From: Candidatus Latescibacterota bacterium
Lineage (GTDB): Bacteria > JAAXHH01
DNA length: 64,000 bases
Direction of reading: 5' to 3'
Assembly (NCBI GenBank): GCA_022822725.1
Contig: JAJEAN010000007.1
Location: forward strand, 1,747,045-1,811,044
Part shown: piece after piece, positions 1-64,000 of the stretch
Numbering within the stretch: the stretch's first letter is position 1
Layout of the letters: every line of letters starts with the position of its first letter
Notes under the pieces: generated by a model
The model's input: only the letters and a program-made list of their open reading frames with translations
What the model was told of the DNA's origin: nothing
Database searches by the model: none
Made by a program: the position numbers and the translations under genes

Positions 1-1
1 G

Positions 2-757
2 CTGGCCGGCGACGTGGACGTCGTCATGCTCTGCGTAAAGTGCTGGCAGGTACCCGATGCCCTCGACGGACTCCGGCCCCTGCTCGGACCGGATACCTGC
101 ATCCTGCCCATGGAAAACGGGGTGGAGACCCCGGAGCAACTCGCCGCGGAATTCGGCTGGCGTCACGTGCTCGGCGGTGTGTGCGGGATCGTCTCGTTCA
201 TCGCCGAACCGGGTCTCATCCGGCACGTCGCCTACGAACCCTTCGTAAATTTCGGCGAATGGGACAACCGCCCCAGTGAACGGGTCGACCGGCTGCGCCG
301 GGCCTTCGAAGACGCCAGAGGTCTCATCGTCGATACGCCGGCGGATATCCAGGCCGCCATGTGGCGCAAGTACATCCTCATCGCCTCGTGGAGCGGGATC
401 GGGGGCGTGACCCGCGCGCCGATCGGCGTCGTCCGCAGTCAGCCCGGGACGCGGCGGCTCCTCGAGACGGCCATGGAGGAAATCCACCAGGTGGCCACCA
501 CCCTGGGGGTCAACCTCCCGGAAGACATCGTGGCCCAGACCCTGGCTACCCTGGACAGTGTGGAATACGGCGGTACCGCCTCCATGCAGCGGGATATCAT
601 GGAAGAGCGGTTCTCCGAACTGGAAGCCCAGACCGGCGCGCTGGTCCGCATGGGCAGGGAAGCGGGCGTGCCCACACCGGTCAACGAATTCATCTACCAT
701 GCGCTTCGGCCGATGGAACTGCGCACCCGCGAGCAGGTGTCCTTCGAGGCGCCCTGA
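2..757 (+). CDS. Ketopantoate reductase family protein, 3' part
   Basis: The reading frame is open at the left edge, so the N-terminal Rossmann GxGxxG segment lies outside the window. About 250 residues remain. They start with the end of the NADPH-binding domain (VDVVMLCVKCWQ) and continue through the helical PanE/ApbA C-terminal domain. ApbA-type enzymes reduce 2-dehydropantoate to pantoate with NADPH in CoA synthesis. The motif MWRKYILIAS holds the position of the conserved catalytic Lys, but the Asn that normally follows four residues later is Ile here. The protein may therefore be a PanE-fold paralogue with another oxo-acid substrate rather than the pantoate enzyme. The gene ends with TGA at 755-757 and is followed by a tandem-repeat gap, so it does not look co-transcribed with the next operon. 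Confidence 0.75.
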   Translation: MAGDVDVVMLCVKCWQVPDALDGLRPLLGPDTCILPMENGVETPEQLAAEFGWRHVLGGVCGIVSFIAEPGLIRHVAYEPFVNFGEWDNRPSERVDRLRRAFEDARGLIVDTPADIQAAMWRKYILIASWSGIGGVTRAPIGVVRSQPGTRRLLETAMEEIHQVATTLGVNLPEDIVAQTLATLDSVEYGGTASMQRDIMEERFSELEAQTGALVRMGREAGVPTPVNEFIYHALRPMELRTREQVSFEAP

Positions 758-796
758 GCCGCGGCGGCAACCGTTAGGGCGACAGGCGGCGACCAT

Positions 797-983
797 ACCG
801 GCACCAGGCGGCGACTACCTGTGACGCCGGGCAAACAGAGGAAGCACCAGGCGGCGACTACCTGTGACGCCGGGCATACAGAGGAAGCACCAGGCGGCGA
901 CCACCTGTGACGCCGGGCATACAGAGGAAGCACCAGGCGGCTTCCCAAATGTGACGCCGGGTATACAGAGGAAGCACCAGGCG
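797..983. repeat. 43-bp tandem repeat, about four copies
   Basis: A unit beginning GTGACGCCGGGC starts at 821, 864, 907 and 951, giving periods of 43, 43 and 44 bp. Part of the unit (CACCAGGCGGCGACTACCT) also precedes the first copy. Copies differ by only a few bases, except for a divergent stretch at 939-950. The array fills most of the gap between the PanE-like gene and the methyl-transfer operon. There are no spacers, so this is not a CRISPR array, and no coding potential was recognised. Confidence 0.9.
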
Positions 984-1011
984 AACGGAATGGACCTCCA
1001 GAGTATACAGC

Positions 1012-2010
1012 ATGAAACCCTTTATTAAACGCATCGCCGACGACCGCCCCCTCCTCTACGACGGCGCCTTCGGTACCGAACTCTTCGTCCGCGGCATCGA
1101 ACTGGCCAACAGCGCCCTGGCCAACGAACTATACCCCGACGTTGTCAAGGATATCCATTTCGACTATATTGAAGCAGGCGCCGAGGTGATCGGAACCAAT
1201 ACATTCGTGGCGTCGTATCCCCATCTCGAGATGGCCGGGAAGGACGCTTCCGAGTCCGATGGACTCATCCGGCTTGCCGTGGAACACGCCCGGGACGCCA
1301 TCGAGCGCAGTGGCAGGGACGTGTACCTCGCCGGTTCCATCGGTCCCTTGCCGGGGGCCATCGAGGCCGACAGCGGCGATACGGAGTTCGGCATCGCGAA
1401 CAGCATCGCCCGGGACGCCCACACGCGCGCGGGCACGGCAATGGCGGAAGCCGGCGTGGACTTCTTCTGTGTCGAGACCATGTTCTCCGCCAACGAAGCG
1501 GCCCTGGCCGTGAACGAACTGGCGCAGTTCGGTCTGCCGATCGCGGTGAACCAGACGTACAAGTACACGAAGGACCGGGCCACGGGCGAGGTCATCTACA
1601 AGACGGACTGGGGCCATACGGCGATGGACCTGATTGAGGTCCTGGCGGGCGGCGCGCAGTCCGAAGGACGCGACCTGCTCGGGCACGTGCAGATCCTCGG
1701 CCTGAATTGCGGTGCGGAATCCCGGCGGGATGAGCACACGGGGATGCCCTACGCCATTAACGGCATCGACCAGTTGAAACGGGCCATGGCAGCCAGGCCG
1801 GAGCCGCCTAAGCGCATGATGGCCTACCCGAACGCGGGGAGGGCCCGCCTCGATGAGCAGCACCGGACCTATTACGACAATACGCCGGAGGAAATGGCCG
1901 CCCTGGTGCCGAACCTCCTGGAGGCCGGCGCCTACTTCATCGGCGGATGCTGTGGCACGGGCGTAGCCCACATCCGTGCCTTCCGCGAGGCGATGGACAG
2001 GGCGTCATGA
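1012..2010 (+). CDS. Homocysteine S-methyltransferase family protein
   Basis: This 332-residue protein has the Pfam Hcy-methyltransferase (BHMT/MetH N-module) fold. It opens with LYDGAFGTELFVRG. The three zinc-ligand cysteines of the family are present: Cys233 in GLNCG and the Cys313-Cys314 pair in GGCCGTG. Family members move a methyl group to the thiolate of homocysteine from a corrinoid (the MetH module), betaine or S-methylmethionine. No betaine-specific feature can be assigned by eye. It is the first gene of a six-gene run whose later members are a corrinoid protein and its activator, so methyl-corrinoid is a plausible donor; that is inference. The stop overlaps the next start (ATGA). 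No convincing Shine-Dalgarno sequence precedes the ATG, but it is the only start that keeps the full fold. Confidence 0.88.
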   Translation: MKPFIKRIADDRPLLYDGAFGTELFVRGIELANSALANELYPDVVKDIHFDYIEAGAEVIGTNTFVASYPHLEMAGKDASESDGLIRLAVEHARDAIERSGRDVYLAGSIGPLPGAIEADSGDTEFGIANSIARDAHTRAGTAMAEAGVDFFCVETMFSANEAALAVNELAQFGLPIAVNQTYKYTKDRATGEVIYKTDWGHTAMDLIEVLAGGAQSEGRDLLGHVQILGLNCGAESRRDEHTGMPYAINGIDQLKRAMAARPEPPKRMMAYPNAGRARLDEQHRTYYDNTPEEMAALVPNLLEAGAYFIGGCCGTGVAHIRAFREAMDRAS

Positions 2011-2336
2011 GTACGGGTGCGAAAGGCACAGGACAGGCCGGCGTGACGACGTACCAGGTGCTCTGCTGGCGTGACATCCCCGCGCAGGTGCGGGTCTTCG
2101 GCGGCCGCAGCGGGGGCCGCCGGCCCCTTTCGCGCCCTATGCCCGACTGGTTTCAGCAGGAGATCGACCGGGTGGCCATGCGGGAAGGACTGACCGGAAC
2201 CGACGCCTACCTGGACGCGTGGCACTGGTCCGAGAAACGGGTATGGACCGGCGAGGAATCTGAAGCCGGGGACGTGGCGGAAGCGCTGCTGAATCAGCTC
2301 GAAGGCGAATACAGACTGGGAAAGCCCCAACCGTAA
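2007..2336 (+). CDS. Small 'virulence factor' family protein (PF13769-like)
   Basis: This 109-residue cytoplasmic protein starts at the ATG that overlaps the previous stop by four bases, which implies translational coupling. The sequence runs TTYQVLCWRDIPAQVRVFGG, then a central segment PMPDWFQQEIDRVAMREGL and a C-terminal helix rich in Trp and Glu. I recognise it as the short family named 'virulence factor' in databases. From memory, that family recurs beside corrinoid methyltransferase, corrinoid protein and ASKHA-activator genes in environmental bacteria. Its biochemical role is not established. No metal motif or catalytic residue is obvious. The position here supports a role in methyl transfer or enzyme maturation rather than virulence. 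Confidence 0.7.
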   Translation: MSTGAKGTGQAGVTTYQVLCWRDIPAQVRVFGGRSGGRRPLSRPMPDWFQQEIDRVAMREGLTGTDAYLDAWHWSEKRVWTGEESEAGDVAEALLNQLEGEYRLGKPQP

Positions 2337-2341
2337 CGACA

Positions 2342-2440
2342 GGCATTGCCAGCCTAATTCGGGAAGGGCCGGTCATAATTGGCAAGCGTCCGGCCGAAGA
2401 TGGGCATTGCCAGCCGCAGACGGAAAGGGCCGGTCGAAGA
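2342..2440. repeat. 61-bp imperfect direct repeat
   Basis: Two copies of a segment that begins GGCATTGCCAGCC and contains GGGCCGGTC start at 2342 and 2403. They fill the short gap between the 'virulence factor' gene and the next gene of the operon. They carry no recognised promoter or terminator. Confidence 0.7.
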
Positions 2441-2458
2441 CGGGAATCGTTCAACCAA

Positions 2459-3097
2459 ATGGGTCAGACGACAGACATAGGAAGACGCATCGAACTGGTT
2501 CCGCTCGATCCCCACTTCGAAGACGTCTCCATCGGCCTGTACCGACAGCAGGATGGCGGGTGTCCGGTCTACCGGGTTCACACTTACAGCCACCGGCCCG
2601 GCGCGGATGACCGGATCGCATTCGTAGTAAAGGCCATGGAGGTCCTGGGAGGGATGGAGCGGAACCCCGATGACCGATTGAAGTTTCCCTGCGGGTGGGA
2701 CCACCACCTGGCGGTAAAGCGCGTTTTCATCGAAGCCTGCAAACTGGATTCTTCCGACCCGGTCGAGCCCCGTCCCCTGGAGATCCTAGACAAGAAATCG
2801 GGACTGCGGATCAAGGTGCTGAGCGAAGGCGACGGCGTCTACCGGGTCACGGCCCACGGGGAGGGCAAGGATCCTGAACGGCGTATCTCCTTCATCGCGG
2901 GCGGACTGATGAAACTGGCCGAGATCGACGCGGTCGACGGCACGCTGGACCGGGTAGTCTTCCCCTGCGGGCATGTCCACGACGCACTGATCGGACTGTT
3001 GCTGGTCCGTGCGCCGAACGTCCGGGCCGTGCTCCGCGAGCAGGAAATGGTCGCAAGCCGGGGTGTCCTGGCCGCGCCAAGCCAGCAGGATGGATGA
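2459..3097 (+). CDS. Unknown protein with internal FPCG duplication
   Basis: This 212-residue protein is of unrecognised function. The two halves can be aligned by eye: PVYRVHTYSH (36-45) with GVYRVTAHGE (126-135), RIAFVVKAMEVL (52-63) with RISFIAGGLMKL (142-153), and LKFPCGWDHHLAV (74-86) with VVFPCGHVHDALI (166-178). Each half therefore carries an FPCG turn followed by His. Cys78, His82/His83, Cys170 and His172/His174 are candidate metal or cofactor ligands; that is inference. There is no signal peptide or membrane segment. The gene lies between the small 'virulence factor' gene and the URO-D methyltransferase on the same strand, so a part in the same corrinoid pathway is likely. An ATG directly after TTCAACCAA is used; no strong ribosome site is visible. 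Confidence 0.72.
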   Translation: MGQTTDIGRRIELVPLDPHFEDVSIGLYRQQDGGCPVYRVHTYSHRPGADDRIAFVVKAMEVLGGMERNPDDRLKFPCGWDHHLAVKRVFIEACKLDSSDPVEPRPLEILDKKSGLRIKVLSEGDGVYRVTAHGEGKDPERRISFIAGGLMKLAEIDAVDGTLDRVVFPCGHVHDALIGLLLVRAPNVRAVLREQEMVASRGVLAAPSQQDG

Positions 3098-3166
3098 GCT
3101 TTCCCTGACACTGTATCAGTTCAGGTGCAGGAATAGAACCATCGCGCCGTCATTAAGGAGGCAGGC

Positions 3167-4294
3167 ATGGAAGAGCACGTCATCAAACAGATGAAGGGCC
3201 GTGACCGGGTGCTGGCCGCCCTGCAGGGAGAACCTGTGGACCGCACGCCCGTTTGCAATCCGACCTCCGTCGCCACGGTGGAACTGATGGACCTCGTCGA
3301 CGCCCCCTTTCCGGACGCCAACCGGGACCCGGAGCTGATGGCCCGGCTCGCGGCCACGAGTTACACCGAACTGGGATTCGACACCATCATGCCGGTCTTC
3401 ACCATCATCCAGGAATCTTCCGCGCTGGGGTGCGATATCCAGTGGGAGCAGAAGGACAACTGGCCCACGGTAAGGATGAACAACCCCATCTGGAATGACG
3501 TGGACGACATCAAGGTCCCGTCGGATTTCCTGACGCACCGGGACACGAAGTGCGTCCTCGACGCCATCAGCAGGCTCAAGAAGGAATACGGCGACGAGGT
3601 CGCGATCATCGGGAAGACCATGGGACCGTGGTCCCTGGGTTACCACACTTTCGGCGTGGAGCCTTTCCTGCTCACGTCCCTCGACGACCCGGGCAAGACC
3701 CACCTCGCCCTCGACCGCATGAAGGAAATCACGGTGGAGTTCGGCCGTGCGCAGATCGAGGCCGGGGCGGACGCCCTGACCCTGCCGGACCACGCCACCG
3801 GCGACCTGGTGAGCGGCGAATACTACCGGCGTTTCCTGCGGGACCTTCACATCGAAATGGTGGAACGGATACCCATCCCGCTGATCATGCACATCTGCGG
3901 GCGGACCGTGGACCGCATGGGCTACATCGCCGAGACCGGCTTCGCTGCCTTTCACTTCGATTCGAAAAACACGCCCATGGAGTCCATGGAAGCCGTGGAC
4001 GGCCAGATCTCCCTCGTGGGCAACATCAACAATCCCGAGACGCTGTTCGCGCGGGGTCCCGACGAAGTGGGTCATGAAGTGTGCCAGAACCTGGAACACG
4101 GCATACACATGGTGGGACCGGAATGCGCAGTTCCCCTCCAGGCCTCCATCGAGAACCTGAAGGCGATCCCCGACGCGGTGAAGGAATGGCACCGCAACCA
4201 CGGGTGCGGCGGAACGGCGTGCGGCGGAACGGCGAATGGCGGGACTTTGAACGGCGAATCGAAGGAAACGGATCGCGGGAAGACCGGGCAGTAA
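3167..4294 (+). CDS. URO-D family corrinoid methyltransferase (MtaA/CmuA type)
   Basis: This 375-residue protein has the uroporphyrinogen decarboxylase fold of the cobalamin methyltransferases (MtaA, MtbA, CmuA and O-demethylase relatives), not the HemE decarboxylase pattern. The zinc motif HxC-x75-C is visible as MHICG near residues 241-245 and Cys in GPECAVPL near 320. In characterised relatives these residues bind the thiol acceptor or activate the methyl donor. It precedes its probable partner corrinoid protein by three bases. AAGGAGG sits seven bases before the ATG. The last 30 residues are a low-complexity Gly/Thr tail built from a 15-bp repeat (4205-4249) and look like a recent extension. 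Substrate is unknown; no MttB-type methyltransferase is encoded here. Confidence 0.85.
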   Translation: MEEHVIKQMKGRDRVLAALQGEPVDRTPVCNPTSVATVELMDLVDAPFPDANRDPELMARLAATSYTELGFDTIMPVFTIIQESSALGCDIQWEQKDNWPTVRMNNPIWNDVDDIKVPSDFLTHRDTKCVLDAISRLKKEYGDEVAIIGKTMGPWSLGYHTFGVEPFLLTSLDDPGKTHLALDRMKEITVEFGRAQIEAGADALTLPDHATGDLVSGEYYRRFLRDLHIEMVERIPIPLIMHICGRTVDRMGYIAETGFAAFHFDSKNTPMESMEAVDGQISLVGNINNPETLFARGPDEVGHEVCQNLEHGIHMVGPECAVPLQASIENLKAIPDAVKEWHRNHGCGGTACGGTANGGTLNGESKETDRGKTGQ

Positions 4295-4297
4295 CGC

Positions 4298-5062
4298 ATG
4301 GCAGAACTCAACGACATTGCCAACGACTTCCTGAAAGATGAAATCGAGGATTTCATTGAGCGGCCCGAAGAACGGACGCGGATCATCAATGCGTTCGCCC
4401 GGGCGACGCCCGACATGCAGGAGATCTCCGCGGCCCTCATCGATGGGGACAACGGGACGGTCGATACGCTGACCCGCAAGGCGCTGGACGAGGGCATCGA
4501 AGCGCTGGAGGTGATGGACGACGGCCTGATCGCCGGCATGAGCGTCGTGGGCATCAAGTTCCGCGAGAACTTCATCTTCGTCCCGGAAGTACTCGCCTGC
4601 GCAAGGGCCATGAAGGCCGGGATGGCCCACATCGAACCCATTCTCTCCGCTTCCGGCATCGAACCCATCGGCACGGTCATCATGGGTACGGTCAAGGGCG
4701 ACCTCCACGACATCGGCAAGAACCTCTGCATCATGATGCTGCGCGGCGCCGGGTTCGTCGTTCACGACCTGGGCGTGGATACGTCAGAGGACGAGTTCAT
4801 GGACGCGGTGGAGGAACACGAAGCGCCTCTTCTGGGCATGTCGGCCCTGCTTACCACGACCATGCCCAACATGGGCAAGACCATCGACGCCTTCATCGAC
4901 AACGACATGCGCGAGGACGTCAAGATCATGGTGGGCGGCGCGTCGGTCACCCAGGAGTTCGCCGACGACATGGGCGCCGACGGCACCGCCGAGGACGCGG
5001 TGGGGTGCGTGGAACTGGCCCAGCGTCTCCTCGAAGAACTCAAGCAGGAGCAGGACGACTGA
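4298..5062 (+). CDS. Methyltransferase cognate corrinoid protein
   Basis: This 254-residue B12-binding protein has the MetH-like layout. An N-terminal four-helix cap (about 30-115) holds LIDGDNGTVDTLTRKALDEG. It is followed by a Rossmann cobalamin domain with the base-off DxHxxG motif at Asp135-His137-Gly140, the SxL segment MSALLTTTMPNM near 185, and VGGAS near 213. His137 would supply the lower axial ligand to cobalt. The protein carries a methyl group as methyl-Co(III) between two methyltransferases. Its length matches the MtaC/MtbC/MttC class plus a short N-terminal extension. It lies three bases after the URO-D gene, and an activator for oxidised Co(II) follows, which together define a catalytic unit. 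Confidence 0.93.
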   Translation: MAELNDIANDFLKDEIEDFIERPEERTRIINAFARATPDMQEISAALIDGDNGTVDTLTRKALDEGIEALEVMDDGLIAGMSVVGIKFRENFIFVPEVLACARAMKAGMAHIEPILSASGIEPIGTVIMGTVKGDLHDIGKNLCIMMLRGAGFVVHDLGVDTSEDEFMDAVEEHEAPLLGMSALLTTTMPNMGKTIDAFIDNDMREDVKIMVGGASVTQEFADDMGADGTAEDAVGCVELAQRLLEELKQEQDD

Positions 5063-5145
5063 CGGCGTGTGCTGGAGCGGGCGGCTGACAGCGTGTGCTG
5101 GAGCAGGCGGCTGACGGCGTGTGCTGGAGCAGACGGCTGACGGCG
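5061..5145. repeat. 26-bp tandem repeat, three copies
   Basis: A unit reading GACGGCGTGTGCTGGAGC plus eight more bases starts at 5061, 5087 and 5113, with a partial fourth at 5139. It begins at the stop codon of the corrinoid gene and ends about 40 bases before the activator gene, so it lengthens an intra-operon gap. Confidence 0.88.
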
Positions 5146-5186
5146 CGGACCGACGAAAATGCAGGACACCTTCCCGACAGATTCCC

Positions 5187-7208
5187 ATGAAGAAAATCGA
5201 CAAGGCGGCGTACCAGGAGCGTCTGGACCGCATCACGGCCATCTTCAAGGACATGATGGTCCACGCGACCGAACAGGCTAAGTACCGCTGCCCCTACAAG
5301 AACCGCTTAGACGAATGTACTGCCCGGTTCGGGTGCCGCAATCAGCGCAAGCCGCGGGAAACCGGCGGGTTGCTCATGTGCGGCGGGGACGACAAGCTCG
5401 ACTACCGCATGGCCTGGGAGACGGAGGAGTCGCCCCGCGAACGGCCGGCCCAAGGGTCGACGGATGCACGGACGGACCGTGGATCGACGGATGCACGGTC
5501 GGGCGGCGGGTCGAAAAACACCCGGTCAGACGGCGGATCAAAGGATTCCCGTCTGGACGGCGGGTCGAAAAAGACCCGGCCGACCGGCGGAACGATAACC
5601 GACGGCACCACGACCCGGCCCCTGACTGTCGGCCGGACCCTCTTCGATTACGCCGACGATCTCGCCGTCCAGGTGCCCACCTCCTGCTTCCGCAACGGCA
5701 TCTGCCACGAGTGCATCGTTGAAGTACAGGACGGCATGGAAGGACTCGTCCCGCGGACGGAAGCGGAATCCTTCCTGCGGGAGAACTATCGTCTCGCCTG
5801 CCAGGCGCGGGTCGTCGACGCGGACGTGGATATCGCTTTCTCCCCCCTGCGGCGGACGCCCAAGATCCTGACCGTTACCGAAGAAAAGGAATCGCGGCTC
5901 GATCCCGTGGTCACCCGGCAGGGCGACGTCGTGTGCTATGACGGCGAGGAGATCGACCAGTACCGGGGGCATCTTTACGGGCTCGCCATCGATCTCGGCA
6001 CGACCACGGTGGTCATGGACTTCGTAGATCTCGAGACCGGCCGGAGCGTCCACCTGTGTTCCTTCGAGAACCCCCAGCGCTTCGGCGGCAGCGACGTGAT
6101 GCACCGGATCTCCTACGACGGCGCCTTCGAGGACGAACTCTGGAACGCCATCATCAACGCCGTCAACCACGAGATCATGGACTGGTGCGAGCGCACGGGA
6201 ACGGCACGGCAGGAAATCTACGAGATCGTCGTGGCAGGCAACGCCACCATGCGTGATCTCTTCTTCCGGCTCGATGTGCAGAGCATCGGCCAGAAACCCT
6301 ATAAGTCCACGATCGAAAACGAATACCTCGCGGGTGAGCGGGCGACCACGGCGCTGACCATCGGCACCCGCCGCCTGGGGCTGCGGGCCAATCCGAAGGC
6401 CCGGGTCTATGGAATGCCCCTCATCGCCAGCCACGTGGGCGGCGACGTGACGGCCGACCTGGCTACCGTTGAGATGGCCGCGCAACCGGGCGTGTCCATG
6501 CTGGTGGACGTGGGCACCAACACCGAGGTGGTCGTGGCGGGCAACGGGCGCATGATCACGGCTTCGTGCCCCGCCGGACCCGCCTTCGAAGGCGGCGGCA
6601 TCAAGTACGGCATGCCGGGTTACGAAGGCGCCATCGAATCGCTGAAGTGGGCGGATGGGCGGTTCGCCTGGAGCACCATCGGCGATACCGCGCCCCAGGG
6701 CATCTGTGGTTCCGGCCTGATCGACCTCCTCGCCGAATTGCACCGCCACGGTATGATGACCCCCAAGGGCGTGTTTTCCGACCGGAAACAGTTCGAAGTG
6801 GCCGTCGTGCCCGAGTCCGGCATCACCCTTTCACGGCAGGATGCCAGCAACCTGGCCCAGGCCAAGGCCGCCAACTACTGCGGGCAGTACATCGTGCTGC
6901 GTACGTTCGGCGTCGCGCCCGGCGACGTGGACCGCCTCTTCCTGGCCGGGGGGTTCGCCAACTACGTAGACGTGCACAACGCCATCGACATCGGGTTCCT
7001 TGCCCCCGTGCCCGAGGACCGCATCGTCAAGGTGGGCAACGCCGCCGTCCAGGGCGCCCGGGAGATCCTCCTGTCCCGCTCTCGACGCACGGAGCTGGAG
7101 GCGCTGGTCAAGGACATCGAGCACATCGAGCTCGAGACCACCACCGACTTCTTCGAGGTCTTCGTCGAGGCCTGCCAGTTCAAGCCCATGCCCGGGGTGT
7201 TGGTGTAG
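5187..7208 (+). CDS. Reductive activator of corrinoid protein (RACE, 2Fe-2S plus ASKHA)
   Basis: The ATG at 5187 (MKKIDKAAYQ) gives 673 residues; upstream codons in this frame lie in the tandem repeat and were rejected. An N-terminal Cys-bearing segment (CPYKNRLDECTARFGCRN) is followed by a plant-type 2Fe-2S domain with Cys167, Cys173, Cys176 and Cys205. Next is a linker, then a DUF4445/ASKHA ATPase domain from about residue 265 (GLAIDLGTTTVVMDF), with MLVDVGTNTE and GICGSGLIDL. RACE proteins use ATP and low-potential electrons to reduce inactive Co(II) to Co(I) in corrinoid methyltransferase systems. Residues 90-134 are five 9-residue Gly-Ser-Thr/Lys units encoded by a 27-bp repeat, an unusual insert between the two N-terminal Cys regions. 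Confidence 0.92.
   Translation: MKKIDKAAYQERLDRITAIFKDMMVHATEQAKYRCPYKNRLDECTARFGCRNQRKPRETGGLLMCGGDDKLDYRMAWETEESPRERPAQGSTDARTDRGSTDARSGGGSKNTRSDGGSKDSRLDGGSKKTRPTGGTITDGTTTRPLTVGRTLFDYADDLAVQVPTSCFRNGICHECIVEVQDGMEGLVPRTEAESFLRENYRLACQARVVDADVDIAFSPLRRTPKILTVTEEKESRLDPVVTRQGDVVCYDGEEIDQYRGHLYGLAIDLGTTTVVMDFVDLETGRSVHLCSFENPQRFGGSDVMHRISYDGAFEDELWNAIINAVNHEIMDWCERTGTARQEIYEIVVAGNATMRDLFFRLDVQSIGQKPYKSTIENEYLAGERATTALTIGTRRLGLRANPKARVYGMPLIASHVGGDVTADLATVEMAAQPGVSMLVDVGTNTEVVVAGNGRMITASCPAGPAFEGGGIKYGMPGYEGAIESLKWADGRFAWSTIGDTAPQGICGSGLIDLLAELHRHGMMTPKGVFSDRKQFEVAVVPESGITLSRQDASNLAQAKAANYCGQYIVLRTFGVAPGDVDRLFLAGGFANYVDVHNAIDIGFLAPVPEDRIVKVGNAAVQGAREILLSRSRRTELEALVKDIEHIELETTTDFFEVFVEACQFKPMPGVLV
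5454..5588 (+). repeat. In-frame 27-bp repeat, five units
   Basis: Five consecutive 27-bp units encode GSTDARTDR, GSTDARSGG, GSKNTRSDG, GSKDSRLDG and GSKKTRPTG within the corrinoid activator. The reading frame is kept in all units, so the repeat expands a linker without breaking the enzyme. Confidence 0.9.
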
Positions 7209-7336
7209 GTAGGAATAAACTAGGTAAGGAGGTAATCTAGTGCCCGCTTAACCTGGCGAGGATTGACCTCAGCTATATACCTATCTTTGGAGTCGCGAAT
7301 AACCAACTCTAGCCCAGATTGTATGAGGATTCAACC

Positions 7337-8260
7337 ATGGATTGTGTTTTGTGTCTACCGGGATCCGACTCTAATTCGGGAGATCCTATTGATGAGAGCA
7401 TCTACACAAAATATAAGAGAGCGAGCGATGTATTGTTGCATTGTTTATTCATAGAAATTAAGTACGACATCCTTACGTCTAACTATCTTGATCTAGAAAA
7501 ACAGATCCTTTACGAAACTGAATCAAGAATGGTACGAGGATATGATGGTTATCCCGCTACGAGAGCACTGACTATAGCGTTAAACAAGTGTATTCTTAAC
7601 CTTTTAACATCAGCACGCATGTATACAGATCAGATTGTTGGCCACGTTAGGCGTTGTTTGCCGGACCAATCGAATAAACGTAATTGTATTAAAAAACTCA
7701 TTTGCGATAAACGCACGAATAGCTGGGATTTTAGGTTTTTGGAGCTACTCAGAAACTACGCACAACACAGCGGTCTTTCGGTACATTGGACAAGCTATCG
7801 AATGAAAGCAAAAGAAACCAACGAACGAATGCTGTCAGAATGCACTTTAGATTACGCAGTTGAACCCAAATGGTTTGATGAGGATACAGTAAATAAACTC
7901 CGCATGGATCGTAATGGACTATCGATCATTGCTTCAGATAGAATACATTTAAAACAACCGATTAGACGATATATGGATTCGCTCCGTGATATTCACACAC
8001 ATGTACGTGAACTTATTGAAGATAACGTTAACGAATCACGCTGTCTGATTCAAAGCACCCTTAGCAATTACACGATTAAATGGAATCGTGAAATTTCATG
8101 TTTAGAAGCACGCAAAATCAATGATACTGGGTCTGAATTAGAAAAAGCACTGCTTATGCTTGACTGGGACTGCGAACGTATCAAGCTTCAAAAACGGAAC
8201 TCAAGCAGTAAAAGACTTGAGCGCGGTTATGTAACAAACAGCTCATCAGACAGTGATTAA
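7337..8260 (+). CDS. Unknown AT-rich protein with HEPN-like R-x4-H motif
   Basis: From the ATG at 7337, which has GAGGA about eight bases before it, the product is 307 residues. A TTG six codons upstream is possible but less likely. It is largely helical with no signal peptide or membrane segment. The segment FLELLRNYAQHSGLSVH (134-150) contains R139-NYAQ-H144, matching the R-x4-6-H signature of HEPN RNases and the RNY-QH-GL pattern I recall from uncharacterised HEPN-like proteins. Cys3/Cys6 form a CxxC near the N-terminus. Codon use and base composition are strongly AT-rich compared with every neighbour, which points to recent transfer. A stand-alone defence or stress RNase is a reasonable guess, but no partner nucleotidyltransferase or antitoxin is adjacent. 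Confidence 0.7.
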   Translation: MDCVLCLPGSDSNSGDPIDESIYTKYKRASDVLLHCLFIEIKYDILTSNYLDLEKQILYETESRMVRGYDGYPATRALTIALNKCILNLLTSARMYTDQIVGHVRRCLPDQSNKRNCIKKLICDKRTNSWDFRFLELLRNYAQHSGLSVHWTSYRMKAKETNERMLSECTLDYAVEPKWFDEDTVNKLRMDRNGLSIIASDRIHLKQPIRRYMDSLRDIHTHVRELIEDNVNESRCLIQSTLSNYTIKWNREISCLEARKINDTGSELEKALLMLDWDCERIKLQKRNSSSKRLERGYVTNSSSDSD

Positions 8261-8436
8261 CCTACTCATAATTGATACATTAGTTTCAAAATCATCGTCT
8301 TAGTGACACTTCAGATAACCAGTGGTATGACATCGATTTACAACCAAGAAATACCGCGCCGATGGTGATCGATATATACAAAATATGAGAATATTGGAAC
8401 TTAAGCGCATACTTAATATGCAATAAACAGTACCCC
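8261..8436. other. AT-rich gap with small palindrome
   Basis: The AT-rich composition of the upstream gene continues to about 8430 and then changes sharply at the acetyltransferase start. A palindrome GCATA-CTTAA-TATGC lies at 8407-8421, 16 bases before the acetyltransferase ATG, and could be an operator. No tRNA, inverted terminal repeats or direct repeats bounding the island were found. Confidence 0.4.
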
Positions 8437-9381
8437 ATGTTCCGTCTCCGCCCCGCCCTACCCTCCACCGATGAACACGGCATCGCTACCGTCGTCAATG
8501 CCTTCGAGCAGAATCCCGTATCCGTAGAGACCGTGCACGAATGGTTGACCCACGATGCGCCCGGCAGGATCAGCTATCGCCGTGTGGCCGTTAACGGGGA
8601 CGATGCCGTGGTGGGTTACGTGGTGTCGGTCCACGAGACCTGGGATCCGGCAAATCAATTCTACGCCTGGGCCGGCGTGGCGCCGGCGTGGCGCGGACGA
8701 GGCATCGGCGCGGCATTGTATTCGGACATGCTGGCGTTTCTGAAGCGCCACAACGCCGGCTCGGTTACCAGCGAGGTACGGGACGACTGCGCCGTTTCGC
8801 AGGCCTTCGCAAGGCGGCGGGGATTCGTGAACGACCGGCATCTGTTTCAATCGAGCCTGGACCTGGAGCACTTCGACGACGCGCCCTATGCGCAGATCAT
8901 CGCGGACTTCGCGGCATCGGGTCTGCGTGTGCACTCCCTCGCGGATTTCGGAGATACGCTGGCGGCACGCAGGAAACTCTACGAAGTCAATGCGATATCG
9001 GACCGGGACGTGCCCGGTTGGACCGAACCGGGGCTGTCCTTCGAGGAATTCAACGAGTGGGTCTACGAGTCGGGCTGGTACCGGTCGGACGGCCAGTTGC
9101 TCGCGGCCGACGGCGATCGTTGGGTGGGGATCTGCGCCGTCCGGCTCTACCTGGAGGCGCGCCGGGCCTTCAACGTGCACACCGGGGTGATCCCTTCATA
9201 CCGCAGGCGACGTATCGCCCTGGCGCTGAAGCTCGCCGCGATACGCTATGCCCGAAGTCAAGGCGCTCGGTCACTCGGCACAGACAACGATTCGATGAAC
9301 GGCCCCATGCTGGCGCTCAACCGTAAACTGGGGTACGTCCCCGAGCCAGGAAGGTATACGCTGCAAAAGACGATAAAGTAA
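8437..9381 (+). CDS. Tandem-GNAT acetyltransferase
   Basis: This 314-residue protein has two GNAT domains. The first (about 1-145) carries a good acetyl-CoA-binding motif A, VAPAWRGRGIGAAL, at 81-94. The second (about 155-314) keeps the shape VIPSYRRRRIALAL (251-264) and NRKLGYV, but the canonical Q/R-x-x-G-x-G/A is degraded, as is common when only one half is active. The architecture resembles tandem GNAT enzymes that acetylate small molecules. The substrate cannot be inferred. It is a single gene: the upstream neighbour is the AT-rich island and the downstream gene is on the other strand six bases away. The start ATG has no clear Shine-Dalgarno sequence. Confidence 0.82.
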   Translation: MFRLRPALPSTDEHGIATVVNAFEQNPVSVETVHEWLTHDAPGRISYRRVAVNGDDAVVGYVVSVHETWDPANQFYAWAGVAPAWRGRGIGAALYSDMLAFLKRHNAGSVTSEVRDDCAVSQAFARRRGFVNDRHLFQSSLDLEHFDDAPYAQIIADFAASGLRVHSLADFGDTLAARRKLYEVNAISDRDVPGWTEPGLSFEEFNEWVYESGWYRSDGQLLAADGDRWVGICAVRLYLEARRAFNVHTGVIPSYRRRRIALALKLAAIRYARSQGARSLGTDNDSMNGPMLALNRKLGYVPEPGRYTLQKTIK

Positions 9382-9387
9382 CCTGCC

Positions 9388-9795
9388 TTATCCACCCATC
9401 ATGGCGATACGCCGCGCCATCCATTCCACGTAAGCAGTACGTGTCATTCCTCGCCGATTCGCCTCGCTGTCTATGAAAACAGCCACGCCCTCGTTGATGG
9501 CCATATGTATGCGTACACTTCGACCGGATTGACGGATTAGTGGAACGGCCGTTAGTATCTGGCCCGGTTCAACCGCAACTTCGTCCAGTTCGCATGGCCG
9601 TGCGATCGCATCGCCGTCCATTTCCGTTTCGATCACGTAATCCCTGAGTGCTTCTTCAGCGTTTATCAGGGCCTCATCTATGGTGTCTCCCATGGCAACG
9701 ATGCCGGGGAGATCGGGGAAGGACACGCCATAAGCCCCTTTTTCACCATCGATCAACGCTGGATACCGCACTGAGTCGTATTTTGGCACATCCAT
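9388..9795 (-). CDS. Orphan HicB-family antitoxin
   Basis: This 135-residue protein has the HicB fold at residues 5-70 (YPALIDGEKGAYGVSFPDLPG, with DEALINAEEALRDYV). A ribbon-helix-helix-like tail follows (RIHMAINEGVAVFIDSEANRRGMTRTAYVEWMARR). HicB neutralises the HicA RNase and represses its own operon through the C-terminal DNA-binding part. AGGAGGA lies five bases before the ATG. No hicA is present on either side: upstream is a 172-base gap and downstream the acetyltransferase ends six bases away. It may be a solitary regulator or the remainder of a lost module. Confidence 0.85.
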   Translation of the reverse strand: MDVPKYDSVRYPALIDGEKGAYGVSFPDLPGIVAMGDTIDEALINAEEALRDYVIETEMDGDAIARPCELDEVAVEPGQILTAVPLIRQSGRSVRIHMAINEGVAVFIDSEANRRGMTRTAYVEWMARRIAMMGG

Positions 9796-9967
9796 TCCTC
9801 CTGAAGTCTATTTCTGCCAATTTGCCTTCGATGCGATTGACCTCATTATCTATTCAGTCGAGACCTCATCTCACCGCCTCGACTAATCAATTAACGAACC
9901 AGGGTAGATACACCCATTGGCGGTGTGTCTGAACGAGGCATCTTCATCGTATACACAGGAGGATCGC

Positions 9968-10195
9968 ATGAAATCCCGCGTGAAGAAATGGGGCAACAGC
10001 CTGGCGCTACGCATCCCGAAACCGGTCGCCGTCCAGATGGGCGTCCGGGACGATTCGCCGGTGGTACTCGTGCTCCGGGGCAAGGAACTGACCCTGGTCC
10101 CGTTGGAACGGACCCGGTTCAAACTTCCCGACCTGCTTCCGGGCATCTCGAAACGCAACCTGCACGGCAGAATCAGCATCGGCGGTCACGGCTGA
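9968..10195 (+). CDS. mazE: MazE-type antitoxin
   Basis: This 75-residue AbrB/SpoVT-fold protein begins MKSRVKKWGNSLALRIPKPVA, the classic swapped-hairpin N-terminus of MazE. The ATG at 9968 is chosen because AGGAGG lies immediately upstream and the family starts here. The C-terminal tail (FKLPDLLPGISKRNLHG) would wrap the MazF dimer. The mazF gene follows after 26 bases, so the two form an operon. MazE with MazF would repress the promoter. A short inverted repeat ACACC-N7-GGTGT at 9910-9926 lies in the leader and could be the operator. Confidence 0.9.
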   Translation: MKSRVKKWGNSLALRIPKPVAVQMGVRDDSPVVLVLRGKELTLVPLERTRFKLPDLLPGISKRNLHGRISIGGHG

Positions 10196-10221
10196 AGGCG
10201 AAACAAAAAAGGAGATGGGAA

Positions 10222-10578
10222 ATGGCCACATCAAGCTACGTACCGGTTCGGGGTGAGATCGTGTGGATCTATGCCAGGTCAGGGAAGGGTACCTATCTGC
10301 CCACCGGGCGGCCCGCCGTCACGGTTTCGCCCGAGGCCTACAACCGAAGGGCCGGCCTGGCCCTGTTCTGTCCGATTACCGACGAGGAGAAGGGGTATCC
10401 ATTCGAAGTCGCGATCCCCGCCGGACTCCCGGCAACGGGGATCGTCCTGGCCGATCAACTGGAAAGCGTGGACTGGCGGTCCGGCGCGGTGGTGCGGATC
10501 TGTGCTTTGCCCGCCAAGGCCATGGATGATGTCCTTCGAAAGGCCGCGGCGCTGCTGGACGAGGAAGACCGGTCTTGA
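10222..10578 (+). CDS. mazF: MazF-family endoribonuclease toxin
   Basis: This 118-residue protein has the MazF/PemK plug barrel. It begins YVPVRGEIVWIYARSGKGTYLPTGRPAVTVSPEAYN and carries the diagnostic ADQLESVDWRSGAVV near residues 75-90. MazF cleaves single-stranded RNA at short specific sequences when MazE is degraded. GGAGATGGGAA precedes the ATG. A long open frame continues upstream through mazE in another frame, but the barrel begins at this ATG. This is the only toxin-antitoxin pair in the window with both partners apparently intact. Confidence 0.92.
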   Translation: MATSSYVPVRGEIVWIYARSGKGTYLPTGRPAVTVSPEAYNRRAGLALFCPITDEEKGYPFEVAIPAGLPATGIVLADQLESVDWRSGAVVRICALPAKAMDDVLRKAAALLDEEDRS

Positions 10579-10603
10579 CGGACTGCCGCTTTACCGGCAT
10601 TAC

Positions 10604-10663
10604 TGTTCAGGTAGAACCAGGACCGTTCAGGTAGAATCAGGACCGTTCAGGTAGAATCAGAAT
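10604..10663. repeat. 20-bp tandem repeat, three copies
   Basis: The unit GTTCAGGTAGAA(C/T)CAG plus four bases starts at 10604, 10624 and 10644. It fills the gap between mazF and the PH-domain gene. A related AGGTAGAATCGGGCC sequence occurs at 40351, between glnK and amt. Confidence 0.88.
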
Positions 10664-10696
10664 AGCACATATCGGGAGAAACCACAGGGAGGATAC

Positions 10697-11074
10697 ATGT
10701 CGATTCTGAACTCCATCATGGGCAACGCTTCGGAGGTCGAAGTTGAAGAGATGGAAAAGGAGTTCTCGCAGATACTGATAGAGGAAGAGAAACTGGTCCG
10801 GGTCTTCAAGCTGGTCAGAGACCTGTTCGCTTTCACGGACAGACGGCTGATCCTGGTGGATAAACAGGGGATATCCGGGAGAAAAACCGAGTACCACTCG
10901 ATCCCGTACAAGTCGATCACCCATTTTTCGTTTGAGACGGCCGGGCGGATCGACCTTGACTCCGAGATGAAGGTATGGATTTCAGGTAACGAATTGCCCG
11001 TCAAGAAAGAGTTCAAGAAGGGTATTGACGTCACCGACGTACAAAGAACCCTGGCGAAGTTCACGTTGGATTGA
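10697..11074 (+). CDS. Bacterial PH-domain protein (DUF1696/bPH_3-like)
   Basis: This 125-residue soluble protein has the small bacterial pleckstrin-homology fold. The C-terminal helix ends ...DVTDVQRTLAKF, and the strands LFAFTDRRLILVDKQGISGRKTEYHSIPYKSITHFSFETAG are the family signature. These proteins form ring-like oligomers and are linked to envelope or stress functions, but their ligand is unknown. GGGAGGATAC precedes the ATG. No operon partner is evident: the next gene starts 32 bases on but belongs to metabolism. Confidence 0.85.
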   Translation: MSILNSIMGNASEVEVEEMEKEFSQILIEEEKLVRVFKLVRDLFAFTDRRLILVDKQGISGRKTEYHSIPYKSITHFSFETAGRIDLDSEMKVWISGNELPVKKEFKKGIDVTDVQRTLAKFTLD

Positions 11075-11106
11075 TTTCTGGGTATGACGGAAGGAAAGTC
11101 TAAACC

Positions 11107-12084
11107 ATGCAACGCGTCATCAAGCCCGAAGGACGTCACCGGATCGAGATCGAGGAGGTGCCGATGCCCGATCCCGGTCCCGGAGAGATTCGGATCAAGG
11201 CGGCGTGCAGCCTCATCAGCCGGGGTTCCGAACTCGGCGGCCGGTACACGCGCGAACACGCGGTGAGCCCGGACATCATGGGCTATTCCATGGCGGGGAC
11301 CGTGGATGCGCTTGGGGAGGGGGTCGAACACCTGGAAACCGGCGACCGCGTCGTCGCCCTGGCGCCCCACGCCGAGTACGTCGTCCGGCCGGCCCGGCTC
11401 GTAACTCCGGTGGACCAGACCGTCGTCATGCCCATGCCGGCGGACCTTTCCTTCGACAGCGCCCCGTACTACCCGCTGACGGCGAGTGCGGTAACCTGGG
11501 TGGAAGTGGAGGATATCCGGCCGCAGGACACCGTGGTCGTGCTCGGCCAGGGTCTCGTGGGCAACCTGATCCTTCAGGCCATTAAGGCAAATGGCGTGGG
11601 CAGTACGGTGGCCGTGGACGCGCTGGACAACCGGTGCGCCATGGCGGCGGAATGCGGCGCCGACACGGTGATCAACGCCCGCGAGGAAGATCCCGTCAGG
11701 GCCGTGAAGCGCCTGACCAACGGACTCGGCGCAGACATCGTGGTCTACGCAGTGGGCGGTCCGGCGGGACCGGCCGCCTTCGGGCAGGGACTCGACATGC
11801 TGGCCATTGGCGGGCTGATCCACCTGATCGGGCTGTACGAGGACCAGCCGCTTTCACTGCCATCGAACAAGATTCAGGGACGCAAACTGCTGGGCGGGTA
11901 CTTCCGGACGCACGCAGGTGCCCGCCAGGCCCGCCGCGCAATGGCACTCCTCGCCTCGGGCGCGATCCGTACCGATCGAATGACCACGCACCGTTTCCCG
12001 TGGCGCCAGGCGGCGGACGCCTTCGCGCTGCTTCACCAGCGGCCGGGCGATGCGCTGGGGGTCCTGCTCGACTGGCGGGACTGA
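11107..12084 (+). CDS. Medium-chain dehydrogenase/reductase (zinc-binding ADH-like)
   Basis: This 325-residue MDR protein has a GroES-like N-terminal domain (about 1-125, with CSLISRGSELGGRYT). Its Rossmann domain begins VVVLGQGLVGNLILQAIKANG near residue 142. The sequence lacks the usual catalytic-zinc Cys-His pair, and the Ser-Arg-Gly-Ser-Glu pattern resembles the sugar-alcohol-like MDR subgroup also seen at 56843-57793. It probably oxidises a polyol or reduces an aldehyde with NAD(P)H. The substrate is unknown. The three genes that follow lie on the opposite strand and encode an aldolase-like protein, a cyclic amidohydrolase and a lactonase, so a catabolic neighbourhood is possible. Confidence 0.82.
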   Translation: MQRVIKPEGRHRIEIEEVPMPDPGPGEIRIKAACSLISRGSELGGRYTREHAVSPDIMGYSMAGTVDALGEGVEHLETGDRVVALAPHAEYVVRPARLVTPVDQTVVMPMPADLSFDSAPYYPLTASAVTWVEVEDIRPQDTVVVLGQGLVGNLILQAIKANGVGSTVAVDALDNRCAMAAECGADTVINAREEDPVRAVKRLTNGLGADIVVYAVGGPAGPAAFGQGLDMLAIGGLIHLIGLYEDQPLSLPSNKIQGRKLLGGYFRTHAGARQARRAMALLASGAIRTDRMTTHRFPWRQAADAFALLHQRPGDALGVLLDWRD

Positions 12085-12131
12085 GCTTCCGCGCCCTTGT
12101 CCTCGCCGCCACCCAGGCGTGCCCGCTGCAA

Positions 12132-13025
12132 CTATGCCAATCCGAGCCTCGTCAGCAGGTCGTTCAGGTCCGCCAGGGTCTCGTCGTCCAGGGGCACGAA
12201 GGGCTGGCGCGCCCGGGCGGTCTTGATGGCGCCGCGCCGCTGGTAGACGTGCTTGCGTATAGACAACCCGATACCGGGCTGGCCCTCGAAGCGGATCAGG
12301 GGACAATACCTGTAGAAGGTCTCGGTGGCGCCGTCGATGTCTCCGGACATGTACTTCGTGTGGATGTCCTTCAGGATATCGGGGTAGGCGAAGCCGGTCA
12401 TGGTGCCCATGCACCCGTGGCGCAGTTCCTCCAGGAGCATGACGCCGCCCAGACCGCCGAAGATCTCCACGTCGGGGTTGGCCTTGAGCACCTGGCTGGC
12501 CTTGCGGGGTGATGGCTCTTCTTCCAGCTTGAGAAACCGGCATTGCGGTGACCGGTCGGCCACCGTCGCGATAAACTCGATACTCATCAGGACGCCGCTG
12601 CTGGTGGGATGGTCCTGGATCACCAGGGGTATCGATACGGCGTCGGCAACCTTGAGGTAGTGGGCGAGCAGGGCCTCGTCCGTGCCTTTGGCCAGCTTCG
12701 GCGGCGCCACCATGAGCGAGGAAGCGCCCAGTTCCTCGGCACGCCGACTGAGCGCGACGCATCCGTCCGTCCCCGTGTGGCTGGTTCCGGCGCAGACCGG
12801 GATGCGGCCCGCGGCGGCTTCGACCACGCCGGCGATGACGCGGTCCCGTTCGGCTTCGACCAGTTTGCTGGTCTCGCCCATGACGCCCAGGACGGTGATC
12901 CCGTCGATCCCCAGGTCGATGAGGAAATTGGTCAGGGTCGAGAGGCTGCTCGTATCCAGGCTGCCGTCTTCTTCGAAGGGCGTCGGTGCAATGGTATACA
13001 CGCCCCGTGGATCAGGAACTGCCAT
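12132..13025 (-). CDS. Dihydrodipicolinate synthase family aldolase/dehydratase
   Basis: This 297-residue TIM barrel of the DapA/NanA superfamily has the conserved LGVMGETSKL segment (46-55, GxxGE). The Schiff-base Lys166 lies in FLKLEEEPSP. The catalytic Tyr of the YNxP motif is replaced: the segment reads VIQDHP (135-140). The protein is therefore unlikely to be the lysine-pathway DapA and more likely a pyruvate-type aldolase or sugar-acid dehydratase. Its start is 33 bases after the stop of the amidohydrolase gene on the same strand, consistent with one transcript. Confidence 0.85.
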   Translation of the reverse strand: MAVPDPRGVYTIAPTPFEEDGSLDTSSLSTLTNFLIDLGIDGITVLGVMGETSKLVEAERDRVIAGVVEAAAGRIPVCAGTSHTGTDGCVALSRRAEELGASSLMVAPPKLAKGTDEALLAHYLKVADAVSIPLVIQDHPTSSGVLMSIEFIATVADRSPQCRFLKLEEEPSPRKASQVLKANPDVEIFGGLGGVMLLEELRHGCMGTMTGFAYPDILKDIHTKYMSGDIDGATETFYRYCPLIRFEGQPGIGLSIRKHVYQRRGAIKTARARQPFVPLDDETLADLNDLLTRLGLA

Positions 13026-13058
13026 GCTTTATCCTTTCGGTCAGCCGGGTTTCTGCGG

Positions 13059-14435
13059 TCAACTCGGTTTCAGCCACCGGCCGTAGCCGGGCCGGCCCGT
13101 GATCCTGCCGTCCTCGTATACCGTTTCCCCGCGCACCATGGTACGCTGGACGCGGCCCTTCATGGGCATGCCGTGCACGATGCGCATGACGTCCCTCGCC
13201 TTGGTGAAACACTGGTTCCGGTCGAAGGTCCACCGCGCGTCCAGGTCCACGAAGGTGAGATCGGCATCGTTTCCGATGGCGATGCGTCCCTTGCCGGGAA
13301 GCCGGAAGATCTCGGCCTGGCGGGTCGACATCAGCCGTACCAGGTCGGTAATCGACAGCCGGCCGTCGTTGACCGCGGTCAGCATCAGGGGTGCCATGGA
13401 TTCCAGGCCGGGCAAGCCGGGCGGTATGGCGAAGATATCGTCCCCTTCCTTCTCTTCCGGCCGGAAGGGGGAATGGTCGCTGCCGACGAACTCCAGCGTG
13501 CCGTCGTGCACGTAGGACCAGAGCGCTTCCACCTCTTCGGCCGGCCGGAGGGCAGGATTGCACTTGGCGAAGCCGCGGTGTGCGGCCAGGACCTGGTCGG
13601 TGAGGAAGAGGTACTGGGGACAGGTCTCGGCGATGACGTCGAGGCCCCGCGCCCTGGCCTCCTTCACCATCTGCGCGGCCCTGGGGCTCGAAAGGTGCAC
13701 GACCTCCACCGGACCACCCGCTTCGGCGGCCAGGCTCATCATGACGGCGACCGAGGTGTCTTCCACGATGGAAGGCCGGCTTTCCGCGTGGGCCAATCCG
13801 TCGTTGCGTCCCTGGGCGGACAGCCGGGCGATGAGCGTTTCGATCATGGGCCAGTTCTCGCAGTGGAAGCTGTGTCGCAGCCCCGTGGCGGCCGTGGCGG
13901 CCATGACGTCCCGCAGCAGCGAGTAGTCCAGGCACCAGAGTCCGAAGAACTCGCCCTCGCGATGGGTCGGCGGCGCCGTCAGGAATGTCTTGAAGGCCAC
14001 GGCGCCGGCCTCGGCCACGCTGGCAATGAGGTCCACGTTCTGATGGCCGGCCGCGCCATAGAGGCCGAAATCGATCAGCGCCTCCGCTTCGATGGACTCG
14101 CCCCGCTTGCGGAGTCCTTCCGCGGAGCTGGCGGAAACCGGAGAGATGGGCATCTCCAGCAGGCTCGTGATGCCGCCGGCGGCCGCGGCGCTCGTGCCGG
14201 AGACGGGGTCTTCCCGCTCTTCGTGGCCGGGCGACCGGAGGTGTACGTGGGGATCGATCAGGCCGGGCAGTACGTGCAGGCCTTTCGCGGAAATCCGCCG
14301 GGCGCTTTCGGGCCGGGCGTCGGGTTCGAGTACGCCTGCGATGCGTCCGTTCCGCACGGCGATGGTGGCGGCTGTCACGCTTTCCTGGTTGACGACCATG
14401 CCGTCGGTTACGAGGAGATCAAAGGTGGAAGCCAT
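13059..14435 (-). CDS. Cyclic amidohydrolase (allantoinase/dihydroorotase-like)
   Basis: This 458-residue protein of the urease-like amidohydrolase superfamily has all ligands of a binuclear metal centre. They are His63 and His65 in DPHVHLR, the carboxylated Lys149 in AFKTFLT, His191 in HSFHCENW, His247 in VVHLSS and Asp320 in GSDHSPF. GLIDPHVHLRSPG and GGITSLLEMP are typical of the allantoinase/dihydroorotase branch. Such enzymes open hydantoin- or dihydropyrimidine-type rings. No pyrimidine or urate genes are adjacent; the partners are the DapA-like protein downstream and the lactonase upstream. Exact substrate unknown. Confidence 0.85.
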   Translation of the reverse strand: MASTFDLLVTDGMVVNQESVTAATIAVRNGRIAGVLEPDARPESARRISAKGLHVLPGLIDPHVHLRSPGHEEREDPVSGTSAAAAGGITSLLEMPISPVSASSAEGLRKRGESIEAEALIDFGLYGAAGHQNVDLIASVAEAGAVAFKTFLTAPPTHREGEFFGLWCLDYSLLRDVMAATAATGLRHSFHCENWPMIETLIARLSAQGRNDGLAHAESRPSIVEDTSVAVMMSLAAEAGGPVEVVHLSSPRAAQMVKEARARGLDVIAETCPQYLFLTDQVLAAHRGFAKCNPALRPAEEVEALWSYVHDGTLEFVGSDHSPFRPEEKEGDDIFAIPPGLPGLESMAPLMLTAVNDGRLSITDLVRLMSTRQAEIFRLPGKGRIAIGNDADLTFVDLDARWTFDRNQCFTKARDVMRIVHGMPMKGRVQRTMVRGETVYEDGRITGRPGYGRWLKPS

Positions 14436-14453
14436 GGCTTACTCCCGTCAGTC

Positions 14454-15470
14454 CTATCCATCCATGTCCAGGACCATCACCCAGGCCGGCGAAGGTCCCA
14501 CGTCGTAGACGTCGAGCTTCGAAAGCGCACCCGAATCCTGGTCGATCGCGTAGGATGCCAGTCTTCCGCTGGCCTGGCCCGCGGCATAGAGAAACCGGCC
14601 CTGCGGGTCCAGGTTGAATGCGCGGGGTGTCTGCTCGGTCGGCGCCTGCCCGATGGTACGCAGCAACCCGGTGTCCGGGTCGATTGCGAATCCGGCAATG
14701 CTGTCATGGCCCCGGTTGCTCACGTACACGAACCGGCCCGACGGGTGCATGTGGAACTGTGCGCAAGTGTTCTCGCCGGTGAATTCCGCGGGTAACGTGG
14801 ATACAGTCTGCATCGCATCCAGCGTTCCCCGGTCCGGATCGATCCGGTAGGCCGTCACGCTGCTTGCCTTCTCATTGTCGACGTAAAGGACATCCAGCGT
14901 GGGGTGGTGGCAGTAGTGCCGCGGCTCGGTATCCGGGGGCTGCTCCACCCGGGGCGGATCGTTCGGTATCAGCCTGCCGGTGTGCTCGTCGAACTTGAAC
15001 TGGCAAATCGTGTTCGATTCGGACACGTGAGGCACGAAGGCGAAACGGTTCGACCGGTCGGTCTGAATGTAGTGGGCGCCCCGTGCCGTCTCCTGCCGGT
15101 CCACCGGCTTCTCCTGGACGATGCCGTCGTCGCCGATAGCATGGACGCCCGCCACGGCGTGGCCATTGGAAGCCGACAGCAGATAACGGCCGGTGTTGTC
15201 CAGGGACATGTACGTCGTGTCCCAGTCGAAAGGCGTGGTACCGAGCAGCGTAATGCCGCCCGTTTTGCGATCCAGGCTGTAGGTCTGTACCGACGGCTCG
15301 CCGCGCAGCCCGGCGTACAGACGTTCAAGGCCGCCATCCACGACCAGGGGCATCACTCCGGCGCCCGCGGCAACATCTTCCCTGAAATGCAGTTCACCAC
15401 TGTCCGGGTCCATCTCGTAAAGGGCGATTTTGCCCTCGCCGGTGATGGACAGGTACATGTAAAAAGCCAT
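14454..15470 (-). CDS. Lactonase family beta-propeller (6-phosphogluconolactonase-like)
   Basis: Using the ATG at 15470 (MAFYMYLSITGEGKIALYEMD), preceded by GGAAGGG, gives 338 residues. Codons further upstream run into a 15-bp repeat and were rejected. The seven-bladed propeller of the YbhE/Pgl family is shown by repeated blades such as TTYMSLDNTGRYLLSASN, HMHPSGRFVYVSNRGHDSI and AFNLDPQGRFLYAAGQASG. Family members hydrolyse 6-phosphogluconolactone or cis,cis-muconate-type lactones. It lies 18 bases upstream of the amidohydrolase gene on the same strand, so lactonase, amidohydrolase and DapA-like protein probably form one operon acting on ring-containing substrates. Confidence 0.85.
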   Translation of the reverse strand: MAFYMYLSITGEGKIALYEMDPDSGELHFREDVAAGAGVMPLVVDGGLERLYAGLRGEPSVQTYSLDRKTGGITLLGTTPFDWDTTYMSLDNTGRYLLSASNGHAVAGVHAIGDDGIVQEKPVDRQETARGAHYIQTDRSNRFAFVPHVSESNTICQFKFDEHTGRLIPNDPPRVEQPPDTEPRHYCHHPTLDVLYVDNEKASSVTAYRIDPDRGTLDAMQTVSTLPAEFTGENTCAQFHMHPSGRFVYVSNRGHDSIAGFAIDPDTGLLRTIGQAPTEQTPRAFNLDPQGRFLYAAGQASGRLASYAIDQDSGALSKLDVYDVGPSPAWVMVLDMDG

Positions 15471-15510
15471 CGAACGCCCTTCCCATGCGGTGGAAACGCA
15501 CCGGTCCGCG

Positions 15511-15550
15511 GCATCGGAAACCGCGGCATCGGAAACAGCCGTATCGGAAT
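15511..15550. repeat. 15-bp tandem repeat, three copies
   Basis: GCATCGGAAACCGCG-type units start at 15511, 15526 and 15541 (the last is GTATCGGAAT). They lie just upstream of the lactonase start, in its untranslated leader. Confidence 0.8.
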
Positions 15551-15661
15551 CGTTTGCAATCGGGCCCGTCTGTCTACTTTGAAACAAAAAAACAAAGTGC
15601 AGGCCGACCCGGGTACCGTCAAGGCTTCATTTCCCGCGAGATCAACCGCCCGGCCACGACA

Positions 15662-16510
15662 TCAGCGCCTGGCGAGGACGATATCCTGGCGGGTGGTACT
15701 TGCGGTCGTCACCTCGACGTTTTCAGATGACCAGGCCTCGGTTTCTTCGGTCTGTGGAACGTGCATGGCGTAAGACCCGGCCGGCATGAAGAAAGTGGAG
15801 TACCGGCCGGCGTCATTGGTACGGACCGTCACCGAATCCGTCCCGCCAGGTTGAAAGAGGGTAATCGGGAAGTCGCGCAGTGGCACGTCGTCCCGGAGGA
15901 CCGCGGGCGTGCCGTTATCGTGCTTGACGGTTCCGGAGACCTGTCCCGAACTCGCCAGGTCGACCAGGCGGGCCCGGGGCTGAAACCTGAAGCCGGTGAT
16001 CGTGTGGGCCTGCCGCGTGTCCCCTTCGAGGGTGATCGAACGCATCCGGTCGAAATCGATGACCGCATCGGCTTTTCGATTTTGCTCGACGACTACGGGA
16101 GTAGATCCCTGGACGACGATCTCCATGCTGAGCGGTGGCGAGTACACCTCACTGAACTGCGCACCGTTCGTCAGCGTCACGGTTACGCCGTCGAGTTTGA
16201 GCCGAGCCGCGTCATACCTGCCTTCGGCCACGGAGAATACATCCAGGACCCGCGTTTCGCTCCCGTCGAGTTCGGCCAGGTCGATCATGTGCGGCACGGT
16301 GCCAGGGGTTCCGTATTCGCTGTTAGCGGAGGAGCGTACGGCCATCTCGGAGAACCGCACGACAAAGGAGCCGACGTGCTGATGGTTCGGTGATTGCGCC
16401 GCCAGCCTGATCTGCAGTTCGCTGATGACGCTGGATGTCGGCTTGTCGCAACCGGTAGTCGCGACCGCCAGGAGAAGGATCAGATAGAAATGACGGGTTC
16501 GATTTTTCAT
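15662..16510 (-). CDS. DUF4382-like lipoprotein
   Basis: This 282-residue exported lipoprotein has a basic N-terminus and a hydrophobic core, then lipobox VATTGC with Cys20. The region around 30-175 resembles DUF4382 (LQIRLAAQSP, VDLAELDGSETRVLDVFSVAEGRYDAARLKLDGV). A carboxypeptidase-regulatory-like Ig domain follows at about 187-282 (GQVSGTVKHDNGTPAVL, DAGRYSTFFMPAGSYAMHV). Proteins of this kind sit on the cell surface or in the periplasm and have unknown function. It is divergent from the DUF3299/ABC operon with about 100 bases between. A link to metal handling is possible but unproven. Confidence 0.75.
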   Translation of the reverse strand: MKNRTRHFYLILLLAVATTGCDKPTSSVISELQIRLAAQSPNHQHVGSFVVRFSEMAVRSSANSEYGTPGTVPHMIDLAELDGSETRVLDVFSVAEGRYDAARLKLDGVTVTLTNGAQFSEVYSPPLSMEIVVQGSTPVVVEQNRKADAVIDFDRMRSITLEGDTRQAHTITGFRFQPRARLVDLASSGQVSGTVKHDNGTPAVLRDDVPLRDFPITLFQPGGTDSVTVRTNDAGRYSTFFMPAGSYAMHVPQTEETEAWSSENVEVTTASTTRQDIVLARR

Positions 16511-16551
16511 CTCAATCAGTTAACGAGGTGAACGGAGCATATACATTTATA

Positions 16552-16579
16552 TTGCCAACAGATGGCTGAATGCTATATA
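16552..16579 (+). promoter_or_regulatory. Sigma-70-type promoter of the DUF3299/ABC operon
   Basis: TTGCCA at 16552-16557 and TATATA at 16574-16579 are 16 bases apart. They lie 34 bases before the DUF3299 ATG in an AT-rich stretch. This is the best promoter match in the divergent gap. Confidence 0.55.
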
Positions 16580-16612
16580 TATCGAATTGAAGACTAAAAC
16601 CGGAGTTTTTCG

Positions 16613-17128
16613 ATGATGGGCCTAAGCCGGAAATTCCTCTTTATATCTCTCGCCATGCTGGTCGTGGTGACGCTCAGCGTTGTGCACGAACCCCCGGAGG
16701 CCGCCCCGAAGCCCGATCCGAAGCCGCCGGTCGACGCACCGGCGTACGCACCGACCAACGAACCAGTCAAGGTTGGCTGGCATATCCTGGCCAGCCTCGA
16801 CTACCGCACCGGCAAGCCGGGAGAAGAGCTGGCGGCACTCGACGGGAAAATCGTCAAGGTTCCCGGATTTGCAGTACCACTTGAAGACTGGGCGTCCTCG
16901 GTGACGGAGTTCCTCCTCGTACCCTATGTCGGCGCCTGCATCCACACGCCGCCTCCTCCGCCCAATCAGCTCATATACATCGAGATGGAAAAGGACAAAT
17001 GGGCGTTTTTAAACGGGTGGAACCCGGTGTGGGTCGAAGGCGAACTCAAGATCGAGATTACCAAGAGCGTGTACGGCTACGTCGGCTTCACCATCACCGG
17101 CAAGCGGGTCTATCCTTACGAGTACTGA
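16613..17128 (+). CDS. DUF3299 exported protein
   Basis: This 171-residue protein has an N-terminal hydrophobic signal/anchor (FLFISLAMLVVVTLSVV, about 8-24). A Pro-rich linker is followed by the DUF3299 domain with its signature VPYVGACIHTPPPPPNQ (102-118) and DGKIVKVPGFAVPLE. DUF3299 genes are, to my knowledge, found beside LolD-like ATPase and FtsX-like permease genes in putative metal uptake sets such as the ZrgABCDE zinc system. The same arrangement occurs here. The conserved Cys-x-His (CIH) is a plausible metal ligand. It is first in the operon; the ATPase starts 100 bases further on. Confidence 0.85.
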   Translation: MMGLSRKFLFISLAMLVVVTLSVVHEPPEAAPKPDPKPPVDAPAYAPTNEPVKVGWHILASLDYRTGKPGEELAALDGKIVKVPGFAVPLEDWASSVTEFLLVPYVGACIHTPPPPPNQLIYIEMEKDKWAFLNGWNPVWVEGELKIEITKSVYGYVGFTITGKRVYPYEY

Positions 17129-17196
17129 TCCGTGATGCGGACTCCGGCATGCTATCAGCGCACGCTCGCTGTTATCGCCGAGGAGGCACGGATTTT

Positions 17197-17232
17197 ATGG
17201 AACTTCGTTCCGCAGGGATATGCCTTAGATGA
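17197..17232 (+). CDS. Possible 11-codon leader peptide coupled to the ATPase
   Basis: An ATG at 17197 follows GAGGAGG by about eight bases, the strongest ribosome site in this gap, and opens an 11-codon frame MELRSAGICLR. Its TGA overlaps the ATG of the ABC ATPase (ATGA). The ATPase itself has no good Shine-Dalgarno sequence at the normal distance, so translation may be coupled through this mini-frame. Nothing in the sequence says what the peptide would sense. Confidence 0.35.
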   Translation: MELRSAGICLR

Positions 17233-17912
17233 GCCTCGCCATCGACATCCGGCACCTTCGCTTCCGTTACGGCGGCGGTCCATGGGTGCTGGACATCCCC
17301 GAACTGACCCTCGAGCGGGGGGCGCGCGCGTTCCTGTTCGGCCCCAGCGGCAGCGGCAAGACCACGCTGCTCGGCGTGCTGGCAGGGGTCCTGGAAGCGA
17401 ACGAGGGCGAGGTTACGGTGCTGGGCGAGAACCTCACCTCGCTTTCCGGCGCACAGCGGGACGCCTTCCGGGCGGAGCACATCGGCTATGTCTTCCAGAT
17501 GTTCAACCTCATCCCCTACCTGTCGGTGCTCGACAACATCGCTCTTCCTGTACGCATGCACGCGGGGCGCCGGGCCCGGCTGGACGGCGCGGGCGTGAAG
17601 GAGTCCGCCACTGTGCTGGCCGGCCATCTCCACATCGACGATCTGCTGAGTAAGCCGGTGACCGAACTCTCGGTGGGCCAGCAGCAGCGTGTGGCGGCCT
17701 GCCGCGCGCTCATCGGGGCGCCGGAGCTCATCGTCGCCGATGAGCCGACCTCCTCCCTGGATTTCGACCGCCGCGAGGACTTCCTCGAGTTGCTCTTCCA
17801 GGAGTGCGAGCGCGCCGGCGCAACACTGGTGTTCGTGAGCCACGACCGTGCCCTGGAGGGCATGTTCTCCCGCACGATCTCGCTCCCCGATGTCAACAAG
17901 GCGGTGCTTTGA
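17229..17912 (+). CDS. LolD/MacB-type ABC transporter ATPase
   Basis: This 227-residue ATPase has Walker A GPSGSGKTT near 38-46, the Q-loop in YVFQMFNLIPYLS, signature LSVGQQQRVA near 147-156, Walker B LIVADEPTSSLD and H-loop FVSHDR. Its length and motifs match the LolD/MacB/FtsE class that drives type VII (mechanotransmission) ABC proteins rather than importers with twelve-helix permeases. The stop TGA overlaps the permease ATG by one base. It is predicted to power the FtsX-like permease encoded next, together with the DUF3299 protein. Confidence 0.93.
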   Translation: MSLAIDIRHLRFRYGGGPWVLDIPELTLERGARAFLFGPSGSGKTTLLGVLAGVLEANEGEVTVLGENLTSLSGAQRDAFRAEHIGYVFQMFNLIPYLSVLDNIALPVRMHAGRRARLDGAGVKESATVLAGHLHIDDLLSKPVTELSVGQQQRVAACRALIGAPELIVADEPTSSLDFDRREDFLELLFQECERAGATLVFVSHDRALEGMFSRTISLPDVNKAVL

Positions 17913-19447
17913 TGCTGGTTTTGGACCTCGCACTCAAGTCCCTTCGCAACCGCGCCTTCAGCACCTCGCTCACGGTGGGCTCCATCGCCCTCAGCGTCGC
18001 CCTCCTGATCGGCGTTGAGAACGTGCGCGTGGGCATGCGAGAAAGCTTCTCCAACACCATCAGCCAGACCGACCTGATCGTGGGTACCAAGGGCGGCACG
18101 ATCCAACTGCTGCTGTATTCGGTCTTCGGCATGGGGGCGCCGACAGAGAACGTTTCGTGGGAGGCCTACCAGCAGTGGGCGGAGCATCCGGCCGTCGCAT
18201 GGACCATCCCCTACAGCCTGGGGGACAGCCACCGAGGATTCCGGGTGATCGGCACGAACGCGGACTTCTATCGTCACTATCGCTACCGCGGAGGTCAGGA
18301 AGTCGCGCTGGCGGAGGGACAGGCAAGCGAGGGCTTGTACGACGTGACCCTTGGCGCAGACGTGGCGGAGGAACTGAACTACGCGCTGGGTGACGAGATC
18401 GCTGTGACGCACGGGATAGGCGAGGTGGGCTTCCTTGTCCACGATCACATGCCCTTCACGGTCGTGGGCGTCCTCGCCAGGACGTTCACCCCCGTTGACC
18501 GCGCCCTCTACGTGACCCTCGAGGGCATGGAGGCCATCCATCTGGAGGAAGGTGCACCGCCGGCGTCGGACGATGGGCACGCACACGATGACGAAGCTGA
18601 GGCAGCCCCGGCAGACGACGGACACGCGCACGATGACGATGCGGAGGCCGAGGCGGCCCCGGCGGACGACGACCACGCGCACGACGATGAGGCGGAAGCG
18701 GCGGACGACGACGGACACGCACACGACGAAGAGGCGGAAGCGGCTGCCGCGGACCATGACCACGCACACGGCGACGAGGCGGTGGCGGCCTCAGCGGACG
18801 ACGGACACGCACACGACGACGAAGCGGAAGTGGCTGCCGACGACCACGGCCACGCGCACGGTGCGGCGGATCTTTCGATCGAGGATGTCGAAGTCACCCA
18901 AATAACCTCGTTCTTCGTGGGAACGACCGACCGCCGGGACGTGATCCAGCTGCAGCGCGAGATCAACGACTATGAGGACGAACCGATGATGGCCGTGATC
19001 CCCGGAGTCGCCCTGAACGAGATGTGGCGGAGCCTGGGTTATGCCGAGACCGGCCTGCGGCTGGTGACCGTCTTTGTCGTTCTGGTGGGACTGTTGGGTA
19101 TGTTGGTCTCACTCTACACGTCGCTCAAAGAGCGCCGCCGGGAGATGGCGATCCTGCGCGCCGTCGGAGCCGGACCCAGCCGAATCGTCGCCCTGCTGGT
19201 GCTCGAGTCGGTGTGCCTGGCCGCAGCGGGGGCCCTTGCCGGACTGGCCCTGGTGTACGTACTGCTCTCGGCCGGACAGTCCCTGGTCGAGGCACAGGTA
19301 GGACTCTTCATCCCGATCCGGCCCCCCGGCTCCGTGGAACTGCTCTTCATGGGCGCCGTGGTGACGGCCGGTTTCCTGATGGGCTTCGTGCCCGCCCTCA
19401 AAGCCTACCGCACTGCCCTCCACGATGGGCTTACGGTGCGGGTGTAG
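17912..19447 (+). CDS. FtsX-like permease with His/Asp-rich periplasmic loop
   Basis: Starting at the ATG that overlaps the ATPase stop gives 511 residues; the frame is open further upstream but only inside the ATPase gene. One N-terminal transmembrane helix (about 15-35, FSTSLTVGSIALSVALLIG) is followed by a large periplasmic domain and three C-terminal helices (about 380-500), the MacB/FtsX topology. Residues 220-316 hold seven repeats of a D-D-G/D-H-A-H-D unit separated by Ala/Glu runs. This loop would bind divalent metals such as zinc, nickel or copper. The set lacks a separate ZrgA-like His-rich protein, so the loop may replace it. Metal specificity is inference. Confidence 0.88.
   Translation: MLVLDLALKSLRNRAFSTSLTVGSIALSVALLIGVENVRVGMRESFSNTISQTDLIVGTKGGTIQLLLYSVFGMGAPTENVSWEAYQQWAEHPAVAWTIPYSLGDSHRGFRVIGTNADFYRHYRYRGGQEVALAEGQASEGLYDVTLGADVAEELNYALGDEIAVTHGIGEVGFLVHDHMPFTVVGVLARTFTPVDRALYVTLEGMEAIHLEEGAPPASDDGHAHDDEAEAAPADDGHAHDDDAEAEAAPADDDHAHDDEAEAADDDGHAHDEEAEAAAADHDHAHGDEAVAASADDGHAHDDEAEVAADDHGHAHGAADLSIEDVEVTQITSFFVGTTDRRDVIQLQREINDYEDEPMMAVIPGVALNEMWRSLGYAETGLRLVTVFVVLVGLLGMLVSLYTSLKERRREMAILRAVGAGPSRIVALLVLESVCLAAAGALAGLALVYVLLSAGQSLVEAQVGLFIPIRPPGSVELLFMGAVVTAGFLMGFVPALKAYRTALHDGLTVRV
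18569..18859 (+). repeat. In-frame His/Asp repeat, seven units
   Basis: Seven imperfect units of 12 to 17 codons, each centred on HAH with flanking Asp, encode residues 220-316 of the permease. The DNA units share GACGACGG.CACGCACACGA-type cores and look like local duplications that kept the frame. Confidence 0.92.
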
Positions 19448-19505
19448 ACCACTTTCGAGCCGACTCCAGGCGACCCGAGCCGTCCTAGCGGTCCGGTGAA
19501 TTACA

Positions 19506-19535
19506 TTGACACCCGCCGCTGCCTCAACCTATATT
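19506..19535 (+). promoter_or_regulatory. Sigma-70-type promoter of the tRNA-Ser pair
   Basis: TTGACA at 19506-19511 and TATATT at 19530-19535, spaced by 18 bases, lie 12 bases before the first tRNA. The hexamers are identical to those in front of tRNA-Asn (56277-56305). Confidence 0.8.
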
Positions 19536-19547
19536 TCCAGCCTGTCG

Positions 19548-19634
19548 GGTGGGGTGTCTGAGTGGCCGAAAGAGACGGTCTTGAAAACCGTTGTACCTTT
19601 GCGGGTACCGTGGGTTCGAATCCCACCCCCACCG
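19548..19634 (+). tRNA. tRNA-Ser (UGA anticodon)
   Basis: This 87-base gene has a perfect 7-bp acceptor stem GGTGGGG/CCCCACC and discriminator G at 19634. The anticodon stem ACGGT/ACCGT encloses loop CTTGAAA (anticodon TGA), the long variable arm marks a class II tRNA, and GGTTCGAATCC forms the T arm. The 3' CCA is not encoded. Confidence 0.96.
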
Positions 19635-19657
19635 TCCAGCGATGCGGAGATCACTTG

Positions 19658-19745
19658 GGAGAGGTGCGAGAGTGGCTGAATCGGATCGCCTGCTAAGCGA
19701 TTGTGGGTCAAAAACCTACCGAGGGTTCGAATCCCTCCCTCTCCG
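19658..19745 (+). tRNA. tRNA-Ser (GCU anticodon)
   Basis: This 88-base class II tRNA has acceptor GGAGAGG/CCTCTCC, discriminator G, anticodon stem ATCGC/GCGAT around CTGCTAA (anticodon GCT), a long variable arm and a GGTTCGAATCC T arm. It lies 23 bases after the UGA isoacceptor and is probably processed from the same transcript. CCA is not encoded. Confidence 0.96.
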
Positions 19746-19866
19746 TTCGTAGTCAAACCGCGGTACCTCATCGGTTGGACGGCGGCTGACGTCGATCTCC
19801 GGAATGAACCGGAAGCCCCAACCACGAAATGCCGACGGGAGCACCATCTATCCGGGAGCACCAACC

Positions 19867-20328
19867 ATGAAGTACCAACTGAAGCGAATAGACCCGTGGT
19901 CCGCGTGCAAGATTACCTTTCTCATCGCCGGTGTGGTGGGGTTCGTAGTCGGTGCTATGTACGCCGTGGCGATCACCCTGATGGCGAGTTTCATCGGCAT
20001 GGCGGGCATGTCCGACGGCATGCCCGAAGAGATGGGCTATATCGTGGGCGCCACGGGTGTGATCGCGATTATCGCCTGGATCGTTCTGACCGTCCTTTAT
20101 GCCGTACTCGGCGCCGTGGTGGTTTCGCTGGCCACCTGGCTGTACAATCTGCTGGCCGGCGCTATTGGCGGTGTGAACGTGACCTTCGAAGCCATACCTT
20201 CGGTCGTGCCCGCTCCGGACGCAAGTCCCGCACCACCGGCCGCCGCGCCACCGGACTCCGCACCTTCCGCTACCGATGCTTCGACCGCGGCGCTGGATGC
20301 CTCCGGTCCAGATCCCCAGTCGACATAA
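19867..20328 (+). CDS. DUF3566-like membrane protein
   Basis: This 153-residue protein starts at MKYQLKRIDPWSACKITF. It has two hydrophobic segments (about 17-45 and 65-100) around a Met/Gly-rich loop, and a disordered Pro/Ala/Ser tail (about 115-153). The N-terminal VRRIDPWSVxK-like motif and the layout match DUF3566 inner-membrane proteins of unknown role. The ATG at 19867 is used instead of an earlier in-frame ATG at 19804, because the family begins here. It ends seven bases before gltX and may be co-transcribed with it. Confidence 0.75.
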   Translation: MKYQLKRIDPWSACKITFLIAGVVGFVVGAMYAVAITLMASFIGMAGMSDGMPEEMGYIVGATGVIAIIAWIVLTVLYAVLGAVVVSLATWLYNLLAGAIGGVNVTFEAIPSVVPAPDASPAPPAAAPPDSAPSATDASTAALDASGPDPQST

Positions 20329-20334
20329 CGCCCC

Positions 20335-21807
20335 ATGCCCCGCCCCGTACGCGTTCGTTTTGCCCCAAGCCCCACCGGATTGCTGCACATCGGCAGCGCC
20401 CACACGGGCCTGTTCAACTGGCTCTTCGCCCGCAAGGAGAAGGGCCGCTTTCTTCTGCGCATCGAAGACACCGACACCGCACGCTCCCGTCCCGAGTGGG
20501 TCGACGCCATATTCGAAGTGCTGGAATGGATGGGCATGGACTGGGACGAGGAAGTAGTCTACCAGTCCAGCCGGTTCGAGCAACACATTAGCCGGGCCGA
20601 GTCCCTGGTTGAAGCTGGCAAGGCCTACCGATGCTACTACCTGCCTGAGGAACTGGAAGCCAGGAGGAAGGAGGCCCTTGCCGAAGGCCGGTCCTGGCGA
20701 AACGACCGCCGTTACGCGGACATCACGGCCGCCGAGGCGGAAGCGCTGGAGGGCGAGGGCCGCAAGCCGGTCATCCGGCTCAAGATCCCCGATGGTAAAA
20801 CCGTTTTCAAGGATCGAATACTCGGCGAGATCGAGGTGGAGAACGAGACCATCGACGATTTCGTCATCGTCCGATCCAACGGCACGCCCCTGTACCACCT
20901 GGCCGTGGTGGTCGACGACGTGGACATGGACGTGTCCCACATCATCCGCGGAATCGATCACGTCACCAACACCACCAAACACATACATCTCTTCCAGGCC
21001 CTCGACGCCGAACTGCCGGAATTCGCCCATCTGCCCAGTATCCTGGGGGAAGACAAGAAGAAGCTGTCCAAGCGGCATGGCGCCGTGTCCGTCTCCGAGT
21101 ACCGCGACGCCGGCTACCTGCCCGATGCCGTGGTCAACTTCCTCTCGCTCCTCGGGTGGCAGACCGGCGACGACCAGGAGTTCTTCACCCGCGCGGAACT
21201 CATGCAGCGGTTCTCCCTGGACCAGGTACACAAACGGGATACCGTCTTCGACCTGCGCAAATTCGAGTGGCTCAATGGACAGCACATCATGGCCCTGCCC
21301 AACGAGGAGCTGTGGACACTGGCGAAGCCGTTTATGGTACGCGCGGGACTCATCGGTGACGGGCAGCCCATAGACCACGACTACGCGATGGAAGTCGTCG
21401 GCCTGTTGCGGGAACGGTGCCGTACGCTGGCGGACTTCGCGGTACAGGGCGGGTTCTTCTTCACGGACGACTTCGACTACAATCCCAAGGCCGTCCGGAA
21501 GCACTGGTCGAAAGAACCGGATGCCGTGGCGGTGCGTATCGGCTGGCTTCGTGATGAATTTACCAAGCTAGCATCATTCGACACGGAGGCGGTGGAGGAG
21601 GTCGTCCGGAACCTGTCGGAACGGGAAGGATTGAAGGCGGCCCAGTTCATCCATCCCTGCCGCGTGGCGCTGACCGGAGAAATGGCCGGACCGTCCCTGT
21701 TCCATTTGATCGTCGTCCTGGGGAAAGAGGCGTGTGTCGACCGTCTGGAAAAGGCACTGGTGCGCCTGCCAGAGGTGGTCGAACAGGCGGCGATTGGCCA
21801 AGGATAA
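20335..21807 (+). CDS. gltX: Glutamyl-tRNA synthetase
   Basis: This 490-residue class I synthetase loads glutamate on tRNA-Glu in the cytoplasm. The HIGH element lies in FAPSPTGLLHIGSAHTGLFN (about 9-28) and KMSKS appears as KKLSKRHG near 245. The N-terminal catalytic domain is bacterial in style (FLLRIEDTDTARS), and a helical anticodon-binding domain follows from about 320. Length is typical. The upstream tRNAs are for serine, so the linkage is positional only. It ends with no visible terminator, and an SRPBCC gene follows after 115 bases. Confidence 0.97.
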   Translation: MPRPVRVRFAPSPTGLLHIGSAHTGLFNWLFARKEKGRFLLRIEDTDTARSRPEWVDAIFEVLEWMGMDWDEEVVYQSSRFEQHISRAESLVEAGKAYRCYYLPEELEARRKEALAEGRSWRNDRRYADITAAEAEALEGEGRKPVIRLKIPDGKTVFKDRILGEIEVENETIDDFVIVRSNGTPLYHLAVVVDDVDMDVSHIIRGIDHVTNTTKHIHLFQALDAELPEFAHLPSILGEDKKKLSKRHGAVSVSEYRDAGYLPDAVVNFLSLLGWQTGDDQEFFTRAELMQRFSLDQVHKRDTVFDLRKFEWLNGQHIMALPNEELWTLAKPFMVRAGLIGDGQPIDHDYAMEVVGLLRERCRTLADFAVQGGFFFTDDFDYNPKAVRKHWSKEPDAVAVRIGWLRDEFTKLASFDTEAVEEVVRNLSEREGLKAAQFIHPCRVALTGEMAGPSLFHLIVVLGKEACVDRLEKALVRLPEVVEQAAIGQG

Positions 21808-21922
21808 TCGCCCATGACGCGAGACAAAGCGCGAAGTGGTTGACGAAACAGGCTTGGAAAGTAAACAAACAAGGAAAGCAAACAACACTGGAGAGCAACA
21901 GACCTGGAAAAGGGGTAGAGCA

Positions 21923-22378
21923 ATGTCAGACGGAAATGCCACCGAGAAACTCAGCTACTCGATTACGATAAACGCTTCGAGGGAACAGGTGTGGCAGGCC
22001 CTGTTCGAGGACGAATCGTTTCGGCAGTGGACGAGCCTGTTCGCCGAAGGGTCCTACTTTGTCGGGGACTGGAGCGATGGCAGTGAAATACGGTTCCTGA
22101 ACGCGGGCAGCGACGGCATGATCAGCATGATCGACGCAAACCGGCCCCACGAGTTCATGTCCATACGGCACATCGGGTATATTGTCAATGGCGTGGAGGA
22201 CACGGAAAGCGACGAGGTGAAAGCATGGACGCCGGCGTTCGAGAACTACACGCTGAAGGACGTGGAAGGCGGCACCCACCTGACCGTTGAAACGGACACG
22301 TTCAACGACTATGTGGAGTACTTCAACGAGACCTGGCCCAAAGGGCTGGACGAGATCAAACGGATCGCCGAGAGTTGA
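21923..22378 (+). CDS. SRPBCC/AHSA1-like START-fold protein
   Basis: This 151-residue protein begins MSDGNATEKLSYSITINASREQVWQALFEDESFRQWTSLFAEGS, the hallmark of the polyketide-cyclase/AHSA1-type helix-grip fold. It ends with the long C-terminal helix ETWPKGLDEIKRIAES. These domains bind hydrophobic ligands. The ligand here is unknown. The ATG at 21923 follows AGGGGTAGAG; earlier codons in the frame encode a Lys/Gln-rich stretch without similarity to the fold. No obvious functional partner lies nearby. Confidence 0.85.
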   Translation: MSDGNATEKLSYSITINASREQVWQALFEDESFRQWTSLFAEGSYFVGDWSDGSEIRFLNAGSDGMISMIDANRPHEFMSIRHIGYIVNGVEDTESDEVKAWTPAFENYTLKDVEGGTHLTVETDTFNDYVEYFNETWPKGLDEIKRIAES

Positions 22379-22453
22379 CCAGCTTATTTTTGTTGTCCTA
22401 CTGCCCTTGAGGGCTCGTTGGTGGCCGACTCGAGGGTGGATGCCCCTGGACGA

Positions 22454-22966
22454 TCAAAGGTATTTCATCATACCTACGATCAGCGCGGACATGGTGATCA
22501 TGCATATCATCATCTTGTTGACAGCGCTGCTGATTTGCTTTTCCAGGTCCGATTTCATCGCAGCCATTTCGGCCCTTATAACGACCAGATCTTCCTTCGT
22601 CGCGTAGCGCTCCATCTTCGCACTTAACGAATCAACGCGAGATTTAAGTTCCTCCAGGTCCTCCTTCGTGGCGAATCGCTCCAGGTCCTCCTTGGTCGCG
22701 AACCGTTTCAGATCTTCCTTTGTGGCGAATTTCTCCAGGTAAGCCTTCGTTGCAAACCGCTCCATTTTCGCACTTAGCGAATCCAGCCGGGAATTAATCC
22801 TCTCCAGGTCTTCCTTCGTGGCGAATCCCGCGAGGTCTTCCTTCGTCACCAGATCGTTCCGGCTCCACGTCATCGCCTTGACGATGGCTTCCGCCTGCCT
22901 CGTCGCGATGCCCGCGGCTTCGAATTCGCGGACCGTGGCGTGGGTATCAATGGGATAATAGGACAC
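22454..22966 (-). CDS. Coiled-coil protein with ATKEDL repeats and C-terminal membrane anchor
   Basis: This 170-residue protein is related to the DUF1640/CCDC90 type. A head domain (YYPIDTHATVREFEAAGIATRQAEAIVKAM) is followed by a long coiled coil built from about eight copies of (F/Y)ATKEDLxx (residues about 40-130), two NSRLDSLSAKMER-type spacers and a C-terminal transmembrane helix (MMICMITMSALIVGMM). Relatives form membrane-anchored helical stalks; the eukaryotic members act with the mitochondrial calcium uniporter. Bacterial function is unknown. The repeated codons make the DNA internally repetitive (22615-22840). Confidence 0.82.
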   Translation of the reverse strand: MSYYPIDTHATVREFEAAGIATRQAEAIVKAMTWSRNDLVTKEDLAGFATKEDLERINSRLDSLSAKMERFATKAYLEKFATKEDLKRFATKEDLERFATKEDLEELKSRVDSLSAKMERYATKEDLVVIRAEMAAMKSDLEKQISSAVNKMMICMITMSALIVGMMKYL

Positions 22967-23141
22967 GGCGTCTCCTGCATCGGTTGAATGCGGTAAATCG
23001 GACTGTTTACGGATTAGTCAGATTTGAGCGAAGACATCTCGGCATCTTTTTTCCAGGGATCGCGATTGCGGCGTTCGAGCAACCTTCAGTCTCCAGTCCC
23101 TGATCCCAGGCCCCTGACCCCAAGTCCCTGATCCCCAATCC

Positions 23142-24284
23142 CTAATCCCGCTTCCGGTACCACCGGTATTCGACGATCATGCCCGTGATCAGCACGATGC
23201 AGCAGAGCACATACGGCATCCGAAGGCCGATGAGCTGGGCCAGCAGGCCGCCGACCAGGGGTCCGGATACCATGCCCATGCCGACGATCATCTCGTTGCG
23301 CGCGCCTTTTTCCCCTTTTCGTTCCTCCTGGAAAAAGGAATAGAACTGGCTGGCCGAGAAGGCGGCGCCGACCAATAGTCCTACGGTGCCGAAGGCGAAG
23401 GCCAGCACCACGGTGGCATCCTGAGTCGCGACGACGATCATGCCGGCTACGGCGGCGATCTGGGGAATGACGAGGGGCCGGAGCCGGAACTGCCACCAGG
23501 TCGTGTACCGCGCGATGAGAAAGACCGTCATCTGCAGGAGCCGCGGGATGGCGAGCAGAATTCCGAGCGTATCGGGCCGGATGAGGAGTTCGGTTGCAAG
23601 CTTCGGGAACTGGTTGTTGAGCATGCCGATCATGAAGAATGCCGTGAAATTGGCTGTCCAGGCGATCCAGCGGAAACGGGCCGTGTCCTCGCGCGTGCGT
23701 TCCCGCGGCTCATCTTCGGGATCAGCCTCCCGCGATTGGGCGGGCCGGAAGTGCAGAAAGACGATCGCCAGCGCGAGCAGGACCATGCCGATCGTACCGG
23801 TGGCAAAGGGCACTGTCGGACCCACGAGGTAGAGATAGCCGCCGGCCAGCGGACCCAGCATGAAACCCATGGTCCAGAACATGTTGAACGTGCCGAGGGT
23901 CCTGACCAGCTGGGTCCGGCTGCGGCCCTCGGCCAGCATCGCCTGCACCGACGGCCAGAAGAGGGCCAGCAGTCCCCATCCCATGGCCGTGCCCGCGAGC
24001 AGCATCCAGTAGTTCACCGCCAGAAAGAGCATGCCGAACACCAGCGCGGTCAACCCGGCGGCGATGGCCAGGATCCGGCGCCGGTCGAAGCGGTCGGCCA
24101 GTTTGCCCGTGAAGGTGCAGGCCAGGGTGAAACTGAGCGAGCCCGCGGTGCCTATGAACCCCAGTTCCACCACGGTAGCGCCCATGTCGAGGGCCCTGAG
24201 GGGCACGGCGAAGGACACCAGGCCCGTGCAGAAGTCCATGACAAAGGCGGCGGTGAAGAGGAAGTAGTCGGAACGCTTGAGCAC
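23142..24284 (-). CDS. MFS transporter
   Basis: This 380-residue protein has about twelve hydrophobic helices in two bundles. The first-loop motif GKLADRFDRRRILAIAAG (about 58-75) is the MFS motif A. The central loop (about 178-200) is charged (SREADPEDEPRERTRED). The layout suggests a drug/proton or sugar efflux protein of the general MFS_1 type. The substrate is not deducible. The gene is monocistronic between a short-repeat gap and the FbpABC-like operon on the same strand; 55 bases separate it from the permease stop. Confidence 0.88.
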   Translation of the reverse strand: MLKRSDYFLFTAAFVMDFCTGLVSFAVPLRALDMGATVVELGFIGTAGSLSFTLACTFTGKLADRFDRRRILAIAAGLTALVFGMLFLAVNYWMLLAGTAMGWGLLALFWPSVQAMLAEGRSRTQLVRTLGTFNMFWTMGFMLGPLAGGYLYLVGPTVPFATGTIGMVLLALAIVFLHFRPAQSREADPEDEPRERTREDTARFRWIAWTANFTAFFMIGMLNNQFPKLATELLIRPDTLGILLAIPRLLQMTVFLIARYTTWWQFRLRPLVIPQIAAVAGMIVVATQDATVVLAFAFGTVGLLVGAAFSASQFYSFFQEERKGEKGARNEMIVGMGMVSGPLVGGLLAQLIGLRMPYVLCCIVLITGMIVEYRWYRKRD

Positions 24285-24339
24285 GGATTAAGAATGGCTC
24301 CGGATGGCATGGGTCATGAGGGGCGTCTGCATTGTGGAT

Positions 24340-26094
24340 CTAAGACAGGCTTCGCTGTGCCGTGCCGCGGGAGAAGTAGTTGGAACCCAGCAGGACGACG
24401 GACACGAGGAGCAGGAGCAGGACGGCGTAGGCCGCGGCGCTGCCGATGTTGAACTGGCGCAGGTGGGACAGGATCTCCATGGCGATGGGCCGGTTGTCGT
24501 ACACGTAGAGCAGTATGGAGGCCACGAATTCGCCCAGGGCGGTGACGAAGGCCAGCAACGTACCGGCGAGCACGCCCGGGCCGATGAGGGGCAGGGTGAC
24601 CCGGCGGAAGGCGTAGAACCACCCCGCGCCCAGGTTGCGCGCCGCCTCCTCCAGGGAGTCGTCCAGCTGTCTGAAGGCCGCCGAGGACGCCCGGAAGACG
24701 ATGGGCAGGTGGCGGACGAAGTACGCGATGGGCAGGAGCCAGAAGGAACCCACCAGCACCTGGCCGAAGCTGAAGGGCGTGCCCTGGCTGAAGGCGACGA
24801 TCAGGTTGATGGCCACCACCGTGCCCGGCAGGGCCCACGGCACCATCACGAGGGCATCGAGCAGCTTGCGGCCCCGGAACGTGCCCTTGACGACCAGGCA
24901 GGCCGCGGTGACGCCGAACGCCACGTCGGCCGCCGTGGAGACCACCGCCATGTTCAGGCTGTTGCGGATCGGTTCCCAGAAGGTGGGGTCCTGGAAAAGG
25001 CGGCCGTAGTTGTCCGATGTATATACCTGGGGCAGGATCTGGTGCGTCCAAGTGCCGTCCTGGACGAAGGACAGCAGGAGGATGGTCAGGTGGGGCAGCA
25101 GGAGCACGACCACCATGGCGATCCCGGCGGCGCCAGCGAGCAGGCGCGCCCACCGTCCCCGGATCTCGCGGCGGACGTTTGCCGTGCCCTTGGTGCTCAT
25201 GGCGTACTGCCGCCGCCCCTCGTAACGGCGCATCCAGAACAGAAAGGCGATGGAAAAAGCGGAGAGAACCACAGTCTGCGTGACGGCCATGGCCATGTCG
25301 CCGTTCAGCTTGGACGTGTAGATGTTCAGGCTGAGAAAGCGGAATCCGCCCGCGAAGATGAAAGGGGCGCTGAAGGAGTTCATGGACGTCATGAAGACCA
25401 GGAGCGTTGCGCCCACCATGGCGGGTGTGAGCAGGGGCAGGGTGACGGCCCGGAAGCTGAACCACGACGAGGCCCCCAGGCTGCGGGCCGCCTCCATGAC
25501 CGCGGGATCGATGCCCCTGAGCGCCGCCGAAGTGAAGAGGTAGAAGAAGACGTACATGGTGTAGCCGTGCACGAGCAGCACGGCCCACACCCCGTTCAGC
25601 GAAAAGGGCGGCCGCTCCAGGCCCAGGGCCGCCTGGATGAGGCGCGGAACCATGCCGCTTTCGCTGTAGAGAAACAGGAAGGCGAGTACGCCCACCAGGG
25701 GCGGGAGGACGATGGGCAGGATGGCCAGCGCGGAAAACACGGACCGGCCGGGAAACTCGTAGTGGGTGAAGATGAGGGCCAGGGGGACGCCGATGAGGGC
25801 CGACAGCAGCACGCTCCCCACGGAGACCATGACGCTGTTGAAGAGGCCTTCCATGTAGGACGGGCTGTCCGGATCGAAGAACTCCCCGTAGTTGCCGAAA
25901 CCGAACTGCCCGTCCCGGAACAGGCTTTCCCACAGGACGAGCGCGGCGGGATAGACGATGTAACCGAGCAGGATGAATCCCAGGGGGATGAAGACTAGAA
26001 CACGGGGTTGCCGGATAAGGGCGTACAGTGCGCGGGATTGCGGGATGATCGAATACAGGAAGCGGGGCTGCCGGCGGGTGGCTTGCAGGGTCAT
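24340..26094 (-). CDS. Two-domain ABC permease, ferric-iron type (FbpB-like)
   Basis: This 584-residue membrane protein consists of two fused permease halves, each with an EAA loop: MEAARSLGASSWFSFRAVTLPLLTPA near 205 and EEAARNLGAGWFYAFRRVTLPLIGPG near 495. About twelve transmembrane helices are visible. Fused permeases of this size are typical of FbpB/SfuB-type iron(III) and related thiamine or phosphonate importers. It is the last gene of an SBP-ATPase-permease operon; the ATPase stop is eight bases upstream. Confidence 0.9.
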   Translation of the reverse strand: MTLQATRRQPRFLYSIIPQSRALYALIRQPRVLVFIPLGFILLGYIVYPAALVLWESLFRDGQFGFGNYGEFFDPDSPSYMEGLFNSVMVSVGSVLLSALIGVPLALIFTHYEFPGRSVFSALAILPIVLPPLVGVLAFLFLYSESGMVPRLIQAALGLERPPFSLNGVWAVLLVHGYTMYVFFYLFTSAALRGIDPAVMEAARSLGASSWFSFRAVTLPLLTPAMVGATLLVFMTSMNSFSAPFIFAGGFRFLSLNIYTSKLNGDMAMAVTQTVVLSAFSIAFLFWMRRYEGRRQYAMSTKGTANVRREIRGRWARLLAGAAGIAMVVVLLLPHLTILLLSFVQDGTWTHQILPQVYTSDNYGRLFQDPTFWEPIRNSLNMAVVSTAADVAFGVTAACLVVKGTFRGRKLLDALVMVPWALPGTVVAINLIVAFSQGTPFSFGQVLVGSFWLLPIAYFVRHLPIVFRASSAAFRQLDDSLEEAARNLGAGWFYAFRRVTLPLIGPGVLAGTLLAFVTALGEFVASILLYVYDNRPIAMEILSHLRQFNIGSAAAYAVLLLLLVSVVLLGSNYFSRGTAQRSLS

Positions 26095-26102
26095 GGTCCG
26101 GT

Positions 26103-27257
26103 TCAGTCCTCGAGGATGATCGCCTGGTCGCCGGGGATACGGACGCGCACGGCATCACCGGGTTGACGCCCGGCCAACGGGCCTTCCGCGTTCTCCACGA
26201 CCTGGATGGAGACGCCTCCGGCATCGATGGTGAACTCGACCGTCGCGCCCTTGAAACGCCGTGTGGACACGACGCCGGCCACCGTGCCTTCCGTATCCTC
26301 GTCGGTCAACCGCGCGGCCTGGGGATGCAGGGCCAGGTATACGGTCCCGGCAGGAGCGGAGTCTTCGGCCGACGCGGATTCATCGGCCGGCGCGGATTCA
26401 TCGGCCGGCGCGGATTTATCGGCCGGCGCGGGCAGCGAAACCGACGAGGCGGTACCGGCAGGCGCGGACAAGGCGACGGCCAGTCCGCTCGCGTGGCGGA
26501 AAACCGTCCTGCCCCCGTCCGTCGTCAGCACGCCTTCCCAGAGGTTCATGTTGCCCATGAAGGAGGCCACGAACCGGTTGGCCGGCCTGCGGTAGATCGC
26601 GTCGGGGCGGTCCAGCTGCCGGCACTCGCCCTCCTCCATGACCGCGATCCGGTCGGAAACGGCCAGCGCCTCCTCCTGGTCGTGGGTGACGTAGATGGCC
26701 GTGATGCCCAGCTTGGTCTGCAACTCCCGGATCTGGTCCCGGGTTTCTTCCCGCAGCTTGGCGTCCAGATTGGACAGCGGCTCATCGAGCAGCAGCAGGT
26801 CGGGTTCGATGACCACGGCCCGTGCAAGCGCCACACGCTGTTGCTGCCCGCCGGAAAGCTGGGGCACAGGACGCTGTTCCAGGCCGGCCAGTCCCACCAG
26901 GTCGAGCGCACGTGCCACGCGGTCCGCAGTCTCGGCCGCAGCCACCTTCCGCGTGCGCAGGCCGAAGGCCACGTTCTCGAAGACGGTCATGTGGGGGAAG
27001 AGGGCGTAGTTCTGAAACACCATCCCGGTGTTACGCCGGTTGGCGGGCACGTGGGTGACGTCCTGGTCGTCGAAGAGCACGGTGCCGGAGGTGGGGAAGA
27101 TGAACCCGGCGATCATGCGGAGGATGGTCGTCTTGCCGCATCCGCTCGGTCCCAGCAGGCTGAAGAACTCGCCGTCGGCCACCGTCAGGCTGATGCCCTT
27201 CACGACCGGGGTGTCATCGAAGTGCTTGGTGAGGCGATTGAGGGTGACCTGGGCCAT
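26103..27257 (-). CDS. ABC importer ATPase (FbpC/PotA-like)
   Basis: This 384-residue ATPase has Walker A LGPSGCGKTT near 34-43, signature LSGGQQQRVALARA near 135-148, Walker B LLLLDEPLSNLD and the MalK/FbpC-style C-terminal regulatory OB domain (about 240-384). Within that domain, residues about 270-300 are an insertion of Ser-Ala-Pro-Ala-Asp hexapeptides from an 18-bp repeat, which is not part of the family. It lies between the solute-binding protein gene and the permease gene. Probable substrate is ferric iron or a related small ligand; this rests on gene order and the permease type. Confidence 0.9.
   Translation of the reverse strand: MAQVTLNRLTKHFDDTPVVKGISLTVADGEFFSLLGPSGCGKTTILRMIAGFIFPTSGTVLFDDQDVTHVPANRRNTGMVFQNYALFPHMTVFENVAFGLRTRKVAAAETADRVARALDLVGLAGLEQRPVPQLSGGQQQRVALARAVVIEPDLLLLDEPLSNLDAKLREETRDQIRELQTKLGITAIYVTHDQEEALAVSDRIAVMEEGECRQLDRPDAIYRRPANRFVASFMGNMNLWEGVLTTDGGRTVFRHASGLAVALSAPAGTASSVSLPAPADKSAPADESAPADESASAEDSAPAGTVYLALHPQAARLTDEDTEGTVAGVVSTRRFKGATVEFTIDAGGVSIQVVENAEGPLAGRQPGDAVRVRIPGDQAIILED
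26365..26436 (-). repeat. In-frame 18-bp repeat, four units
   Basis: Units beginning TCGGCCGGCGCGGATTCA start at 26365, 26383, 26401 and 26419. On the coding strand they encode a repeated SAPADE-type hexapeptide in the C-terminal domain of the ABC ATPase. Confidence 0.92.
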
Positions 27258-27305
27258 GGGCGGAGATCGGTGACGGAGCGCCGGGCGCGCGGCAGGAGAA
27301 AAACG

Positions 27306-28340
27306 CTATCCCCGGTCCTTGATGTTGTCGTCCCAGTACTTCATCCAGGTTCTGGACTGTTCGGAAAAAACCTTCCAATCGATGTCGAAGGGAGTAACGG
27401 AAAGATCGGCCATCCACGCGGGCAGGCGGTCTTTCGGGATATCGCCCCGGGTCGGGATCCGGTAGTACTCTGTGGCCTGCAGGACGGTGTGGTCCACATT
27501 GGTGACGAATTCGTAGAAAAGCCGGGCGTCGTCGGGGTTTTTACCGTTGGCGATCAGCGCGATGCCGTCGGTCAGTACGGGCGCGCCGCTACTCGGCACC
27601 ACGAAATCGAAGGGATAGCCGTACCGGTCCACCTGCAGCATGATGTCGCTCATCAGCCAGATGGACACCAGCCCTTCCTTCCGGGCGAGCTTCTGGAACA
27701 TCATGTTCGGATCGGCGGCATAGTCCTTGGTGTTGGCATCGAGCCGCGTGAGCCACTCGTACCCCGCTTCCGGGACCCGGGTATCCCGGTACGTGCGCCA
27801 GATCATCCCCGAGTAGACCGTCCGCATCGTGCCGGACGCGAGCGGGTACCGGATCACGATCAGGTCCCGCCACCGGGGGTCGAGGAGTTCGTCCCAGTCG
27901 CCGGGCGCCGTCTCTTTCGTGAGCTCGAGATTGTTGAAGGCGATGACCGGAATCAACTGGGCCGTGCCGTACCACCTGTCCTCTTCGTCCCTGAACTCGG
28001 GAAGCAGGGCGTCCGCCCAGGTCGGCCGGTAAGCACTCAGCAGACCCTCGTCGGCGGCCTGGATGAAATTGGTCGCCGGCGCGCCCCACCAGACGTCGCC
28101 CTGGGGATTGGTACGCTCCGAACGCACCCGGTCGAGCACGTCCTGCGAGCCCATGTCGAGCCAGCGGACGTCGATATCGGGATGAGCAGCCTCGAATAGC
28201 TTTTCGAACTCGGGCAGAATCGGCTTGCCGTGGGGTGAATAAACCGTCACGATCCGCCGGTCCGGATCACCGCCGCCACAGCCCCAGGCGAGGACGACCG
28301 TGCAGATGGCGACAACTGAAAAGCGCAGACCTGTCTTCAT
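27306..28340 (-). CDS. Extracellular solute-binding lipoprotein (FbpA-like)
   Basis: Starting at the ATG at 28340 (MKTGLRFSVVAICT), preceded by GAGGATCACA, gives 344 residues; an earlier in-frame start would add 33 residues in front of the signal. The lipobox VLAWGC places Cys21 as the acylated residue. The mature part is a class II-type periplasmic binding protein: VTVYSPHGKPILPEFEKLFEAAHPDIDV, GDVWWGAPATNFIQAADEGLL, LTDGIALIANGKNPDDARLFYEFV. It resembles the iron(III)/putrescine/thiamine cluster of family 1 and 6 binding proteins. As the first gene of the operon it would deliver ligand to the fused permease at 24340-26094. Confidence 0.9.
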   Translation of the reverse strand: MKTGLRFSVVAICTVVLAWGCGGGDPDRRIVTVYSPHGKPILPEFEKLFEAAHPDIDVRWLDMGSQDVLDRVRSERTNPQGDVWWGAPATNFIQAADEGLLSAYRPTWADALLPEFRDEEDRWYGTAQLIPVIAFNNLELTKETAPGDWDELLDPRWRDLIVIRYPLASGTMRTVYSGMIWRTYRDTRVPEAGYEWLTRLDANTKDYAADPNMMFQKLARKEGLVSIWLMSDIMLQVDRYGYPFDFVVPSSGAPVLTDGIALIANGKNPDDARLFYEFVTNVDHTVLQATEYYRIPTRGDIPKDRLPAWMADLSVTPFDIDWKVFSEQSRTWMKYWDDNIKDRG

Positions 28341-28529
28341 TGTGATCCTCTGAAATTCCTGGTGAACCCGCGTAACCTTCGTCGCGACGCGACTTTTTAT
28401 TAATCCGGTAAGCCCCGAAACGTGGGTAGAAATTACCATGACGGGCGTCGAGTGTCAACGCGGATTTATCGGAATGTCGGGGCGTGCGAGGCCGCGAAGG
28501 CACGGTTACGCCGGGTCCCGCAATCCAGG

Positions 28530-29312
28530 TCAGGCAAGCTGAAGCACCACCGCTTTCGGCCCCTTAATGTCCCCGCAGTAAATCCCGTCAAAAACCGAAT
28601 CGGGCACGGCCGCGACGATGCGTCGGGCCAGGTCCAGGCTTTCCTCGTCGCCAGCACAGGACAGATACAGCGAAAGGGGCACGGAATCCGGGAAGGCCCG
28701 GCGGTAGGCATCGGGATGACTGACCACCCCGGCAATCACCTCTGGCGTCACCGGCGTGTCCGGTCCCAGTCCTGTCAGCTTCGCCACGAGCTCCGGCCGG
28801 TGCACCTGCCGCTCGTCCAGCGGGATGCCGACGGACTTCAGGCTGGCGACGACCACGCCCCGTGTCGTCTCCGCCGGCACCACGGGCTCATGGTTCCCGG
28901 GCGCCTTGAAAAGCCGGGCACGGGCGCCGTCGGCCTTTATGAGCAGCAATTCGGGCGCGCATACCTCCCGCAATTGCTCCAACTCCTCCGCGTCCAGCCC
29001 CTTGAGCTTGTCGGGCCGGGGGCGGGCACCCAGGACGGTCACGTGGCGGCGCGTTTTCAATGCAGGAGGAACGAGCGCCGGCCAGTCCGGCGTTTCGCCG
29101 GTCACGTAGAACCCGCGCGTCTGCTTCGACGTCGGCGGATGCAGGTGCGTCGTGGACGTCGTGATGACGGCGTAGCCCCGGTCGACGGCCTCGCCGGCCA
29201 GCCGATACATCAGCGTGGCCTTGCCACCGCTGCCGACGATGGCCACGGCGTCCCCCCGGCGAATCCCGAGCGTGTCGAGAAACGGCGTCTCCGGCGAGGG
29301 TCGGCTCACCAT
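28530..29312 (-). CDS. YqeC family protein (selenium-dependent hydroxylase accessory)
   Basis: This 260-residue protein matches the YqeC family, named for selenium-dependent molybdenum hydroxylase maturation. The P-loop-like VGSGGKATLMYRLAGEA (26-42) has Ala where the family usually has Thr or Ser after Lys. TTSTTHLHPP, LLIKADGARARLFKAPGNHEPVVP and the C-terminal PKAVVLQLA are conserved family blocks. No molybdenum hydroxylase, selenophosphate or moco gene lies in the window, so it is a lone member. The first 20 residues are encoded by a 65-bp unit repeated upstream, which makes the true start less certain; the ATG at 29312 is the first in frame. Confidence 0.8.
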   Translation of the reverse strand: MVSRPSPETPFLDTLGIRRGDAVAIVGSGGKATLMYRLAGEAVDRGYAVITTSTTHLHPPTSKQTRGFYVTGETPDWPALVPPALKTRRHVTVLGARPRPDKLKGLDAEELEQLREVCAPELLLIKADGARARLFKAPGNHEPVVPAETTRGVVVASLKSVGIPLDERQVHRPELVAKLTGLGPDTPVTPEVIAGVVSHPDAYRRAFPDSVPLSLYLSCAGDEESLDLARRIVAAVPDSVFDGIYCGDIKGPKAVVLQLA

Positions 29313-29451
29313 CCACCTCGCGGATCAATGTGAAGCGTGTCGAGAAAGGGCGTCTCAGGTGAGGGTCGGCTCACCATTCACCTCGCGGATCAATGTGAAG
29401 CGCGTCAAGAAACGGTGTCTCCGGCGAATTACCGCTCACCACTCGCTCCCC
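29270..29451. repeat. 65-bp tandem repeat spanning the yqeC-like start
   Basis: Three units begin at 29270, 29335 and 29400. The first lies inside the start of the YqeC-family gene; the other two fill the gap to the rhomboid gene and would encode almost the same N-terminal peptide (VSRPSPETPFLDTL) followed by stops. This looks like tandem duplication of a gene 5' end. Confidence 0.92.
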
Positions 29452-30158
29452 GGGCTGATATGGATCGTCCGGGGCCGCCGCTGCAGGAAGCGCCGCACGA
29501 GGACCATCCCCACGAGGAATCCCCCGATATGGGCGTACCAGGCCACGCCGTCGCTGCCGATGCCCAGGATCTGACGCAGGAACCAGATCCCGAGTACGAT
29601 GATCGCGGGCACGTGGATGATCTGGATGAAGATGAACAGCAGGATGAAGGTCTTGATGTAGGCCCGGGGATACAGGATGAAGTAGGCGCCCAGGACGCCC
29701 GCGATCGCCCCGCTGGCGCCGATCATGGGGATGGCGGAATCGGGCTCGGATACTACGTGTACCAGGGTGGCGCACAGGCCGGTCAGGATGTAGAAGAGCA
29801 GGTAGCGGCCCGCCCCCATGGCGCTTTCCACGCTGTTGCCGAAGATCCACAGGTAGAGCATGTTGCCGGCGAGATGCATGAAGCCCCCGTGGACGAACAT
29901 GGCCGTAAAAAGAGTCAGGGGGAAGGGCACGAGGGCGACCGGGTAGAGCAGGGACGTGCCCGGGATGGGAATCTCTTCCCGTTCGACGAAATGGGTCAGT
30001 TCGTAGGGGATGGCCGCGGTCTTGAAGATGAAGATCTGTTCGCCCACCGGTCCCAGCACGAACTGGAACAGGAAAACGGCCACGTTGGCCGCGAGCAGCC
30101 CGTAGGTGATCACCGGACGGGCGAAAGACGGGCTTTCAGCCTGGAGAGGTAGGAGCAT
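29436..30158 (-). CDS. Rhomboid family intramembrane serine protease
   Basis: This 240-residue membrane protein has six to seven hydrophobic helices. The catalytic Ser is in GASGAIAG (about 145-152) and the catalytic His in YAHIGGFLVG (about 206-215). HGGFMHLAGNMLYLWIFG is the conserved helix-2 segment. Rhomboids cut transmembrane substrates within the bilayer. The ATG at 30158 (MLLPLQAESPSFARPVITYG) is chosen; the extra N-terminal codons upstream come from a 15-bp repeat and encode only GPLPAGP units. The gene lies downstream of uvrB on the same strand, about 97 bases away. Confidence 0.92.
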   Translation of the reverse strand: MLLPLQAESPSFARPVITYGLLAANVAVFLFQFVLGPVGEQIFIFKTAAIPYELTHFVEREEIPIPGTSLLYPVALVPFPLTLFTAMFVHGGFMHLAGNMLYLWIFGNSVESAMGAGRYLLFYILTGLCATLVHVVSEPDSAIPMIGASGAIAGVLGAYFILYPRAYIKTFILLFIFIQIIHVPAIIVLGIWFLRQILGIGSDGVAWYAHIGGFLVGMVLVRRFLQRRPRTIHISPGSEW

Positions 30159-30200
30159 GGGATGGTGGACGGGTCCCGGCCGGCCCGGCAAGGAGTGAAC

Positions 30201-30253
30201 CGGCCCGGCAGGCAACGGCCCGGCAGGCAACGGCCCGGTAGGCAACGGCCCGT
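30201..30253. repeat. 15-bp tandem repeat, four copies
   Basis: The unit CGGCCCGGCAGGCAA starts at 30201, 30216, 30231 and 30246 (the last partial). It lies between the uvrB stop and the rhomboid start and could be read in frame into the rhomboid N-terminus, which is judged unlikely. Confidence 0.9.
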
Positions 30254-30254
30254 C

Positions 30255-32237
30255 TCATTTGGTGGGTTGGGACTCCAGCCGGTTGATTTCGTCGCGCAGC
30301 CTGGCCGCCTTCTCGAACTCCAGGTTGGCGGCGGCCTCGTACATGGCTTGCTTGAGTTCCTCCACGACGGTGATCTGGTCCATCTTCGCGATGGTATTCA
30401 GGATCGGCATGTCGTCGTCCACGGCTTTCACGTCGGCCACGGCCGTGGTCTTGATAATCTCCTCGATGGACTTGTACACGGTCTCGGGCTCGATCCCGTT
30501 CAGTTCGTTGAACTCCTGCTGCAGCACCCTCCGGCGGTTCGTCTCCTCCATGGCCCGCCGCATGGAGTCGGTGATGTTGTCGGCGTAGAAGATCACCTCG
30601 CCGCGCACGTTCCGCGCCGCCCGTCCCGCGGTCTGGATGAGCGAACGTTCCGACCGCAGGAACCCCTCCTTGTCCGCGTCCAGGATGGCGACCAGGGAAA
30701 CCTCGGGCAGGTCGAGCCCCTCGCGGAGGAGGTTGATGCCTACGAGGACGTCGAACTTGCCGAGGCGCAGGTCGCGCAGGATCTCGACGCGCTCGATGGA
30801 ATCGATGGTGGAATGAAGGTAGCGCACCCGCACGTTCAGCTGCCTGAGATAGTCGGTCAGGTCCTCGGCCATCCGCTTGGTCAGCGTCGTCACGAGCACC
30901 CGCTCCTGCCGGTCCGCGCGCTCCCTGATCCGGGTCAGGAGATCGTCCATCTGGTTTTCCACGGGCTGCACGGTGATCTCGGGGTCCATCAGCCCGGTCG
31001 GCCGGATGATCTGCTCGACCACGACGCCCTGGCACTGGCTCAGTTCGTAATCGGCCGGCGTGGCGGACACGTAGATCACCTGGTTGACCATCGTCTCGAA
31101 CTCCTCGAAAGTCAGGGGCCGGTTGTCGAGCGCCGACGGCAGCCGGAATCCGTGCTCCACCAGCGTGGTCTTCCGCGACCGGTCGCCGTTGTACATGGCC
31201 CGGAGCTGGGGCAGGGAGACGTGAGACTCGTCGATGACCAGCAGGAAGTCATTGGGGAAGAAGTCGAACAGGCAGAAGGGGCGGTCACCGGGCGACCGGC
31301 CCGAAAGGTGCATGGAGTAGTTCTCGATGCCGGCGCAGAACCCGATCTCCCGCATCATCTCCAGGTCGAAGCGCGTACGCTGTTCCAGCCGCTGGGCCTC
31401 GAGGAGCTTGTTCTCGTCGTACAGCACCCGAAGGCGCTCGTCCAGTTCTTCCTCGATGGCCTTCATGGCCTGGTCCAGGCGCGGCGCCGTGGTGACGAAG
31501 TGGCGCGCCGGGTAGATGGCGATGCGGTCCCGCTCGGCCAGGACTTCGCCGGTGAGGGGATCGAACTCGGTGATGCGGTCGACCTCGTCGCCGAACATCT
31601 CGATGCGGATGCCCTTCTCCTGGTCCGCGGGCAGGATGTCGAGGGTGTCGCCGCGCACGCGGAACGTGCCCCGCGCGAAATCGTAGTCGTTCCGGTTGTA
31701 ATGCATGTCGATCAGCTTGCGCATGATCTCGTCCCGCTCATACGCCTCGCCCCGGTCCACGAGGAGGATGAATTCCTTCCACTCGTCGGGGGACCCCAGG
31801 CTGTAGATCGAAGATACGGAGGCGACGATCACCACGTCCCGCCGTTCCAGCAGCGCGCTCGTCGCCCGCAGCCGGAGCTTGTCCAGGTCCTCGTTGACGG
31901 ACGAATCCTTCTCGATATAGGTATCCGTCACCGGCATGTACGCTTCCGGCTGGTAGTAGTCGTAGTAGCTGATGAAGTATTCGACGGCGTTCTTCGGGAA
32001 GAACCCCTTGAACTCGCCGTAAAGCTGGGCGGCCAGGGTCTTGTTCGGCGAGATGACCAGGGTCGGCTTCTGCAACTCGGCGATGACCTGGGCCATGGTG
32101 TAGGTCTTGCCGCTGCCCGTGATGCCGAGAAGGCACTGGTGCCTGTCTCCCCTGTGCACACCCTGGACGAGTTCCTCGATCGCCCTGGGCTGGTCACCCC
32201 TGGGTTCGTAATCGGAGACGACGGTGAAGGGAGGCAT
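30255..32237 (-). CDS. uvrB: Excinuclease ABC subunit B
   Basis: This 660-residue DNA-repair helicase-like subunit loads onto damage with UvrA and recruits UvrC. The start is the ATG at 32237 ([23 protein letters not shown]), which matches the family N-terminus. Walker A GITGSGKT lies at 38-45, the beta-hairpin segment [20 protein letters not shown] near 93-112, Walker B-type VIDESH near 330, motif [11 protein letters not shown] near 535 and a C-terminal UVR motif ([15 protein letters not shown]) for UvrC contact. Length is normal. The gene is divergent from an SDR gene with about 106 bases between. Confidence 0.98.
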
Positions 32238-32343
32238 TCGAAAGTCCGTCGAGGTAACTGGCCGTAATTTCGACTGGATAAAAAGGCGCAACGACCTTTA
32301 TAATATAAGCCGAAGAAGCCTCAAACGCAAAGGGGGAGTGGCC

Positions 32344-33171
32344 ATGTCTCATCCATTATTCGACCTGAGCGGACGCGTAGCCCTGGTCTCCGGTGCGGCC
32401 GCCGGCATGGGCAGGGCGACGTCCATCGCCTATGCCGAGGCGGGCGCGGATCTCATGCTGGCCGATATCAATGAAGAAGGCATGAAGGATACGGCCCGTG
32501 AGATCGAGCGCCTGGGCCGCCGCGTCGAACCGGTGGTGTGCGACGTCTCCAACGGCGCGCAGATCCGGGCGATGTTCACGAAGCTGGACGAAGCCTACGG
32601 ACGCCTCGACGTGCTGGCCAATATCGCCGGGGAGGGCGGTATCAACCAACTGCCGCTTGAAATCACGGAAGCCGGACTCATTCAGACCCTGAACACCCTG
32701 GTCGTCGGAAGGTATGTCTGCTGCCAGGAAGGCGCGAAGCGCATGATAAAGGCCGGGCGGGGCAGCATCATCAACATCGTGTCCATCGCCGGGCTGTCGG
32801 CCCTCGGCCGAGGCCACATGTCCTACAGCATCGCCATGGGCGGCGTGGCCCAGATGACGCGGGAGATGAGCATCGAGTGGAGCAGCAAGGGCGTGCGCGT
32901 CAACGCCATCGTATGCGCCCAGATCATGAACGAAGGCCTGCGAAAACGCATCGACGCCGACGCCAAGCTGGGGGACACCTACCTGCGGGGCATCCCCATC
33001 GGCCGACTGGGTAAATCGGAAGACATCCAGGGGCTCGCCATCTTCCTCGCCTCCGACGCCTCCAGCTGGGTCACCGGAGCGCTGATGCCGCTGGACGGCG
33101 GCAACACGGCCAAGAATGCGGGCGGGTCGCACCCGGGCCAGCCCAATGCGCCGGATGAGCAGAAGTATTGA
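32344..33171 (+). CDS. SDR-family protein lacking the catalytic lysine
   Basis: This 275-residue protein has the classical short-chain dehydrogenase fold: cofactor motif SGAAAGMGRA (16-25), acidic Asp41 that favours NAD(H), NIAG (93-96), Ser147 and Tyr161. The YxxxK motif reads YSIAM, so the Lys that lowers the tyrosine pKa is Met165; the codons are unambiguous. The protein may be inactive as a dehydrogenase, or use another proton relay. The C-terminal MPLDGGNTAKNAGG is typical. The start ATG follows AAAGGGGGAGTGGCC; upstream in-frame codons are non-homologous. A TATAAT at 32299-32304 could be its -10 element. Confidence 0.85.
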   Translation: MSHPLFDLSGRVALVSGAAAGMGRATSIAYAEAGADLMLADINEEGMKDTAREIERLGRRVEPVVCDVSNGAQIRAMFTKLDEAYGRLDVLANIAGEGGINQLPLEITEAGLIQTLNTLVVGRYVCCQEGAKRMIKAGRGSIINIVSIAGLSALGRGHMSYSIAMGGVAQMTREMSIEWSSKGVRVNAIVCAQIMNEGLRKRIDADAKLGDTYLRGIPIGRLGKSEDIQGLAIFLASDASSWVTGALMPLDGGNTAKNAGGSHPGQPNAPDEQKY

Positions 33172-33233
33172 GCGGGGACCGAAGTTGGAGATGAACGAAG
33201 CGCAGTCGATCTGGTGATGATTTCATCGCCTAG

Positions 33234-34394
33234 TCACCGGATGTCCAGCAATGCTTCTCCACTCTCTCCATCAAATAGGTGGATCTTCCCCGGGTCGAAG
33301 TAGAGTTCCACATTGTCACCCCGGTCCATCCGGTTTTCCGGCCGGGTACGAACCTTGACGTTACTGCCCCCGACGTCAACCGTCAGAAATAGATCACTGC
33401 CCATGGGCTCGCGCACCACGACCTCCGCGCGACCGACCGACCGAACCTGCGTGCCCGATTGGCCGCCCGTTTCGCTGGCCGTCTCGCTGTCCGAATTTGC
33501 TGTGGACTGCACCTCACCCACCCCTATATCCTCCGCCCGGACGCCCAGGGATACCTCCCGCCCGGCCGATTGGCCCATCCGCTCTACCATGGAAGTCGCC
33601 ATGCCGCACGAAAACCCCTCACCCACCACCCGCCAATCGCCTCCTCCAGTCTGCTCCAGCACACCCTTCAGCAGGTTGATGGGCGGACTCCCCACGAAGC
33701 CGGCCACGAAGGTATTGGCAGGGCTGTCGTAGATGGACTCGGGTGTGCCGATTTGCTGGATCGTCCCCTCCTTCATGACCACGATCCGGTCGGAAAGGAT
33801 GAGCGATTCAGCCTGGTCGTGGGTGACGTAGACGAAGGTCATCTCGAGCTCGCCGTGAAGTCGCTTCAGTTCGGTGCGCATCACGACCCGCAACTGTGCG
33901 TCCAGGTTGGACAGCGGTTCGTCAAGGAGAAACACGCCGGGATTGCGGACGATGGCGCGGGCCAGGGCGACCCGCTGCCGCTGGCCACCACTGAGTGCAC
34001 GGGGCTTTCGGTCCAGCAGGTGCTCGATCTCCATGGTCTTCGCCGCGGCTTGCACCAGTTTCTTCCGATCCTCCGCCGGCACGCCGCGCATCTTTAGACC
34101 GAAGGCCACGTTGTCGAAGACGTGCATGTGGGGATAGAGGGCGTAGGTCTGAAACACCATGGCGATGTCCCGCCGCTCGGGCGGCACGGCCGTGACATTC
34201 CGGTCGTCGAACCACACCTCGCCTGCCGTCGGCGATTCCAGCCCGGCAATCATGTTGAGCAGGGTGGTCTTGCCGCAACCCGAAGGTCCAAGGAGCGTCA
34301 GGAACTCGCGGTCGGCGATGTCGAGAGAGACGTCGTCCACCGCCACCACGTCACCGAAGTGCTTCGTAAGGTTATTCAGTCTGACTCGTGCCAA
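33234..34394 (-). CDS. ABC importer ATPase, MalK/UgpC type
   Basis: This 386-residue ATPase has Walker A LGPSGCGKTT near 34-43, signature LSGGQRQRVALARA near 135-148, Walker B FLLDEPLSNLD and the MalK-type OB/MOP regulatory domain from about 240. FVAGFVGSPPINLLKG is the family linker. It is the last gene of a binding protein, permease, permease, ATPase run and would energise carbohydrate or glycerol-phosphate uptake. A stretch near residues 300-320 (TANSDSETASETGGQSG) is low-complexity. The gap of 86 bases to the MalG-like permease contains a short repeated GGTCA(T/C)CCGGTCACC motif. Confidence 0.92.
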   Translation of the reverse strand: MARVRLNNLTKHFGDVVAVDDVSLDIADREFLTLLGPSGCGKTTLLNMIAGLESPTAGEVWFDDRNVTAVPPERRDIAMVFQTYALYPHMHVFDNVAFGLKMRGVPAEDRKKLVQAAAKTMEIEHLLDRKPRALSGGQRQRVALARAIVRNPGVFLLDEPLSNLDAQLRVVMRTELKRLHGELEMTFVYVTHDQAESLILSDRIVVMKEGTIQQIGTPESIYDSPANTFVAGFVGSPPINLLKGVLEQTGGGDWRVVGEGFSCGMATSMVERMGQSAGREVSLGVRAEDIGVGEVQSTANSDSETASETGGQSGTQVRSVGRAEVVVREPMGSDLFLTVDVGGSNVKVRTRPENRMDRGDNVELYFDPGKIHLFDGESGEALLDIR

Positions 34395-34480
34395 TGAAAT
34401 TGCTCCTCATTTTAACTATGATCCTGCTGCCGTCATCCGGACTGCCGGTCACCCCGTCACCCGATCACCGGAAACGCCGG

Positions 34481-35326
34481 TCATCCGGTCACCGAACCTC
34501 CGATGCCCTGGATGATGAGCCGCTGGAACAGGAAGGACAGGACCAGGGGCAGGAGGATGACCAGCACGCCCCCCGCCGCGATGACGGTGAAAGGCACCTG
34601 CAGTTCCTGGGCGAAGTCCGAGGCCAGCACGGTCACCGGCCGGGAGGCGATGGTTGTCGTGAAAAGCAGGGCGAAGAGGAACTCGCCCCAGGATGCGATG
34701 AAGGCGAAGATGCCCACGGCCACCAGCCCCGGCGTCGTCACGGGCAGGAATACCCGCACGAGCGCACCCAGCGGCGTGCAGCCGTCGACCCGCGCGGCCC
34801 GTTCCAGGTCCAGGGGCACGGTCTGGAAATAGCCCTTCAGGATCCAGATGGTGAAGGGCAGGGTGAAGGTCGTGTGGGACAGGATCACCGACAGGTGCGT
34901 GTCCAGCAGTCCGTAGCTCCGCATGAGCAGGTACATGGGGATCATGATGGCCACGCCGGGTACGCTGCGCGAACCCAGGTAGAAAAGCAGGAGCAGCAGG
35001 TTGCCGCGGAACGGCAGACGCGCCAGGGCGTAGGCCGCCAGGGAACCGCAGGTCAGGTTGAGCAGCATCACCGCCGATCCGATGATCAGGCTGTTGATGA
35101 TGGCCCGGGGGAACTGGCGGGCGATGGCGGCGCCCACGTCCGCCGACTGGCCTTCCACGTCGAAATAGAGGCTGTAATTCCCGATGGTGGGCTCCTCGGG
35201 CCACCAGCGCTGCTGCGTCACTTCCCGTTCGGGCATGAAGCTGACGGCCGCCACCCAGGCGAAGGGCAGGGTCAGGTAGATCACGGCCGCCAGGGCGTAA
35301 ATGTAGAGCGAGGCGCGTCGCCACAT
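34481..35326 (-). CDS. Carbohydrate ABC permease, MalG type
   Basis: This 281-residue inner-membrane permease has six transmembrane helices and the EAA motif in ERAARVDGCTPLGALVRVFLPVTTPG (about 192-217). The N-terminal helix and the FMPEREVTQQRWWPEEPTIGNY segment are typical for MalG/UgpE. It pairs with the MalF-type gene nine bases upstream and precedes the ATPase. Confidence 0.93.
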   Translation of the reverse strand: MWRRASLYIYALAAVIYLTLPFAWVAAVSFMPEREVTQQRWWPEEPTIGNYSLYFDVEGQSADVGAAIARQFPRAIINSLIIGSAVMLLNLTCGSLAAYALARLPFRGNLLLLLFYLGSRSVPGVAIMIPMYLLMRSYGLLDTHLSVILSHTTFTLPFTIWILKGYFQTVPLDLERAARVDGCTPLGALVRVFLPVTTPGLVAVGIFAFIASWGEFLFALLFTTTIASRPVTVLASDFAQELQVPFTVIAAGGVLVILLPLVLSFLFQRLIIQGIGGSVTG

Positions 35327-35335
35327 GATGGTCCC

Positions 35336-36265
35336 CTATCCCTGTACGAGTCCGCGGCGGTACAGCAGCCGGATGTATATGATGGCCAGGGTCATGGTTA
35401 TCAGCGTAATCAGGTAGGAATAGGCGTTCGCCCCACCGAAATCAAGCCGGGCGAAGGCTTCCTTGTAGGTCTGCCAGGCGATCACATGCGTGGCGTCTCC
35501 GGGGCCGCCGCCCGTGAGCGCGTAGATCAGGTCGAAGGCCCGGAAGCCGTTCATCGTCTCGAAGATGGCCACGACGAGCACGGCGTGGTAGAGCCAGGGC
35601 AGGGTAATGAACCGGAAGCGGTTCCACGACGTGGCCCCGTCCACACGGGCGGCCCGGTACTGCTCGGTGGGTATGGCCTGGATGGCCGCCAGGAAGATGA
35701 TGCAGGCGAAAGGCACGCTGCGCCACACGTGGGCGCCGATGGCGGCGTTCAGCGCGACGAAGGGCGAGGCCATGCCTGTATATACAATGTTGATACCAAA
35801 GAGGTAGTTGACGGCGGCGACCGAGTCCTCCAGCATGGCGTTGAAGGCGCCGTAGTCACCAAGCAGACCCACCCACATGAGGCCGTTGACCACGCCCGGT
35901 ATGGCCCAGGGGATGAGCAGCAGGGCCCGCACCACGCCGCGTCCGCGGAAGGATTCGTGGAGCAGCAGGGCGATGGCCATGGCGATCACGATGACCAGCA
36001 GCACGGCCATGAAGGTGAAGTACAGCGAGATCCACAGGGCGTTCCAGAACTCGGAACTCGCCAGGATGGTCGCGTAGTTCTCCAGGCCGTGGAAGTACAC
36101 CTGGTCGGGCCGCCGCAGGTTGTACCGGTGCAGGCTCATCCAGAAGGAGATGCCGATGGGGTAGGCAATGAAGGCAAGGAGCAGGATCACCGCCGGCAGG
36201 TTCAGCAGCAGGGGGAGGAGATCCCGCGTCCGCGACATGAGATGGAAGGGTCTCAATACGGTCAT
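35336..36265 (-). CDS. Carbohydrate ABC permease, MalF type
   Basis: This 309-residue permease has six predicted helices (LPAVILLLAFIAYPIGISFWMSL first) and an EAA-like loop YRAARVDGATSWNRFRFITLPWL (about 213-235). It forms the heterodimeric channel with the MalG-type protein. The start lies 84 bases after the binding-protein stop; that gap is made of a 37-bp repeat that copies the 3' end of the binding-protein gene. Confidence 0.93.
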   Translation of the reverse strand: MTVLRPFHLMSRTRDLLPLLLNLPAVILLLAFIAYPIGISFWMSLHRYNLRRPDQVYFHGLENYATILASSEFWNALWISLYFTFMAVLLVIVIAMAIALLLHESFRGRGVVRALLLIPWAIPGVVNGLMWVGLLGDYGAFNAMLEDSVAAVNYLFGINIVYTGMASPFVALNAAIGAHVWRSVPFACIIFLAAIQAIPTEQYRAARVDGATSWNRFRFITLPWLYHAVLVVAIFETMNGFRAFDLIYALTGGGPGDATHVIAWQTYKEAFARLDFGGANAYSYLITLITMTLAIIYIRLLYRRGLVQG

Positions 36266-36276
36266 ATCTGCGTGTT

Positions 36277-36387
36277 CAGCTCCATTGCGCGTTCAACTGG
36301 CGGCAGCGCAACTCAGCTCCATTCGGCGATCAGCTGGCGGCAGCGCAACTCAGCTCCATTCCGCGATCAGCTGGCGGCAGCGCCGCG
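36277..36387. repeat. 37-bp tandem repeat across the 3' end of the binding-protein gene
   Basis: Units starting CAGCTCCATT lie at 36277, 36314 and 36351. The last covers the C-terminal codons and stop of the solute-binding protein; the others extend into the gap before the MalF-type permease. Confidence 0.92.
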
Positions 36388-37720
36388 CGATCCGGGCGAG
36401 GCCGTCGCGGGGGGACTGCTGCCCCAGGAGGACCTTCTGGATCTCCGGCTGGTAGTAGATCTTGAAATCGGGGAACCACGGCGCCTTGATGTTCTCCCTA
36501 GGCCGGACGTGCCGGGCCTGTTCCCGAATCTTGTCGATCTCGCCCCACTGCTCGGTCTGGGCGACCACGTCCGGATCGTCCAGCAGCGACCGGTAGGCGA
36601 ATCCCAGTCCCCGCAGCCGGAACCAGCGCCGCGCCGTGTAGTATTCTCCGGCGGCGTCCTTCGCGCCCAGGAACTTCATCAGGGCCCACGCGTCCTGCAT
36701 CCGATCTTCCCGACACCGCGACGTCAGGCTGTACATGCGCGTCCATCCCAGCGTGCCGTTCTGCTCCGGCGAGATCGAAGGCACCGGCGCCATGCGGTAC
36801 ACCTTCGCGTGCAGCGCGTCGGACCCGCTCCGCTTCAATTCTTCGTCCGCGGCGACCGAATTCCGGCGGTTGTTGGCGTACTCCAGGTCGTACTTGTTGA
36901 GAATGCCGTACACCTGGCGGCCGCCGGCGACATGATCCCGCATCTGTCCCACGGTCAGCGAGGAAGGCGAGATGATGCGGTGCCGGTTGATCCCGTCTGT
37001 GAGCCATTGGAGCACGGTTTCGGCCCGGCGGCCTTCATCATCGGGAAACGTGGGGTTGAGGTCGTCGTCGAACAGCGAAATCTCGCTCGCGTAATTCAAG
37101 GTCCACCAGTCGGCGAACCCGAGTACGCTCTGCCGGAAGTTCAGCATAATCGGATACTCGATGACGTCCCCGTCCGGCGTGCGGATCCGGGCTTCCCGGA
37201 CCTTGATGGCCTGTTCGGTCAACTCGTCAAGCGTCCGTGCCGGCGCGTCGAAACCCGCCGCCTCCAGCATGGCCGCGTTGTAGATCCAGATGTTGAAGTC
37301 GGTGTAGTACGGCAGCCCGTAGCGTTTGCCGCCGTAGGTCATGGACGAGAGGTTATAGGAGAAGAGATCCGCGGTCGTCGCCGACGTGTCTGGATCGGCG
37401 GCCAGGAGATCGTCGCAGGGACGCAGCCAGCCGGCTTCGACCCATTCTGCGAAGTCGTCGTCCCGGACGTAGCAGCACTCCATGGGCGCCCCGCCCACGT
37501 GCAGCGCCACCATCTTGTCGTGGTAGTTGCCCGACACCGCATTGTAGTCCACCCGAATGCCGGTCTGCCGCTCGAAGTAGTCGAGGTTCTCCCGGACCAG
37601 GTCGGGTTCATACACCCATCCCTTGAAGATGACGCCGGGCGAGGGCGCCGGATTGCAGCCGGCCGCCAGGCCCAGGCCCGCGGCGGTCGACGACTTCAGG
37701 AATGCGCGGCGCGTCATCAT
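36350..37720 (-). CDS. Tat-type extracellular solute-binding lipoprotein
   Basis: The ATG at 37720 overlaps the MORN-gene stop (ATGA) and gives 456 residues; a Met two codons earlier is also possible. The N-terminus MMTRRAFLKSSTAAGLGLAAGC contains a twin-arginine RRxFLK motif and a lipobox ending at Cys22, so a folded lipoprotein exported by Tat is predicted. The mature part is a family 1 carbohydrate-binding protein (WVYEPDLVRENLDYFERQTGIRV, GLPYYTDFNIWIYNAAMLEAAGFDAPARTLDEL). It begins the transport part of the operon and would feed the MalF/MalG/MalK-type proteins. The sugar is not known. Confidence 0.88.
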   Translation of the reverse strand: MMTRRAFLKSSTAAGLGLAAGCNPAPSPGVIFKGWVYEPDLVRENLDYFERQTGIRVDYNAVSGNYHDKMVALHVGGAPMECCYVRDDDFAEWVEAGWLRPCDDLLAADPDTSATTADLFSYNLSSMTYGGKRYGLPYYTDFNIWIYNAAMLEAAGFDAPARTLDELTEQAIKVREARIRTPDGDVIEYPIMLNFRQSVLGFADWWTLNYASEISLFDDDLNPTFPDDEGRRAETVLQWLTDGINRHRIISPSSLTVGQMRDHVAGGRQVYGILNKYDLEYANNRRNSVAADEELKRSGSDALHAKVYRMAPVPSISPEQNGTLGWTRMYSLTSRCREDRMQDAWALMKFLGAKDAAGEYYTARRWFRLRGLGFAYRSLLDDPDVVAQTEQWGEIDKIREQARHVRPRENIKAPWFPDFKIYYQPEIQKVLLGQQSPRDGLARIARRCRQLIAEWS

Positions 37721-38169
37721 GCGCATGCCGGACACCGGTCCGTACCGAGATCGTGGATGGGATCGCCGCAGATGGAGCACGGTCCAAGGGGATGTTCATC
37801 GGGCCGGGTGCGGGTGCCGTGCTTGTATTCAATGGTCCGCCAGACCGTCTCGCCATCCTTCGCCGAGTAGCACAGCCACCGGCCTTCCTTCTTGCCGTCG
37901 TAGGACTTGCCCACATGGGGACCGTAATCGCCTTCCCACTGTTTGGTCCCGTTCTCGTGCCAGCAGGTGTACCAGCCCTCGTTGAGGCCGTTCTTGAACC
38001 TACCCTCGCTCTTCTTATTGCCGTTGCTGTAATACTGGATCCAGTTCCCATCCTTTACGCCCATCTCGTAATTGCCTTCGCTGCGCTTGTTCCCGTTGGC
38101 GAAGTAGGTGATCCAGTAGCCGTGCTTTTTCCCGTTTACGGTTTTGCCTTCGGTAAGGGCCATGGTCAT
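37717..38169 (-). CDS. MORN-repeat (YwqK-type) protein with zinc-ribbon tail
   Basis: The ATG at 38169 (MTMALTEGKTVNGKKHGYW), preceded by AGGATGCA, gives 150 residues. Four to five MORN-like units (GYWITYFANGNKRSEGNY, GNWIQYYSNGNKKSEGRF, GWYTCWHENGTKQWEGDY, GRWLCYSAKDG) are followed by a C-terminal CxxC-x10-CxxC zinc ribbon (CSICGDP...CPACA). The stop overlaps the start of the Tat-lipoprotein gene, so the two are translationally coupled. Why a MORN/zinc-ribbon protein leads a sugar-import operon is unknown. Confidence 0.82.
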   Translation of the reverse strand: MTMALTEGKTVNGKKHGYWITYFANGNKRSEGNYEMGVKDGNWIQYYSNGNKKSEGRFKNGLNEGWYTCWHENGTKQWEGDYGPHVGKSYDGKKEGRWLCYSAKDGETVWRTIEYKHGTRTRPDEHPLGPCSICGDPIHDLGTDRCPACA

Positions 38170-38197
38170 TGCATCCTGTGATGGGCAGGCCGCGTAG

Positions 38198-38267
38198 GGG
38201 CACGCCGCGTACGAGCAAACCGCGCCGCGTATGGGCACGCCGCGTACGAGCAAACCGCGCCGCACAA
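38198..38267. repeat. 35-bp tandem repeat, two copies
   Basis: A unit starting GGGCACGCCGCGTACGAGC lies at 38198 and 38233, upstream of the MORN gene, with a degenerate partial copy before it. Confidence 0.8.
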
Positions 38268-38419
38268 GTTACATCTCTACTATAACCGGTCTGATTTCCT
38301 GTCTAATGGATAAGCCTTGCGATGTGCAATGCCCCATGTTATTAAGAATACGGTTCCTGTTCAAGACCTTCTTGTGACGCGCTAAAAACTCAGACCGGCA
38401 GAAGCCAGGGGATGCCACC

Positions 38420-39208
38420 ATGCTGACAGAAGACCAGATACATCATTTCCGGGTGTTCGGGTTCATCGTGCTCCGGCAGGCTTTCGATGCAGGGGAGATC
38501 GACGCGCTCGGCCGGTACGCCGACGAGATATGGACGGCGGAACTGGGGCACACGCCCGACGCCGAAGAGCATGTCTCCATAGCGCCTTTTCTCGAACTGC
38601 GTCCCGACACCCTTGCGCTGATCGAGGACGACCGGATCTACACCCCCATGGTGCAGTTGCTGGGACAGGACATGATCTGGTCCGGATCGGAAGGGGTGCA
38701 GGGCACCATGACCCGGCGTTCCTACCATCACTGGCACGCGGATCGCCCCGGTCCGCAGGAACTCGGCTACCTGCGCATCAAGATCATGATGTACCTGGAC
38801 CCAATGCGGAAGGACGGGGGCGCCCTGCGCGTCATCCCCGGGTCACACCGGTCGCCGTTCCACGAGGAGCTCGCGCCGTTCCAGCAGCGACACGGACTCG
38901 ATGACCCGGCGTTCTTTGGCTCTCCCGGCAGCGAGGTACCCTGTCACGCCGTGGAGACGGACCCGGGAGATGCGTTGGTCTTTAACCAGAGTCTCTATCA
39001 CGCCGTATACGGCAAGGCCGGCCGCCGGCGTTACATCGCGCTGAAATACGCGGCCCGGCCCACCTCGGACGCCCACCTGGTATCCATCAAGCGGTTTAGC
39101 CCCTACACGTTGACGCCCCACGAACGTATCGTACAGTCCGACAGTCCGCGCCTGCGGGGCATGGTCGAAGGAATGGATGATCTGAGGGCCAGCGCGCAAG
39201 CGCTTTGA
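38420..39208 (+). CDS. Phytanoyl-CoA dioxygenase (PhyH) family protein
   Basis: This 262-residue Fe(II)/2-oxoglutarate-dependent oxygenase of the double-stranded beta-helix type has the facial triad visible as His106 and Asp108 (HWHADRPG) and His194 (SLYHAVYG). Arg203/Arg204 are candidates for 2-oxoglutarate binding. LTEDQIHHFRVFGFIVLRQAF is the usual N-terminal helix. PhyH relatives hydroxylate small organic molecules; the substrate is unassignable. A second PhyH gene lies at 42037-42864. Lineages rich in PhyH genes are typical among uncultivated marine bacteria. Confidence 0.88.
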   Translation: MLTEDQIHHFRVFGFIVLRQAFDAGEIDALGRYADEIWTAELGHTPDAEEHVSIAPFLELRPDTLALIEDDRIYTPMVQLLGQDMIWSGSEGVQGTMTRRSYHHWHADRPGPQELGYLRIKIMMYLDPMRKDGGALRVIPGSHRSPFHEELAPFQQRHGLDDPAFFGSPGSEVPCHAVETDPGDALVFNQSLYHAVYGKAGRRRYIALKYAARPTSDAHLVSIKRFSPYTLTPHERIVQSDSPRLRGMVEGMDDLRASAQAL

Positions 39209-39255
39209 ACCCATTACGTCCGAATGGTCTGGCCAACAAAACTGGGAAATTCAGC

Positions 39256-39810
39256 ATGTCTGATCCACTGCCGTGGTTTATCGTCTCGCTTTCTGTCTTA
39301 GCCTGGTCCTGCGGTAATCCGGTTTCAGAGCCTGATCCCGTCCGGTCGCCCATTACTAGTAACCACCCACCGCCGAACCCTGTTCCGTACGTGGGTGCGA
39401 ATGATGATCCACCGATCGAGGTGGTACTCACAATTACCAAGAGAAGCCTCGACGGATTCCCTTTCGTGGATTGGGGTTTTCGCAACCAGATGGATCAACC
39501 CATCATCATGGTCCTGCTGGATTTTCAATGCAATTCAGCCAGTGACGGATTTACGGGCTGGAGCGCTGCCGTCGAGGAAGAGAAAGGTTACCAATACGTA
39601 ATCGACCCCATTGTACCGGGCGGGATGTGGGTCTATCGTGATTTCCTGGTGGGTGACCCGCACAGAAATTCCCTGTTGCTGTTCAGCGACTGCGAGAACC
39701 GAAAGTTGGAATTGTTCGTCATATGGACCGATGATGAAGAACGGCCGTACATGGAAGGCGAGGTCTATCAACCGAACACACACGTGCGGTTCGTGGACCA
39801 GGGGGGTTGA
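39256..39810 (+). CDS. Hypothetical lipoprotein
   Basis: This 184-residue protein starts at MSDPLPWFIVSLSVLAWSC, where the lipobox VLAWSC places Cys19 as the lipid attachment site. The mature domain after a Pro-rich linker (SEPDPVRSPITSNHPPPNPVPY) is a small all-beta fold (IEVVLTITKRSLDGFPFVDWGF, PGGMWVYRDFLVGDPHRNSLLLFSDCEN). I do not recognise the family. It stands alone before a bidirectional terminator and is convergent with glnK. Confidence 0.6.
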   Translation: MSDPLPWFIVSLSVLAWSCGNPVSEPDPVRSPITSNHPPPNPVPYVGANDDPPIEVVLTITKRSLDGFPFVDWGFRNQMDQPIIMVLLDFQCNSASDGFTGWSAAVEEEKGYQYVIDPIVPGGMWVYRDFLVGDPHRNSLLLFSDCENRKLELFVIWTDDEERPYMEGEVYQPNTHVRFVDQGG

Positions 39811-39879
39811 GTCGGCCGTTGGCTGGAAACCGCCGGCTACTGGCCGAAGTATCGCCGGCCCGAAGCCAGTAAAAAGAAA

Positions 39880-39918
39880 ACCGCCGGCCTGAAGCGCCTT
39901 CGGACCGGCGGTCTTTTA
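39880..39918. terminator. Bidirectional intrinsic terminator
   Basis: ACCGCCGG (39880-39887) pairs with CCGGCGGT (39905-39912), and an inner CTGAAG/CTTCGG pairing extends the stem. TTTTATT follows on the plus strand and an A-rich run precedes it, so it can end both the lipoprotein gene and the convergent amt-glnK transcript. Confidence 0.88.
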
Positions 39919-39974
39919 TTGCACACATCTCACTGCTCGACATCACTTCCCTACACAATAACCAGAACGCTCCA

Positions 39975-40319
39975 CTACACCGCTTCCTCGCCCCGTTCCC
40001 CGCTGCTGATGCGGACGCTCTCTTCCACGGGAACGACGAAGATCTTTCCGTCTCCCGTCCGGTCGCCTCCGGACTGGGCAGCCTTCCAGATCACCTCGAC
40101 GATCTCGTCCTTCTGATCATTGGTGACGGCTATTTCCATGCGGATCTTGGCCGCGAGGGGGATATCGACTTCCTGCCCCCGGTAGAGACCTCTGCGGTGT
40201 GCGGTGCGGCCATGCCCCGACACCCTGGACAGGGTCATGCCGGGGATGCCTTTCTCGACGAGCGCGTTTCTGACGTCGTCGAGTTTCTCCGGTCTGATGA
40301 TGGCTATGATCAGTTTCAT
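39975..40319 (-). CDS. glnK: P-II family nitrogen regulator (GlnK-like)
   Basis: This 114-residue trimeric signal protein binds ATP/ADP and 2-oxoglutarate and controls its cognate ammonium channel. The N-terminus MKLIIAIIRPEKLDDVRNAL and the GDGKIFVVPVEESVRISSGERGEEA tail with the B- and C-loops are canonical. The T-loop reads GLYRGQEVDIPLAAK: residue 51, the uridylylated Tyr of enteric PII, is Val here. Control by uridylylation is therefore unlikely; direct nucleotide and 2-oxoglutarate sensing is expected. It lies 87 bases downstream of amt on the same strand. Confidence 0.95.
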   Translation of the reverse strand: MKLIIAIIRPEKLDDVRNALVEKGIPGMTLSRVSGHGRTAHRRGLYRGQEVDIPLAAKIRMEIAVTNDQKDEIVEVIWKAAQSGGDRTGDGKIFVVPVEESVRISSGERGEEAV

Positions 40320-40406
40320 GGGTCTGACGTCTCCTGAAGTAATAGTCCTTTAGGTAGAATCGGGCCGATTCGAACTGCCCGTGCACTGCGCTGATTCCGA
40401 GGCCGA

Positions 40407-41708
40407 CTACAGGTGAGTCAGACCGTAACCATCCTCTCCGTGCTGGGAGTGGTCCAGGCCGACCTGCTGCTCATCTTCCGTGGCGCGCAGCCCGATCGTA
40501 CGGTCGATCAACCAGACGAGTACGCCCGTTCCGACGGCCGACAACGCGATGGCGATGACCACGCCCTTGATCTGGATCAGGAACTGGGACCATCCGCCGA
40601 CGTCGGTGGCGACCAGGCCGACCAGCAAGGCGCCGAACATCCCGCCGACACCGTGAATGGCGAAGACGTCGAGCGTATCGTCATAACCAAGCTTGCCCTT
40701 GAGCTGCACCATCAGGAAGCAGACCACCGCGGCGCCGAAGCCGAATACCAGGGCCCAGGCCGGCGTCACGCTGCCCGCGGCCGGCGTGATGGCGACCAGG
40801 CCGGCCAGAATGCCGGAGACGATACCGAGACTCGAGGCCTTGCCGTGATGTATGAGCTCCGTAACAATCCAGCCTACCGCTCCGGCCGCAGCGGAGATCT
40901 GGGTCACCGTCAGCGCCTGGACGGCCGTTTCACCCGCCGACACGGCCGAACCGGCATTGAAGCCGAACCAGCCGATCCAGAGCAGGCCCGCGCCGATGAG
41001 CGTCATGGTCAGGTTGTTGGGCTTCATGGCCCGCAAGGGATAGCCGATACGGGGGCCGAGGACCATGGCGGCCACCAGGCCCGCCACGCCGGAGGATATG
41101 TGCACCACCGTGCCGCCGGCGAAGTCGATGGCGCCGTCCTTGAAGAGCATGCCGTCGGCGTTCCACACCATGTAGCACAGGGGTTCATACACCACGAAAC
41201 CCCAGAGCAGGATCAACAGGCAGTAGGCGCCGAACTTCACGCGTTCGGCAATGGCCCCGGCGATCAGGGCGGGGGTGATGATGGCGAACATGCCCTGGAA
41301 CATGGCGAACAGGTACGTGGGGATGTTCGTCCCGTCCCAGATGGTACCGGGATCGACGCCGCCAAGCAGGAAGTAGTCGGAACTCCAGCCGAGGACGCCC
41401 GGAATGATGACGCTCGTGCCGAAAGCGAGGGCGAATCCGAAGATCACCCACTGCACGCCCATGATGCCCATGGCCGCGAAGCTGTGCATCATGGTGCCCA
41501 GCACGTTCCGGGTGCGCGTGAGCCCGCCGTAGAACATGGCCAGGCCGGGCAGCATGAGCAGTACCAGGGCGCAGCTGACAAGCATCCAGGCGGTATCCCC
41601 GGAGTTCAGCACGGCCGCCGGGGCCGCCGCCTCTTCCTGCGCGTAGGCCGCGCCGGGAACCACAAGCGCCAGGCACGCGGTGATACGTAATATGCCGCTA
41701 AGGGACAT
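40407..41708 (-). CDS. amt: Ammonium transporter
   Basis: This 433-residue AmtB/Mep/Rh channel has a cleavable signal peptide (about 1-23, ending AYA-QE) and eleven transmembrane helices. The segments TAWMLVSCALVLLMLPGLAMFYGGLTRTRNVLGTMM, DFAGGTVVHISSGVAGL and FAIHGVGGMFGALLVGL carry the conserved features. The twin-His pore residues are in VVHISS and AIHGVGG. It forms an operon with glnK (order amt-glnK), the classic nitrogen-limitation unit. GGGAGG lies seven bases before the ATG, and the leader contains two interleaved inverted repeats. Confidence 0.96.
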   Translation of the reverse strand: MSLSGILRITACLALVVPGAAYAQEEAAAPAAVLNSGDTAWMLVSCALVLLMLPGLAMFYGGLTRTRNVLGTMMHSFAAMGIMGVQWVIFGFALAFGTSVIIPGVLGWSSDYFLLGGVDPGTIWDGTNIPTYLFAMFQGMFAIITPALIAGAIAERVKFGAYCLLILLWGFVVYEPLCYMVWNADGMLFKDGAIDFAGGTVVHISSGVAGLVAAMVLGPRIGYPLRAMKPNNLTMTLIGAGLLWIGWFGFNAGSAVSAGETAVQALTVTQISAAAGAVGWIVTELIHHGKASSLGIVSGILAGLVAITPAAGSVTPAWALVFGFGAAVVCFLMVQLKGKLGYDDTLDVFAIHGVGGMFGALLVGLVATDVGGWSQFLIQIKGVVIAIALSAVGTGVLVWLIDRTIGLRATEDEQQVGLDHSQHGEDGYGLTHL

Positions 41709-42036
41709 ACGGAAAACCTCCCAGTTGTGATGGATTGGAAACGGTCCTGTAAAACTGAGTTTCCAATATAGTCCCCATCTGTTACAGGGATATTTCCCGG
41801 AGGTTAAATCCTTGTAAAATGTGTTGGAATGTGCGAAAACGTCCAGGCTCAGGAAGGATTAACAGGGCATCGAGAAGCGAAATCGGCCGGCGAGTCCGGG
41901 AACCGGGTCCACGGTCAGGACCCGGTTGTCTACGGGGTACGCGTCGCCGGTAGCGGAATGTTGACGGAGAGTATGCCGGCTTCTATATTGCCCATGCCGC
42001 CGAACATCAGCTGACGCCTTCCAGGAAAAGAAAACC
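41709..42036. other. 328-base divergent gap between amt and PhyH gene
   Basis: The left 80 bases are the amt leader with interleaved inverted repeats (see 41735-41788). The remaining sequence is moderately AT-rich around 41790-41830 and then GC-rich. No sigma-54 element, convincing sigma-70 promoter or conserved small gene was seen. Short open frames here lack any ribosome site or family resemblance. Confidence 0.5.
41735..41788 (-). promoter_or_regulatory. Interleaved inverted repeats in the amt leader
   Basis: Two perfect inverted repeats overlap in A-B-A'-B' order: TTGGAAAC (41735-41742) with GTTTCCAA (41759-41766), and CCTGTAA (41746-41752) with TTACAGG (41782-41788). They end 27 bases before the amt ATG. 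In RNA they could form two mutually exclusive hairpins or an H-type pseudoknot; as DNA they could be two operators. Function is inference. Confidence 0.55.
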
Positions 42037-42864
42037 ATGGAGTTCACATCCCTCACCGCGGAGCAGCGGGAACACTTCCGGGAACATGGTTACCTGATTT
42101 TCAAGAACGCCCTGGACGATGATCTGCGAAACCGGGTGACGGCCGTGGGCGACCGGTTCATGGAGACCGCCGGGCCGATCCACAACTACTACGCCAATCG
42201 GTATATCGACCTCGCCCTGGACGACGCCCTGGTCGAGCTCACCACAAACAGCCGCACCGTACCCCTGGTCGTACAGCTTCTCTCCTACAACATCCATCTC
42301 ATGCGGGGCCACCTCATCTACAAATATCCACAGGCAGCCTCCGACGGGCCGATTTATCCCGACGGCGACGGACGCACGTTCCGCAACTGGCACCGCGACC
42401 TGAACAACTTCACGCCCGACCACCCCATCCGGGGAACGGTGGCGATCCGCGTAGGTTACTGCCTGACGGACTTCCCGTCGCCCAATGCGGGGGCGACCAT
42501 GCTCGTCCCCGGCAGCCACAAGCTGAACGAGGCCCTGCGGTTTAAAAAGGGTTCCCTCGACCCGCCGGCGTTCATCGAGTCGGCGCTCGAGGCGGGCGAC
42601 GCCTACCTCTTCAGCACGAGCACCTATCACACGCCCGCCGTAAATTTCACGAGCGAAACCACCAAGGTCCTGCTCATCAGTTACGCCTACCGCTGTTGGG
42701 CCCAGCAGCACATCACGCCGCCCGAAGAGATACTCGAAACCATGGATCCCATCACGGCGCAGCTCTTCTGCCAGCCCCGGGAGGGCGACGAAGTGCCCCT
42801 GCGCGCATGGGCGGCGGAACACGGTCTTCCAGTGGAAGATCCGCCCATGAGGGTGTTCGAGTAG
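42037..42864 (+). CDS. Phytanoyl-CoA dioxygenase (PhyH) family protein
   Basis: This 275-residue Fe(II)/2-oxoglutarate oxygenase has triad residues His119 and Asp121 (FRNWHRDLNNF) and His198 (STYHTPAVNF). AGATMLVPGSHKLNEAL is the typical substrate-proximal strand. It is only distantly similar to the PhyH protein at 38420-39208, so this is not a recent duplication. A SAM-dependent methyltransferase gene follows after 46 bases and the pair may act on the same small molecule. Confidence 0.88.
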   Translation: MEFTSLTAEQREHFREHGYLIFKNALDDDLRNRVTAVGDRFMETAGPIHNYYANRYIDLALDDALVELTTNSRTVPLVVQLLSYNIHLMRGHLIYKYPQAASDGPIYPDGDGRTFRNWHRDLNNFTPDHPIRGTVAIRVGYCLTDFPSPNAGATMLVPGSHKLNEALRFKKGSLDPPAFIESALEAGDAYLFSTSTYHTPAVNFTSETTKVLLISYAYRCWAQQHITPPEEILETMDPITAQLFCQPREGDEVPLRAWAAEHGLPVEDPPMRVFE

Positions 42865-42910
42865 CGGTCCGTGCGTTTTTCTGCCCGTGACCCGGCAGAA
42901 AGGAGCGATC

Positions 42911-43768
42911 ATGCCCATGTCAGACTGGCCGGAACTGGCCGGTGAGGTGCAGAAAAGATGGAATCGGAATGCGACGTTCTGGGATGACTACATGGGCGAG
43001 CAGAGCAACGATTTCCACAACCTGCTGGTGCGGCCGGCCATGGATAGACTGCTGGACGTGAAGGCCGGCCATAACGTGCTCGACATCGCCTGCGGGAACG
43101 GGAACTTCTCGCGGTTTCTCGCGGGCCTGGGCGCCCGGGTCACGGCGATCGACGCCAGCAGCGGGATGATCGACAGGGCTCGAGCACGTTCGGAGGAATA
43201 TCCGGCAGGATGTTCGGAAAACGGAACCGCGAACCGTAACGAGGAATCCGCGGGCAGCATAGATTACCGCGTGATCGACGTGACGGACACGAATGCGCTG
43301 GCAACACTGGGGACGAATGGCTTCGATGCGGCCGTGTCGAACATGGCCGTCATGGACATGGCTGAAGTAGGGCCGATGTTCGCCGCCGTTCGCGGCCTCC
43401 TCAAGCCGGGCGGCGTTTTCGTATTCAGTCTCGCGCACCCGTGCTTCCAGGCGCCTTACGCCGTTCGCTATGCGGAACAGGTGGACCAGGACGGGAGCAT
43501 GGTCCAGAAGGCCGGGATGAAGATCGACCGGTACCTGACGCCGCAACCCTTCGAGGGACTGGCCATCGTGGGTCAGCCCGTACCCAGCCTGATCTTCCAC
43601 CGGCCCTTGTCCGTGCTGCTGACCCTGTGCTTCAAAGCGGGTTTCGTACTGGATGGCCTGGAGGAACGCGCCTTCGACGATAGCGTGGAGGCCGACCGCG
43701 AGCTATCCTGGGCGAACCTCAAGGAAATCCCACCCATGATGGCCATGCGGCTGCGACGGTTGGCGTGA
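42911..43768 (+). CDS. Class I SAM-dependent methyltransferase
   Basis: This 285-residue protein has Rossmann motif I VLDIACGNGNFSRFLAGLGARVTAIDAS (about 57-84), motif post-I Asp and AVSNMAVMDM near 145. GLLKPGGVFVFSLAHPCF is the usual motif III. GGAGCGATC precedes the ATG at 42911; an in-frame ATG eight codons earlier is less likely. The C-terminal part resembles ubiquinone/small-molecule methyltransferases. Substrate unknown; the upstream neighbour is a PhyH oxygenase. Confidence 0.9.
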   Translation: MPMSDWPELAGEVQKRWNRNATFWDDYMGEQSNDFHNLLVRPAMDRLLDVKAGHNVLDIACGNGNFSRFLAGLGARVTAIDASSGMIDRARARSEEYPAGCSENGTANRNEESAGSIDYRVIDVTDTNALATLGTNGFDAAVSNMAVMDMAEVGPMFAAVRGLLKPGGVFVFSLAHPCFQAPYAVRYAEQVDQDGSMVQKAGMKIDRYLTPQPFEGLAIVGQPVPSLIFHRPLSVLLTLCFKAGFVLDGLEERAFDDSVEADRELSWANLKEIPPMMAMRLRRLA

Positions 43769-43774
43769 AACGGC

Positions 43775-44461
43775 CTACAACCGAACCGATTCGCCCGGTT
43801 TCAGCACGACGCAGCGGGCCAGGTCGCCCACTTTTTCCACAAACTCGGCCGGATCCTGCTCGATTACGGGGAAGGTATTGTAGTGGACCGGGATCACGGT
43901 TCCGGCGCCGATCATCCGGACCGCCTCCACGGCGTCGTCGATCCCCATGGTATAGTTGTCCCCGATAGGCACGATCACCACGTCCGGCTTCTCCAGGCGG
44001 CCGATCAGGGCCATGTCTCCGAAGAGTCCCGTGTCGCCCGTGTTGTAGATCCTCTTCCCGTCGAAATCGACGATGATGCCCGCCGGATTGCCCAGGTACA
44101 CGATGGTCCCGTCGTCCGCGGTGACGGACGAACTGTGGGTCGCCTGCGTGAGCTTGACCCGCCCGAAGGGAAAGGTGTACGAACCGCCAATCCCCAGGTC
44201 GTGCGTCGCGGCGCCCTGGGCCTCGCAGTAGTTGGCGAGTTCGAAGGAGGCGATGATCGTCGCGTCGCAGCGCGTGGCGATGGGCACGGCGTCGGCGATA
44301 TGATCGCTGTGTCCGTGGGTCAGCAGGATGTAGTCGGGATTCAGGTCGTCCGCTGAAACCGTCGCCAGTGGATTGCCCGTGATGAAGGGATCGAACAGCA
44401 GGTCATGGATGCCGTCGGTCAGCGAGTAACTGGCATGCGCGTGATAGGTGAGTTCGGCCAT
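43775..44461 (-). CDS. UPF0173 metallo-beta-lactamase-fold hydrolase
   Basis: This 228-residue protein belongs to the UPF0173/YtkL group. The metal motif THGHSDH places His49, His51, Asp53 and His54; further ligands are in ATHSS, NTGDTGLFGD and VIPVHYNT. MAELTYHAHASYSLTDGIHDLLFDPFITGNP is the family N-terminus. Members are metal-dependent hydrolases of unknown natural substrate. It is six bases from the convergent methyltransferase gene and is preceded by the tpx terminator. Confidence 0.92.
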   Translation of the reverse strand: MAELTYHAHASYSLTDGIHDLLFDPFITGNPLATVSADDLNPDYILLTHGHSDHIADAVPIATRCDATIIASFELANYCEAQGAATHDLGIGGSYTFPFGRVKLTQATHSSSVTADDGTIVYLGNPAGIIVDFDGKRIYNTGDTGLFGDMALIGRLEKPDVVIVPIGDNYTMGIDDAVEAVRMIGAGTVIPVHYNTFPVIEQDPAEFVEKVGDLARCVVLKPGESVRL

Positions 44462-44490
44462 AGACTCGTTCCTCGTTCTGTAGTGAGTAT

Positions 44491-44529
44491 CAAATAAAAC
44501 GGCCGGGGTGGTTCCGGCGTCCCCGGCCG
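44491..44529 (-). terminator. Intrinsic terminator of tpx
   Basis: On the minus strand a perfect 9-bp stem CGGCCGGGG/CCCCGGCCG with a 12-base loop (44500-44529) is followed by TTTTATTTG. It lies 54 bases after the tpx stop. Confidence 0.9.
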
Positions 44530-44582
44530 CTTCACTGGATAAGACTGGATCTTTGTTAATCGGTCGGATTGGTGCTCTGACT

Positions 44583-45101
44583 TCAGACGGCAGCCCGGGC
44601 GGCCGCGAGGGCGGCGTCGTAATCGGGTTCCTCGGTGATTTCCGTCACGTACTGCACGTAACGCACGGTGTCGGAAGCGTCGATGACGAAGACGGCGCGT
44701 GACAACAGGCGGAGTTCCTTGATTACGGCGCCGTAGGCCACGCCCAGCGAAGTGTCCCGGTGGTCGGACAGCGCTCTGACGTTATCGGCACCCGCATCGC
44801 CGCACCAGCGCTTCTGGGCGAAGGGCAGGTCCGCGCTGATCGCCAGCACCGCGACGTTGTCGCCCAGTCCCGCGGCTTCCTGGTTGAACCGGCGGATTTC
44901 GGTGTCGCAGACGGGCGTATCCAGGGACGGCACGAGACAGATGACCTTCACCTTGCCCGCGTAATCCGCCAGCGTGACGGCCGAAAGGTCGTCGCCCAGC
45001 ACGGAAAAGTCCGGCGCCGCGTCTCCCACCTTCACCTCGTCGCCCACCAGGGTCAAACCATTGCCTTGAAAGGTCGCCGCACCGGCTCTTTCAGTCGCCA
45101 T
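44583..45101 (-). CDS. tpx: Thiol peroxidase
   Basis: This 172-residue atypical 2-Cys peroxiredoxin of the Tpx family reduces hydroperoxides with thioredoxin. The peroxidatic Cys65 is in [17 protein letters not shown] and the resolving Cys100 in [11 protein letters not shown]. The N-terminal [23 protein letters not shown] and the C-terminal [20 protein letters not shown] are family-specific. It is a single gene with its own terminator. GGAGAGA precedes the ATG. Confidence 0.96.
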
Positions 45102-45218
45102 GATGTTTTCTCTCCTTGGTCTGGATCGATTATTCGAAACGGTATCTGGAAACGGTATTTCAAAAAGCGTGCGTAGTCTGCCGACACCGGCGCAACCTAA
45201 GCGCGGACACCCCCGCTG

Positions 45219-46532
45219 TCAAGCGATTACGCCGTCCCGCTTGAGCAGCGAAATCGCGCCGTCGAAGGCCTCCACCGTGCGTTCCACGTCCTCGGTGGAA
45301 TGGACCGAAGAGGTGAGCCCGTCGACCCCCATGCAGTCCACGCCGTTCAGGAGCAAAGCCTGGCGTATGGCGTGCAGCAGGTCCGCGTCGCCCCGGCGGT
45401 CCGCGGTGGCCGTTCCCGCCGACAGGATCTTGAACCCGGAAAAGGAGCCGTAGACCCGCCAGCCGTCCAGCCTGTGGGCGGCCAGCACCTCCGACATCTT
45501 TTCGCGCAACTCCGCCGCCCGGTCGTTGGCCACGGCGATGTCCCGGCCGTCGGCGATACGCCTCAGCATGGCGATGCCCGCGGCCGCGGAAAGGGGGTTC
45601 GCGTTGAACGTCCCGTAGTGCAGCATCTTCTTGTCCGTCTGCCACTCCGCGTCGTCGCGAAGCTCCAGCAGTTCCAAAATGTCCGCGCGGCCCACCAGTG
45701 CGCCGCCGTTCAGCCCCGCGGCCACAATCTTGGCCAGCGTGCTCAGGTCCGGCTTGACCCCGTAGTACTCCTGCGCCCCGCCCGGCGCGCACCGGAACCC
45801 CGTGACCACCTCGTCCATGACGAAGATCACGCCGTAACGCTCGGTGAGTTCTCGAAGGCCCGGGACGATGTCGTCGGAAAGTTCCACGCCGCCGAACATG
45901 GCGCCCGTCGGCTCCAGGATGAGGCAGGCGACGTCGTTGTCGCGCTTCAGGACGTCCGCCACGCGGTCCAGGTTGACCTCCGGCAGGCTGATCAGCGTAT
46001 CGAACACCTCCCGCAACACGCCCGGCATGGGCTGGTTTTTACCGGGCCCCACGCCGTCCAGCACCTGGTCGTGCCAGCCGTGGTAATGCCCCCGGAACTT
46101 GATGACCTTCCGCCGGCCCGTGAAGGTCCGCGCCAGCCGGATGGCCATGAGCGTGGCTTCTGTACCGGACGAAACGAAGCGGACCGTCTCGGCCGAGGGC
46201 ATGAGCTGCCGGATCATGTCGGCCCATTCGATCTCCAGTTCGTGGCATGCGCCGTAATGGGTGCCCCGGGCCGCCTGCTCCGCGATCGCCTCCACGATCA
46301 CTGGGTGGCTATGCCCCAGGATCAGAGATCCATGCCCCATCCAGTAGTCGATGATCTCCCGCCCCTCCACCGACCACTTGCGCGACCCCCGGGCGCGGTC
46401 GATGTATACCGGGAAGGGACGCATGAACCGGCCGTCGTGGGTCACCCCGTTGGGAAACCGCTCAAGCGCGCGCTCGTACAGCGCGGCCGACTGGCCGAAG
46501 GCCTGGCGGTAGGTTGTTTCGAGCATCGTCAT
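45219..46532 (-). CDS. Class III aminotransferase, glutamate-1-semialdehyde aminomutase-like
   Basis: This 437-residue PLP enzyme is close to HemL (FPNGVTHDGRFMRPFPVYIDRARGS, IIDYWMGHGSLILGHSHPVI). The PLP lysine lies in LAKIVAAGLNGGALVGR near residue 273, and VMDEVVTGFRCAPGG gives the Asp that binds the pyridine nitrogen. The HemL lysine motif is usually GKIIGGGLPVGA; the changes here, and the lack of other heme genes, leave open a paralogue that acts on another amino or keto acid. It is a single gene on this strand. Confidence 0.85.
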   Translation of the reverse strand: MTMLETTYRQAFGQSAALYERALERFPNGVTHDGRFMRPFPVYIDRARGSRKWSVEGREIIDYWMGHGSLILGHSHPVIVEAIAEQAARGTHYGACHELEIEWADMIRQLMPSAETVRFVSSGTEATLMAIRLARTFTGRRKVIKFRGHYHGWHDQVLDGVGPGKNQPMPGVLREVFDTLISLPEVNLDRVADVLKRDNDVACLILEPTGAMFGGVELSDDIVPGLRELTERYGVIFVMDEVVTGFRCAPGGAQEYYGVKPDLSTLAKIVAAGLNGGALVGRADILELLELRDDAEWQTDKKMLHYGTFNANPLSAAAGIAMLRRIADGRDIAVANDRAAELREKMSEVLAAHRLDGWRVYGSFSGFKILSAGTATADRRGDADLLHAIRQALLLNGVDCMGVDGLTSSVHSTEDVERTVEAFDGAISLLKRDGVIA

Positions 46533-46809
46533 GGACGCCGTCCCGAAGATTCCGCGGTATATCGATGTATACCGAAACCGCCGGACGTACCGGGGTTCGG
46601 AAGTGAATTGATCCTGTGGTGTGCCGTTGTGTTCGAACTACTGAAAATACGGAGCGCGCGGGGGGATGACAAGGCCTATCTGATCGGGGCGATGCGGGGT
46701 TTCGGCTTGACATTCGACCTGGAGATGGTAGGTTAAGCAATTAGGATTATGCGTATAGAAATATGCGTACCGGGACGACCGACGACTCATCCAGCCGGGA
46801 TTCCAATCC

Positions 46810-47418
46810 ATGCCTTCCAACCAATCAACAGTAATCGGAATACGGTCCAGCAAAAGACGCACGGGGCGACGGCCGGGTGCCGCCCTTGCGGCCTTCCTCG
46901 TGGCCATATGCTGCATGGCGATCGGTGCCGGTGCGACCGTTGGCGTTCCGGTCGCCACGGCTGGCGAAGTCAATGAGAAAAAGCTCACCGAACCCGACTG
47001 GCAGCGGCTCGACAAGGCCCTGGCGATGGCCAGGGAATCCGGCAAGCTCATCATCGTCAACTTCTACACCGACTGGTGCCCCAACTGCAGAAGGATGAAC
47101 GAGAAGACCTATCGTGACGAGGGCGTGCTGAAGGAACTGAGTAAGTCCTTCATCCCCGTGAAACTGAACGCGGAGTCCTCCCAGCCGCTGATCATCGAAG
47201 GCCAGACCCTGACGGAATACCAGTTGGCCCTGGTGTTCCGGGTGAGCAGCTATCCCACCACGTGGTTCCTCACCTCGGAAGGCCGTCCCCTCCTGCCCGT
47301 CATGGGATACTACGGCCCCGATCTCTTCGCTCCCATGCTGCGTTTCGTCGAAGGAGGATGGTACGAGAAGATGGACTTCGACATGTATATGGAGCGGGAG
47401 AAACGCGGCGAGAAATAA
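46810..47418 (+). CDS. Exported thioredoxin-fold protein
   Basis: This 202-residue protein has a long basic N-terminus and a hydrophobic signal or anchor (about 23-51). The thioredoxin domain has the redox motif WCPNC (Cys90, Cys93) in IIVNFYTDWCPNC and cis-Pro in VSSYPTTWFLTSEGRP. It resembles the thioredoxin_7/DsbD-gamma-like group that works in the periplasm on cytochrome maturation or disulfide reduction. A weak TTGACA at 46707 with a poor -10 is the only promoter candidate. It is convergent with the sigma factor gene. Confidence 0.88.
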   Translation: MPSNQSTVIGIRSSKRRTGRRPGAALAAFLVAICCMAIGAGATVGVPVATAGEVNEKKLTEPDWQRLDKALAMARESGKLIIVNFYTDWCPNCRRMNEKTYRDEGVLKELSKSFIPVKLNAESSQPLIIEGQTLTEYQLALVFRVSSYPTTWFLTSEGRPLLPVMGYYGPDLFAPMLRFVEGGWYEKMDFDMYMEREKRGEK

Positions 47419-47631
47419 AAAGCGGCGCCGGTAAACTCCTGCCGGGGCAATGGCAGACGGATCGTGTCTAGTCCGTTCAAGAGTTCACGCGACGCCGCAG
47501 TTTCTTCAGGCGTACAGCCGCTATGTAATCTGCCGACCGGCTCATCCAATTCTGCGGCCGGCCGAATTCCACGCCTGCCTGGTAATCCCGCGCGGCATGC
47601 CGATTCCTTCTCAACTCATTCGCAGCTCCAT

Positions 47632-48498
47632 TCAGTCCGCGTAGGCGGCCAGGCGGCTGCCGTGGCGGGTGTGGCGCAGCTTGTTGATGGCCTTCTGCTT
47701 GATCTGGCGGATCCTTTCCCGCGTCAGGCCGAATCGGACCCCGATCTCTTCCAGCGTGTACGCGCGGTCCGAGTTCAGGCCGTAGTACAGATTCAACACC
47801 TCACTCTCGCGATCGGTCAGGTTCGATACCGCACGCCTCACTTCCGTCCGCAGAAGCTCTTCCTGCAGCGCTTCGTCCGGCATCTTGCTGTCCTGGTCCC
47901 GGAGCCGGTCCATCAGGGTATAGGCATCCTGGTCGCCGACCGGCGCGTCCAGCGAAAGCGGCGTGCTTGCCCATTCCGGCAGGGCGGGATGTCGGCCCTT
48001 GCCGTAGGTCCGCTCTTCGCCCTCGTCGGCGCCATCAACGGAAGCTTCCCCGGCCTGCGCGATTTCGGCTTCACGCTTCTTGATGGAACGCTCGATCCGC
48101 CGCAGTTCCTCGATCTTGTTGACCGGTAGCCGGATCAGCCGGGCCTGTTCGGCCAGCGCGTGGAGGATCGCCTGCCGGATCCACCAGACGGCGTAGGAGA
48201 TAAACTTGAACCCCTTCTTCTCGTCGAAACGGCGCGCGGCTTTCATCAGGCCGATATTCCCCTCGCTGATCAGATCGGAAAGGGCGAGGCCCTGGTTCTG
48301 GTACTGCTTGGCGACCACGACGACGAAACGCAGGTTCGCGTGAATCATGGTCTCCAGCGCCTTCTCGTCGCCGTCCCGGATACGACGTGCCAGATCCTCC
48401 TCATCCTTGGGTGTGAGCAGTTCCGTATCGCCGATCTCTTTCAGGTATAAGTCGAGCGACTCGTCATCTCTGACCTGGACCTTCGTGGTCAGCTTCAT
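47632..48498 (-). CDS. rpoD: RpoD/SigA-family sigma factor, short FCB type
   Basis: This 288-residue sigma factor has region 1.2 (ESLDLYLKEIGDTELLTPKDEEDLARRI), 2.1-2.4 (NLRFVVVVAKQYQNQGL, RFDEKKGFKFISYAVWWIRQAI), 3 and 4.2 (YTLEEIGVRFGLTRERIRQIKQKAINKLR). It lacks region 1.1 and the long non-conserved insert, as do primary sigma factors of Bacteroidetes, Chlorobi and relatives. An acidic/Gly insert in region 3 (QAGEASVDGADEGEERTYGKGR) is unusual. It is probably the housekeeping sigma, though a group 2 paralogue cannot be excluded. GGGAGGTGAT precedes the ATG. It is divergent from hsp20 across a regulated gap. Confidence 0.9.
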   Translation of the reverse strand: MKLTTKVQVRDDESLDLYLKEIGDTELLTPKDEEDLARRIRDGDEKALETMIHANLRFVVVVAKQYQNQGLALSDLISEGNIGLMKAARRFDEKKGFKFISYAVWWIRQAILHALAEQARLIRLPVNKIEELRRIERSIKKREAEIAQAGEASVDGADEGEERTYGKGRHPALPEWASTPLSLDAPVGDQDAYTLMDRLRDQDSKMPDEALQEELLRTEVRRAVSNLTDRESEVLNLYYGLNSDRAYTLEEIGVRFGLTRERIRQIKQKAINKLRHTRHGSRLAAYAD

Positions 48499-48553
48499 AC
48501 CGTATCACCTCCCTGCCAGCCCTGTTTCACTTGTATTGTTGGCAGCCTCGATA

Positions 48554-48584
48554 TGCCATTTTGTCATGTTCTGCCAATTTGGCA
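48554..48584. promoter_or_regulatory. Tandem 13-bp palindromes between sigma factor gene and hsp20
   Basis: TGCCATTTTGTCA (48554-48566) and the perfect palindrome TGCCAATTTGGCA (48572-48584) are 18 bases apart start to start. A half-site TTGGCA lies at 48539-48544. They are 137 to 181 bases before the sigma-54 element of hsp20, the usual place for enhancer-binding protein sites, but also 56 to 86 bases before the divergent sigma-factor ATG. Confidence 0.6.
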
Positions 48585-48720
48585 TACCCGATTTGCGCTT
48601 ACATCAGATTAGTCAGATTTCACCACGCAATTCTTGCGGTTTTTTTAAACAAACTAACCGGCTCAAAACCAACGACTTACGTTGCTCCTCTTACTTTCTT
48701 TTGGATGCATCCTTCTGAAC

Positions 48721-48735
48721 TGGCACGGTCTTTGC
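48721..48735 (+). promoter_or_regulatory. Sigma-54 (-24/-12) promoter of hsp20
   Basis: TGGCACGGTCTTTGC matches the consensus TGGCACG-N4-TTGC exactly, with C at the preceding pyrimidine position and G instead of A/T after TTGC. Expected transcription start is near 48747, giving a leader of about 150 bases before the hsp20 ATG at 48898. No other such match was found by eye in the window. Confidence 0.75.
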
Positions 48736-48897
48736 GCTAACTATGTTGCAGATGACGAAACTGCCGCATCGCCCGCGTTTCTAAACTTATGTACGCTGAC
48801 GATGGCTATTCGGTTCCGAAAGTTGGCAAAGAGTTGTAAAGAGATTGCGGAGAGATTGCGAAGAGGTCAGTTGGTAACTTCAAAAAGGAGGAGTATC

Positions 48898-49320
48898 ATG
48901 AGAGCGACGACCATTTTCCCGCTGGCGAACCTGCATAATCTGCGGACCGAACTCGACGGCATGTTCCGGCCGTTCCCGCTGCGGTCCGGATTCCCGACCC
49001 GCTGGTCGCCCCGCGTGGACACCCACGAGACCGAGGACGCCTTCCTGGTCGCGATCGACCTTCCGGGCGTGTCCTCGGAGGACGTGTCGATCAACCTGGA
49101 CAAGGGCGTGCTGACCGTAAGCGGCGAGCGAAAGAGCCCCTTCGGTCTCAACGGCGACGCAGAGCGTCAGCCCCATGGAAAGTTCGAGCACGCATTTCCC
49201 GTGCCGGACGCGGTGGATACAGAATCGATCGACGCCACGTACAAGGACGGCGTCATGACACTCACGCTGCGGAAGTCGAAGGAGTCGCAGGCCAGGCAGA
49301 TTCCGATCACCGTTGCTTAA
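48898..49320 (+). CDS. Hsp20/alpha-crystallin small heat-shock protein
   Basis: The ATG at 48898, behind AAGGAGGAG, gives a 140-residue ATP-independent holdase. The alpha-crystallin domain (about 35-140) includes VDTHETEDAFLVAIDLPGVSSEDVSINLDKGVLTVSGERK and the C-terminal ATYKDGVMTLTLRKS. The C-terminal I-x-I/V motif appears as IPITV. The N-terminal arm is short (LANLHNLRTELDGMFRPF). It is followed by dnaK on the same strand and appears to have its own sigma-54 promoter. Confidence 0.95.
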   Translation: MRATTIFPLANLHNLRTELDGMFRPFPLRSGFPTRWSPRVDTHETEDAFLVAIDLPGVSSEDVSINLDKGVLTVSGERKSPFGLNGDAERQPHGKFEHAFPVPDAVDTESIDATYKDGVMTLTLRKSKESQARQIPITVA

Positions 49321-49334
49321 GATCCGGACGAGCC

Positions 49335-49438
49335 CGACCGGTCCTTCAATCGGGGGACTGGAAGGGTCCGACCGGTCTTCCAACCGGGGGACTGGACGTA
49401 CCCGACCGGTCCTCCAACCGGGGGACTGGAAGGGTCCA
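49335..49438. repeat. 34-bp tandem repeat, three copies, hairpin-forming
   Basis: Units starting CGACCGGTC lie at 49335, 49369 and 49403 between hsp20 and dnaK. Each contains CCGGT-N6-(A)CCGG-type pairing, so the transcript could form a row of small hairpins. A stronger perfect hairpin GGGGCGGG-AGCA-CCCGCCCC follows at 49458-49477 without a T tract. Confidence 0.85.
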
Positions 49439-49557
49439 GGCGAGTCCGGCAAAACCCGGGGCGGGAGCACCCGCCCCATCACGCAAGCGGGCACGGCTCG
49501 TCTCTATGCGGAGACGGGCTTTACCCGTTTCTAAGGAGCAAATAAGGAGCAAGACAT

Positions 49558-51540
<1,983 letters not shown>

Positions 51541-51554
51541 GGGGAGAAAACTAA

Positions 51555-51594
51555 AAACGCGGGGCTCGATGTGAGTTCCGCGTTTCTATTTGTG
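51555..51594 (+). terminator. Intrinsic terminator of dnaK
   Basis: AAACGCGG (51555-51562) pairs with CCGCGTTT (51578-51585), with an inner CTC/GAG pairing; TCTATTTG follows. The loop and left arm are almost identical to the terminator at 51809-51845. Confidence 0.88.
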
Positions 51595-51636
51595 GTAATC
51601 AATTAAACAGAATTCTACGTGAAAGGAGGTGAAGCA

Positions 51637-51780
51637 ATGGCACGTAGTCGTAGCAGAAGAGTCACCAGTAGAAAAGCAGCCTCGGCAGCATCCAAAGTCC
51701 TGCGAAATCCCAGATCTAGCAAGGCAGCAAAATCCGCCGCAGGCTCCGCTCTTGCACAGCGCCCGAAAAGAAGAAGGTGA
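51637..51780 (+). CDS. Small basic Ala/Ser/Lys/Arg-rich protein
   Basis: This 47-residue frame begins MARSRSRRVTSRKAASAASK and ends QRPKRRR, with SSKAAKSAAGSALAQR in between. About a third of the residues are Arg or Lys and most others are Ala or Ser, so the product should be disordered and nucleic-acid-binding. A near-perfect ribosome site AAAGGAGGTGA lies five bases before the ATG, which makes translation very likely. The KxAxSAAGSALxQR ending resembles short conserved hypothetical proteins I recall from several phyla. It stands between two near-identical terminators directly after dnaK. Function unknown; nucleoid or RNA binding is a guess. Confidence 0.8.
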   Translation: MARSRSRRVTSRKAASAASKVLRNPRSSKAAKSAAGSALAQRPKRRR

Positions 51781-51808
51781 TTCGGTATAAACACCGCCTT
51801 TAAATCAG

Positions 51809-51845
51809 AAACGCGGGGCTCGATGTGAGTCCCGCGTTTTTTGTG
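51809..51845 (+). terminator. Intrinsic terminator of the mini-gene
   Basis: AAACGCGGG (51809-51817) pairs with CCCGCGTTT (51831-51839), followed by a run of Ts. Twenty-two bases from the left arm through the loop are identical to the dnaK terminator 254 bases upstream. Confidence 0.92.
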
Positions 51846-51928
51846 TTTAATCAAATAGTGCGCGCGAATGCCGGCGGCACACTCGGCGGCAAACGATAGA
51901 AACAGCGTGCCTTAACTTCAACGATCAA

Positions 51929-52492
51929 TCATTCCCTTAACCGAAACGACACCCCCAGATTCGTATATCTCCACAGATCATTGCTCAAGCCGAGCGATGC
52001 GACCAGGGACAGTCTCCGGGAGACGGAGTATCCGGCACCGATCGCCAGCACTGGATGGATCGTCAAAGTCTGGTCATTATCGTCGAAGGGGTCCAGGTCG
52101 CCCCGCTTGATCTCAAGGCCAAAATGTCCTTCGGTGTAGAATAGCCGGTCCTGATCGTAATACAGCCTGGCGCCTGCGGTGATCGGAATGCCCTGGTACA
52201 CTGAATCGACGAACCTCACGGATATGCCTCGTTCAACCTCACCCGACTTGGTGCCATAATGATTGAAACCCAACTTGCCGATGATATTGAGCATACTCGA
52301 AGGCCGGACCGGATACACAACCGTCACAAGTCCCCCGACCCCCTGTCCGTCCGCCAGCCTGCTCAGTTCTTCCAGGGCGAATGTCGCATGTCCCTCGATT
52401 TCAAATGAAACCTGGGCTTCGGCTTTACCAGCCGTCAGGAAGGGAATGGCCAGCATACAGAGCATCGCCAGCAGGAAGAATAAACGTCGCAT
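51929..52492 (-). CDS. Exported beta-barrel-like protein
   Basis: This 187-residue protein has a clear signal peptide (MRRLFFLLAMLCMLAIPFLTAGKAEA, cleavage after AEA near 26). The mature part is an alternating-hydrophobicity strand pattern (GLVTVVYPVRPSSMLNIIGKLGFNHYG, GIPITAGARLYYDQDRLFYTEGHFGLEI, HPVLAIGAGYSVSRRLSLVASLGLSN). It is probably a small outer-membrane barrel of about eight strands. It ends in an Arg-Glu instead of Phe, so a periplasmic beta-sandwich cannot be excluded. No partner gene is adjacent. Confidence 0.7.
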   Translation of the reverse strand: MRRLFFLLAMLCMLAIPFLTAGKAEAQVSFEIEGHATFALEELSRLADGQGVGGLVTVVYPVRPSSMLNIIGKLGFNHYGTKSGEVERGISVRFVDSVYQGIPITAGARLYYDQDRLFYTEGHFGLEIKRGDLDPFDDNDQTLTIHPVLAIGAGYSVSRRLSLVASLGLSNDLWRYTNLGVSFRLRE

Positions 52493-52516
52493 GGTAGTTT
52501 CCTTTATTGGATTTCG

Positions 52517-52625
52517 TTACTCACCTTCTAGCATCTCCAGGTCCGCCAGGTCTCTCTGTCCATCCTCAGACGATCATGTACTCAACTTGATCCGCGTTTA
52601 ACAACGCGGGCAACGCGCTGAAGTC
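52517..52625 (-). pseudogene. Nucleotidyltransferase-fold gene reduced to its two ends
   Basis: On the minus strand the codons for DFSALPALLNADQVEYMIV (52625-52569) look like the N-terminus of a DUF6036/nucleotidyltransferase-type protein, which normally continues GGYAVxxHG. Here a stop follows at once, and then, in another frame, GQRDLADLEMLEGE and a stop (52561-52517), which looks like the usual C-terminus of the same family. The middle of about 150 to 200 codons is gone. The family match is from memory. Confidence 0.55.
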
Positions 52626-52775
52626 GGGTCTGCCTTTGTGTCCATAGAACTGGTTTCGGAGGTATTCGACCGCGGCGATACGTTCTTCCGGCGTTTTACT
52701 CATCCAGAAAGCAAGATCATCCGTCGAGGCGGATGTGTCGTTCAGGGGCCGCTTTTGATATTTCTGTTTCATCAT
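52566..52775 (-). CDS. Small SPEER-type protein fused to a nucleotidyltransferase remnant
   Basis: This 69-residue frame has residues 1-47 (LAFWMSKTPEERIAAVEYLRNQFYGH at 22-47) that match the short family encoded directly before nucleotidyltransferase-fold genes in many bacteria, probably a toxin-antitoxin-like pair. Residues 51-69 are the N-terminal remnant of that partner. The gene is therefore a fusion created by an internal deletion. No clear ribosome site is visible. Confidence 0.6.
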   Translation of the reverse strand: MMKQKYQKRPLNDTSASTDDLAFWMSKTPEERIAAVEYLRNQFYGHKGRPDFSALPALLNADQVEYMIV

Positions 52776-52953
52776 GGGGCAGTTCCACCATACCGATTAG
52801 GTTTGTTCAAGTTAGCTCATACATCACGCTGTGTCAACTTGATAGACAGGACGATCGCGTCAGCAAATTCCGTTGGATATTCGGGAAACATGGTGTATTT
52901 CTTGTTGTTATAGTGAACCGATCGTTTTGACTCACCTGAACGCTGGAGTGAAC

Positions 52954-53175
52954 ATGGCTGAAATCACTGTGGATTTACCAGAACAACTCGAAGCTGCACT
53001 GAATGCAGTCGCGAAGGAGTTAAAAATCAGCCAAGCCGCCCTGGTTCACCAGGCTTTGGAGCGTTACCTCGAGGACTATGACGATCTGAGCGTAGTGATC
53101 GAGCGTCTCCGGGATCCCTCGGACCGGGCAATGAACTGGCACGAGGTGAGGGACAAACTGCTCGATACAAGTTGA
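52954..53175 (+). CDS. Orphan ribbon-helix-helix antitoxin-like protein
   Basis: This 73-residue protein starts at MAEITVDLPEQLEAALNAVAKELKISQAALVHQALERYLEDYDD, the CopG/RelB-type ribbon-helix-helix pattern. The acidic tail (VVIERLRDPSDRAMNWHEVRDKLLDTS) would clamp a ParE/RelE-type toxin. No toxin frame follows; the next gene is YbdK 52 bases downstream. The start is chosen for the beginning of the beta strand; GGAGTGAAC lies just upstream. Confidence 0.82.
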   Translation: MAEITVDLPEQLEAALNAVAKELKISQAALVHQALERYLEDYDDLSVVIERLRDPSDRAMNWHEVRDKLLDTS

Positions 53176-53227
53176 CTCTGTCTTCCCTCCCGTGTAAAAT
53201 CTCACCGAATTCAGCACGGGAGGCAAC

Positions 53228-54400
53228 ATGGCACAAGACCGCACCACAGATCCCCTTGCCATCACACTCGGCGTCGAGGAAGAGTTCTTCCTGGTCGATC
53301 CGGAAACGCGGGATCTGCTGTCCGACCCTGATCCCCGTATTTTCCAGGAATGTGAAAAGAACCGCGGGGACCACCAGGTCGTGGCGGAATTCCTCCGGTC
53401 CCAGATCGAAGCCACCACGAAGGTCTGTTCAACGGTCTCCGAAGTACGTGCCGCCCTGATCGAGACCCGCCGCCTCGTCATCGACGCGGCGGCGAAACAC
53501 GGCGCCTCGGTCATGGCCGCGTCCACCCACCCCTTCGCGGCCTGGCACCAGCAGGTCCCCACGGCCGAACAACGCTACGAACAGTTCGCCATGACCTACC
53601 AGCAGGCCGTCCGGGAACTGCTGGTGGGCGGGATGCACATCCACGCTGGGTTCGGCGACGGCGACAGCCGCGTGCGGGTTATGACGGCCATGCGGCGGTA
53701 CCTGCCCCTGCTTCACGCGCTCTCCGCCTCTTCCCCTTTCAGCAGCGGGCGGGAAACCGGATTCAAATCCTACCGCCTGACCCTCTTCGGCAGCATGCCG
53801 CGCACGGGGCTGCCCGGGCCGCTGCACGCCTGGGCGGAATTCGAGCACCTGGTCGAAGACTACCGGAGGATGGAATTCATCAAGGACAGCAGCGAACTCT
53901 GGTGGGACATCCGTCCTTCCCGGGCTTTCCCCACCCTGGAACTGCGCATCTGCGACATCTGCCAGACCGTGGACGACGCCGTGTGCGTCGTGGCGCTCTA
54001 CACCTGCCTGGTAAGGTACCTGCTCAGGCTGAATATGGAGAACCGCCTTCCGCCCGAACCGCCGACGGAACTGATCAAGGAGAACTGCTGGCTCGCCCAG
54101 CGATACGGCGTGGTTGCCTTCCTGGGCGATACCGAGGGATCGGGCCGCCTGGATATCGACGAATATGCCGAAGCCCTCGTCGAAAAACTGTCCGGCGACG
54201 CGAGGGCACTGGGGTGCGAGAACGAACTGCGCCATCTCCTCGACCTCATCCGGTACGGCACCGGGTCGGACCGGCAGATCGACCACTACCGGCTGCGCCG
54301 CCTCGAAGGGGATTCGGAAGAAGAAGCCCTGCGGGCCGTGGTGGATCTCGTGGTCGAAGAAACCGGAAGCGGCCTGAATCCAAAGGAGACTGAACCATGA
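53228..54400 (+). CDS. YbdK-type carboxylate-amine ligase (GCS2 family)
   Basis: This 390-residue protein of the glutamate-cysteine ligase type 2 family begins ITLGVEEEFFLVDPETRDL, the ATP-grasp-like signature of the family. GGMHIHAGFGDGDSRVRVMTAMRRYLPLLHALSASSPF and WWDIRPSRAFPTLELRICDICQ are core blocks. Members join glutamate or a related acid to an amine; YbdK itself has weak gamma-glutamylcysteine activity. GGGAGGCAAC precedes the ATG. The stop overlaps the next gene (ATGA), coupling it to an outer-membrane protein. Confidence 0.93.
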   Translation: MAQDRTTDPLAITLGVEEEFFLVDPETRDLLSDPDPRIFQECEKNRGDHQVVAEFLRSQIEATTKVCSTVSEVRAALIETRRLVIDAAAKHGASVMAASTHPFAAWHQQVPTAEQRYEQFAMTYQQAVRELLVGGMHIHAGFGDGDSRVRVMTAMRRYLPLLHALSASSPFSSGRETGFKSYRLTLFGSMPRTGLPGPLHAWAEFEHLVEDYRRMEFIKDSSELWWDIRPSRAFPTLELRICDICQTVDDAVCVVALYTCLVRYLLRLNMENRLPPEPPTELIKENCWLAQRYGVVAFLGDTEGSGRLDIDEYAEALVEKLSGDARALGCENELRHLLDLIRYGTGSDRQIDHYRLRRLEGDSEEEALRAVVDLVVEETGSGLNPKETEP

Positions 54401-55293
54401 TTCGTAAACTCTCGATACTGACGCTGTGCCTTGTGGTGGTTTCCGTCACCGGGCGCGCAGCCGCCCAGGAAGGCTGGTACCTCAGGACCAATCTGGGCTT
54501 CGCGGTGGCGCCTGGCCTGACGCTCGACGCACGGGACAACGACTGGAGCACCCGGTGCGACAAGCTCTCCAACCCCGGCCTCGCAGAGACGAGCGCGGAA
54601 GAATGCGCGAGCGCGCCGCCGATCACCGGATGGAGCCACGAAGTCGGCGGGGGCAACGGGGTGCAGAGCGTGCTGGCCATGGGTTACGGCTGGAGCGGGT
54701 TGCGGGTGGAAGGGGAGTACATCTACCGGACCACGACCTATGGAAAAGGCGAGGGCGAATCGCTGGTCATCGACGAGGTGACGCAACAGAAGCAGCGCCA
54801 GGAAATCGAAACAATCGACGGCGGACTCGAGGACCTGCTCGCCCATGGCGTCTTCGCCAACGTGTACTACGACTTCCAGACGAGATCCGCCTGGACGCCC
54901 TACGTCGGGATCGGCGCGGGGCTCGCCCGCACTTCGCTGGACTATTACGGGCGTTTCAAACGCAACGACGATCCAGACGCGATCACGACCTTCGAGGATC
55001 CCCTCCGGAAGGCGCGGATCGCTGGAATCACGACCGTCGGCCGGAGCAAGCTGAACGATACGCTGGCCGCCTACCAGGCCGTGGCGGGCGCGGACTATGC
55101 GTTGAGCGAAAAAGTGGGGATCGGCCTCAAGATGCGCTGGACGATGTTCAGCGAATTCGACGCCGGGGACCGGTGGACGCAGCTCCGCAGCCACGAATCG
55201 TCGGTCGGTCGGGGTTTCGACGTGATATACTACGTTTCGACAGACAAACTCGCGATGTTCGGGGCCAGTTTGAACATGACGTATAGCTTCTGA
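54397..55293 (+). CDS. Outer-membrane beta-barrel protein
   Basis: This 298-residue protein has a signal peptide (LSILTLCLVVVSVTGRAAA-QE, about 1-23). The pattern of beta strands ends NMTYSF, where the C-terminal Phe is the Bam recognition residue. Aromatic girdle-type strands such as AWTPYVGIGAGLARTSLDYYGRF and YALSEKVGIGLKMRWTMFSEF recur. Two Cys (CDKLSNPGLAETSAEEC) could form a loop disulfide. It resembles opacity/P44-like surface antigens. The start overlaps the YbdK stop by four bases. Confidence 0.82.
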   Translation: MIRKLSILTLCLVVVSVTGRAAAQEGWYLRTNLGFAVAPGLTLDARDNDWSTRCDKLSNPGLAETSAEECASAPPITGWSHEVGGGNGVQSVLAMGYGWSGLRVEGEYIYRTTTYGKGEGESLVIDEVTQQKQRQEIETIDGGLEDLLAHGVFANVYYDFQTRSAWTPYVGIGAGLARTSLDYYGRFKRNDDPDAITTFEDPLRKARIAGITTVGRSKLNDTLAAYQAVAGADYALSEKVGIGLKMRWTMFSEFDAGDRWTQLRSHESSVGRGFDVIYYVSTDKLAMFGASLNMTYSF

Positions 55294-55329
55294 TTCGGCC
55301 GACGCATGAAGGACCCTACTTAGCCGCGC

Positions 55330-56265
55330 ATGAAGAACAGCTTCTTCAAGGGTCACGGACTGGGCAACGAATACATCGTGCTGGACCCGGCGGAACTGAC
55401 CTTCACGCTGACGCCTCGCCGTGTCGCGATGTTATGCGATCGCGAGCGGGGCATCGGAAGCGACGGCATCCTGACCCTTGAGGGCTGCGGTTCGGCTGAG
55501 GGCTCTGGTACGGCTGAGGGCTGCGGTTCGGTCGAGAGCTCCGGTTCGGCGGACTTCGGTGTGCGGATTTGGAACCCGGACGGCAGCGAGGCGGAGATCT
55601 CGGGGAATGGGCTGCGGATCTTCGCTCTTTACCTGCACGCGACGGGCCGGACGCGGGAGAGGGAGTTCTCCGTTGAGACGGTTGGGGGCACGGTACGGGT
55701 CGAGACGCAGGTCGATTCGGCCGGAGCGCTATGCGCAGCGACCGTGTGCATGGGCCGGGCGACCTTCAAACCGGATGCGTTGCCCTGTACCCTCGAAGTC
55801 GACGAACTGGTAGAGCAGCCGATTTTCGCGGCCGGCGAATCGCTGACCTTCACGGGTGTCAGCGTCGGCAATCCCCATTGCGTGATCTTCAGACCTTCGG
55901 ACCGGTCGTGGCGCCGGGACGACCTGCTTCGGCTCGGCCCGGTCCTCACAACACTTCCGGCATTCCCCCGAGGGATCAATGTGCAACTGGCCAGGCCCAC
56001 CGGTCCGCATTCCGTTTTCATCCTGATCTGGGAACGCGGGGCAGGAGAGACAACCGCATCAGGTTCGTCCGCCTGCGCGGTCGCCAGCGCCGCTGTACGC
56101 CTGGGGCTGGTTACAACCCCTGTGACCGTCGAATCATCGGGCGGCAGCCTTCTGGTCGACGTGGACGAAACATTCAATTTGGCACTGACCGGACCCGTGG
56201 AAGAGATGGGTCAAGGAACGCTGCATCCGGCATTGGTACGGGCGCTTTCAGAAGCCGATAACTAA
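55330..56265 (+). CDS. Diaminopimelate epimerase-fold protein with both catalytic Cys replaced
   Basis: This 311-residue DapF-family protein begins FFKGHGLGNEYIVLD, with IWNPDGSEAEISGNGLRIF (80-98), VSVGNPHCVIF and TASGSSACAVASAAVRLG. In LL/DL-DAP epimerase the two proton-shuttling residues are Cys in CGNG and CGTG; here they are Ser91 and Ser244, confirmed at codon level (TCG and TCA). The usual lysine-pathway activity is therefore doubtful. Residues about 51-74 are four Glu-Gly-Cys-Gly-Ser-Ala-like hexapeptides from an 18-bp repeat and extend a loop. It may be a Ser-based epimerase, a dehydratase or an inactive paralogue. tRNA-Asn follows. Confidence 0.85.
   Translation: MKNSFFKGHGLGNEYIVLDPAELTFTLTPRRVAMLCDRERGIGSDGILTLEGCGSAEGSGTAEGCGSVESSGSADFGVRIWNPDGSEAEISGNGLRIFALYLHATGRTREREFSVETVGGTVRVETQVDSAGALCAATVCMGRATFKPDALPCTLEVDELVEQPIFAAGESLTFTGVSVGNPHCVIFRPSDRSWRRDDLLRLGPVLTTLPAFPRGINVQLARPTGPHSVFILIWERGAGETTASGSSACAVASAAVRLGLVTTPVTVESSGGSLLVDVDETFNLALTGPVEEMGQGTLHPALVRALSEADN
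55480..55551 (+). repeat. In-frame 18-bp repeat, four units
   Basis: Units starting GAGGGCT(G/C) lie at 55480, 55498, 55516 and 55534 and encode EGCGSA, EGSGTA, EGCGSV and ESSGSA in the DapF-like protein. Confidence 0.92.
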
Positions 56266-56276
56266 CGACAAACTAC

Positions 56277-56305
56277 TTGACACTAATGGGCTGGAATCCT
56301 ATATT
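56277..56305 (+). promoter_or_regulatory. Sigma-70-type promoter of tRNA-Asn
   Basis: TTGACA (56277-56282) and TATATT (56300-56305) are 17 bases apart, placing the start near 56312, about 19 bases before the tRNA. Confidence 0.85.
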
Positions 56306-56330
56306 TTGATGCTGTTTTGAACGGCAACAT

Positions 56331-56402
56331 TCCTCGGTAGCTCAATGGCAGAGCGGGTGGCTGTTAACCACTAGGTTGTTGGTTCGAATCCAACCCGAGG
56401 AG
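56331..56402 (+). tRNA. tRNA-Asn (GUU anticodon)
   Basis: This 72-base tRNA has acceptor TCCTCGG/CCGAGGA with discriminator G. The anticodon stem GGTGG/CCACT encloses CTGTTAA (anticodon GTT), and the T arm is GTTGGTTCGAATCCAAC. CCA is not encoded. A strong promoter precedes it. Confidence 0.96.
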
Positions 56403-56541
56403 TTCTGCTATCTGCCTTACCCTTTCCGCACCTTACACTACTTTAGCACAATCTACGTTTGTACTGTCCTGTCATTTGTACACTAAATTTGAGGACCGGA
56501 TCCAGCAAGATGGATCGACTTCAGGGTAAGTAGATTAGGGC

Positions 56542-56769
56542 ATGGCTAACAAAGCAGACTGGAAAGAGACTTTGGTTGACAAAAAGGTCACCTATCACAT
56601 CGAAGTCAACGGACGGCTTTTTGTCATTGAGAACGTTCCGGCGCGCGTCAATGTCGAAACCGGGGAGAACCATTTTTCATCAGAAACTGTTGAGCGTTTG
56701 CGTCTGATCGTACGCGAACGACGCAGCCCCGTGCGTACAATCCAGACACCCGTTTATGAGTTCGCCTGA
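56542..56769 (+). CDS. YgiT/MqsA-like antitoxin remnant without zinc finger
   Basis: This 75-residue protein's middle and end (YHIEVNGRLFVIENVPARVNVETGENHFSSETVERL) match the segment that follows the CxxC zinc finger in YgiT-type antitoxins, where the family reads VPAxVCxxCGE. All the zinc cysteines are missing and the N-terminal finger is replaced by ANKADWKETLVDKKVT. No MqsR or DUF4258 toxin is adjacent; tRNA-Asn lies upstream. A GATCCA-N6-TGGATC hairpin at about 56500 precedes it. It may be a decayed antitoxin or a repurposed small protein. Confidence 0.6.
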   Translation: MANKADWKETLVDKKVTYHIEVNGRLFVIENVPARVNVETGENHFSSETVERLRLIVRERRSPVRTIQTPVYEFA

Positions 56770-56842
56770 TCCACCACCGGAAATTACGATCTTGAATGCC
56801 TGGACAGCAGGGAACGGAACGCGCGGCCGGATATTCACCCAT

Positions 56843-57793
56843 CTACCAGGCAAACACCGTTCCCATCAGCTGATCGGGGGCGTCCCGCAACGTGTCGTAA
56901 ATCCTTTTGGCTTCGCTGACCGGGACGACATCGCGGATCAGCGGTCCGATCTTTATCAACCCCCTGGCGGCCAGGCGGCACGTGTTGTGTAGGTCGTCAC
57001 GATCAAAATGACTGTTCTGCCTTATCCGGACTTCCCGGCCCTGACCCAGATTGAAGGTATAGGTCACTTTGTCCCGGCCGGCAATGAACAGCACCCTGCC
57101 TCGCGGCCGCAACGCGGTAATCAACTGGTCTTCCATACCGGGAACGCCGGCAAAATCGATCACGACGTCAAATGAGGCGTCACCGACTTTCTGCTTCCAT
57201 TGCTCCCCCGAAACATCCATCACGGCTTCCGCCGCGCCGATCTCTCCAGCGATCGCCAGCCGCCTCCCATTGATGTCGCAGATCGTAGCGCGCGCGCCCA
57301 TGCCGGCGGCGACCTGCACGGCGACTTGTCCAAGGATACCTGCGCCTACGATCAACACGCGTTCGCCCACGTTCAGTTCCGCGTTGCGGCAGGTACGCAT
57401 CGCGACACTGCATATGCCAAGCAGTGCGGCTTCTGTAAGATCCATCGAATCGGGCAGTCTCACGTGCAGGCCGTCTTCCGGCATCACGGCATACTCGGCG
57501 TGGGCCGCGCTCATATACAGCACGTCGCCGATCTTCAGTTCGCGGACGTCCGGTCCGACTTCGATCACTTTCCCCACATTCTGGTAGCCATTTCCGTCGG
57601 TGGGCAGATCGTCATCGGCCGGCGCGTAATTTCCGCCAGTCAGCTGATTGCGTTCCGTCCCGTTCGTCACTCCCGTGTATATCGTTCTGGTCATAACTTC
57701 GTTGCCCGATGGCCCTTCCGGGTCCGGCCAATCCGGCACGAGTACCTTCTGCCTTCTCTTGTCAGGCAAGCCCTGAAGACTCAGTGAACGCAC
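56843..57793 (-). CDS. Medium-chain dehydrogenase (zinc-binding ADH-like)
   Basis: A GTG at 57793 (MRSLSLQGLPDKRRQKVLVP), seven bases after AAGGAG, is preferred to a TTG eight codons upstream and gives 316 residues. The N-terminal GroES-like domain holds TIYTGVTNGTERNQLTGGNY, and the Rossmann domain starts VLIVGAGILGQVAVQVAAGMGA near 155. As in the MDR protein at 11107-12084, the catalytic-zinc Cys is absent and a Thr-Gly-Thr-Glu pattern is used. Substrate unknown, probably a sugar derivative. Confidence 0.85.
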   Translation of the reverse strand: MRSLSLQGLPDKRRQKVLVPDWPDPEGPSGNEVMTRTIYTGVTNGTERNQLTGGNYAPADDDLPTDGNGYQNVGKVIEVGPDVRELKIGDVLYMSAAHAEYAVMPEDGLHVRLPDSMDLTEAALLGICSVAMRTCRNAELNVGERVLIVGAGILGQVAVQVAAGMGARATICDINGRRLAIAGEIGAAEAVMDVSGEQWKQKVGDASFDVVIDFAGVPGMEDQLITALRPRGRVLFIAGRDKVTYTFNLGQGREVRIRQNSHFDRDDLHNTCRLAARGLIKIGPLIRDVVPVSEAKRIYDTLRDAPDQLMGTVFAW

Positions 57794-57898
57794 AGCCTGG
57801 CTCCTTCCTGATATCAATACTATAAATGAAACATCTTCATTGCCCTTCCTTCAGGTCGACGATGCTCCAACTACAGCGTCACCCGGACCGAGCCAGCG

Positions 57899-58612
57899 TT
57901 AGCCGGGACGAGACAGCGTCATCACGCGCTTGATCCGGTCAAGATGGGCGTCCTCGACCTCGGGCCAACGGCCTTCGTGCTCACCACCCTCGCGCAATGC
58001 TTCGCCGGTCCAACCCGTTGGCGCCAGGTCTTCCATGAAGATGATTAAGAGTTCCTTGCGGCTGGCGTCGTCCGGGATGTGAACCAGTCGCGCGTAGGCG
58101 AAGTCGTCCGGCATGGCATAGCCTTTGTCGGACGCGAACTTGCGGGCGAGATAGCCGTCGGTTCCGGGCCATCCGAGTGGCATTAACCTGTTTGTTTCTC
58201 CGGCTGCAGTGTCGGTATAGAAATCGAACGCCCCGATCTGCAATCGGAGGGGAGAATCCGAATAGTCGTAGGTGTAGTCGTTATCGGGCAGGAAGCCTTC
58301 GAACTGGATCCAGATAAAACGCTTCAGTGTTCCGTCCGGATGTTCTTCGACAAAAAAGTGTTGCTCGACCTCGGCCGTGCCGTAGAGAACGAACTTCTGC
58401 CCCCCAATGTGCTTGAATTCCTCGTCGAAGGTCATTCGCACGGGCGGGTCGTTTTCCGAGATAAGCGTGTTTCCGGAAACGGTTCGGCTCAAGCCTGAGA
58501 ATTCAGGCTCTGTAGTGCGCCTTGCCGGATCGACGAAGTACGCAACTATGACGATAGCAACGAGCGCGACCAAAGCAGCGCCGCCAGCCAGCCAGACCCA
58601 ATTTATACTCAT
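57899..58612 (-). CDS. Membrane-anchored protein of unknown function
   Basis: This 237-residue protein has a single N-terminal transmembrane helix (VWLAGGAALVALVAIVIVAYFV, about 6-27). The soluble domain, rich in aromatic and acidic residues, follows (KFVLYGTAEVEQHFFVEEHPDG, FIWIQFEGFLPDNDYTYDYSD, YARLVHIPDDASRKELLIIFMEDL). The domain would face the periplasm. I do not recognise the family. The gene lies just downstream of the MDR gene's promoter region on the same strand, with about 100 bases of gap to each neighbour. Confidence 0.65.
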   Translation of the reverse strand: MSINWVWLAGGAALVALVAIVIVAYFVDPARRTTEPEFSGLSRTVSGNTLISENDPPVRMTFDEEFKHIGGQKFVLYGTAEVEQHFFVEEHPDGTLKRFIWIQFEGFLPDNDYTYDYSDSPLRLQIGAFDFYTDTAAGETNRLMPLGWPGTDGYLARKFASDKGYAMPDDFAYARLVHIPDDASRKELLIIFMEDLAPTGWTGEALREGGEHEGRWPEVEDAHLDRIKRVMTLSRPG

Positions 58613-58711
58613 CTACCGGTCCCTTTTAATCCACTCGCGGGAATCTGCTATGCCAACGAAACCGGCATTTAGACGGAACGGGCATTTCCTGATTGGTCTT
58701 TCCAGGAAACC

Positions 58712-61432
58712 TCAGTTTTTAATTGGATTCATGACAGGCACAATCCTTCGCGGCGATACCTCCCGCACCAGCGACGCCAGCCCCGTCGGCGCGTCTTCGT
58801 CGACGCCGAACTGATTGACTTCGTCTTCGTCTTCACCGATCGGCGACGCCATCCCGGTCTCCGCGTCCAGTGTATACAGTTTCGCCGTCCACCCGCCGGC
58901 CAGGTACAACACGCCTCGATGTGAAGTCAGCCCGGTAGGCAGGTCTTCTCCGACGCCGAAATCAGGTGTGTTGCCAACGGGTGAAGCGGTTCCGGTGGCG
59001 GGATTCAACACGTATAACCGGGCCGAGTCGTAACCGACCATGAACAGATCGCCCCCGTGGGACGCAAGACCAAAGGGATGGTTTTCACCGACCCCGAATT
59101 CCACGGCGTTACCGACCGGGGCGGCTTCCCCCGTCACGGTATCCAGCGCGTATAGCCGGGTGTTCGTCCCACCGGCCATGTATAGCGTTCCGTCGTGGGA
59201 TGCCAGGCCCATGGGCTGGGTTTCGCCGACCCCGAATTCCACGGCGTCGCCGACCGGCGTGGCTACGCCGGTCTCCGGATCCAGCGTGTACAGTGCCGCG
59301 TTCCATCCTCCCGTCATGTACAACGTGCCGTGATGTGCGGCCAGGCCGGAGGGCTGGTACTCGTCGACGCCGAATCGCACGGATTCACCCACGGGCTTGG
59401 CTTCGCCCGTATTCGGATTCAGCCTGTACAGCCGGTCGGTGCCTTCGCCAACCATGAGCAGGCCTTCAGCGAAGCCGGCTTCGTCGCACCGCGACCCCAT
59501 CCATTCGTCCAGGCCATCGACCCAGTCGAGCAAGGCCGGGGTACTCGGCAGGCACAGCCCCTTATTGTCATGAAAGAAAAAGTGGGTGACGTCCGAAAGA
59601 TTCGTAAACGTACCCGGTATCATGCCGGTCAGCTGGTTTTCATGAAGATACAGTACTTCCAGATCGTCGAGCTGGCCCAGCTCGGACGGAACGGGTCCGG
59701 ACAGTTCGTTGCCCTGGACGTACAGCGCTTCGAGATCCTGGAGCCGCCCCAATTCGGATGGAATCGTTCCGGACAGCTTGTTTCTGTGGAGGTAAAGGGT
59801 CTCGAGATTGGAAAGCTGACCCAGTTCTACGGGTATTGACCCCGTCAGCTCGTTTCCATAGAGACTCAGCAGGCGCAGCTTGGGCTGATCGCCGAAGACC
59901 GCCGGGATCTCGCCCGATAGCTTGTTGGAGTTGAGGTACAGGATCTCGAGATTGTGAAACTGTCCCAGATCGGCGGGAATCTGACCGGACAACTGGTTCT
60001 CATCGAGGTCCATGCGTTCCAGGTTTTCCAGTTGACTCAATTCTACCGGAATCTCTCCTGCCAGCTGGTTCCGCCAGAGGTTCAGAAATTCCAGGTTTGT
60101 CATATCGCCCAGTTCCGGCGGGATCGGACCGGACAGCTTATTCGTGTCCAGGTGCAGAATCTTCAACTGGGACAGCTGTCCTATTTCGGCGGGGATCGAT
60201 CCGACCAGTTCGTTTTTGTCAAGTTCCAGGTGCTCAATACTGGAAAGTTGACCCAGTTCCGGCGGGATCGGACCGGTCAGATCGTTGCCGCCCAGGTCCA
60301 GTCGCGAAAGGCTGGCCATCTGCCCCAGTTCCCCGGGGATCGATTCCGTCAGGTGGTTGTTTCCGAGATTCAGTACTTCCAGGTTGGCGAGCGAAGCAAG
60401 CTCAACGGGAACGGTTCCCGACAATCCGTTGGCACCCAGGTCGAGGATCCTCAACTCGTCGAGCTGTGAAAGTACGACCGGAATGACGCCCGATACCTGG
60501 TTACCCGGCAGATCCAGTTCCCGCAGCTGGGACAGATTGACGAGGTTTGCGGGCAACCTGCCCTTCAGGTTGTTCGACCGCAGTTCCAGGCGGATCACCC
60601 TTCCGTTGGCGTCGGTCGTTACACCGTGCCATTCGGTCAGGGGTTCTTCGCTCAGCCAGTGCTCGCTGTCGTTCCAATTCGGACCATCCAGCGCGTGGTA
60701 GAAATCGATCAGTGTCGTGCGGTCGCTGATATCGATGGATACTGTCACGGTCACGCTGGCCGAAATCCCGCCGGAAGTCGCGGTAGCGGTCGCACTGCCG
60801 GTCCGAACGGCCGTAACCAGGCCGTCGTCGCTCAATGTCGCCACCGACGCGTCATTAATCGTCCAATTCACCGCCGCACCGTCGACGACCTGCCCATTAT
60901 CGTCCAACACAGAAGCATGCAGCCGGGCGGTCTCGCCGGCCTGGGTCAGCGTAACCGAGGACGGATCGATCGTGATCGCCCGTGCCGACTGGGATACCTT
61001 AACCGTGGACGTTCCCTGTTTCTGTCCCGCGGTGGCCGTGATATCCGCCGTTCCGTTGCTGAGCGCGGTGACGAGCCCTCCGCTGCTCACGGATGCCACG
61101 GCAGGATTCCGGCTGGCCCAGACCACCGCCTGGCCTGAAGACGCCGCGCCGGCCTCGTATTGCAACTGCGCATCGAGCGTCACGGACTGGCCGATCGCCG
61201 TCAGCGTGACCGCGGTCGGCGTCACGACCACGTTTGCCGGTCCGGACGGCCCGGTGGGGCTGTCCTCGCCGCAGGAAGCCAGGGCGAAGAGTGCGACCAC
61301 GAACGGTGCGAGAGCGAGAAAGCAGAAGGGGTGGCGGAGCGGATTTCGTCGGGTAGGCTTCTTGGGGGGTGGAGTCGTACAGGTGGAAGAAGGAGTTGAA
61401 GATACGCGAGTAACATGAAGCCGGGAGTGCAT
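58712..61432 (-). CDS. Surface lipoprotein with Ig-like, plant-type LRR and propeller-like repeats
   Basis: This 906-residue protein starts with a basic N-terminus and lipobox LFALASC (Cys54). Two BIG_2 Ig-like domains follow (about 66-230; NVVVTPTAVTLTAIGQSVTL, ITIDPSSVTLTQAGETARL). Next are an LRR N-cap (DRTTLIDFYHALDGPNWNDSEHW), 14 leucine-rich repeats of 24 residues (about 270-620; LxxLxLxxNxLxGxIPxELGxL, the plant-receptor-like class), then five repeats of about 46 residues (LYMAGG.N..LYALD..TGEAAPVGNAVEFGV). The last block resembles beta-propeller blades. It is probably exposed on the outer membrane and binds glycans or proteins. Ligand unknown. No partner gene is obvious. Confidence 0.85.
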   Translation of the reverse strand: MHSRLHVTRVSSTPSSTCTTPPPKKPTRRNPLRHPFCFLALAPFVVALFALASCGEDSPTGPSGPANVVVTPTAVTLTAIGQSVTLDAQLQYEAGAASSGQAVVWASRNPAVASVSSGGLVTALSNGTADITATAGQKQGTSTVKVSQSARAITIDPSSVTLTQAGETARLHASVLDDNGQVVDGAAVNWTINDASVATLSDDGLVTAVRTGSATATATSGGISASVTVTVSIDISDRTTLIDFYHALDGPNWNDSEHWLSEEPLTEWHGVTTDANGRVIRLELRSNNLKGRLPANLVNLSQLRELDLPGNQVSGVIPVVLSQLDELRILDLGANGLSGTVPVELASLANLEVLNLGNNHLTESIPGELGQMASLSRLDLGGNDLTGPIPPELGQLSSIEHLELDKNELVGSIPAEIGQLSQLKILHLDTNKLSGPIPPELGDMTNLEFLNLWRNQLAGEIPVELSQLENLERMDLDENQLSGQIPADLGQFHNLEILYLNSNKLSGEIPAVFGDQPKLRLLSLYGNELTGSIPVELGQLSNLETLYLHRNKLSGTIPSELGRLQDLEALYVQGNELSGPVPSELGQLDDLEVLYLHENQLTGMIPGTFTNLSDVTHFFFHDNKGLCLPSTPALLDWVDGLDEWMGSRCDEAGFAEGLLMVGEGTDRLYRLNPNTGEAKPVGESVRFGVDEYQPSGLAAHHGTLYMTGGWNAALYTLDPETGVATPVGDAVEFGVGETQPMGLASHDGTLYMAGGTNTRLYALDTVTGEAAPVGNAVEFGVGENHPFGLASHGGDLFMVGYDSARLYVLNPATGTASPVGNTPDFGVGEDLPTGLTSHRGVLYLAGGWTAKLYTLDAETGMASPIGEDEDEVNQFGVDEDAPTGLASLVREVSPRRIVPVMNPIKN

Positions 61433-61474
61433 AATCTGGATATCCTTTACGGTTTACCAATTACACGGACACAC

Positions 61475-61699
61475 TCAGCAAAAAGATCCGGAAAATGGCT
61501 TTCTGGGTTCCGTGCCGTCCTCGCGGCAAGAAACGAGATACTCGTCGATGGATCGATGGAATTCGCGTCGAAGCTCATCAACGTCGGTAGCCTCAAAGAT
61601 GGCAATCGGGTAGGAGCCACTGTTGACCACGCGTCCGTGTAGGCGTCCCACTGATTCGTCGTATTCGACCTCGGCGGCGTATCCTTTGTATTCCATCAT
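61475..61699 (-). CDS. Truncated HicB-like antitoxin
   Basis: This 74-residue protein (YKGYAAEVEYDESVGRLHGRVVNSG, DVDELRREFHRSIDEYLVSCREDGTEPRKPFSGSF) is the partial RNase-H-like fold of the HicB_lk family, which normally continues about 35 residues into a ribbon-helix-helix. Here a stop comes right after FSGSFC, so the DNA-binding part is missing. No hicA lies nearby. GGGAGTCAAGCC precedes the ATG. Confidence 0.78.
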   Translation of the reverse strand: MMEYKGYAAEVEYDESVGRLHGRVVNSGSYPIAIFEATDVDELRREFHRSIDEYLVSCREDGTEPRKPFSGSFC

Positions 61700-61883
61700 G
61701 GCTTGACTCCCAGCAGATTCGGCTCGGCCGGTTCGAGAGCGCCTGCGACTGATGTCGACCGCATTCCGTCATCAGCGACAGTGTAGGCGACTTGCTCGGA
61801 ACAGGACAGTAGCGCCACCTTACCGGGGTACAAAGTTTCTGTCCAGGTTCCGGTTGTAACCGCGAGACATTGTACAGGCTCGG

Positions 61884-62195
61884 TCAGGCCGGATGGTGCT
61901 CGTAACGCTGAACTTCAATCTCACCTGCACGTGCACGCATCTGAGAGGCGTCATACCACGCCTGCATCCTTAATAGCATATCCATGTTTACGGCAAAGGC
62001 CTTTTCAATACGCAAGGCCATCTCCGCAGACAGAGACGCATTGCCGTTGAGCAAAGCGGAGAGTGTTGCCCGGCGGACGCGTAGAATTTCGGCAGCCTTC
62101 GTGACGCTGAGATCAAATTCCTCGATAATCTCAGCGCGAATAAAGTCTCCCGGGTGGGAAGGGGTCATTTTAACATTGATCCCAACAGCGGCCAT
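61884..62195 (-). CDS. higA: HigA-type antitoxin (XRE helix-turn-helix)
   Basis: This 103-residue protein carries PSHPGDFIRAEIIEEFDLSVTKAAEILRVRRATLSALLNGNASLSAEMALRIEKAF, the HigA/VapA antidote pattern. The helix-turn-helix lies at about 30-60. HigA neutralises HigB mRNA interferase and represses the operon. The start overlaps the stop of what looks like the HigB tail (TGATG), and GGAGG lies in that tail. The rest of higB is missing; the Kef-type gene ends inside it. Confidence 0.88.
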   Translation of the reverse strand: MAAVGINVKMTPSHPGDFIRAEIIEEFDLSVTKAAEILRVRRATLSALLNGNASLSAEMALRIEKAFAVNMDMLLRMQAWYDASQMRARAGEIEVQRYEHHPA

Positions 62196-62251
62196 CAGTG
62201 ATAATCCTCCAGGTTCAAGCGGTCGATATAGCCGTCCGCCACCTCACGGCA
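62195..62251 (-). pseudogene. C-terminal remnant of higB
   Basis: On the minus strand, directly before higA, the frame CREVADGYIDRLNLEDYH ends in TGA that overlaps the higA ATG. HigB toxins end in a DG....V.IVDYH pattern followed by an overlapping higA start; DG, the spacing and DYH match here. Upstream codons merge into the end of the antiporter gene in another frame, so most of higB has been lost. Confidence 0.55.
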
Positions 62252-63851
62252 CTTCCGTACTGGTCTGCTCGGTCACGTGCGCGGCAAATCCCGAGCCTGC
62301 TTCCGCGTAGATGTAGTACACGCTCGATGCGCCGGCTGCTTCGAGGGGCTCGATCTCATCGGGAAACCGGGCTGTGGCTACTACCCGGCCGCTGTACGAG
62401 GTGGTCTTGAGCTGATCGAGGACGGCGACGTTGGCCTCCAGGTTCGGCAGCGTCAGCATCACCAGTTCCAGGGTATGGGCTTCCCGCACGCGATCCCAGA
62501 AGTCCGCGTCGCTTACGTCGCCCAGCAGCACGTTGCGGCCATTAGCCTGCTGACGTTCTACTTTTACAGCGTCGATCTCCACGCCGACGACGGTCCCGCC
62601 GTGAAGCCGATGCATGTTGTCGTACGTCGCAGTGCCGACACGGCCCATGCCGATCACCGCGATCTTCGACCCCCCGATGTCGAACAACCGGTCATCGTCA
62701 AGCCGCTCGGACCGTTGAAGTCGGTTCAACCACGACCGATACCGGGCGTGGATCTGCTGGGACCGGACATTGAGACCCGCCGCGACGACGCAGGACAGGG
62801 CCAGGGCGATCGCTATGGCGATCAGCCAGCTCCCGTCGAGCCAGCCGTTGCCCACGCCGATAGCCATAACGATGAGCCCGAACTCACTGAAGTTGGTCAG
62901 GTTCAGCGACGCCATGAGCGCGGTCCGGGCCCGTAATTTGAATCCCGTCAGCAAGGCGTAGAAGAACGCGGCCTTGAGCAGCACCAGCGGCGTGATGGCC
63001 GCGCCGACGAGCACTGCGTCCAGCGTCAGGGGGCCGGACAGGCCGACGGAGAGGAAGAAGGCGAGCAGGAAGAGATTCTTGAAGCCGAGCATGGTCTTGG
63101 CCATTTCGTCGGCCTTGGCGTTATTTGCAATAAGCACGCCCAGGGCGAGGGCGCCCAGGTCGCCCTTCAGGCCGACCAGCTCGAATATCTCCGCGCCGCC
63201 CAGCGCGAGCAGAAAGCCGTAGAGGACCAGGAGTTCGCCGTGGCCGACGCGCAGAAGCACGAAAATCAGCAGCGGCCGCATCGGTATGAGGAGCAGCACC
63301 AGCAGTGCCGTGAATGACGGACTCAGACCCGTCGAAAGCGCGATGAAGACGACGGCGACCAGATCCTGTACGATGAGTATGCCCACGGCGATCCGGCCAT
63401 GCAGCGAAGCCGTCTCCCCCTTTTCTTCCAGCACCTTCACGACAAACACCGTGCTCGAAAAACTCAATGCAAAGGCGATCAGCAGAGATCGGCCGAGATC
63501 GAGACCGGAGAAGAGCGACGTTCCCCAAAGGGCGAAGGCAAAGATGGCCGTTCCGAAGACCAGGGCGACCATGGCCATATGCAGTCCGGTGACGGCCCAG
63601 ACCTGCGGCCGTGCGAAGGTGCGGAGGTTCAGTTTGAGGCCGACGATGAACAGTAGCAGGGTGATGCCGAGGTCCGACAGCCTCCGGAGCACTTCGCCGC
63701 CGCCGATTCCGTACAGGTTGAGCACGAATCCCGCACAGAGGAATCCTACCAGGGGCGGCAGCCCGACGGCCCTGGACAGCAGGCCCAGTGCGAACGCTAT
63801 GACCAGCCAGGCGAGGTCTCCGAAGGCAAATGCGATCTGTTCGAAATCCAT
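62244..63851 (-). CDS. Kef-type cation:proton antiporter with TrkA-N domain
   Basis: This 535-residue protein has about twelve transmembrane helices of the CPA2 family (LSRAVGLPPLVGFLCAGFVLN, AFALSFSSTVFVVKVLEEKGE, VQDLVAVVF, LKGDLGALALGVLIAN). A C-terminal RCK/TrkA-N Rossmann domain starts at SKIAVIGMGRVGTATYDNMH. Such proteins exchange K+ or Na+ for H+ and are gated by NAD(H) or thiols. The YbaL/KefB type is closest. No KefF/KefG partner is present. Its 3' end runs into the higB remnant; its 5' leader contains a 15-bp repeat. Confidence 0.92.
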   Translation of the reverse strand: MDFEQIAFAFGDLAWLVIAFALGLLSRAVGLPPLVGFLCAGFVLNLYGIGGGEVLRRLSDLGITLLLFIVGLKLNLRTFARPQVWAVTGLHMAMVALVFGTAIFAFALWGTSLFSGLDLGRSLLIAFALSFSSTVFVVKVLEEKGETASLHGRIAVGILIVQDLVAVVFIALSTGLSPSFTALLVLLLIPMRPLLIFVLLRVGHGELLVLYGFLLALGGAEIFELVGLKGDLGALALGVLIANNAKADEMAKTMLGFKNLFLLAFFLSVGLSGPLTLDAVLVGAAITPLVLLKAAFFYALLTGFKLRARTALMASLNLTNFSEFGLIVMAIGVGNGWLDGSWLIAIAIALALSCVVAAGLNVRSQQIHARYRSWLNRLQRSERLDDDRLFDIGGSKIAVIGMGRVGTATYDNMHRLHGGTVVGVEIDAVKVERQQANGRNVLLGDVSDADFWDRVREAHTLELVMLTLPNLEANVAVLDQLKTTSYSGRVVATARFPDEIEPLEAAGASSVYYIYAEAGSGFAAHVTEQTSTEVP

Positions 63852-63896
63852 TTTGCAACCACTCTTTCCTACAAATCGTTATCTTTAGGGATTGGA

Positions 63897-63975
63897 TCGT
63901 CAGAGAATGTATCGTCAGAGAATGTATCGTCAGAGATCGTATCGTCAGAGAATGTGTTGTCAGACACCGTGTCGT
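63897..63975. repeat. 15-bp tandem repeat, five copies
   Basis: TCAGAGAATGTATCG-type units start at 63901, 63916, 63931, 63946 and 63961 upstream of the antiporter gene and reach almost to the window edge. Confidence 0.88.
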
Positions 63976-64000
63976 CCGTCCAGGTTCGTACAACAATTAT

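What the first reader, a model, noticed from the sequence alone, without database searches (positions are those of the whole stretch)
1012..7208. Six-gene corrinoid operon with the parts of a dissociated methionine synthase
The operon has, as separate proteins, a zinc-type homocysteine methyltransferase (Cys233, Cys313, Cys314), a base-off corrinoid protein (DxHxxG), a URO-D methyltransferase (HxC-x75-C) and a reductive activator in place of the AdoMet activation domain of MetH. No MttB-type methyltransferase or MtrH-like tetrahydrofolate enzyme is encoded. One reading is that an unknown methyl donor is demethylated by the URO-D protein and the methyl group ends on homocysteine, feeding methionine directly from an environmental methyl compound. 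Gene content is seen; the pathway is inference.
Basis: partly seen in the sequence, partly recalled or inferred. Interest (0 to 1): 0.72.

Follow-up and report, generated by a model that had tools for sequence, protein, structure and literature searches.

The report
Split B12 methyl-transfer operon making methionine
Six neighbouring bacterial genes look like a B12 methionine-making enzyme broken into separate proteins and fitted with its own methyl-taking enzyme and an undescribed partner protein, a set kept in several phyla of mostly uncultured bacteria, whose methyl source is not yet known.

Summary
The host also has a full-length MetH, so the operon does not replace methionine synthase here. 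The genome has no MttB/MtgB protein and no free methyl-folate:corrinoid enzyme. The set is real and old: a homocysteine methyltransferase ortholog occurs in 26 of 29 genomes carrying gene 3, and genes 3 and 4 are neighbours in 49 of 49 loci found. In three relatives the cassette or its contig also carries a folate enzyme (MtgD), and those three show no MetH, while 23 of 23 others with a clear result have MetH and no MtgD. That ties homocysteine enzyme, corrinoid protein and activator together as a split methionine synthase of the Phaeobacter/Ruegeria kind. New are the MtaA-type S/Se-methyltransferase on the donor side, its partner gene 3 (a duplicated-domain family without a Pfam match) and the folate-free version in the window's lineage. 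Most likely reaction: a methylated sulfur or selenium compound plus homocysteine gives its thiol/selenol plus methionine. Direction and donor are inferred. New variant of a known kind.

The parts
1012..2010 (+). Homocysteine S-methyltransferase (HMT), 332 aa, Zn ligands Cys233/Cys313/Cys314; its own clade, 28-36% identical to Bmt/MtgE, MmuM, HMT-MTHFR and Gemmatirosa HMT, with extra segments between about residues 180 and 255
2007..2336 (+). PF13769 'Virulence_fact' protein, 109 aa; likely accessory to corrinoid reactivation (a relative is fused to the activator in Terrarubrum); role inferred
2459..3097 (+). ORF3, 212 aa, undescribed family: tandem duplication, invariant C78/H82 and C170/H174, conserved C-terminal tail; gene next to the URO-D gene in 49 of 49 loci
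3167..4294 (+). MtaA/CmuA-family (URO-D fold) methyltransferase, 375 aa, His242-Cys244-Cys320 zinc site; proposed methyl-donor side, S- or Se-type
4298..5062 (+). Corrinoid protein, 254 aa, B12-binding cap plus domain, DxHxxG (135-140)
5187..7208 (+). RACo-type corrinoid reductive activator, 673 aa: four-Cys N-terminal domain, repeat-rich linker, [2Fe-2S] ferredoxin domain, ASKHA domain (frame open from GTG 5121)
2..757 (+). Ketopantoate-reductase-like gene (5' end cut by the window; whole in L005 7807-8799); upstream of HMT in 8 of 8 distinct genomes of the genus compared and in G001 of another genus; possible part

Best explanation
A corrinoid methyl relay made of separate proteins. [quoted passage not shown] the HMT passes it to zinc-bound homocysteine, giving methionine; the RACo-type activator, helped by the PF13769 protein, reduces accidentally oxidised Co(II) with ATP. 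Relatives with MtgD can also link the carrier to methyl-folate and use the set as their methionine synthase; in the window's lineage MtgD is absent and MetH present, so the operon is a folate-independent salvage route beside MetH. Shown: gene content, conserved ligands, co-conservation, MtgD/MetH exclusion, absence of the other known donor enzyme families tested. Inferred: direction, substrate class, roles of ORF3 and the PF13769 protein.
For: Families and ligands. The URO-D zinc site is His-Cys-Cys in 11 of 11 clade members aligned, the state that PMC10418091 (abstract, introduction, methods, results and discussion read) assigns to S/Se-methyltransferases. HMT ortholog in 26 of 29 genomes with ORF3 and in 0 of 2 without. 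Corrinoid protein in 17 of 17 tested. Close stand-alone MtgD only in G022, G023, G024, which show no MetH, against 23 of 23 others with a clear result that have MetH and no MtgD (two of the 23, G007 and G012, have only part of MetH at a contig end). Related cluster in S. meliloti with Bmt, MttB, corrinoid protein, DUF1638, 'virulence factor', MTHFR, MtgD, ASKHA; split synthase shown by genetics in P. inhibens (PMC5764234, section 10 and passages) and R. pomeroyi (PMC12478193, abstract and passages). Own genome: no PF06253, no free pterin MT, so of the enzyme families tested only the URO-D protein is left to charge the carrier.
Against: The host's full MetH removes the need for this operon in methionine supply. 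Three genomes with ORF3 (G024, G025, G026) have no close HMT, so the methyl can have another fate there; one of them, G024, is one of the three MtgD genomes. G001 (97% complete) and G032 (2.1 Mb) show neither MetH nor MtgD; G001 has two short HMT-family frames that could be pieces of MetH. In 32 of 49 loci ORF3 and URO-D stand without the other cassette genes within the stretch held (some cut by contig ends). A 49% identical URO-D protein occurs without ORF3 in G015. URO-D is only 32% identical to MtaA, whose known role is the acceptor side. No riboswitch in the stretches searched. No substrate-specific neighbour was found.
Confidence: 0.5

Rival explanations
1. Methyl-selenium (or methyl-sulfur) recycling, as proposed for type I mlp gene clusters: the aim is to free selenide or thiol from methylated forms; homocysteine is only the convenient methyl sink.
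For: His-Cys-Cys site. SelD over cut-off in 22 of 23 genomes examined (23 of the 31 distinct genomes at hand), 14 with an in-frame TGA, against 2 of 14 control genomes over cut-off. PMC10418091 reports Sec genes in 87% of type I MGC species and selenide methylation by one Mlp2.
Against: G013, without ORF3 and without this URO-D protein, also has SelD, so the trait may just follow the clade. The URO-D protein is 19-25% identical to three MtaA-like proteins of an mlp-type cluster in Acetoanaerobium (my assignment from gene content) and 32% to MtaA. No Sec tRNA in six stretches around SelD, and no other Sec gene recognised by eye in the three whose ORFs were listed.
Confidence: 0.2
2. Reverse flow: the URO-D protein is an acceptor-side enzyme like MtaA that methylates a small thiol from the corrinoid protein, and the carrier is charged from methyl-folate or another source.
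For: Closest solved relative is MtaA (183 bits), an acceptor-side enzyme. Relatives with MtgD could charge the carrier from methyl-folate.
Against: In the window's genome no free pterin methyltransferase or MttB protein was found, so the carrier would have no known donor except the HMT running backwards from methionine.
Confidence: 0.15
3. The HMT is a betaine- or S-methylmethionine-dependent enzyme, unrelated to the corrinoid parts, that merely shares the operon.
For: Its Pfam family includes MmuM and BHMT; 29% identity to MmuM. In G016 HMT lies apart from the corrinoid genes, beside a PF13769 gene.
Against: Co-conserved with ORF3 genomes in 26 of 29 and placed right after the activator or after MtgD in other lineages; far below the MmuM (117 against 215 bits) and betaine (123 against 338) equivalog cut-offs. 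BHMT betaine-site residues were not compared.
Confidence: 0.07
4. Glycine betaine demethylation of the MtgBCDE kind.
For: Carrier, activator, PF13769-like protein and HMT are shared with the S. meliloti cluster.
Against: No PF06253 (MtgB) protein found in the whole genome.
Confidence: 0.03

Closest known systems
Three-part (split) methionine synthase with RamA-like activator of Phaeobacter inhibens (PMC5764234)
   Same: Separate homocysteine, corrinoid and activator proteins of the same families; same logic
   Different: P. inhibens has a free pterin-binding protein and DUF1638; no URO-D donor is described for it in the passages read; the window genome has no free pterin protein and keeps MetH; ORF3 is not DUF1638
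MtgBCDE glycine betaine demethylase / methionine synthase of Ruegeria pomeroyi and S. meliloti (PMC12478193)
   Same: Donor enzyme, corrinoid hub, HMT and activator; a PF13769-like gene in the S. meliloti cluster too
   Different: Donor enzyme is MtaA-like plus ORF3 instead of MttB-like MtgB; MtgD missing in the window's lineage
Type I mlp gene clusters (PMC10418091)
   Same: MtaA-like protein with His-Cys-Cys zinc site, corrinoid protein, Ram activator, no folate methyltransferase
   Different: One MtaA-like protein instead of two or more; has HMT, PF13769 and ORF3; low identity (19-25%) to the three MtaA-like proteins of one mlp-type cluster
MtaA, methylcobalamin:coenzyme M methyltransferase (PDB 4ay7)
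   Same: Fold family, HxC...C ligands, 32% identity
   Different: Acceptor-side enzyme in methanogens; below the MtaA equivalog cut-off (236 against 400 bits)
CdmB / CmuA halomethane methyltransferases (PMC13222342, passages read)
   Same: URO-D superfamily donor-side enzymes working with a corrinoid carrier
   Different: CdmB works without zinc; the window protein keeps all three zinc ligands

Membership tests
Split corrinoid methionine synthase (P. inhibens type) | Separate homocysteine-binding protein with Zn Cys triad | tested here: met
   Cys233/313/314, aligned in 16 of 16 HMT-family sequences
Split corrinoid methionine synthase (P. inhibens type) | Separate B12-binding protein with cap and DxHxxG | tested here: met
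Split corrinoid methionine synthase (P. inhibens type) | Separate pterin-binding (methyl-folate) protein | tested here: not met
   Two PF00809 matches in the genome: MetH and a 304-aa frame read as FolP; met in relatives G022, G023, G024
Split corrinoid methionine synthase (P. inhibens type) | Methionine auxotrophy on loss of the genes | not testable with these tools
   needs genetics in a cultured host
MtgBCDE glycine betaine system | MttB/MtgB-family (PF06253) donor methyltransferase | tested here: not met
   0 matches in own genome; control Methanosarcina acetivorans positive
Type I mlp gene cluster | Mlp2 and Mlp3 (at least two Mlps) with corrinoid and Ram proteins | tested here: not met
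   One MtaA-like protein; the only other URO-D match in the genome scores 411 bits and lacks the zinc motif, read as HemE
MtaA/CmuA methyltransferase family (TIGR01463) | Score over curated cut-off | tested here: met
   248.4 against 235.4 bits
MtaA methylcobamide:CoM methyltransferase (NF040654) | Score over equivalog cut-off | tested here: not met
   236.1 against 400 bits
RACo/RamA corrinoid activators | Fe-S domain plus ASKHA domain | tested here: met
   Fer2, RACo_middle, RACo_C_ter; RACo 3zyy 252 bits
DUF1638 (for ORF3) | Profile similarity | tested here: not met
   hhalign probability 0.1 against a profile of three DUF1638 proteins; no Pfam match of ORF3
Known folds (for ORF3) | Match to a solved structure | tested here: inconclusive
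   Foldseek best E 0.15; VIA best Z 4.8, rows mainly cover residues 2-101

The most novel reading that the evidence does not exclude
ORF3 and the MtaA-like protein are two subunits of a new S- or Se-demethylase, and the window's operon sends its methyl straight to homocysteine without folate: a corrinoid methionine salvage route beside MetH, in lineages other than the anaerobes for which folate-independent corrinoid methionine synthases are described, kept across several phyla of mostly uncultured bacteria.
Probability: 0.35. Interest if true: 0.7.

Novelty: new variant of a known kind. Interest (0 to 1): 0.52.

Why it matters
If right, bacteria deposited mainly as Poribacteria and Latescibacterota recover methyl groups from methylated sulfur or selenium compounds directly as methionine, by a B12 relay whose donor side (MtaA-like protein plus ORF3) is not described in the papers found. 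It adds a protein family without a Pfam match, ties the misnamed 'virulence factor' family PF13769 to corrinoid activation, and shows how a methionine synthase can be rebuilt from modules: with MtgD it stands where MetH is not found, without MtgD it stays as a side route.

Tried and rejected
Rejected: betaine demethylation (no PF06253 found in the genome); halomethane demethylase of CdmB type (CdmB has no zinc, PMC13222342 passages; here the zinc ligands are complete); ORF3 as a distant DUF1638 protein; ORF3 as a known domain (Pfam scan of 34 members, nothing better than E 0.037; no PDB sequence match; no clear fold match).

Led nowhere: riboswitch search (only three tRNAs, all in the window and at least 12 kb from the operon); plasmid search with the URO-D protein (best identity 27%; 13 of the 25 rows listed are annotated hemE); promoter/terminator scan (numbers as in shuffles); papers on Poribacteria, Latescibacterota or sponges with corrinoid or homocysteine terms (nothing on this cluster seen in the listings; none of those papers was opened). 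MetE: no full-length MetE in 11 genomes tested, but Meth_synt_2 proteins in open frames of 342-478 aa and of unknown role in 10 of 11, own genome included, so a route of the MesB/MesD kind is not excluded. The named collection was scanned once, with ORF3, so it was not asked how often this URO-D clade occurs without ORF3.
Full report
WHAT IS THERE. The window is G000:C9:1747045-1811044 of a 3.8 Mb genome in nine contigs. Six + strand genes lie at 1012-7208: HMT, a PF13769 protein whose ATG overlaps the HMT stop by four bases, ORF3, an MtaA/CmuA-type URO-D protein, a corrinoid protein starting three bases after the URO-D stop, and a RACo-type activator. The activator's real start is probably 5187, because relatives begin at MKKIDK or nearby and the earlier GTG lies in a 26-base tandem repeat at 5047-5145.

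HOST. Only 16 genomes of the phylum are held; 14 of 16 have ORF3. Matching named records of the same genus are deposited as Candidatus Latescibacterota or Gemmatimonadetes. That several bin names come from sponge studies is my recall, not a result. Whether the host respires oxygen was not tested; a Rieske/cytochrome b gene pair was seen by eye in a stretch of the same genome.

METHIONINE ENZYMES OF THE HOST. The genome has a full-length MetH with homocysteine, pterin and B12 domains and a C-terminal part that I read by eye as the activation domain (L004 2324-5989, 1221 aa as listed, open frame 1265), an HMT-MTHFR-like protein (L002; the MTHFR half recognised by eye), two URO-D proteins, of which the one outside the window is read as HemE by its score (411 bits) and lack of the zinc motif, no PF06253 protein and two PF00809 matches, MetH and a 304-aa frame read as FolP. 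One short Meth_synt_2 protein of unknown role is present.

CONSERVATION. In the 11 other genomes of the genus, the order HMT, PF13769, ORF3, URO-D, corrinoid, activator is kept (9 complete, 2 cut by contig ends). A scan of named genome contigs with ORF3 gave 49 loci. By record title: 32 Poribacteria (two of them, L061 and L093, from one genome), 9 Latescibacterota, 3 Gemmatimonadetes, 2 Bryobacterales, 1 Acidobacteria, 1 Verrucomicrobia, 1 unnamed. URO-D lies downstream of ORF3 on the same strand in 49 of 49; the matches are within 200 bases of each other in 45 and within 951 in all. By content (E 1e-5, flank up to 9 kb, several loci cut by contig ends): 32 have only ORF3 and URO-D, 17 have more, and 9 of the 17 hold all six genes, one of these with MtgD as well. 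In Poribacteria with the bare pair, the corrinoid protein, activator and HMT form a separate run in 5 of 7 loci examined; in the sixth (G016) HMT lies elsewhere beside a PF13769 gene, and in the seventh (G019) the contig ends inside the activator gene and HMT is on another contig. The corrinoid protein is present in 17 of 17 genomes tested, 72-96% identical. An HMT of at least 57% identity is in 26 of 29 distinct genomes with ORF3; G024, G025 and G026 lack one. G013 and G015, in which ORF3 was not found, lack it too (G030 and G031 are repeats of G005 and G006 and are not counted). G013 has no such URO-D protein; G015 has one of 49% identity without ORF3 (11 genomes given).

THE SWAP. In L053 and L079 the cassette continues after the activator with a free pterin-binding protein (MtgD) and HMT, in L079 also an MTHFR; on the contig of L052 (G024) MTHFR and MtgD follow without HMT. 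G022, G023 and G024 are the only genomes with a close stand-alone MtgD (64-100% identity) and show no MetH; 23 of 23 other cassette genomes with a clear result have MetH and no MtgD, two of them (G007, G012) with only part of MetH at a contig end. Left out of this count: G014 (MetH plus a short fragment at a contig end), G001 and G032 (neither found). G001 is 97% complete, so it is a loose end; it has two short HMT-family frames that could be pieces of MetH. G015 and G013 are outside the count because they lack ORF3; G015 has a 38% MtgD-like protein and a partial MetH, G013 has MetH. A one-sided exact test of 3 of 3 against 0 of 23 would give 1 in 2600, but the genomes are not independent. The simplest reading is that HMT, corrinoid protein and activator are a working methionine synthase when MtgD is added, as shown by genetics for P. 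inhibens (PMC5764234, section 10 and passages read) and R. pomeroyi (PMC12478193, abstract and passages read).

THE DONOR SIDE. The URO-D protein is 32% identical to MtaA and 19-25% to three MtaA-like proteins of an unannotated Acetoanaerobium cluster that I take for an mlp cluster by its gene content; His-Cys-Cys zinc ligands are kept in 11 of 11 members of the window's clade aligned, and also in MtaA and the three mlp-type proteins. PMC10418091 (abstract, introduction, methods, results and discussion read) takes this site as a mark of S- or Se-methyltransferases; PMC13222342 (passages read) finds no zinc in the chloromethane enzyme CdmB. With no MttB protein and no free folate enzyme found in the window's genome, the URO-D protein is the only candidate, among the families tested, to charge the corrinoid protein, so I place it on the donor side. 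That methyl transfer from corrinoid to homocysteine is downhill is general knowledge, not tested here. Folate-independent methionine synthases that probably take methyl from corrinoid proteins (MesA, MesB, MesC) are described for anaerobes in PMC7857596 (passages read).

ORF3. Thirty-four members (the window and 33 of the 49 loci) align with C-x3-H invariant in both halves, the first preceded by an invariant Phe, and a conserved tail; the halves match each other by profile (hhalign probability 96, E 1.7e-9; eight shuffles at most 0.3, reversed 1.0), so it is a tandem duplication. No Pfam family matches better than E 0.037 in any of 34 members; the model is good (pLDDT 88.8) but no solved fold matches clearly. 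Its fixed place beside URO-D suggests a subunit or substrate-handling partner; this is inference.

PF13769. The S. meliloti mtg cluster carries a gene annotated 'virulence factor', 45% identical to the window protein over 56 residues, between the corrinoid/DUF1638 genes and the MTHFR/MtgD/ASKHA genes; in Terrarubrum flagellatum one 760-residue protein joins such a domain to the activator; in Gemmatirosa it stands between corrinoid protein and activator. I infer a role in corrinoid reactivation. The words 'virulence factor' do not occur in the main texts of PMC5764234 and PMC12478193.

SELENIUM. SelD is over its cut-off in 22 of 23 genomes examined, 14 with an in-frame TGA, against 2 of 14 control genomes (weaker matches to related families occur in all). 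This agrees with a methyl-selenium donor, but G013, which lacks ORF3 and this URO-D protein, has SelD as well, so it may only reflect the clade.

VERDICT. It is a new variant of the split corrinoid methionine synthase, with an MtaA-type donor module and an undescribed partner. I found no paper on this cluster in the listings; only open-licence PMC papers were searched.

Noticed in passing
window 5187-5460 (activator residues 23-110); L052 10573-10845; L088 11409-11708: The activator's N-terminal domain (RCPYKN...CTAxFGC...C...LDYRxAWE, four conserved Cys) is a separate gene in L052 and L088, and in L090 only this part matches; the two stand-alone copies scanned (L052, L088) have no Pfam match.
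   Followed up: partly
L135 11756-14038 (Terrarubrum flagellatum plasmid): A 'virulence factor' (PF13769-like) domain fused to a RamA-like activator in one 760-residue protein.
   Followed up: yes
L150 (G015 contig 245): Related cluster without ORF3: corrinoid protein, activator, DUF1638-like protein, two other URO-D-like proteins without the full His-Cys-Cys set, HMT.
   Followed up: partly
L136 (Gemmatirosa kalamazoonensis plasmid 1): Corrinoid protein (52%), PF13769-like protein, activator (46%) and HMT (35%) in one stretch with a weak URO-D match beside it; the record has no annotation in the collection.
   Followed up: partly
window 801-983, 5047-5145, 5441-5595: Tandem repeats: a 43-base array just upstream of the operon, a 26-base array across the corrinoid protein/activator junction, and 27-base arrays in the activator linker.
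   Followed up: no
L162 8142-10556 (G000:C9 near 294-296 kb): SelD inside an 805-residue frame, apparently fused to an oxidoreductase domain (by eye); in 14 of 23 genomes examined SelD has an in-frame TGA.
   Followed up: partly
L088 9657-10736, L090: The Bryobacterales URO-D frame has one TGA inside the aligned stretch near its C-terminal end; probably just the stop codon with similarity running past it.
   Followed up: no
G024 genome: Fifteen weak HMT-family matches but no close ortholog of the window HMT.
   Followed up: no

Follow-up and report, generated by a model that had tools for sequence, protein, structure and literature searches.

What switches on the small heat-shock protein gene hsp20 in this genome of Candidatus Latescibacterota, and does the sequence in front of it serve that gene alone or a larger set of genes? 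We examined the question in the 64,000-nucleotide stretch of DNA that contains the gene (the window), in the rest of the 3.80-Mb genome, and in related and unrelated genomes. The features of the window that matter here are listed by coordinates, strand and description.

47632..48498, - strand: divergent sigma-70 family gene, a neighbour of the regulon promoter (sigma-70 profile match)
48554..48566, no strand assigned: distal enhancer palindrome TGCCATTTTGTCA (from sequence; kept in 11 of 11 congeners)
48572..48584, no strand assigned: proximal enhancer palindrome TGCCAATTTGGCA (from sequence; kept in 11 of 11 congeners)
48721..48735, + strand: sigma-54 -24/-12 promoter TGGCACGGTCTTTGC, a perfect match to TGGCACG-N4-TTGC
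48747, + strand: predicted +1, placed 12 bases past the -12 C
48748..48834, + strand: strongly conserved block within the predicted 5' UTR of hsp20 (mean column identity 90% in 11 congeners)
48898..49320, + strand: hsp20, small heat-shock protein of 140 aa (Pfam HSP20, 66.5 bits)
49558..51540, + strand: dnaK (NCBIfam DnaK equivalog, 1047 bits)

The -24/-12 element at 48721, which an initial annotation of this DNA had described as near-perfect, proved to be real and in fact perfect, and the two 13-bp palindromes that it had reported upstream are present at 48554-48566 and 48572-48584. A gap of 136 bp separates the -24 element from the near palindrome, and a gap of 154 bp from the far one. With a probability of roughly 0.75, we take this region to be the promoter and enhancer of a gene that belongs to a small sigma-54 heat-shock regulon served by a looping activator, for which the likeliest candidate is a protein that we call b3.

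The first line of evidence is the distribution of the palindrome in the genome. We found that TGNCAWWWTGNCA occurs at 9 places in the 3.80 Mb, compared with 2 for a reversed-pattern control, and that all 9 sites sit at five heat-shock promoters, where a -24/-12 element follows downstream in every case. The next genes at these promoters are groESL, a second hsp20, clpB, the hsp20 of the window, and lon. GroEL, ClpB and Lon score above curated NCBIfam cut-offs; the names of groES and the second hsp20 rest on sequence similarity. The gene for sigma-54, rpoN, was found at G000:C9:778783 (176.6 bits to Sigma54_DBD and 396.3 bits to TIGR02395, both over the cut-off). The sigma-54 control through enhancer-like sites that had been suggested for this hsp20 is thus supported, and it appears to extend to groESL, clpB, lon and the second hsp20.

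The sigma-54 promoter pattern in its perfect form has six occurrences in the genome. Two of them belong to regulon members (hsp20 and groESL), two fall within or antisense to other open reading frames and were set aside, and no chaperone gene lies behind the perfect promoters without palindromes elsewhere in the genome. A scan allowing one mismatch gave no excess over its control, and we therefore relied solely on palindrome and promoter occurring together. Two perfect promoters without palindromes (L091, C4:213413, - strand, and L094, C9:1303218, + strand) stand before genes that resemble those for outer-membrane proteins.

The regulon leaves out some chaperone genes. For example, the hrcA-grpE operon (L239, G000:C4 around 231426) has no TGNCAWWWTGNCA site. 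In terms of the known HrcA/CIRCE system, HrcA is encoded here, followed by grpE, and a search allowing up to five mismatches found no CIRCE element at the promoters of the regulon loci or at the hrcA locus; a lone five-mismatch match lies inside L086. Since the paired site recurs in this genome only before the main chaperone and protease genes, the heat-shock response of this bacterium is probably run by an activator-driven sigma-54 switch, as in Bacteroidota.

In the mechanism we propose, sigma-54 RNA polymerase would wait at the -24/-12 element, while a hexameric AAA+ enhancer-binding protein would bind the tandem TGNCAWWWTGNCA palindromes, which lie 76-155 bp upstream in this genome. The bound activator would contact the polymerase through DNA looping and, when protein folding is under stress, open the promoter. 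An arrangement of this kind would drive groESL, clpB, lon, the second hsp20 and the hsp20 of the window, and possibly the dnaK gene behind it, with b3 as the putative cognate activator responding to a putative signal that we consider below.

When the upstream sequences of congeners are aligned, the two palindromes with their spacing, and likewise the promoter, stand out in 11 of 11 species as conserved islands amid drifting sequence; the palindromes are kept upstream of the orthologous hsp20 genes in every case, and the promoter reads TGGCACG(G/C)TCTTTGC in all 11. The tandem pattern is found in 12 of the 12 genus genomes, compared with 3 of the 372 other genomes searched. Across five operons in the genus, the distances between the near palindrome and the -24 element take 16 distinct gene-spacing values, including 87, 96, 108, 119 and 149 for clpB and 21, 86, 96, 107, 109, 127 and 160 for lon. 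The strongest period in these spacings is 10.5 bp (R 0.68, Rayleigh p ~6e-4), where the p value is a guide, because the pattern was seen before testing and the values are only partly independent. Eight spacings from outside the genus have no such period (R 0.26, p 0.58). The significance that helical spacing had seemed to have there was gone once the promoter call at one locus (L105) was corrected, and we therefore restrict the claim to the genus.

The tandem pattern is not confined to this lineage. In a species-level genome collection we found it at a minimum of 80 loci (at least 80). Among the matches listed, 24 of 80 loci lie within 700 bp of hsp20, groES/groEL, clpB or lon, and 21 of these 24 come from beyond the genus: from Bacteroidota, Planctomycetota, Zixibacteria and a small number of other groups. 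Many of the loci have good -24/-12 elements, such as TGGCACGTTGGTTGC in a Prevotellaceae genome. Among loci from Bacilli, Aquificota and Oxalobacteraceae, a gene for an enhancer-binding protein adjoins the tandem site at L127, L176 and L124, and the neighbours at L140, L150 and L170 resemble a respiratory operon. Some tandem sites serve other genes, and the motif alone is therefore no proof of heat-shock control.

The genome encodes only three enhancer-binding proteins, each scoring more than 229 bits to PF00158. One of them, b1, is a response regulator adjoining its own histidine kinase. The other two are encoded side by side: the gene for b3, a receiver-AAA+-Fis-type-HTH protein (G000:C9:1568668-1570263), directly follows that of its paralogue b2 and is itself closely followed by ftsY. 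The receiver domain of b3 scores 61.5 bits, and a kinase gene is absent beside it. No target gene was found near the b3 gene and no enhancer site in front of it, so its link to the regulon rests on homology and on resemblance of the DNA-binding helix.

Five Bacteroidota genomes, four of Bacteroidales type (G059, G066, G068 and G071) and one from Flavobacteriaceae (G064), each encode exactly one enhancer-binding protein, with the next hits below 37 bits and compatible with AAA+ ATPases of the Clp and other types, and all five carry tandem sites before hsp20 or groES. Because sigma-54 promoters need an enhancer-binding protein, the sole one must serve those promoters, provided that the bins are complete. 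From the AAA+ domain to the C-terminus, b3 is 38-43% identical to this sole-activator family (the G068 protein was left out of the alignment), with which it has in common the linker and a helix-turn-helix reading ELGIS-x-R-x-x-YR. A tree of 42 proteins gives support of 93/80 to the fork uniting the Bacteroidota and b3 clades and of 83/94 to the wider group, a grouping that is supportive and not independent, since the sequences were partly picked by similarity to a b3 profile. The group also takes in proteins from other genomes (G022, G024, two planctomycete genomes); b1 is placed in another part of the tree, and b2 comes out nearby with weak placement. In three planctomycete genomes with the sites (G076, G080 and G081), the best hits examined fall outside the b3 group.

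The helix resemblance comes from other bacteria, in which activators encoded beside tandem sites have a common helix, LGI-x-x-R-x-LYRK, from which b1 and b2 depart. On these comparisons of protein sequence, b3 is the best activator candidate for the regulon. No sensory domain was found in the Bacteroidota protein that we tested, unlike b3 with its receiver. One possibility is that the heat signal would arrive as feedback from free chaperone, by analogy with sigma-32 or HrcA. In place of the usual GAFTGA loop, b2 has GAFTNA (L090:4989-6647) and b3 has GAFTDA (6669-8264).

We weighed several other readings of the same evidence. The regulon may be real but served by b1 or b2, alone or in a mixed hexamer with b3. 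We consider this rather unlikely, although b1 forms a complete two-component pair with its kinase, and b2 adjoins b3, is conserved alongside it in the genus, and has a helix (IGQRTLFRKIK) close to the b3 type. The helix of b1, VTVRTIQYKIK, differs from those of the site-linked activators, and only the b3 family matches the sole activator of several site-carrying Bacteroidota genomes. It is very improbable, in our judgement, that a different dimeric regulator, be it repressor or activator, with no relation to sigma-54 occupies the palindromes, the -24/-12 element being incidental or secondary. An inverted repeat does fit a dimeric repressor, and at the clpB locus of Anaeroplasma (L147) tandem sites are present but no -24/-12 element could be recognised. 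However, all five promoters of this genome combine the two elements at enhancer-like distances, the spacings at clpB and lon shift by whole helical turns among congeners, and the palindrome adjoins activator genes in other bacteria. Still more remote is the idea that the palindromes are extra sigma-54 contact sites that hold polymerase. It draws on the half-site TGGCA, which is the core of the -24 box, and on three Bacteroidales groES loci (L105, L137 and L149) in which the -24 box coincides with the right half-site of the proximal palindrome. The palindromes of the window, by contrast, lack a -12 partner at the correct spacing and have two-fold symmetry around an AT centre, and in this genome such sites are arranged in tandem upstream of the promoter, at the distances given above.

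A different suggestion concerns the gene on the other side. The initial annotation had called the divergent gene the primary sigma factor and proposed that one regulator might link it to hsp20. The first of these claims is doubtful: its score against the RpoD model NF004208 is 255.5 bits, compared with 313.9 and 306.3 bits for two other genes, and its region 3 is weak. The genome has three sigma-70 genes with region 3, of which two scored as RpoD-like, and these scores make it improbable that the divergent gene encodes the primary sigma factor. As for the link, 56 bp separate the sigma start codon from the point where the distal palindrome begins, and congeners as well as two other genera of the family preserve the divergent orientation, as might be expected if the sites also controlled the sigma gene and tied the regulon to another sigma factor. 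We found no -24/-12 element on the strand of the sigma gene, nor was a promoter identified on it, and we saw no sigma gene at any of the other four enhancer pairs; such dual control therefore seems unlikely.

Returning to the sigma-54 regulon with b3 as its probable activator, parts of it have precedents. In Flavobacterium psychrophilum, sigma-54 starts have been mapped before groESL, lon, dnaK, grpE-dnaJ, htpG and clpB, and three PF00158 proteins were reported with the activator left unassigned (PMC9723704). Chaperone genes, small heat-shock genes included, have been predicted to be enriched under sigma-54 in Bacteroidota and Planctomycetota (PMC12316311). Sigma-54 control of heat shock is accordingly not unprecedented. 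The stress activator that the initial annotation had suggested is supported, with b3, one of the three enhancer-binding proteins, as its candidate. Within the open-access literature, the sections consulted of PMC9723704 and PMC12316311 contain neither a description of the palindrome nor an assignment of the activator, and the main text of PMC12316311 has no mention of Candidatus Latescibacterota or Gemmatimonadetes. What appears to be new is the enhancer, its reach across phyla, the candidate activator and this lineage; what was known is sigma-54 control of chaperone genes.

The regulon described here resembles the Bacteroidota type (PMC9723704) in having groESL, lon and clpB among its targets, and b3 has its homologues in the Bacteroidota activator family. 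It differs in including two hsp20 genes and in having grpE behind hrcA without a site. The near site is 76-136 bp from the promoter in this genome, compared with mostly 11-45 bp in the Bacteroidota loci that were read. In Myxococcus xanthus, the HsfB-HsfA system acts on lonD, HsfA being an NtrC-like activator (cited in PMC9109919). An NtrC-like activator for a heat-shock protease gene is also what we propose, but HsfA works with the hybrid kinase HsfB from the same operon, whereas b3 is encoded between b2 and ftsY with no kinase gene next to it, and the predicted targets of b3 are the main chaperone genes. In Escherichia coli, the small heat-shock gene ibpB has a sigma-54 promoter added to the sigma-32 control of that one gene. 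It is like the present case in joining a small heat-shock gene to a sigma-54 promoter, and differs in having no dedicated regulon.

We tentatively suggest, at somewhat less than even odds, that tandem TGNCAWWWTGNCA sites and a b3-type activator constitute an ancient form of sigma-54 heat-shock control found in Bacteroidota, a Latescibacterota-like lineage, Planctomycetota and Zixibacteria. If so, this would be a further main mode of heat-shock control beside sigma-32, HrcA/CIRCE and HspR/CtsR. Heat shock in abundant gut and environmental bacteria would then depend on positive control by an ATP-driven activator, and neither on a repressor nor on a heat-shock sigma factor. Given the enhancer sequence and a conserved protein of the b3 type, the question of which activator governs heat shock in Bacteroidota and their relatives becomes directly answerable.

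The predicted transcript and its surroundings offer a few further observations. The start codon of hsp20 is the ATG at 48898, and the N-terminus is kept in congeners; from a +1 at about 48747, the predicted 5' UTR is about 150 nt long. An RNA thermometer was considered there and dropped, the conserved block having no covarying pairs in the alignment of 11 congeners. Between the divergent genes, a terminator-like hairpin with a T run (48626-48648, + strand) is within the chance expectation of the scan. The dnaK gene starts 237 bp 3' of hsp20 and is possibly co-transcribed with it. Three direct repeats with a 34-bp period lie between the two genes, at 49326-49437.
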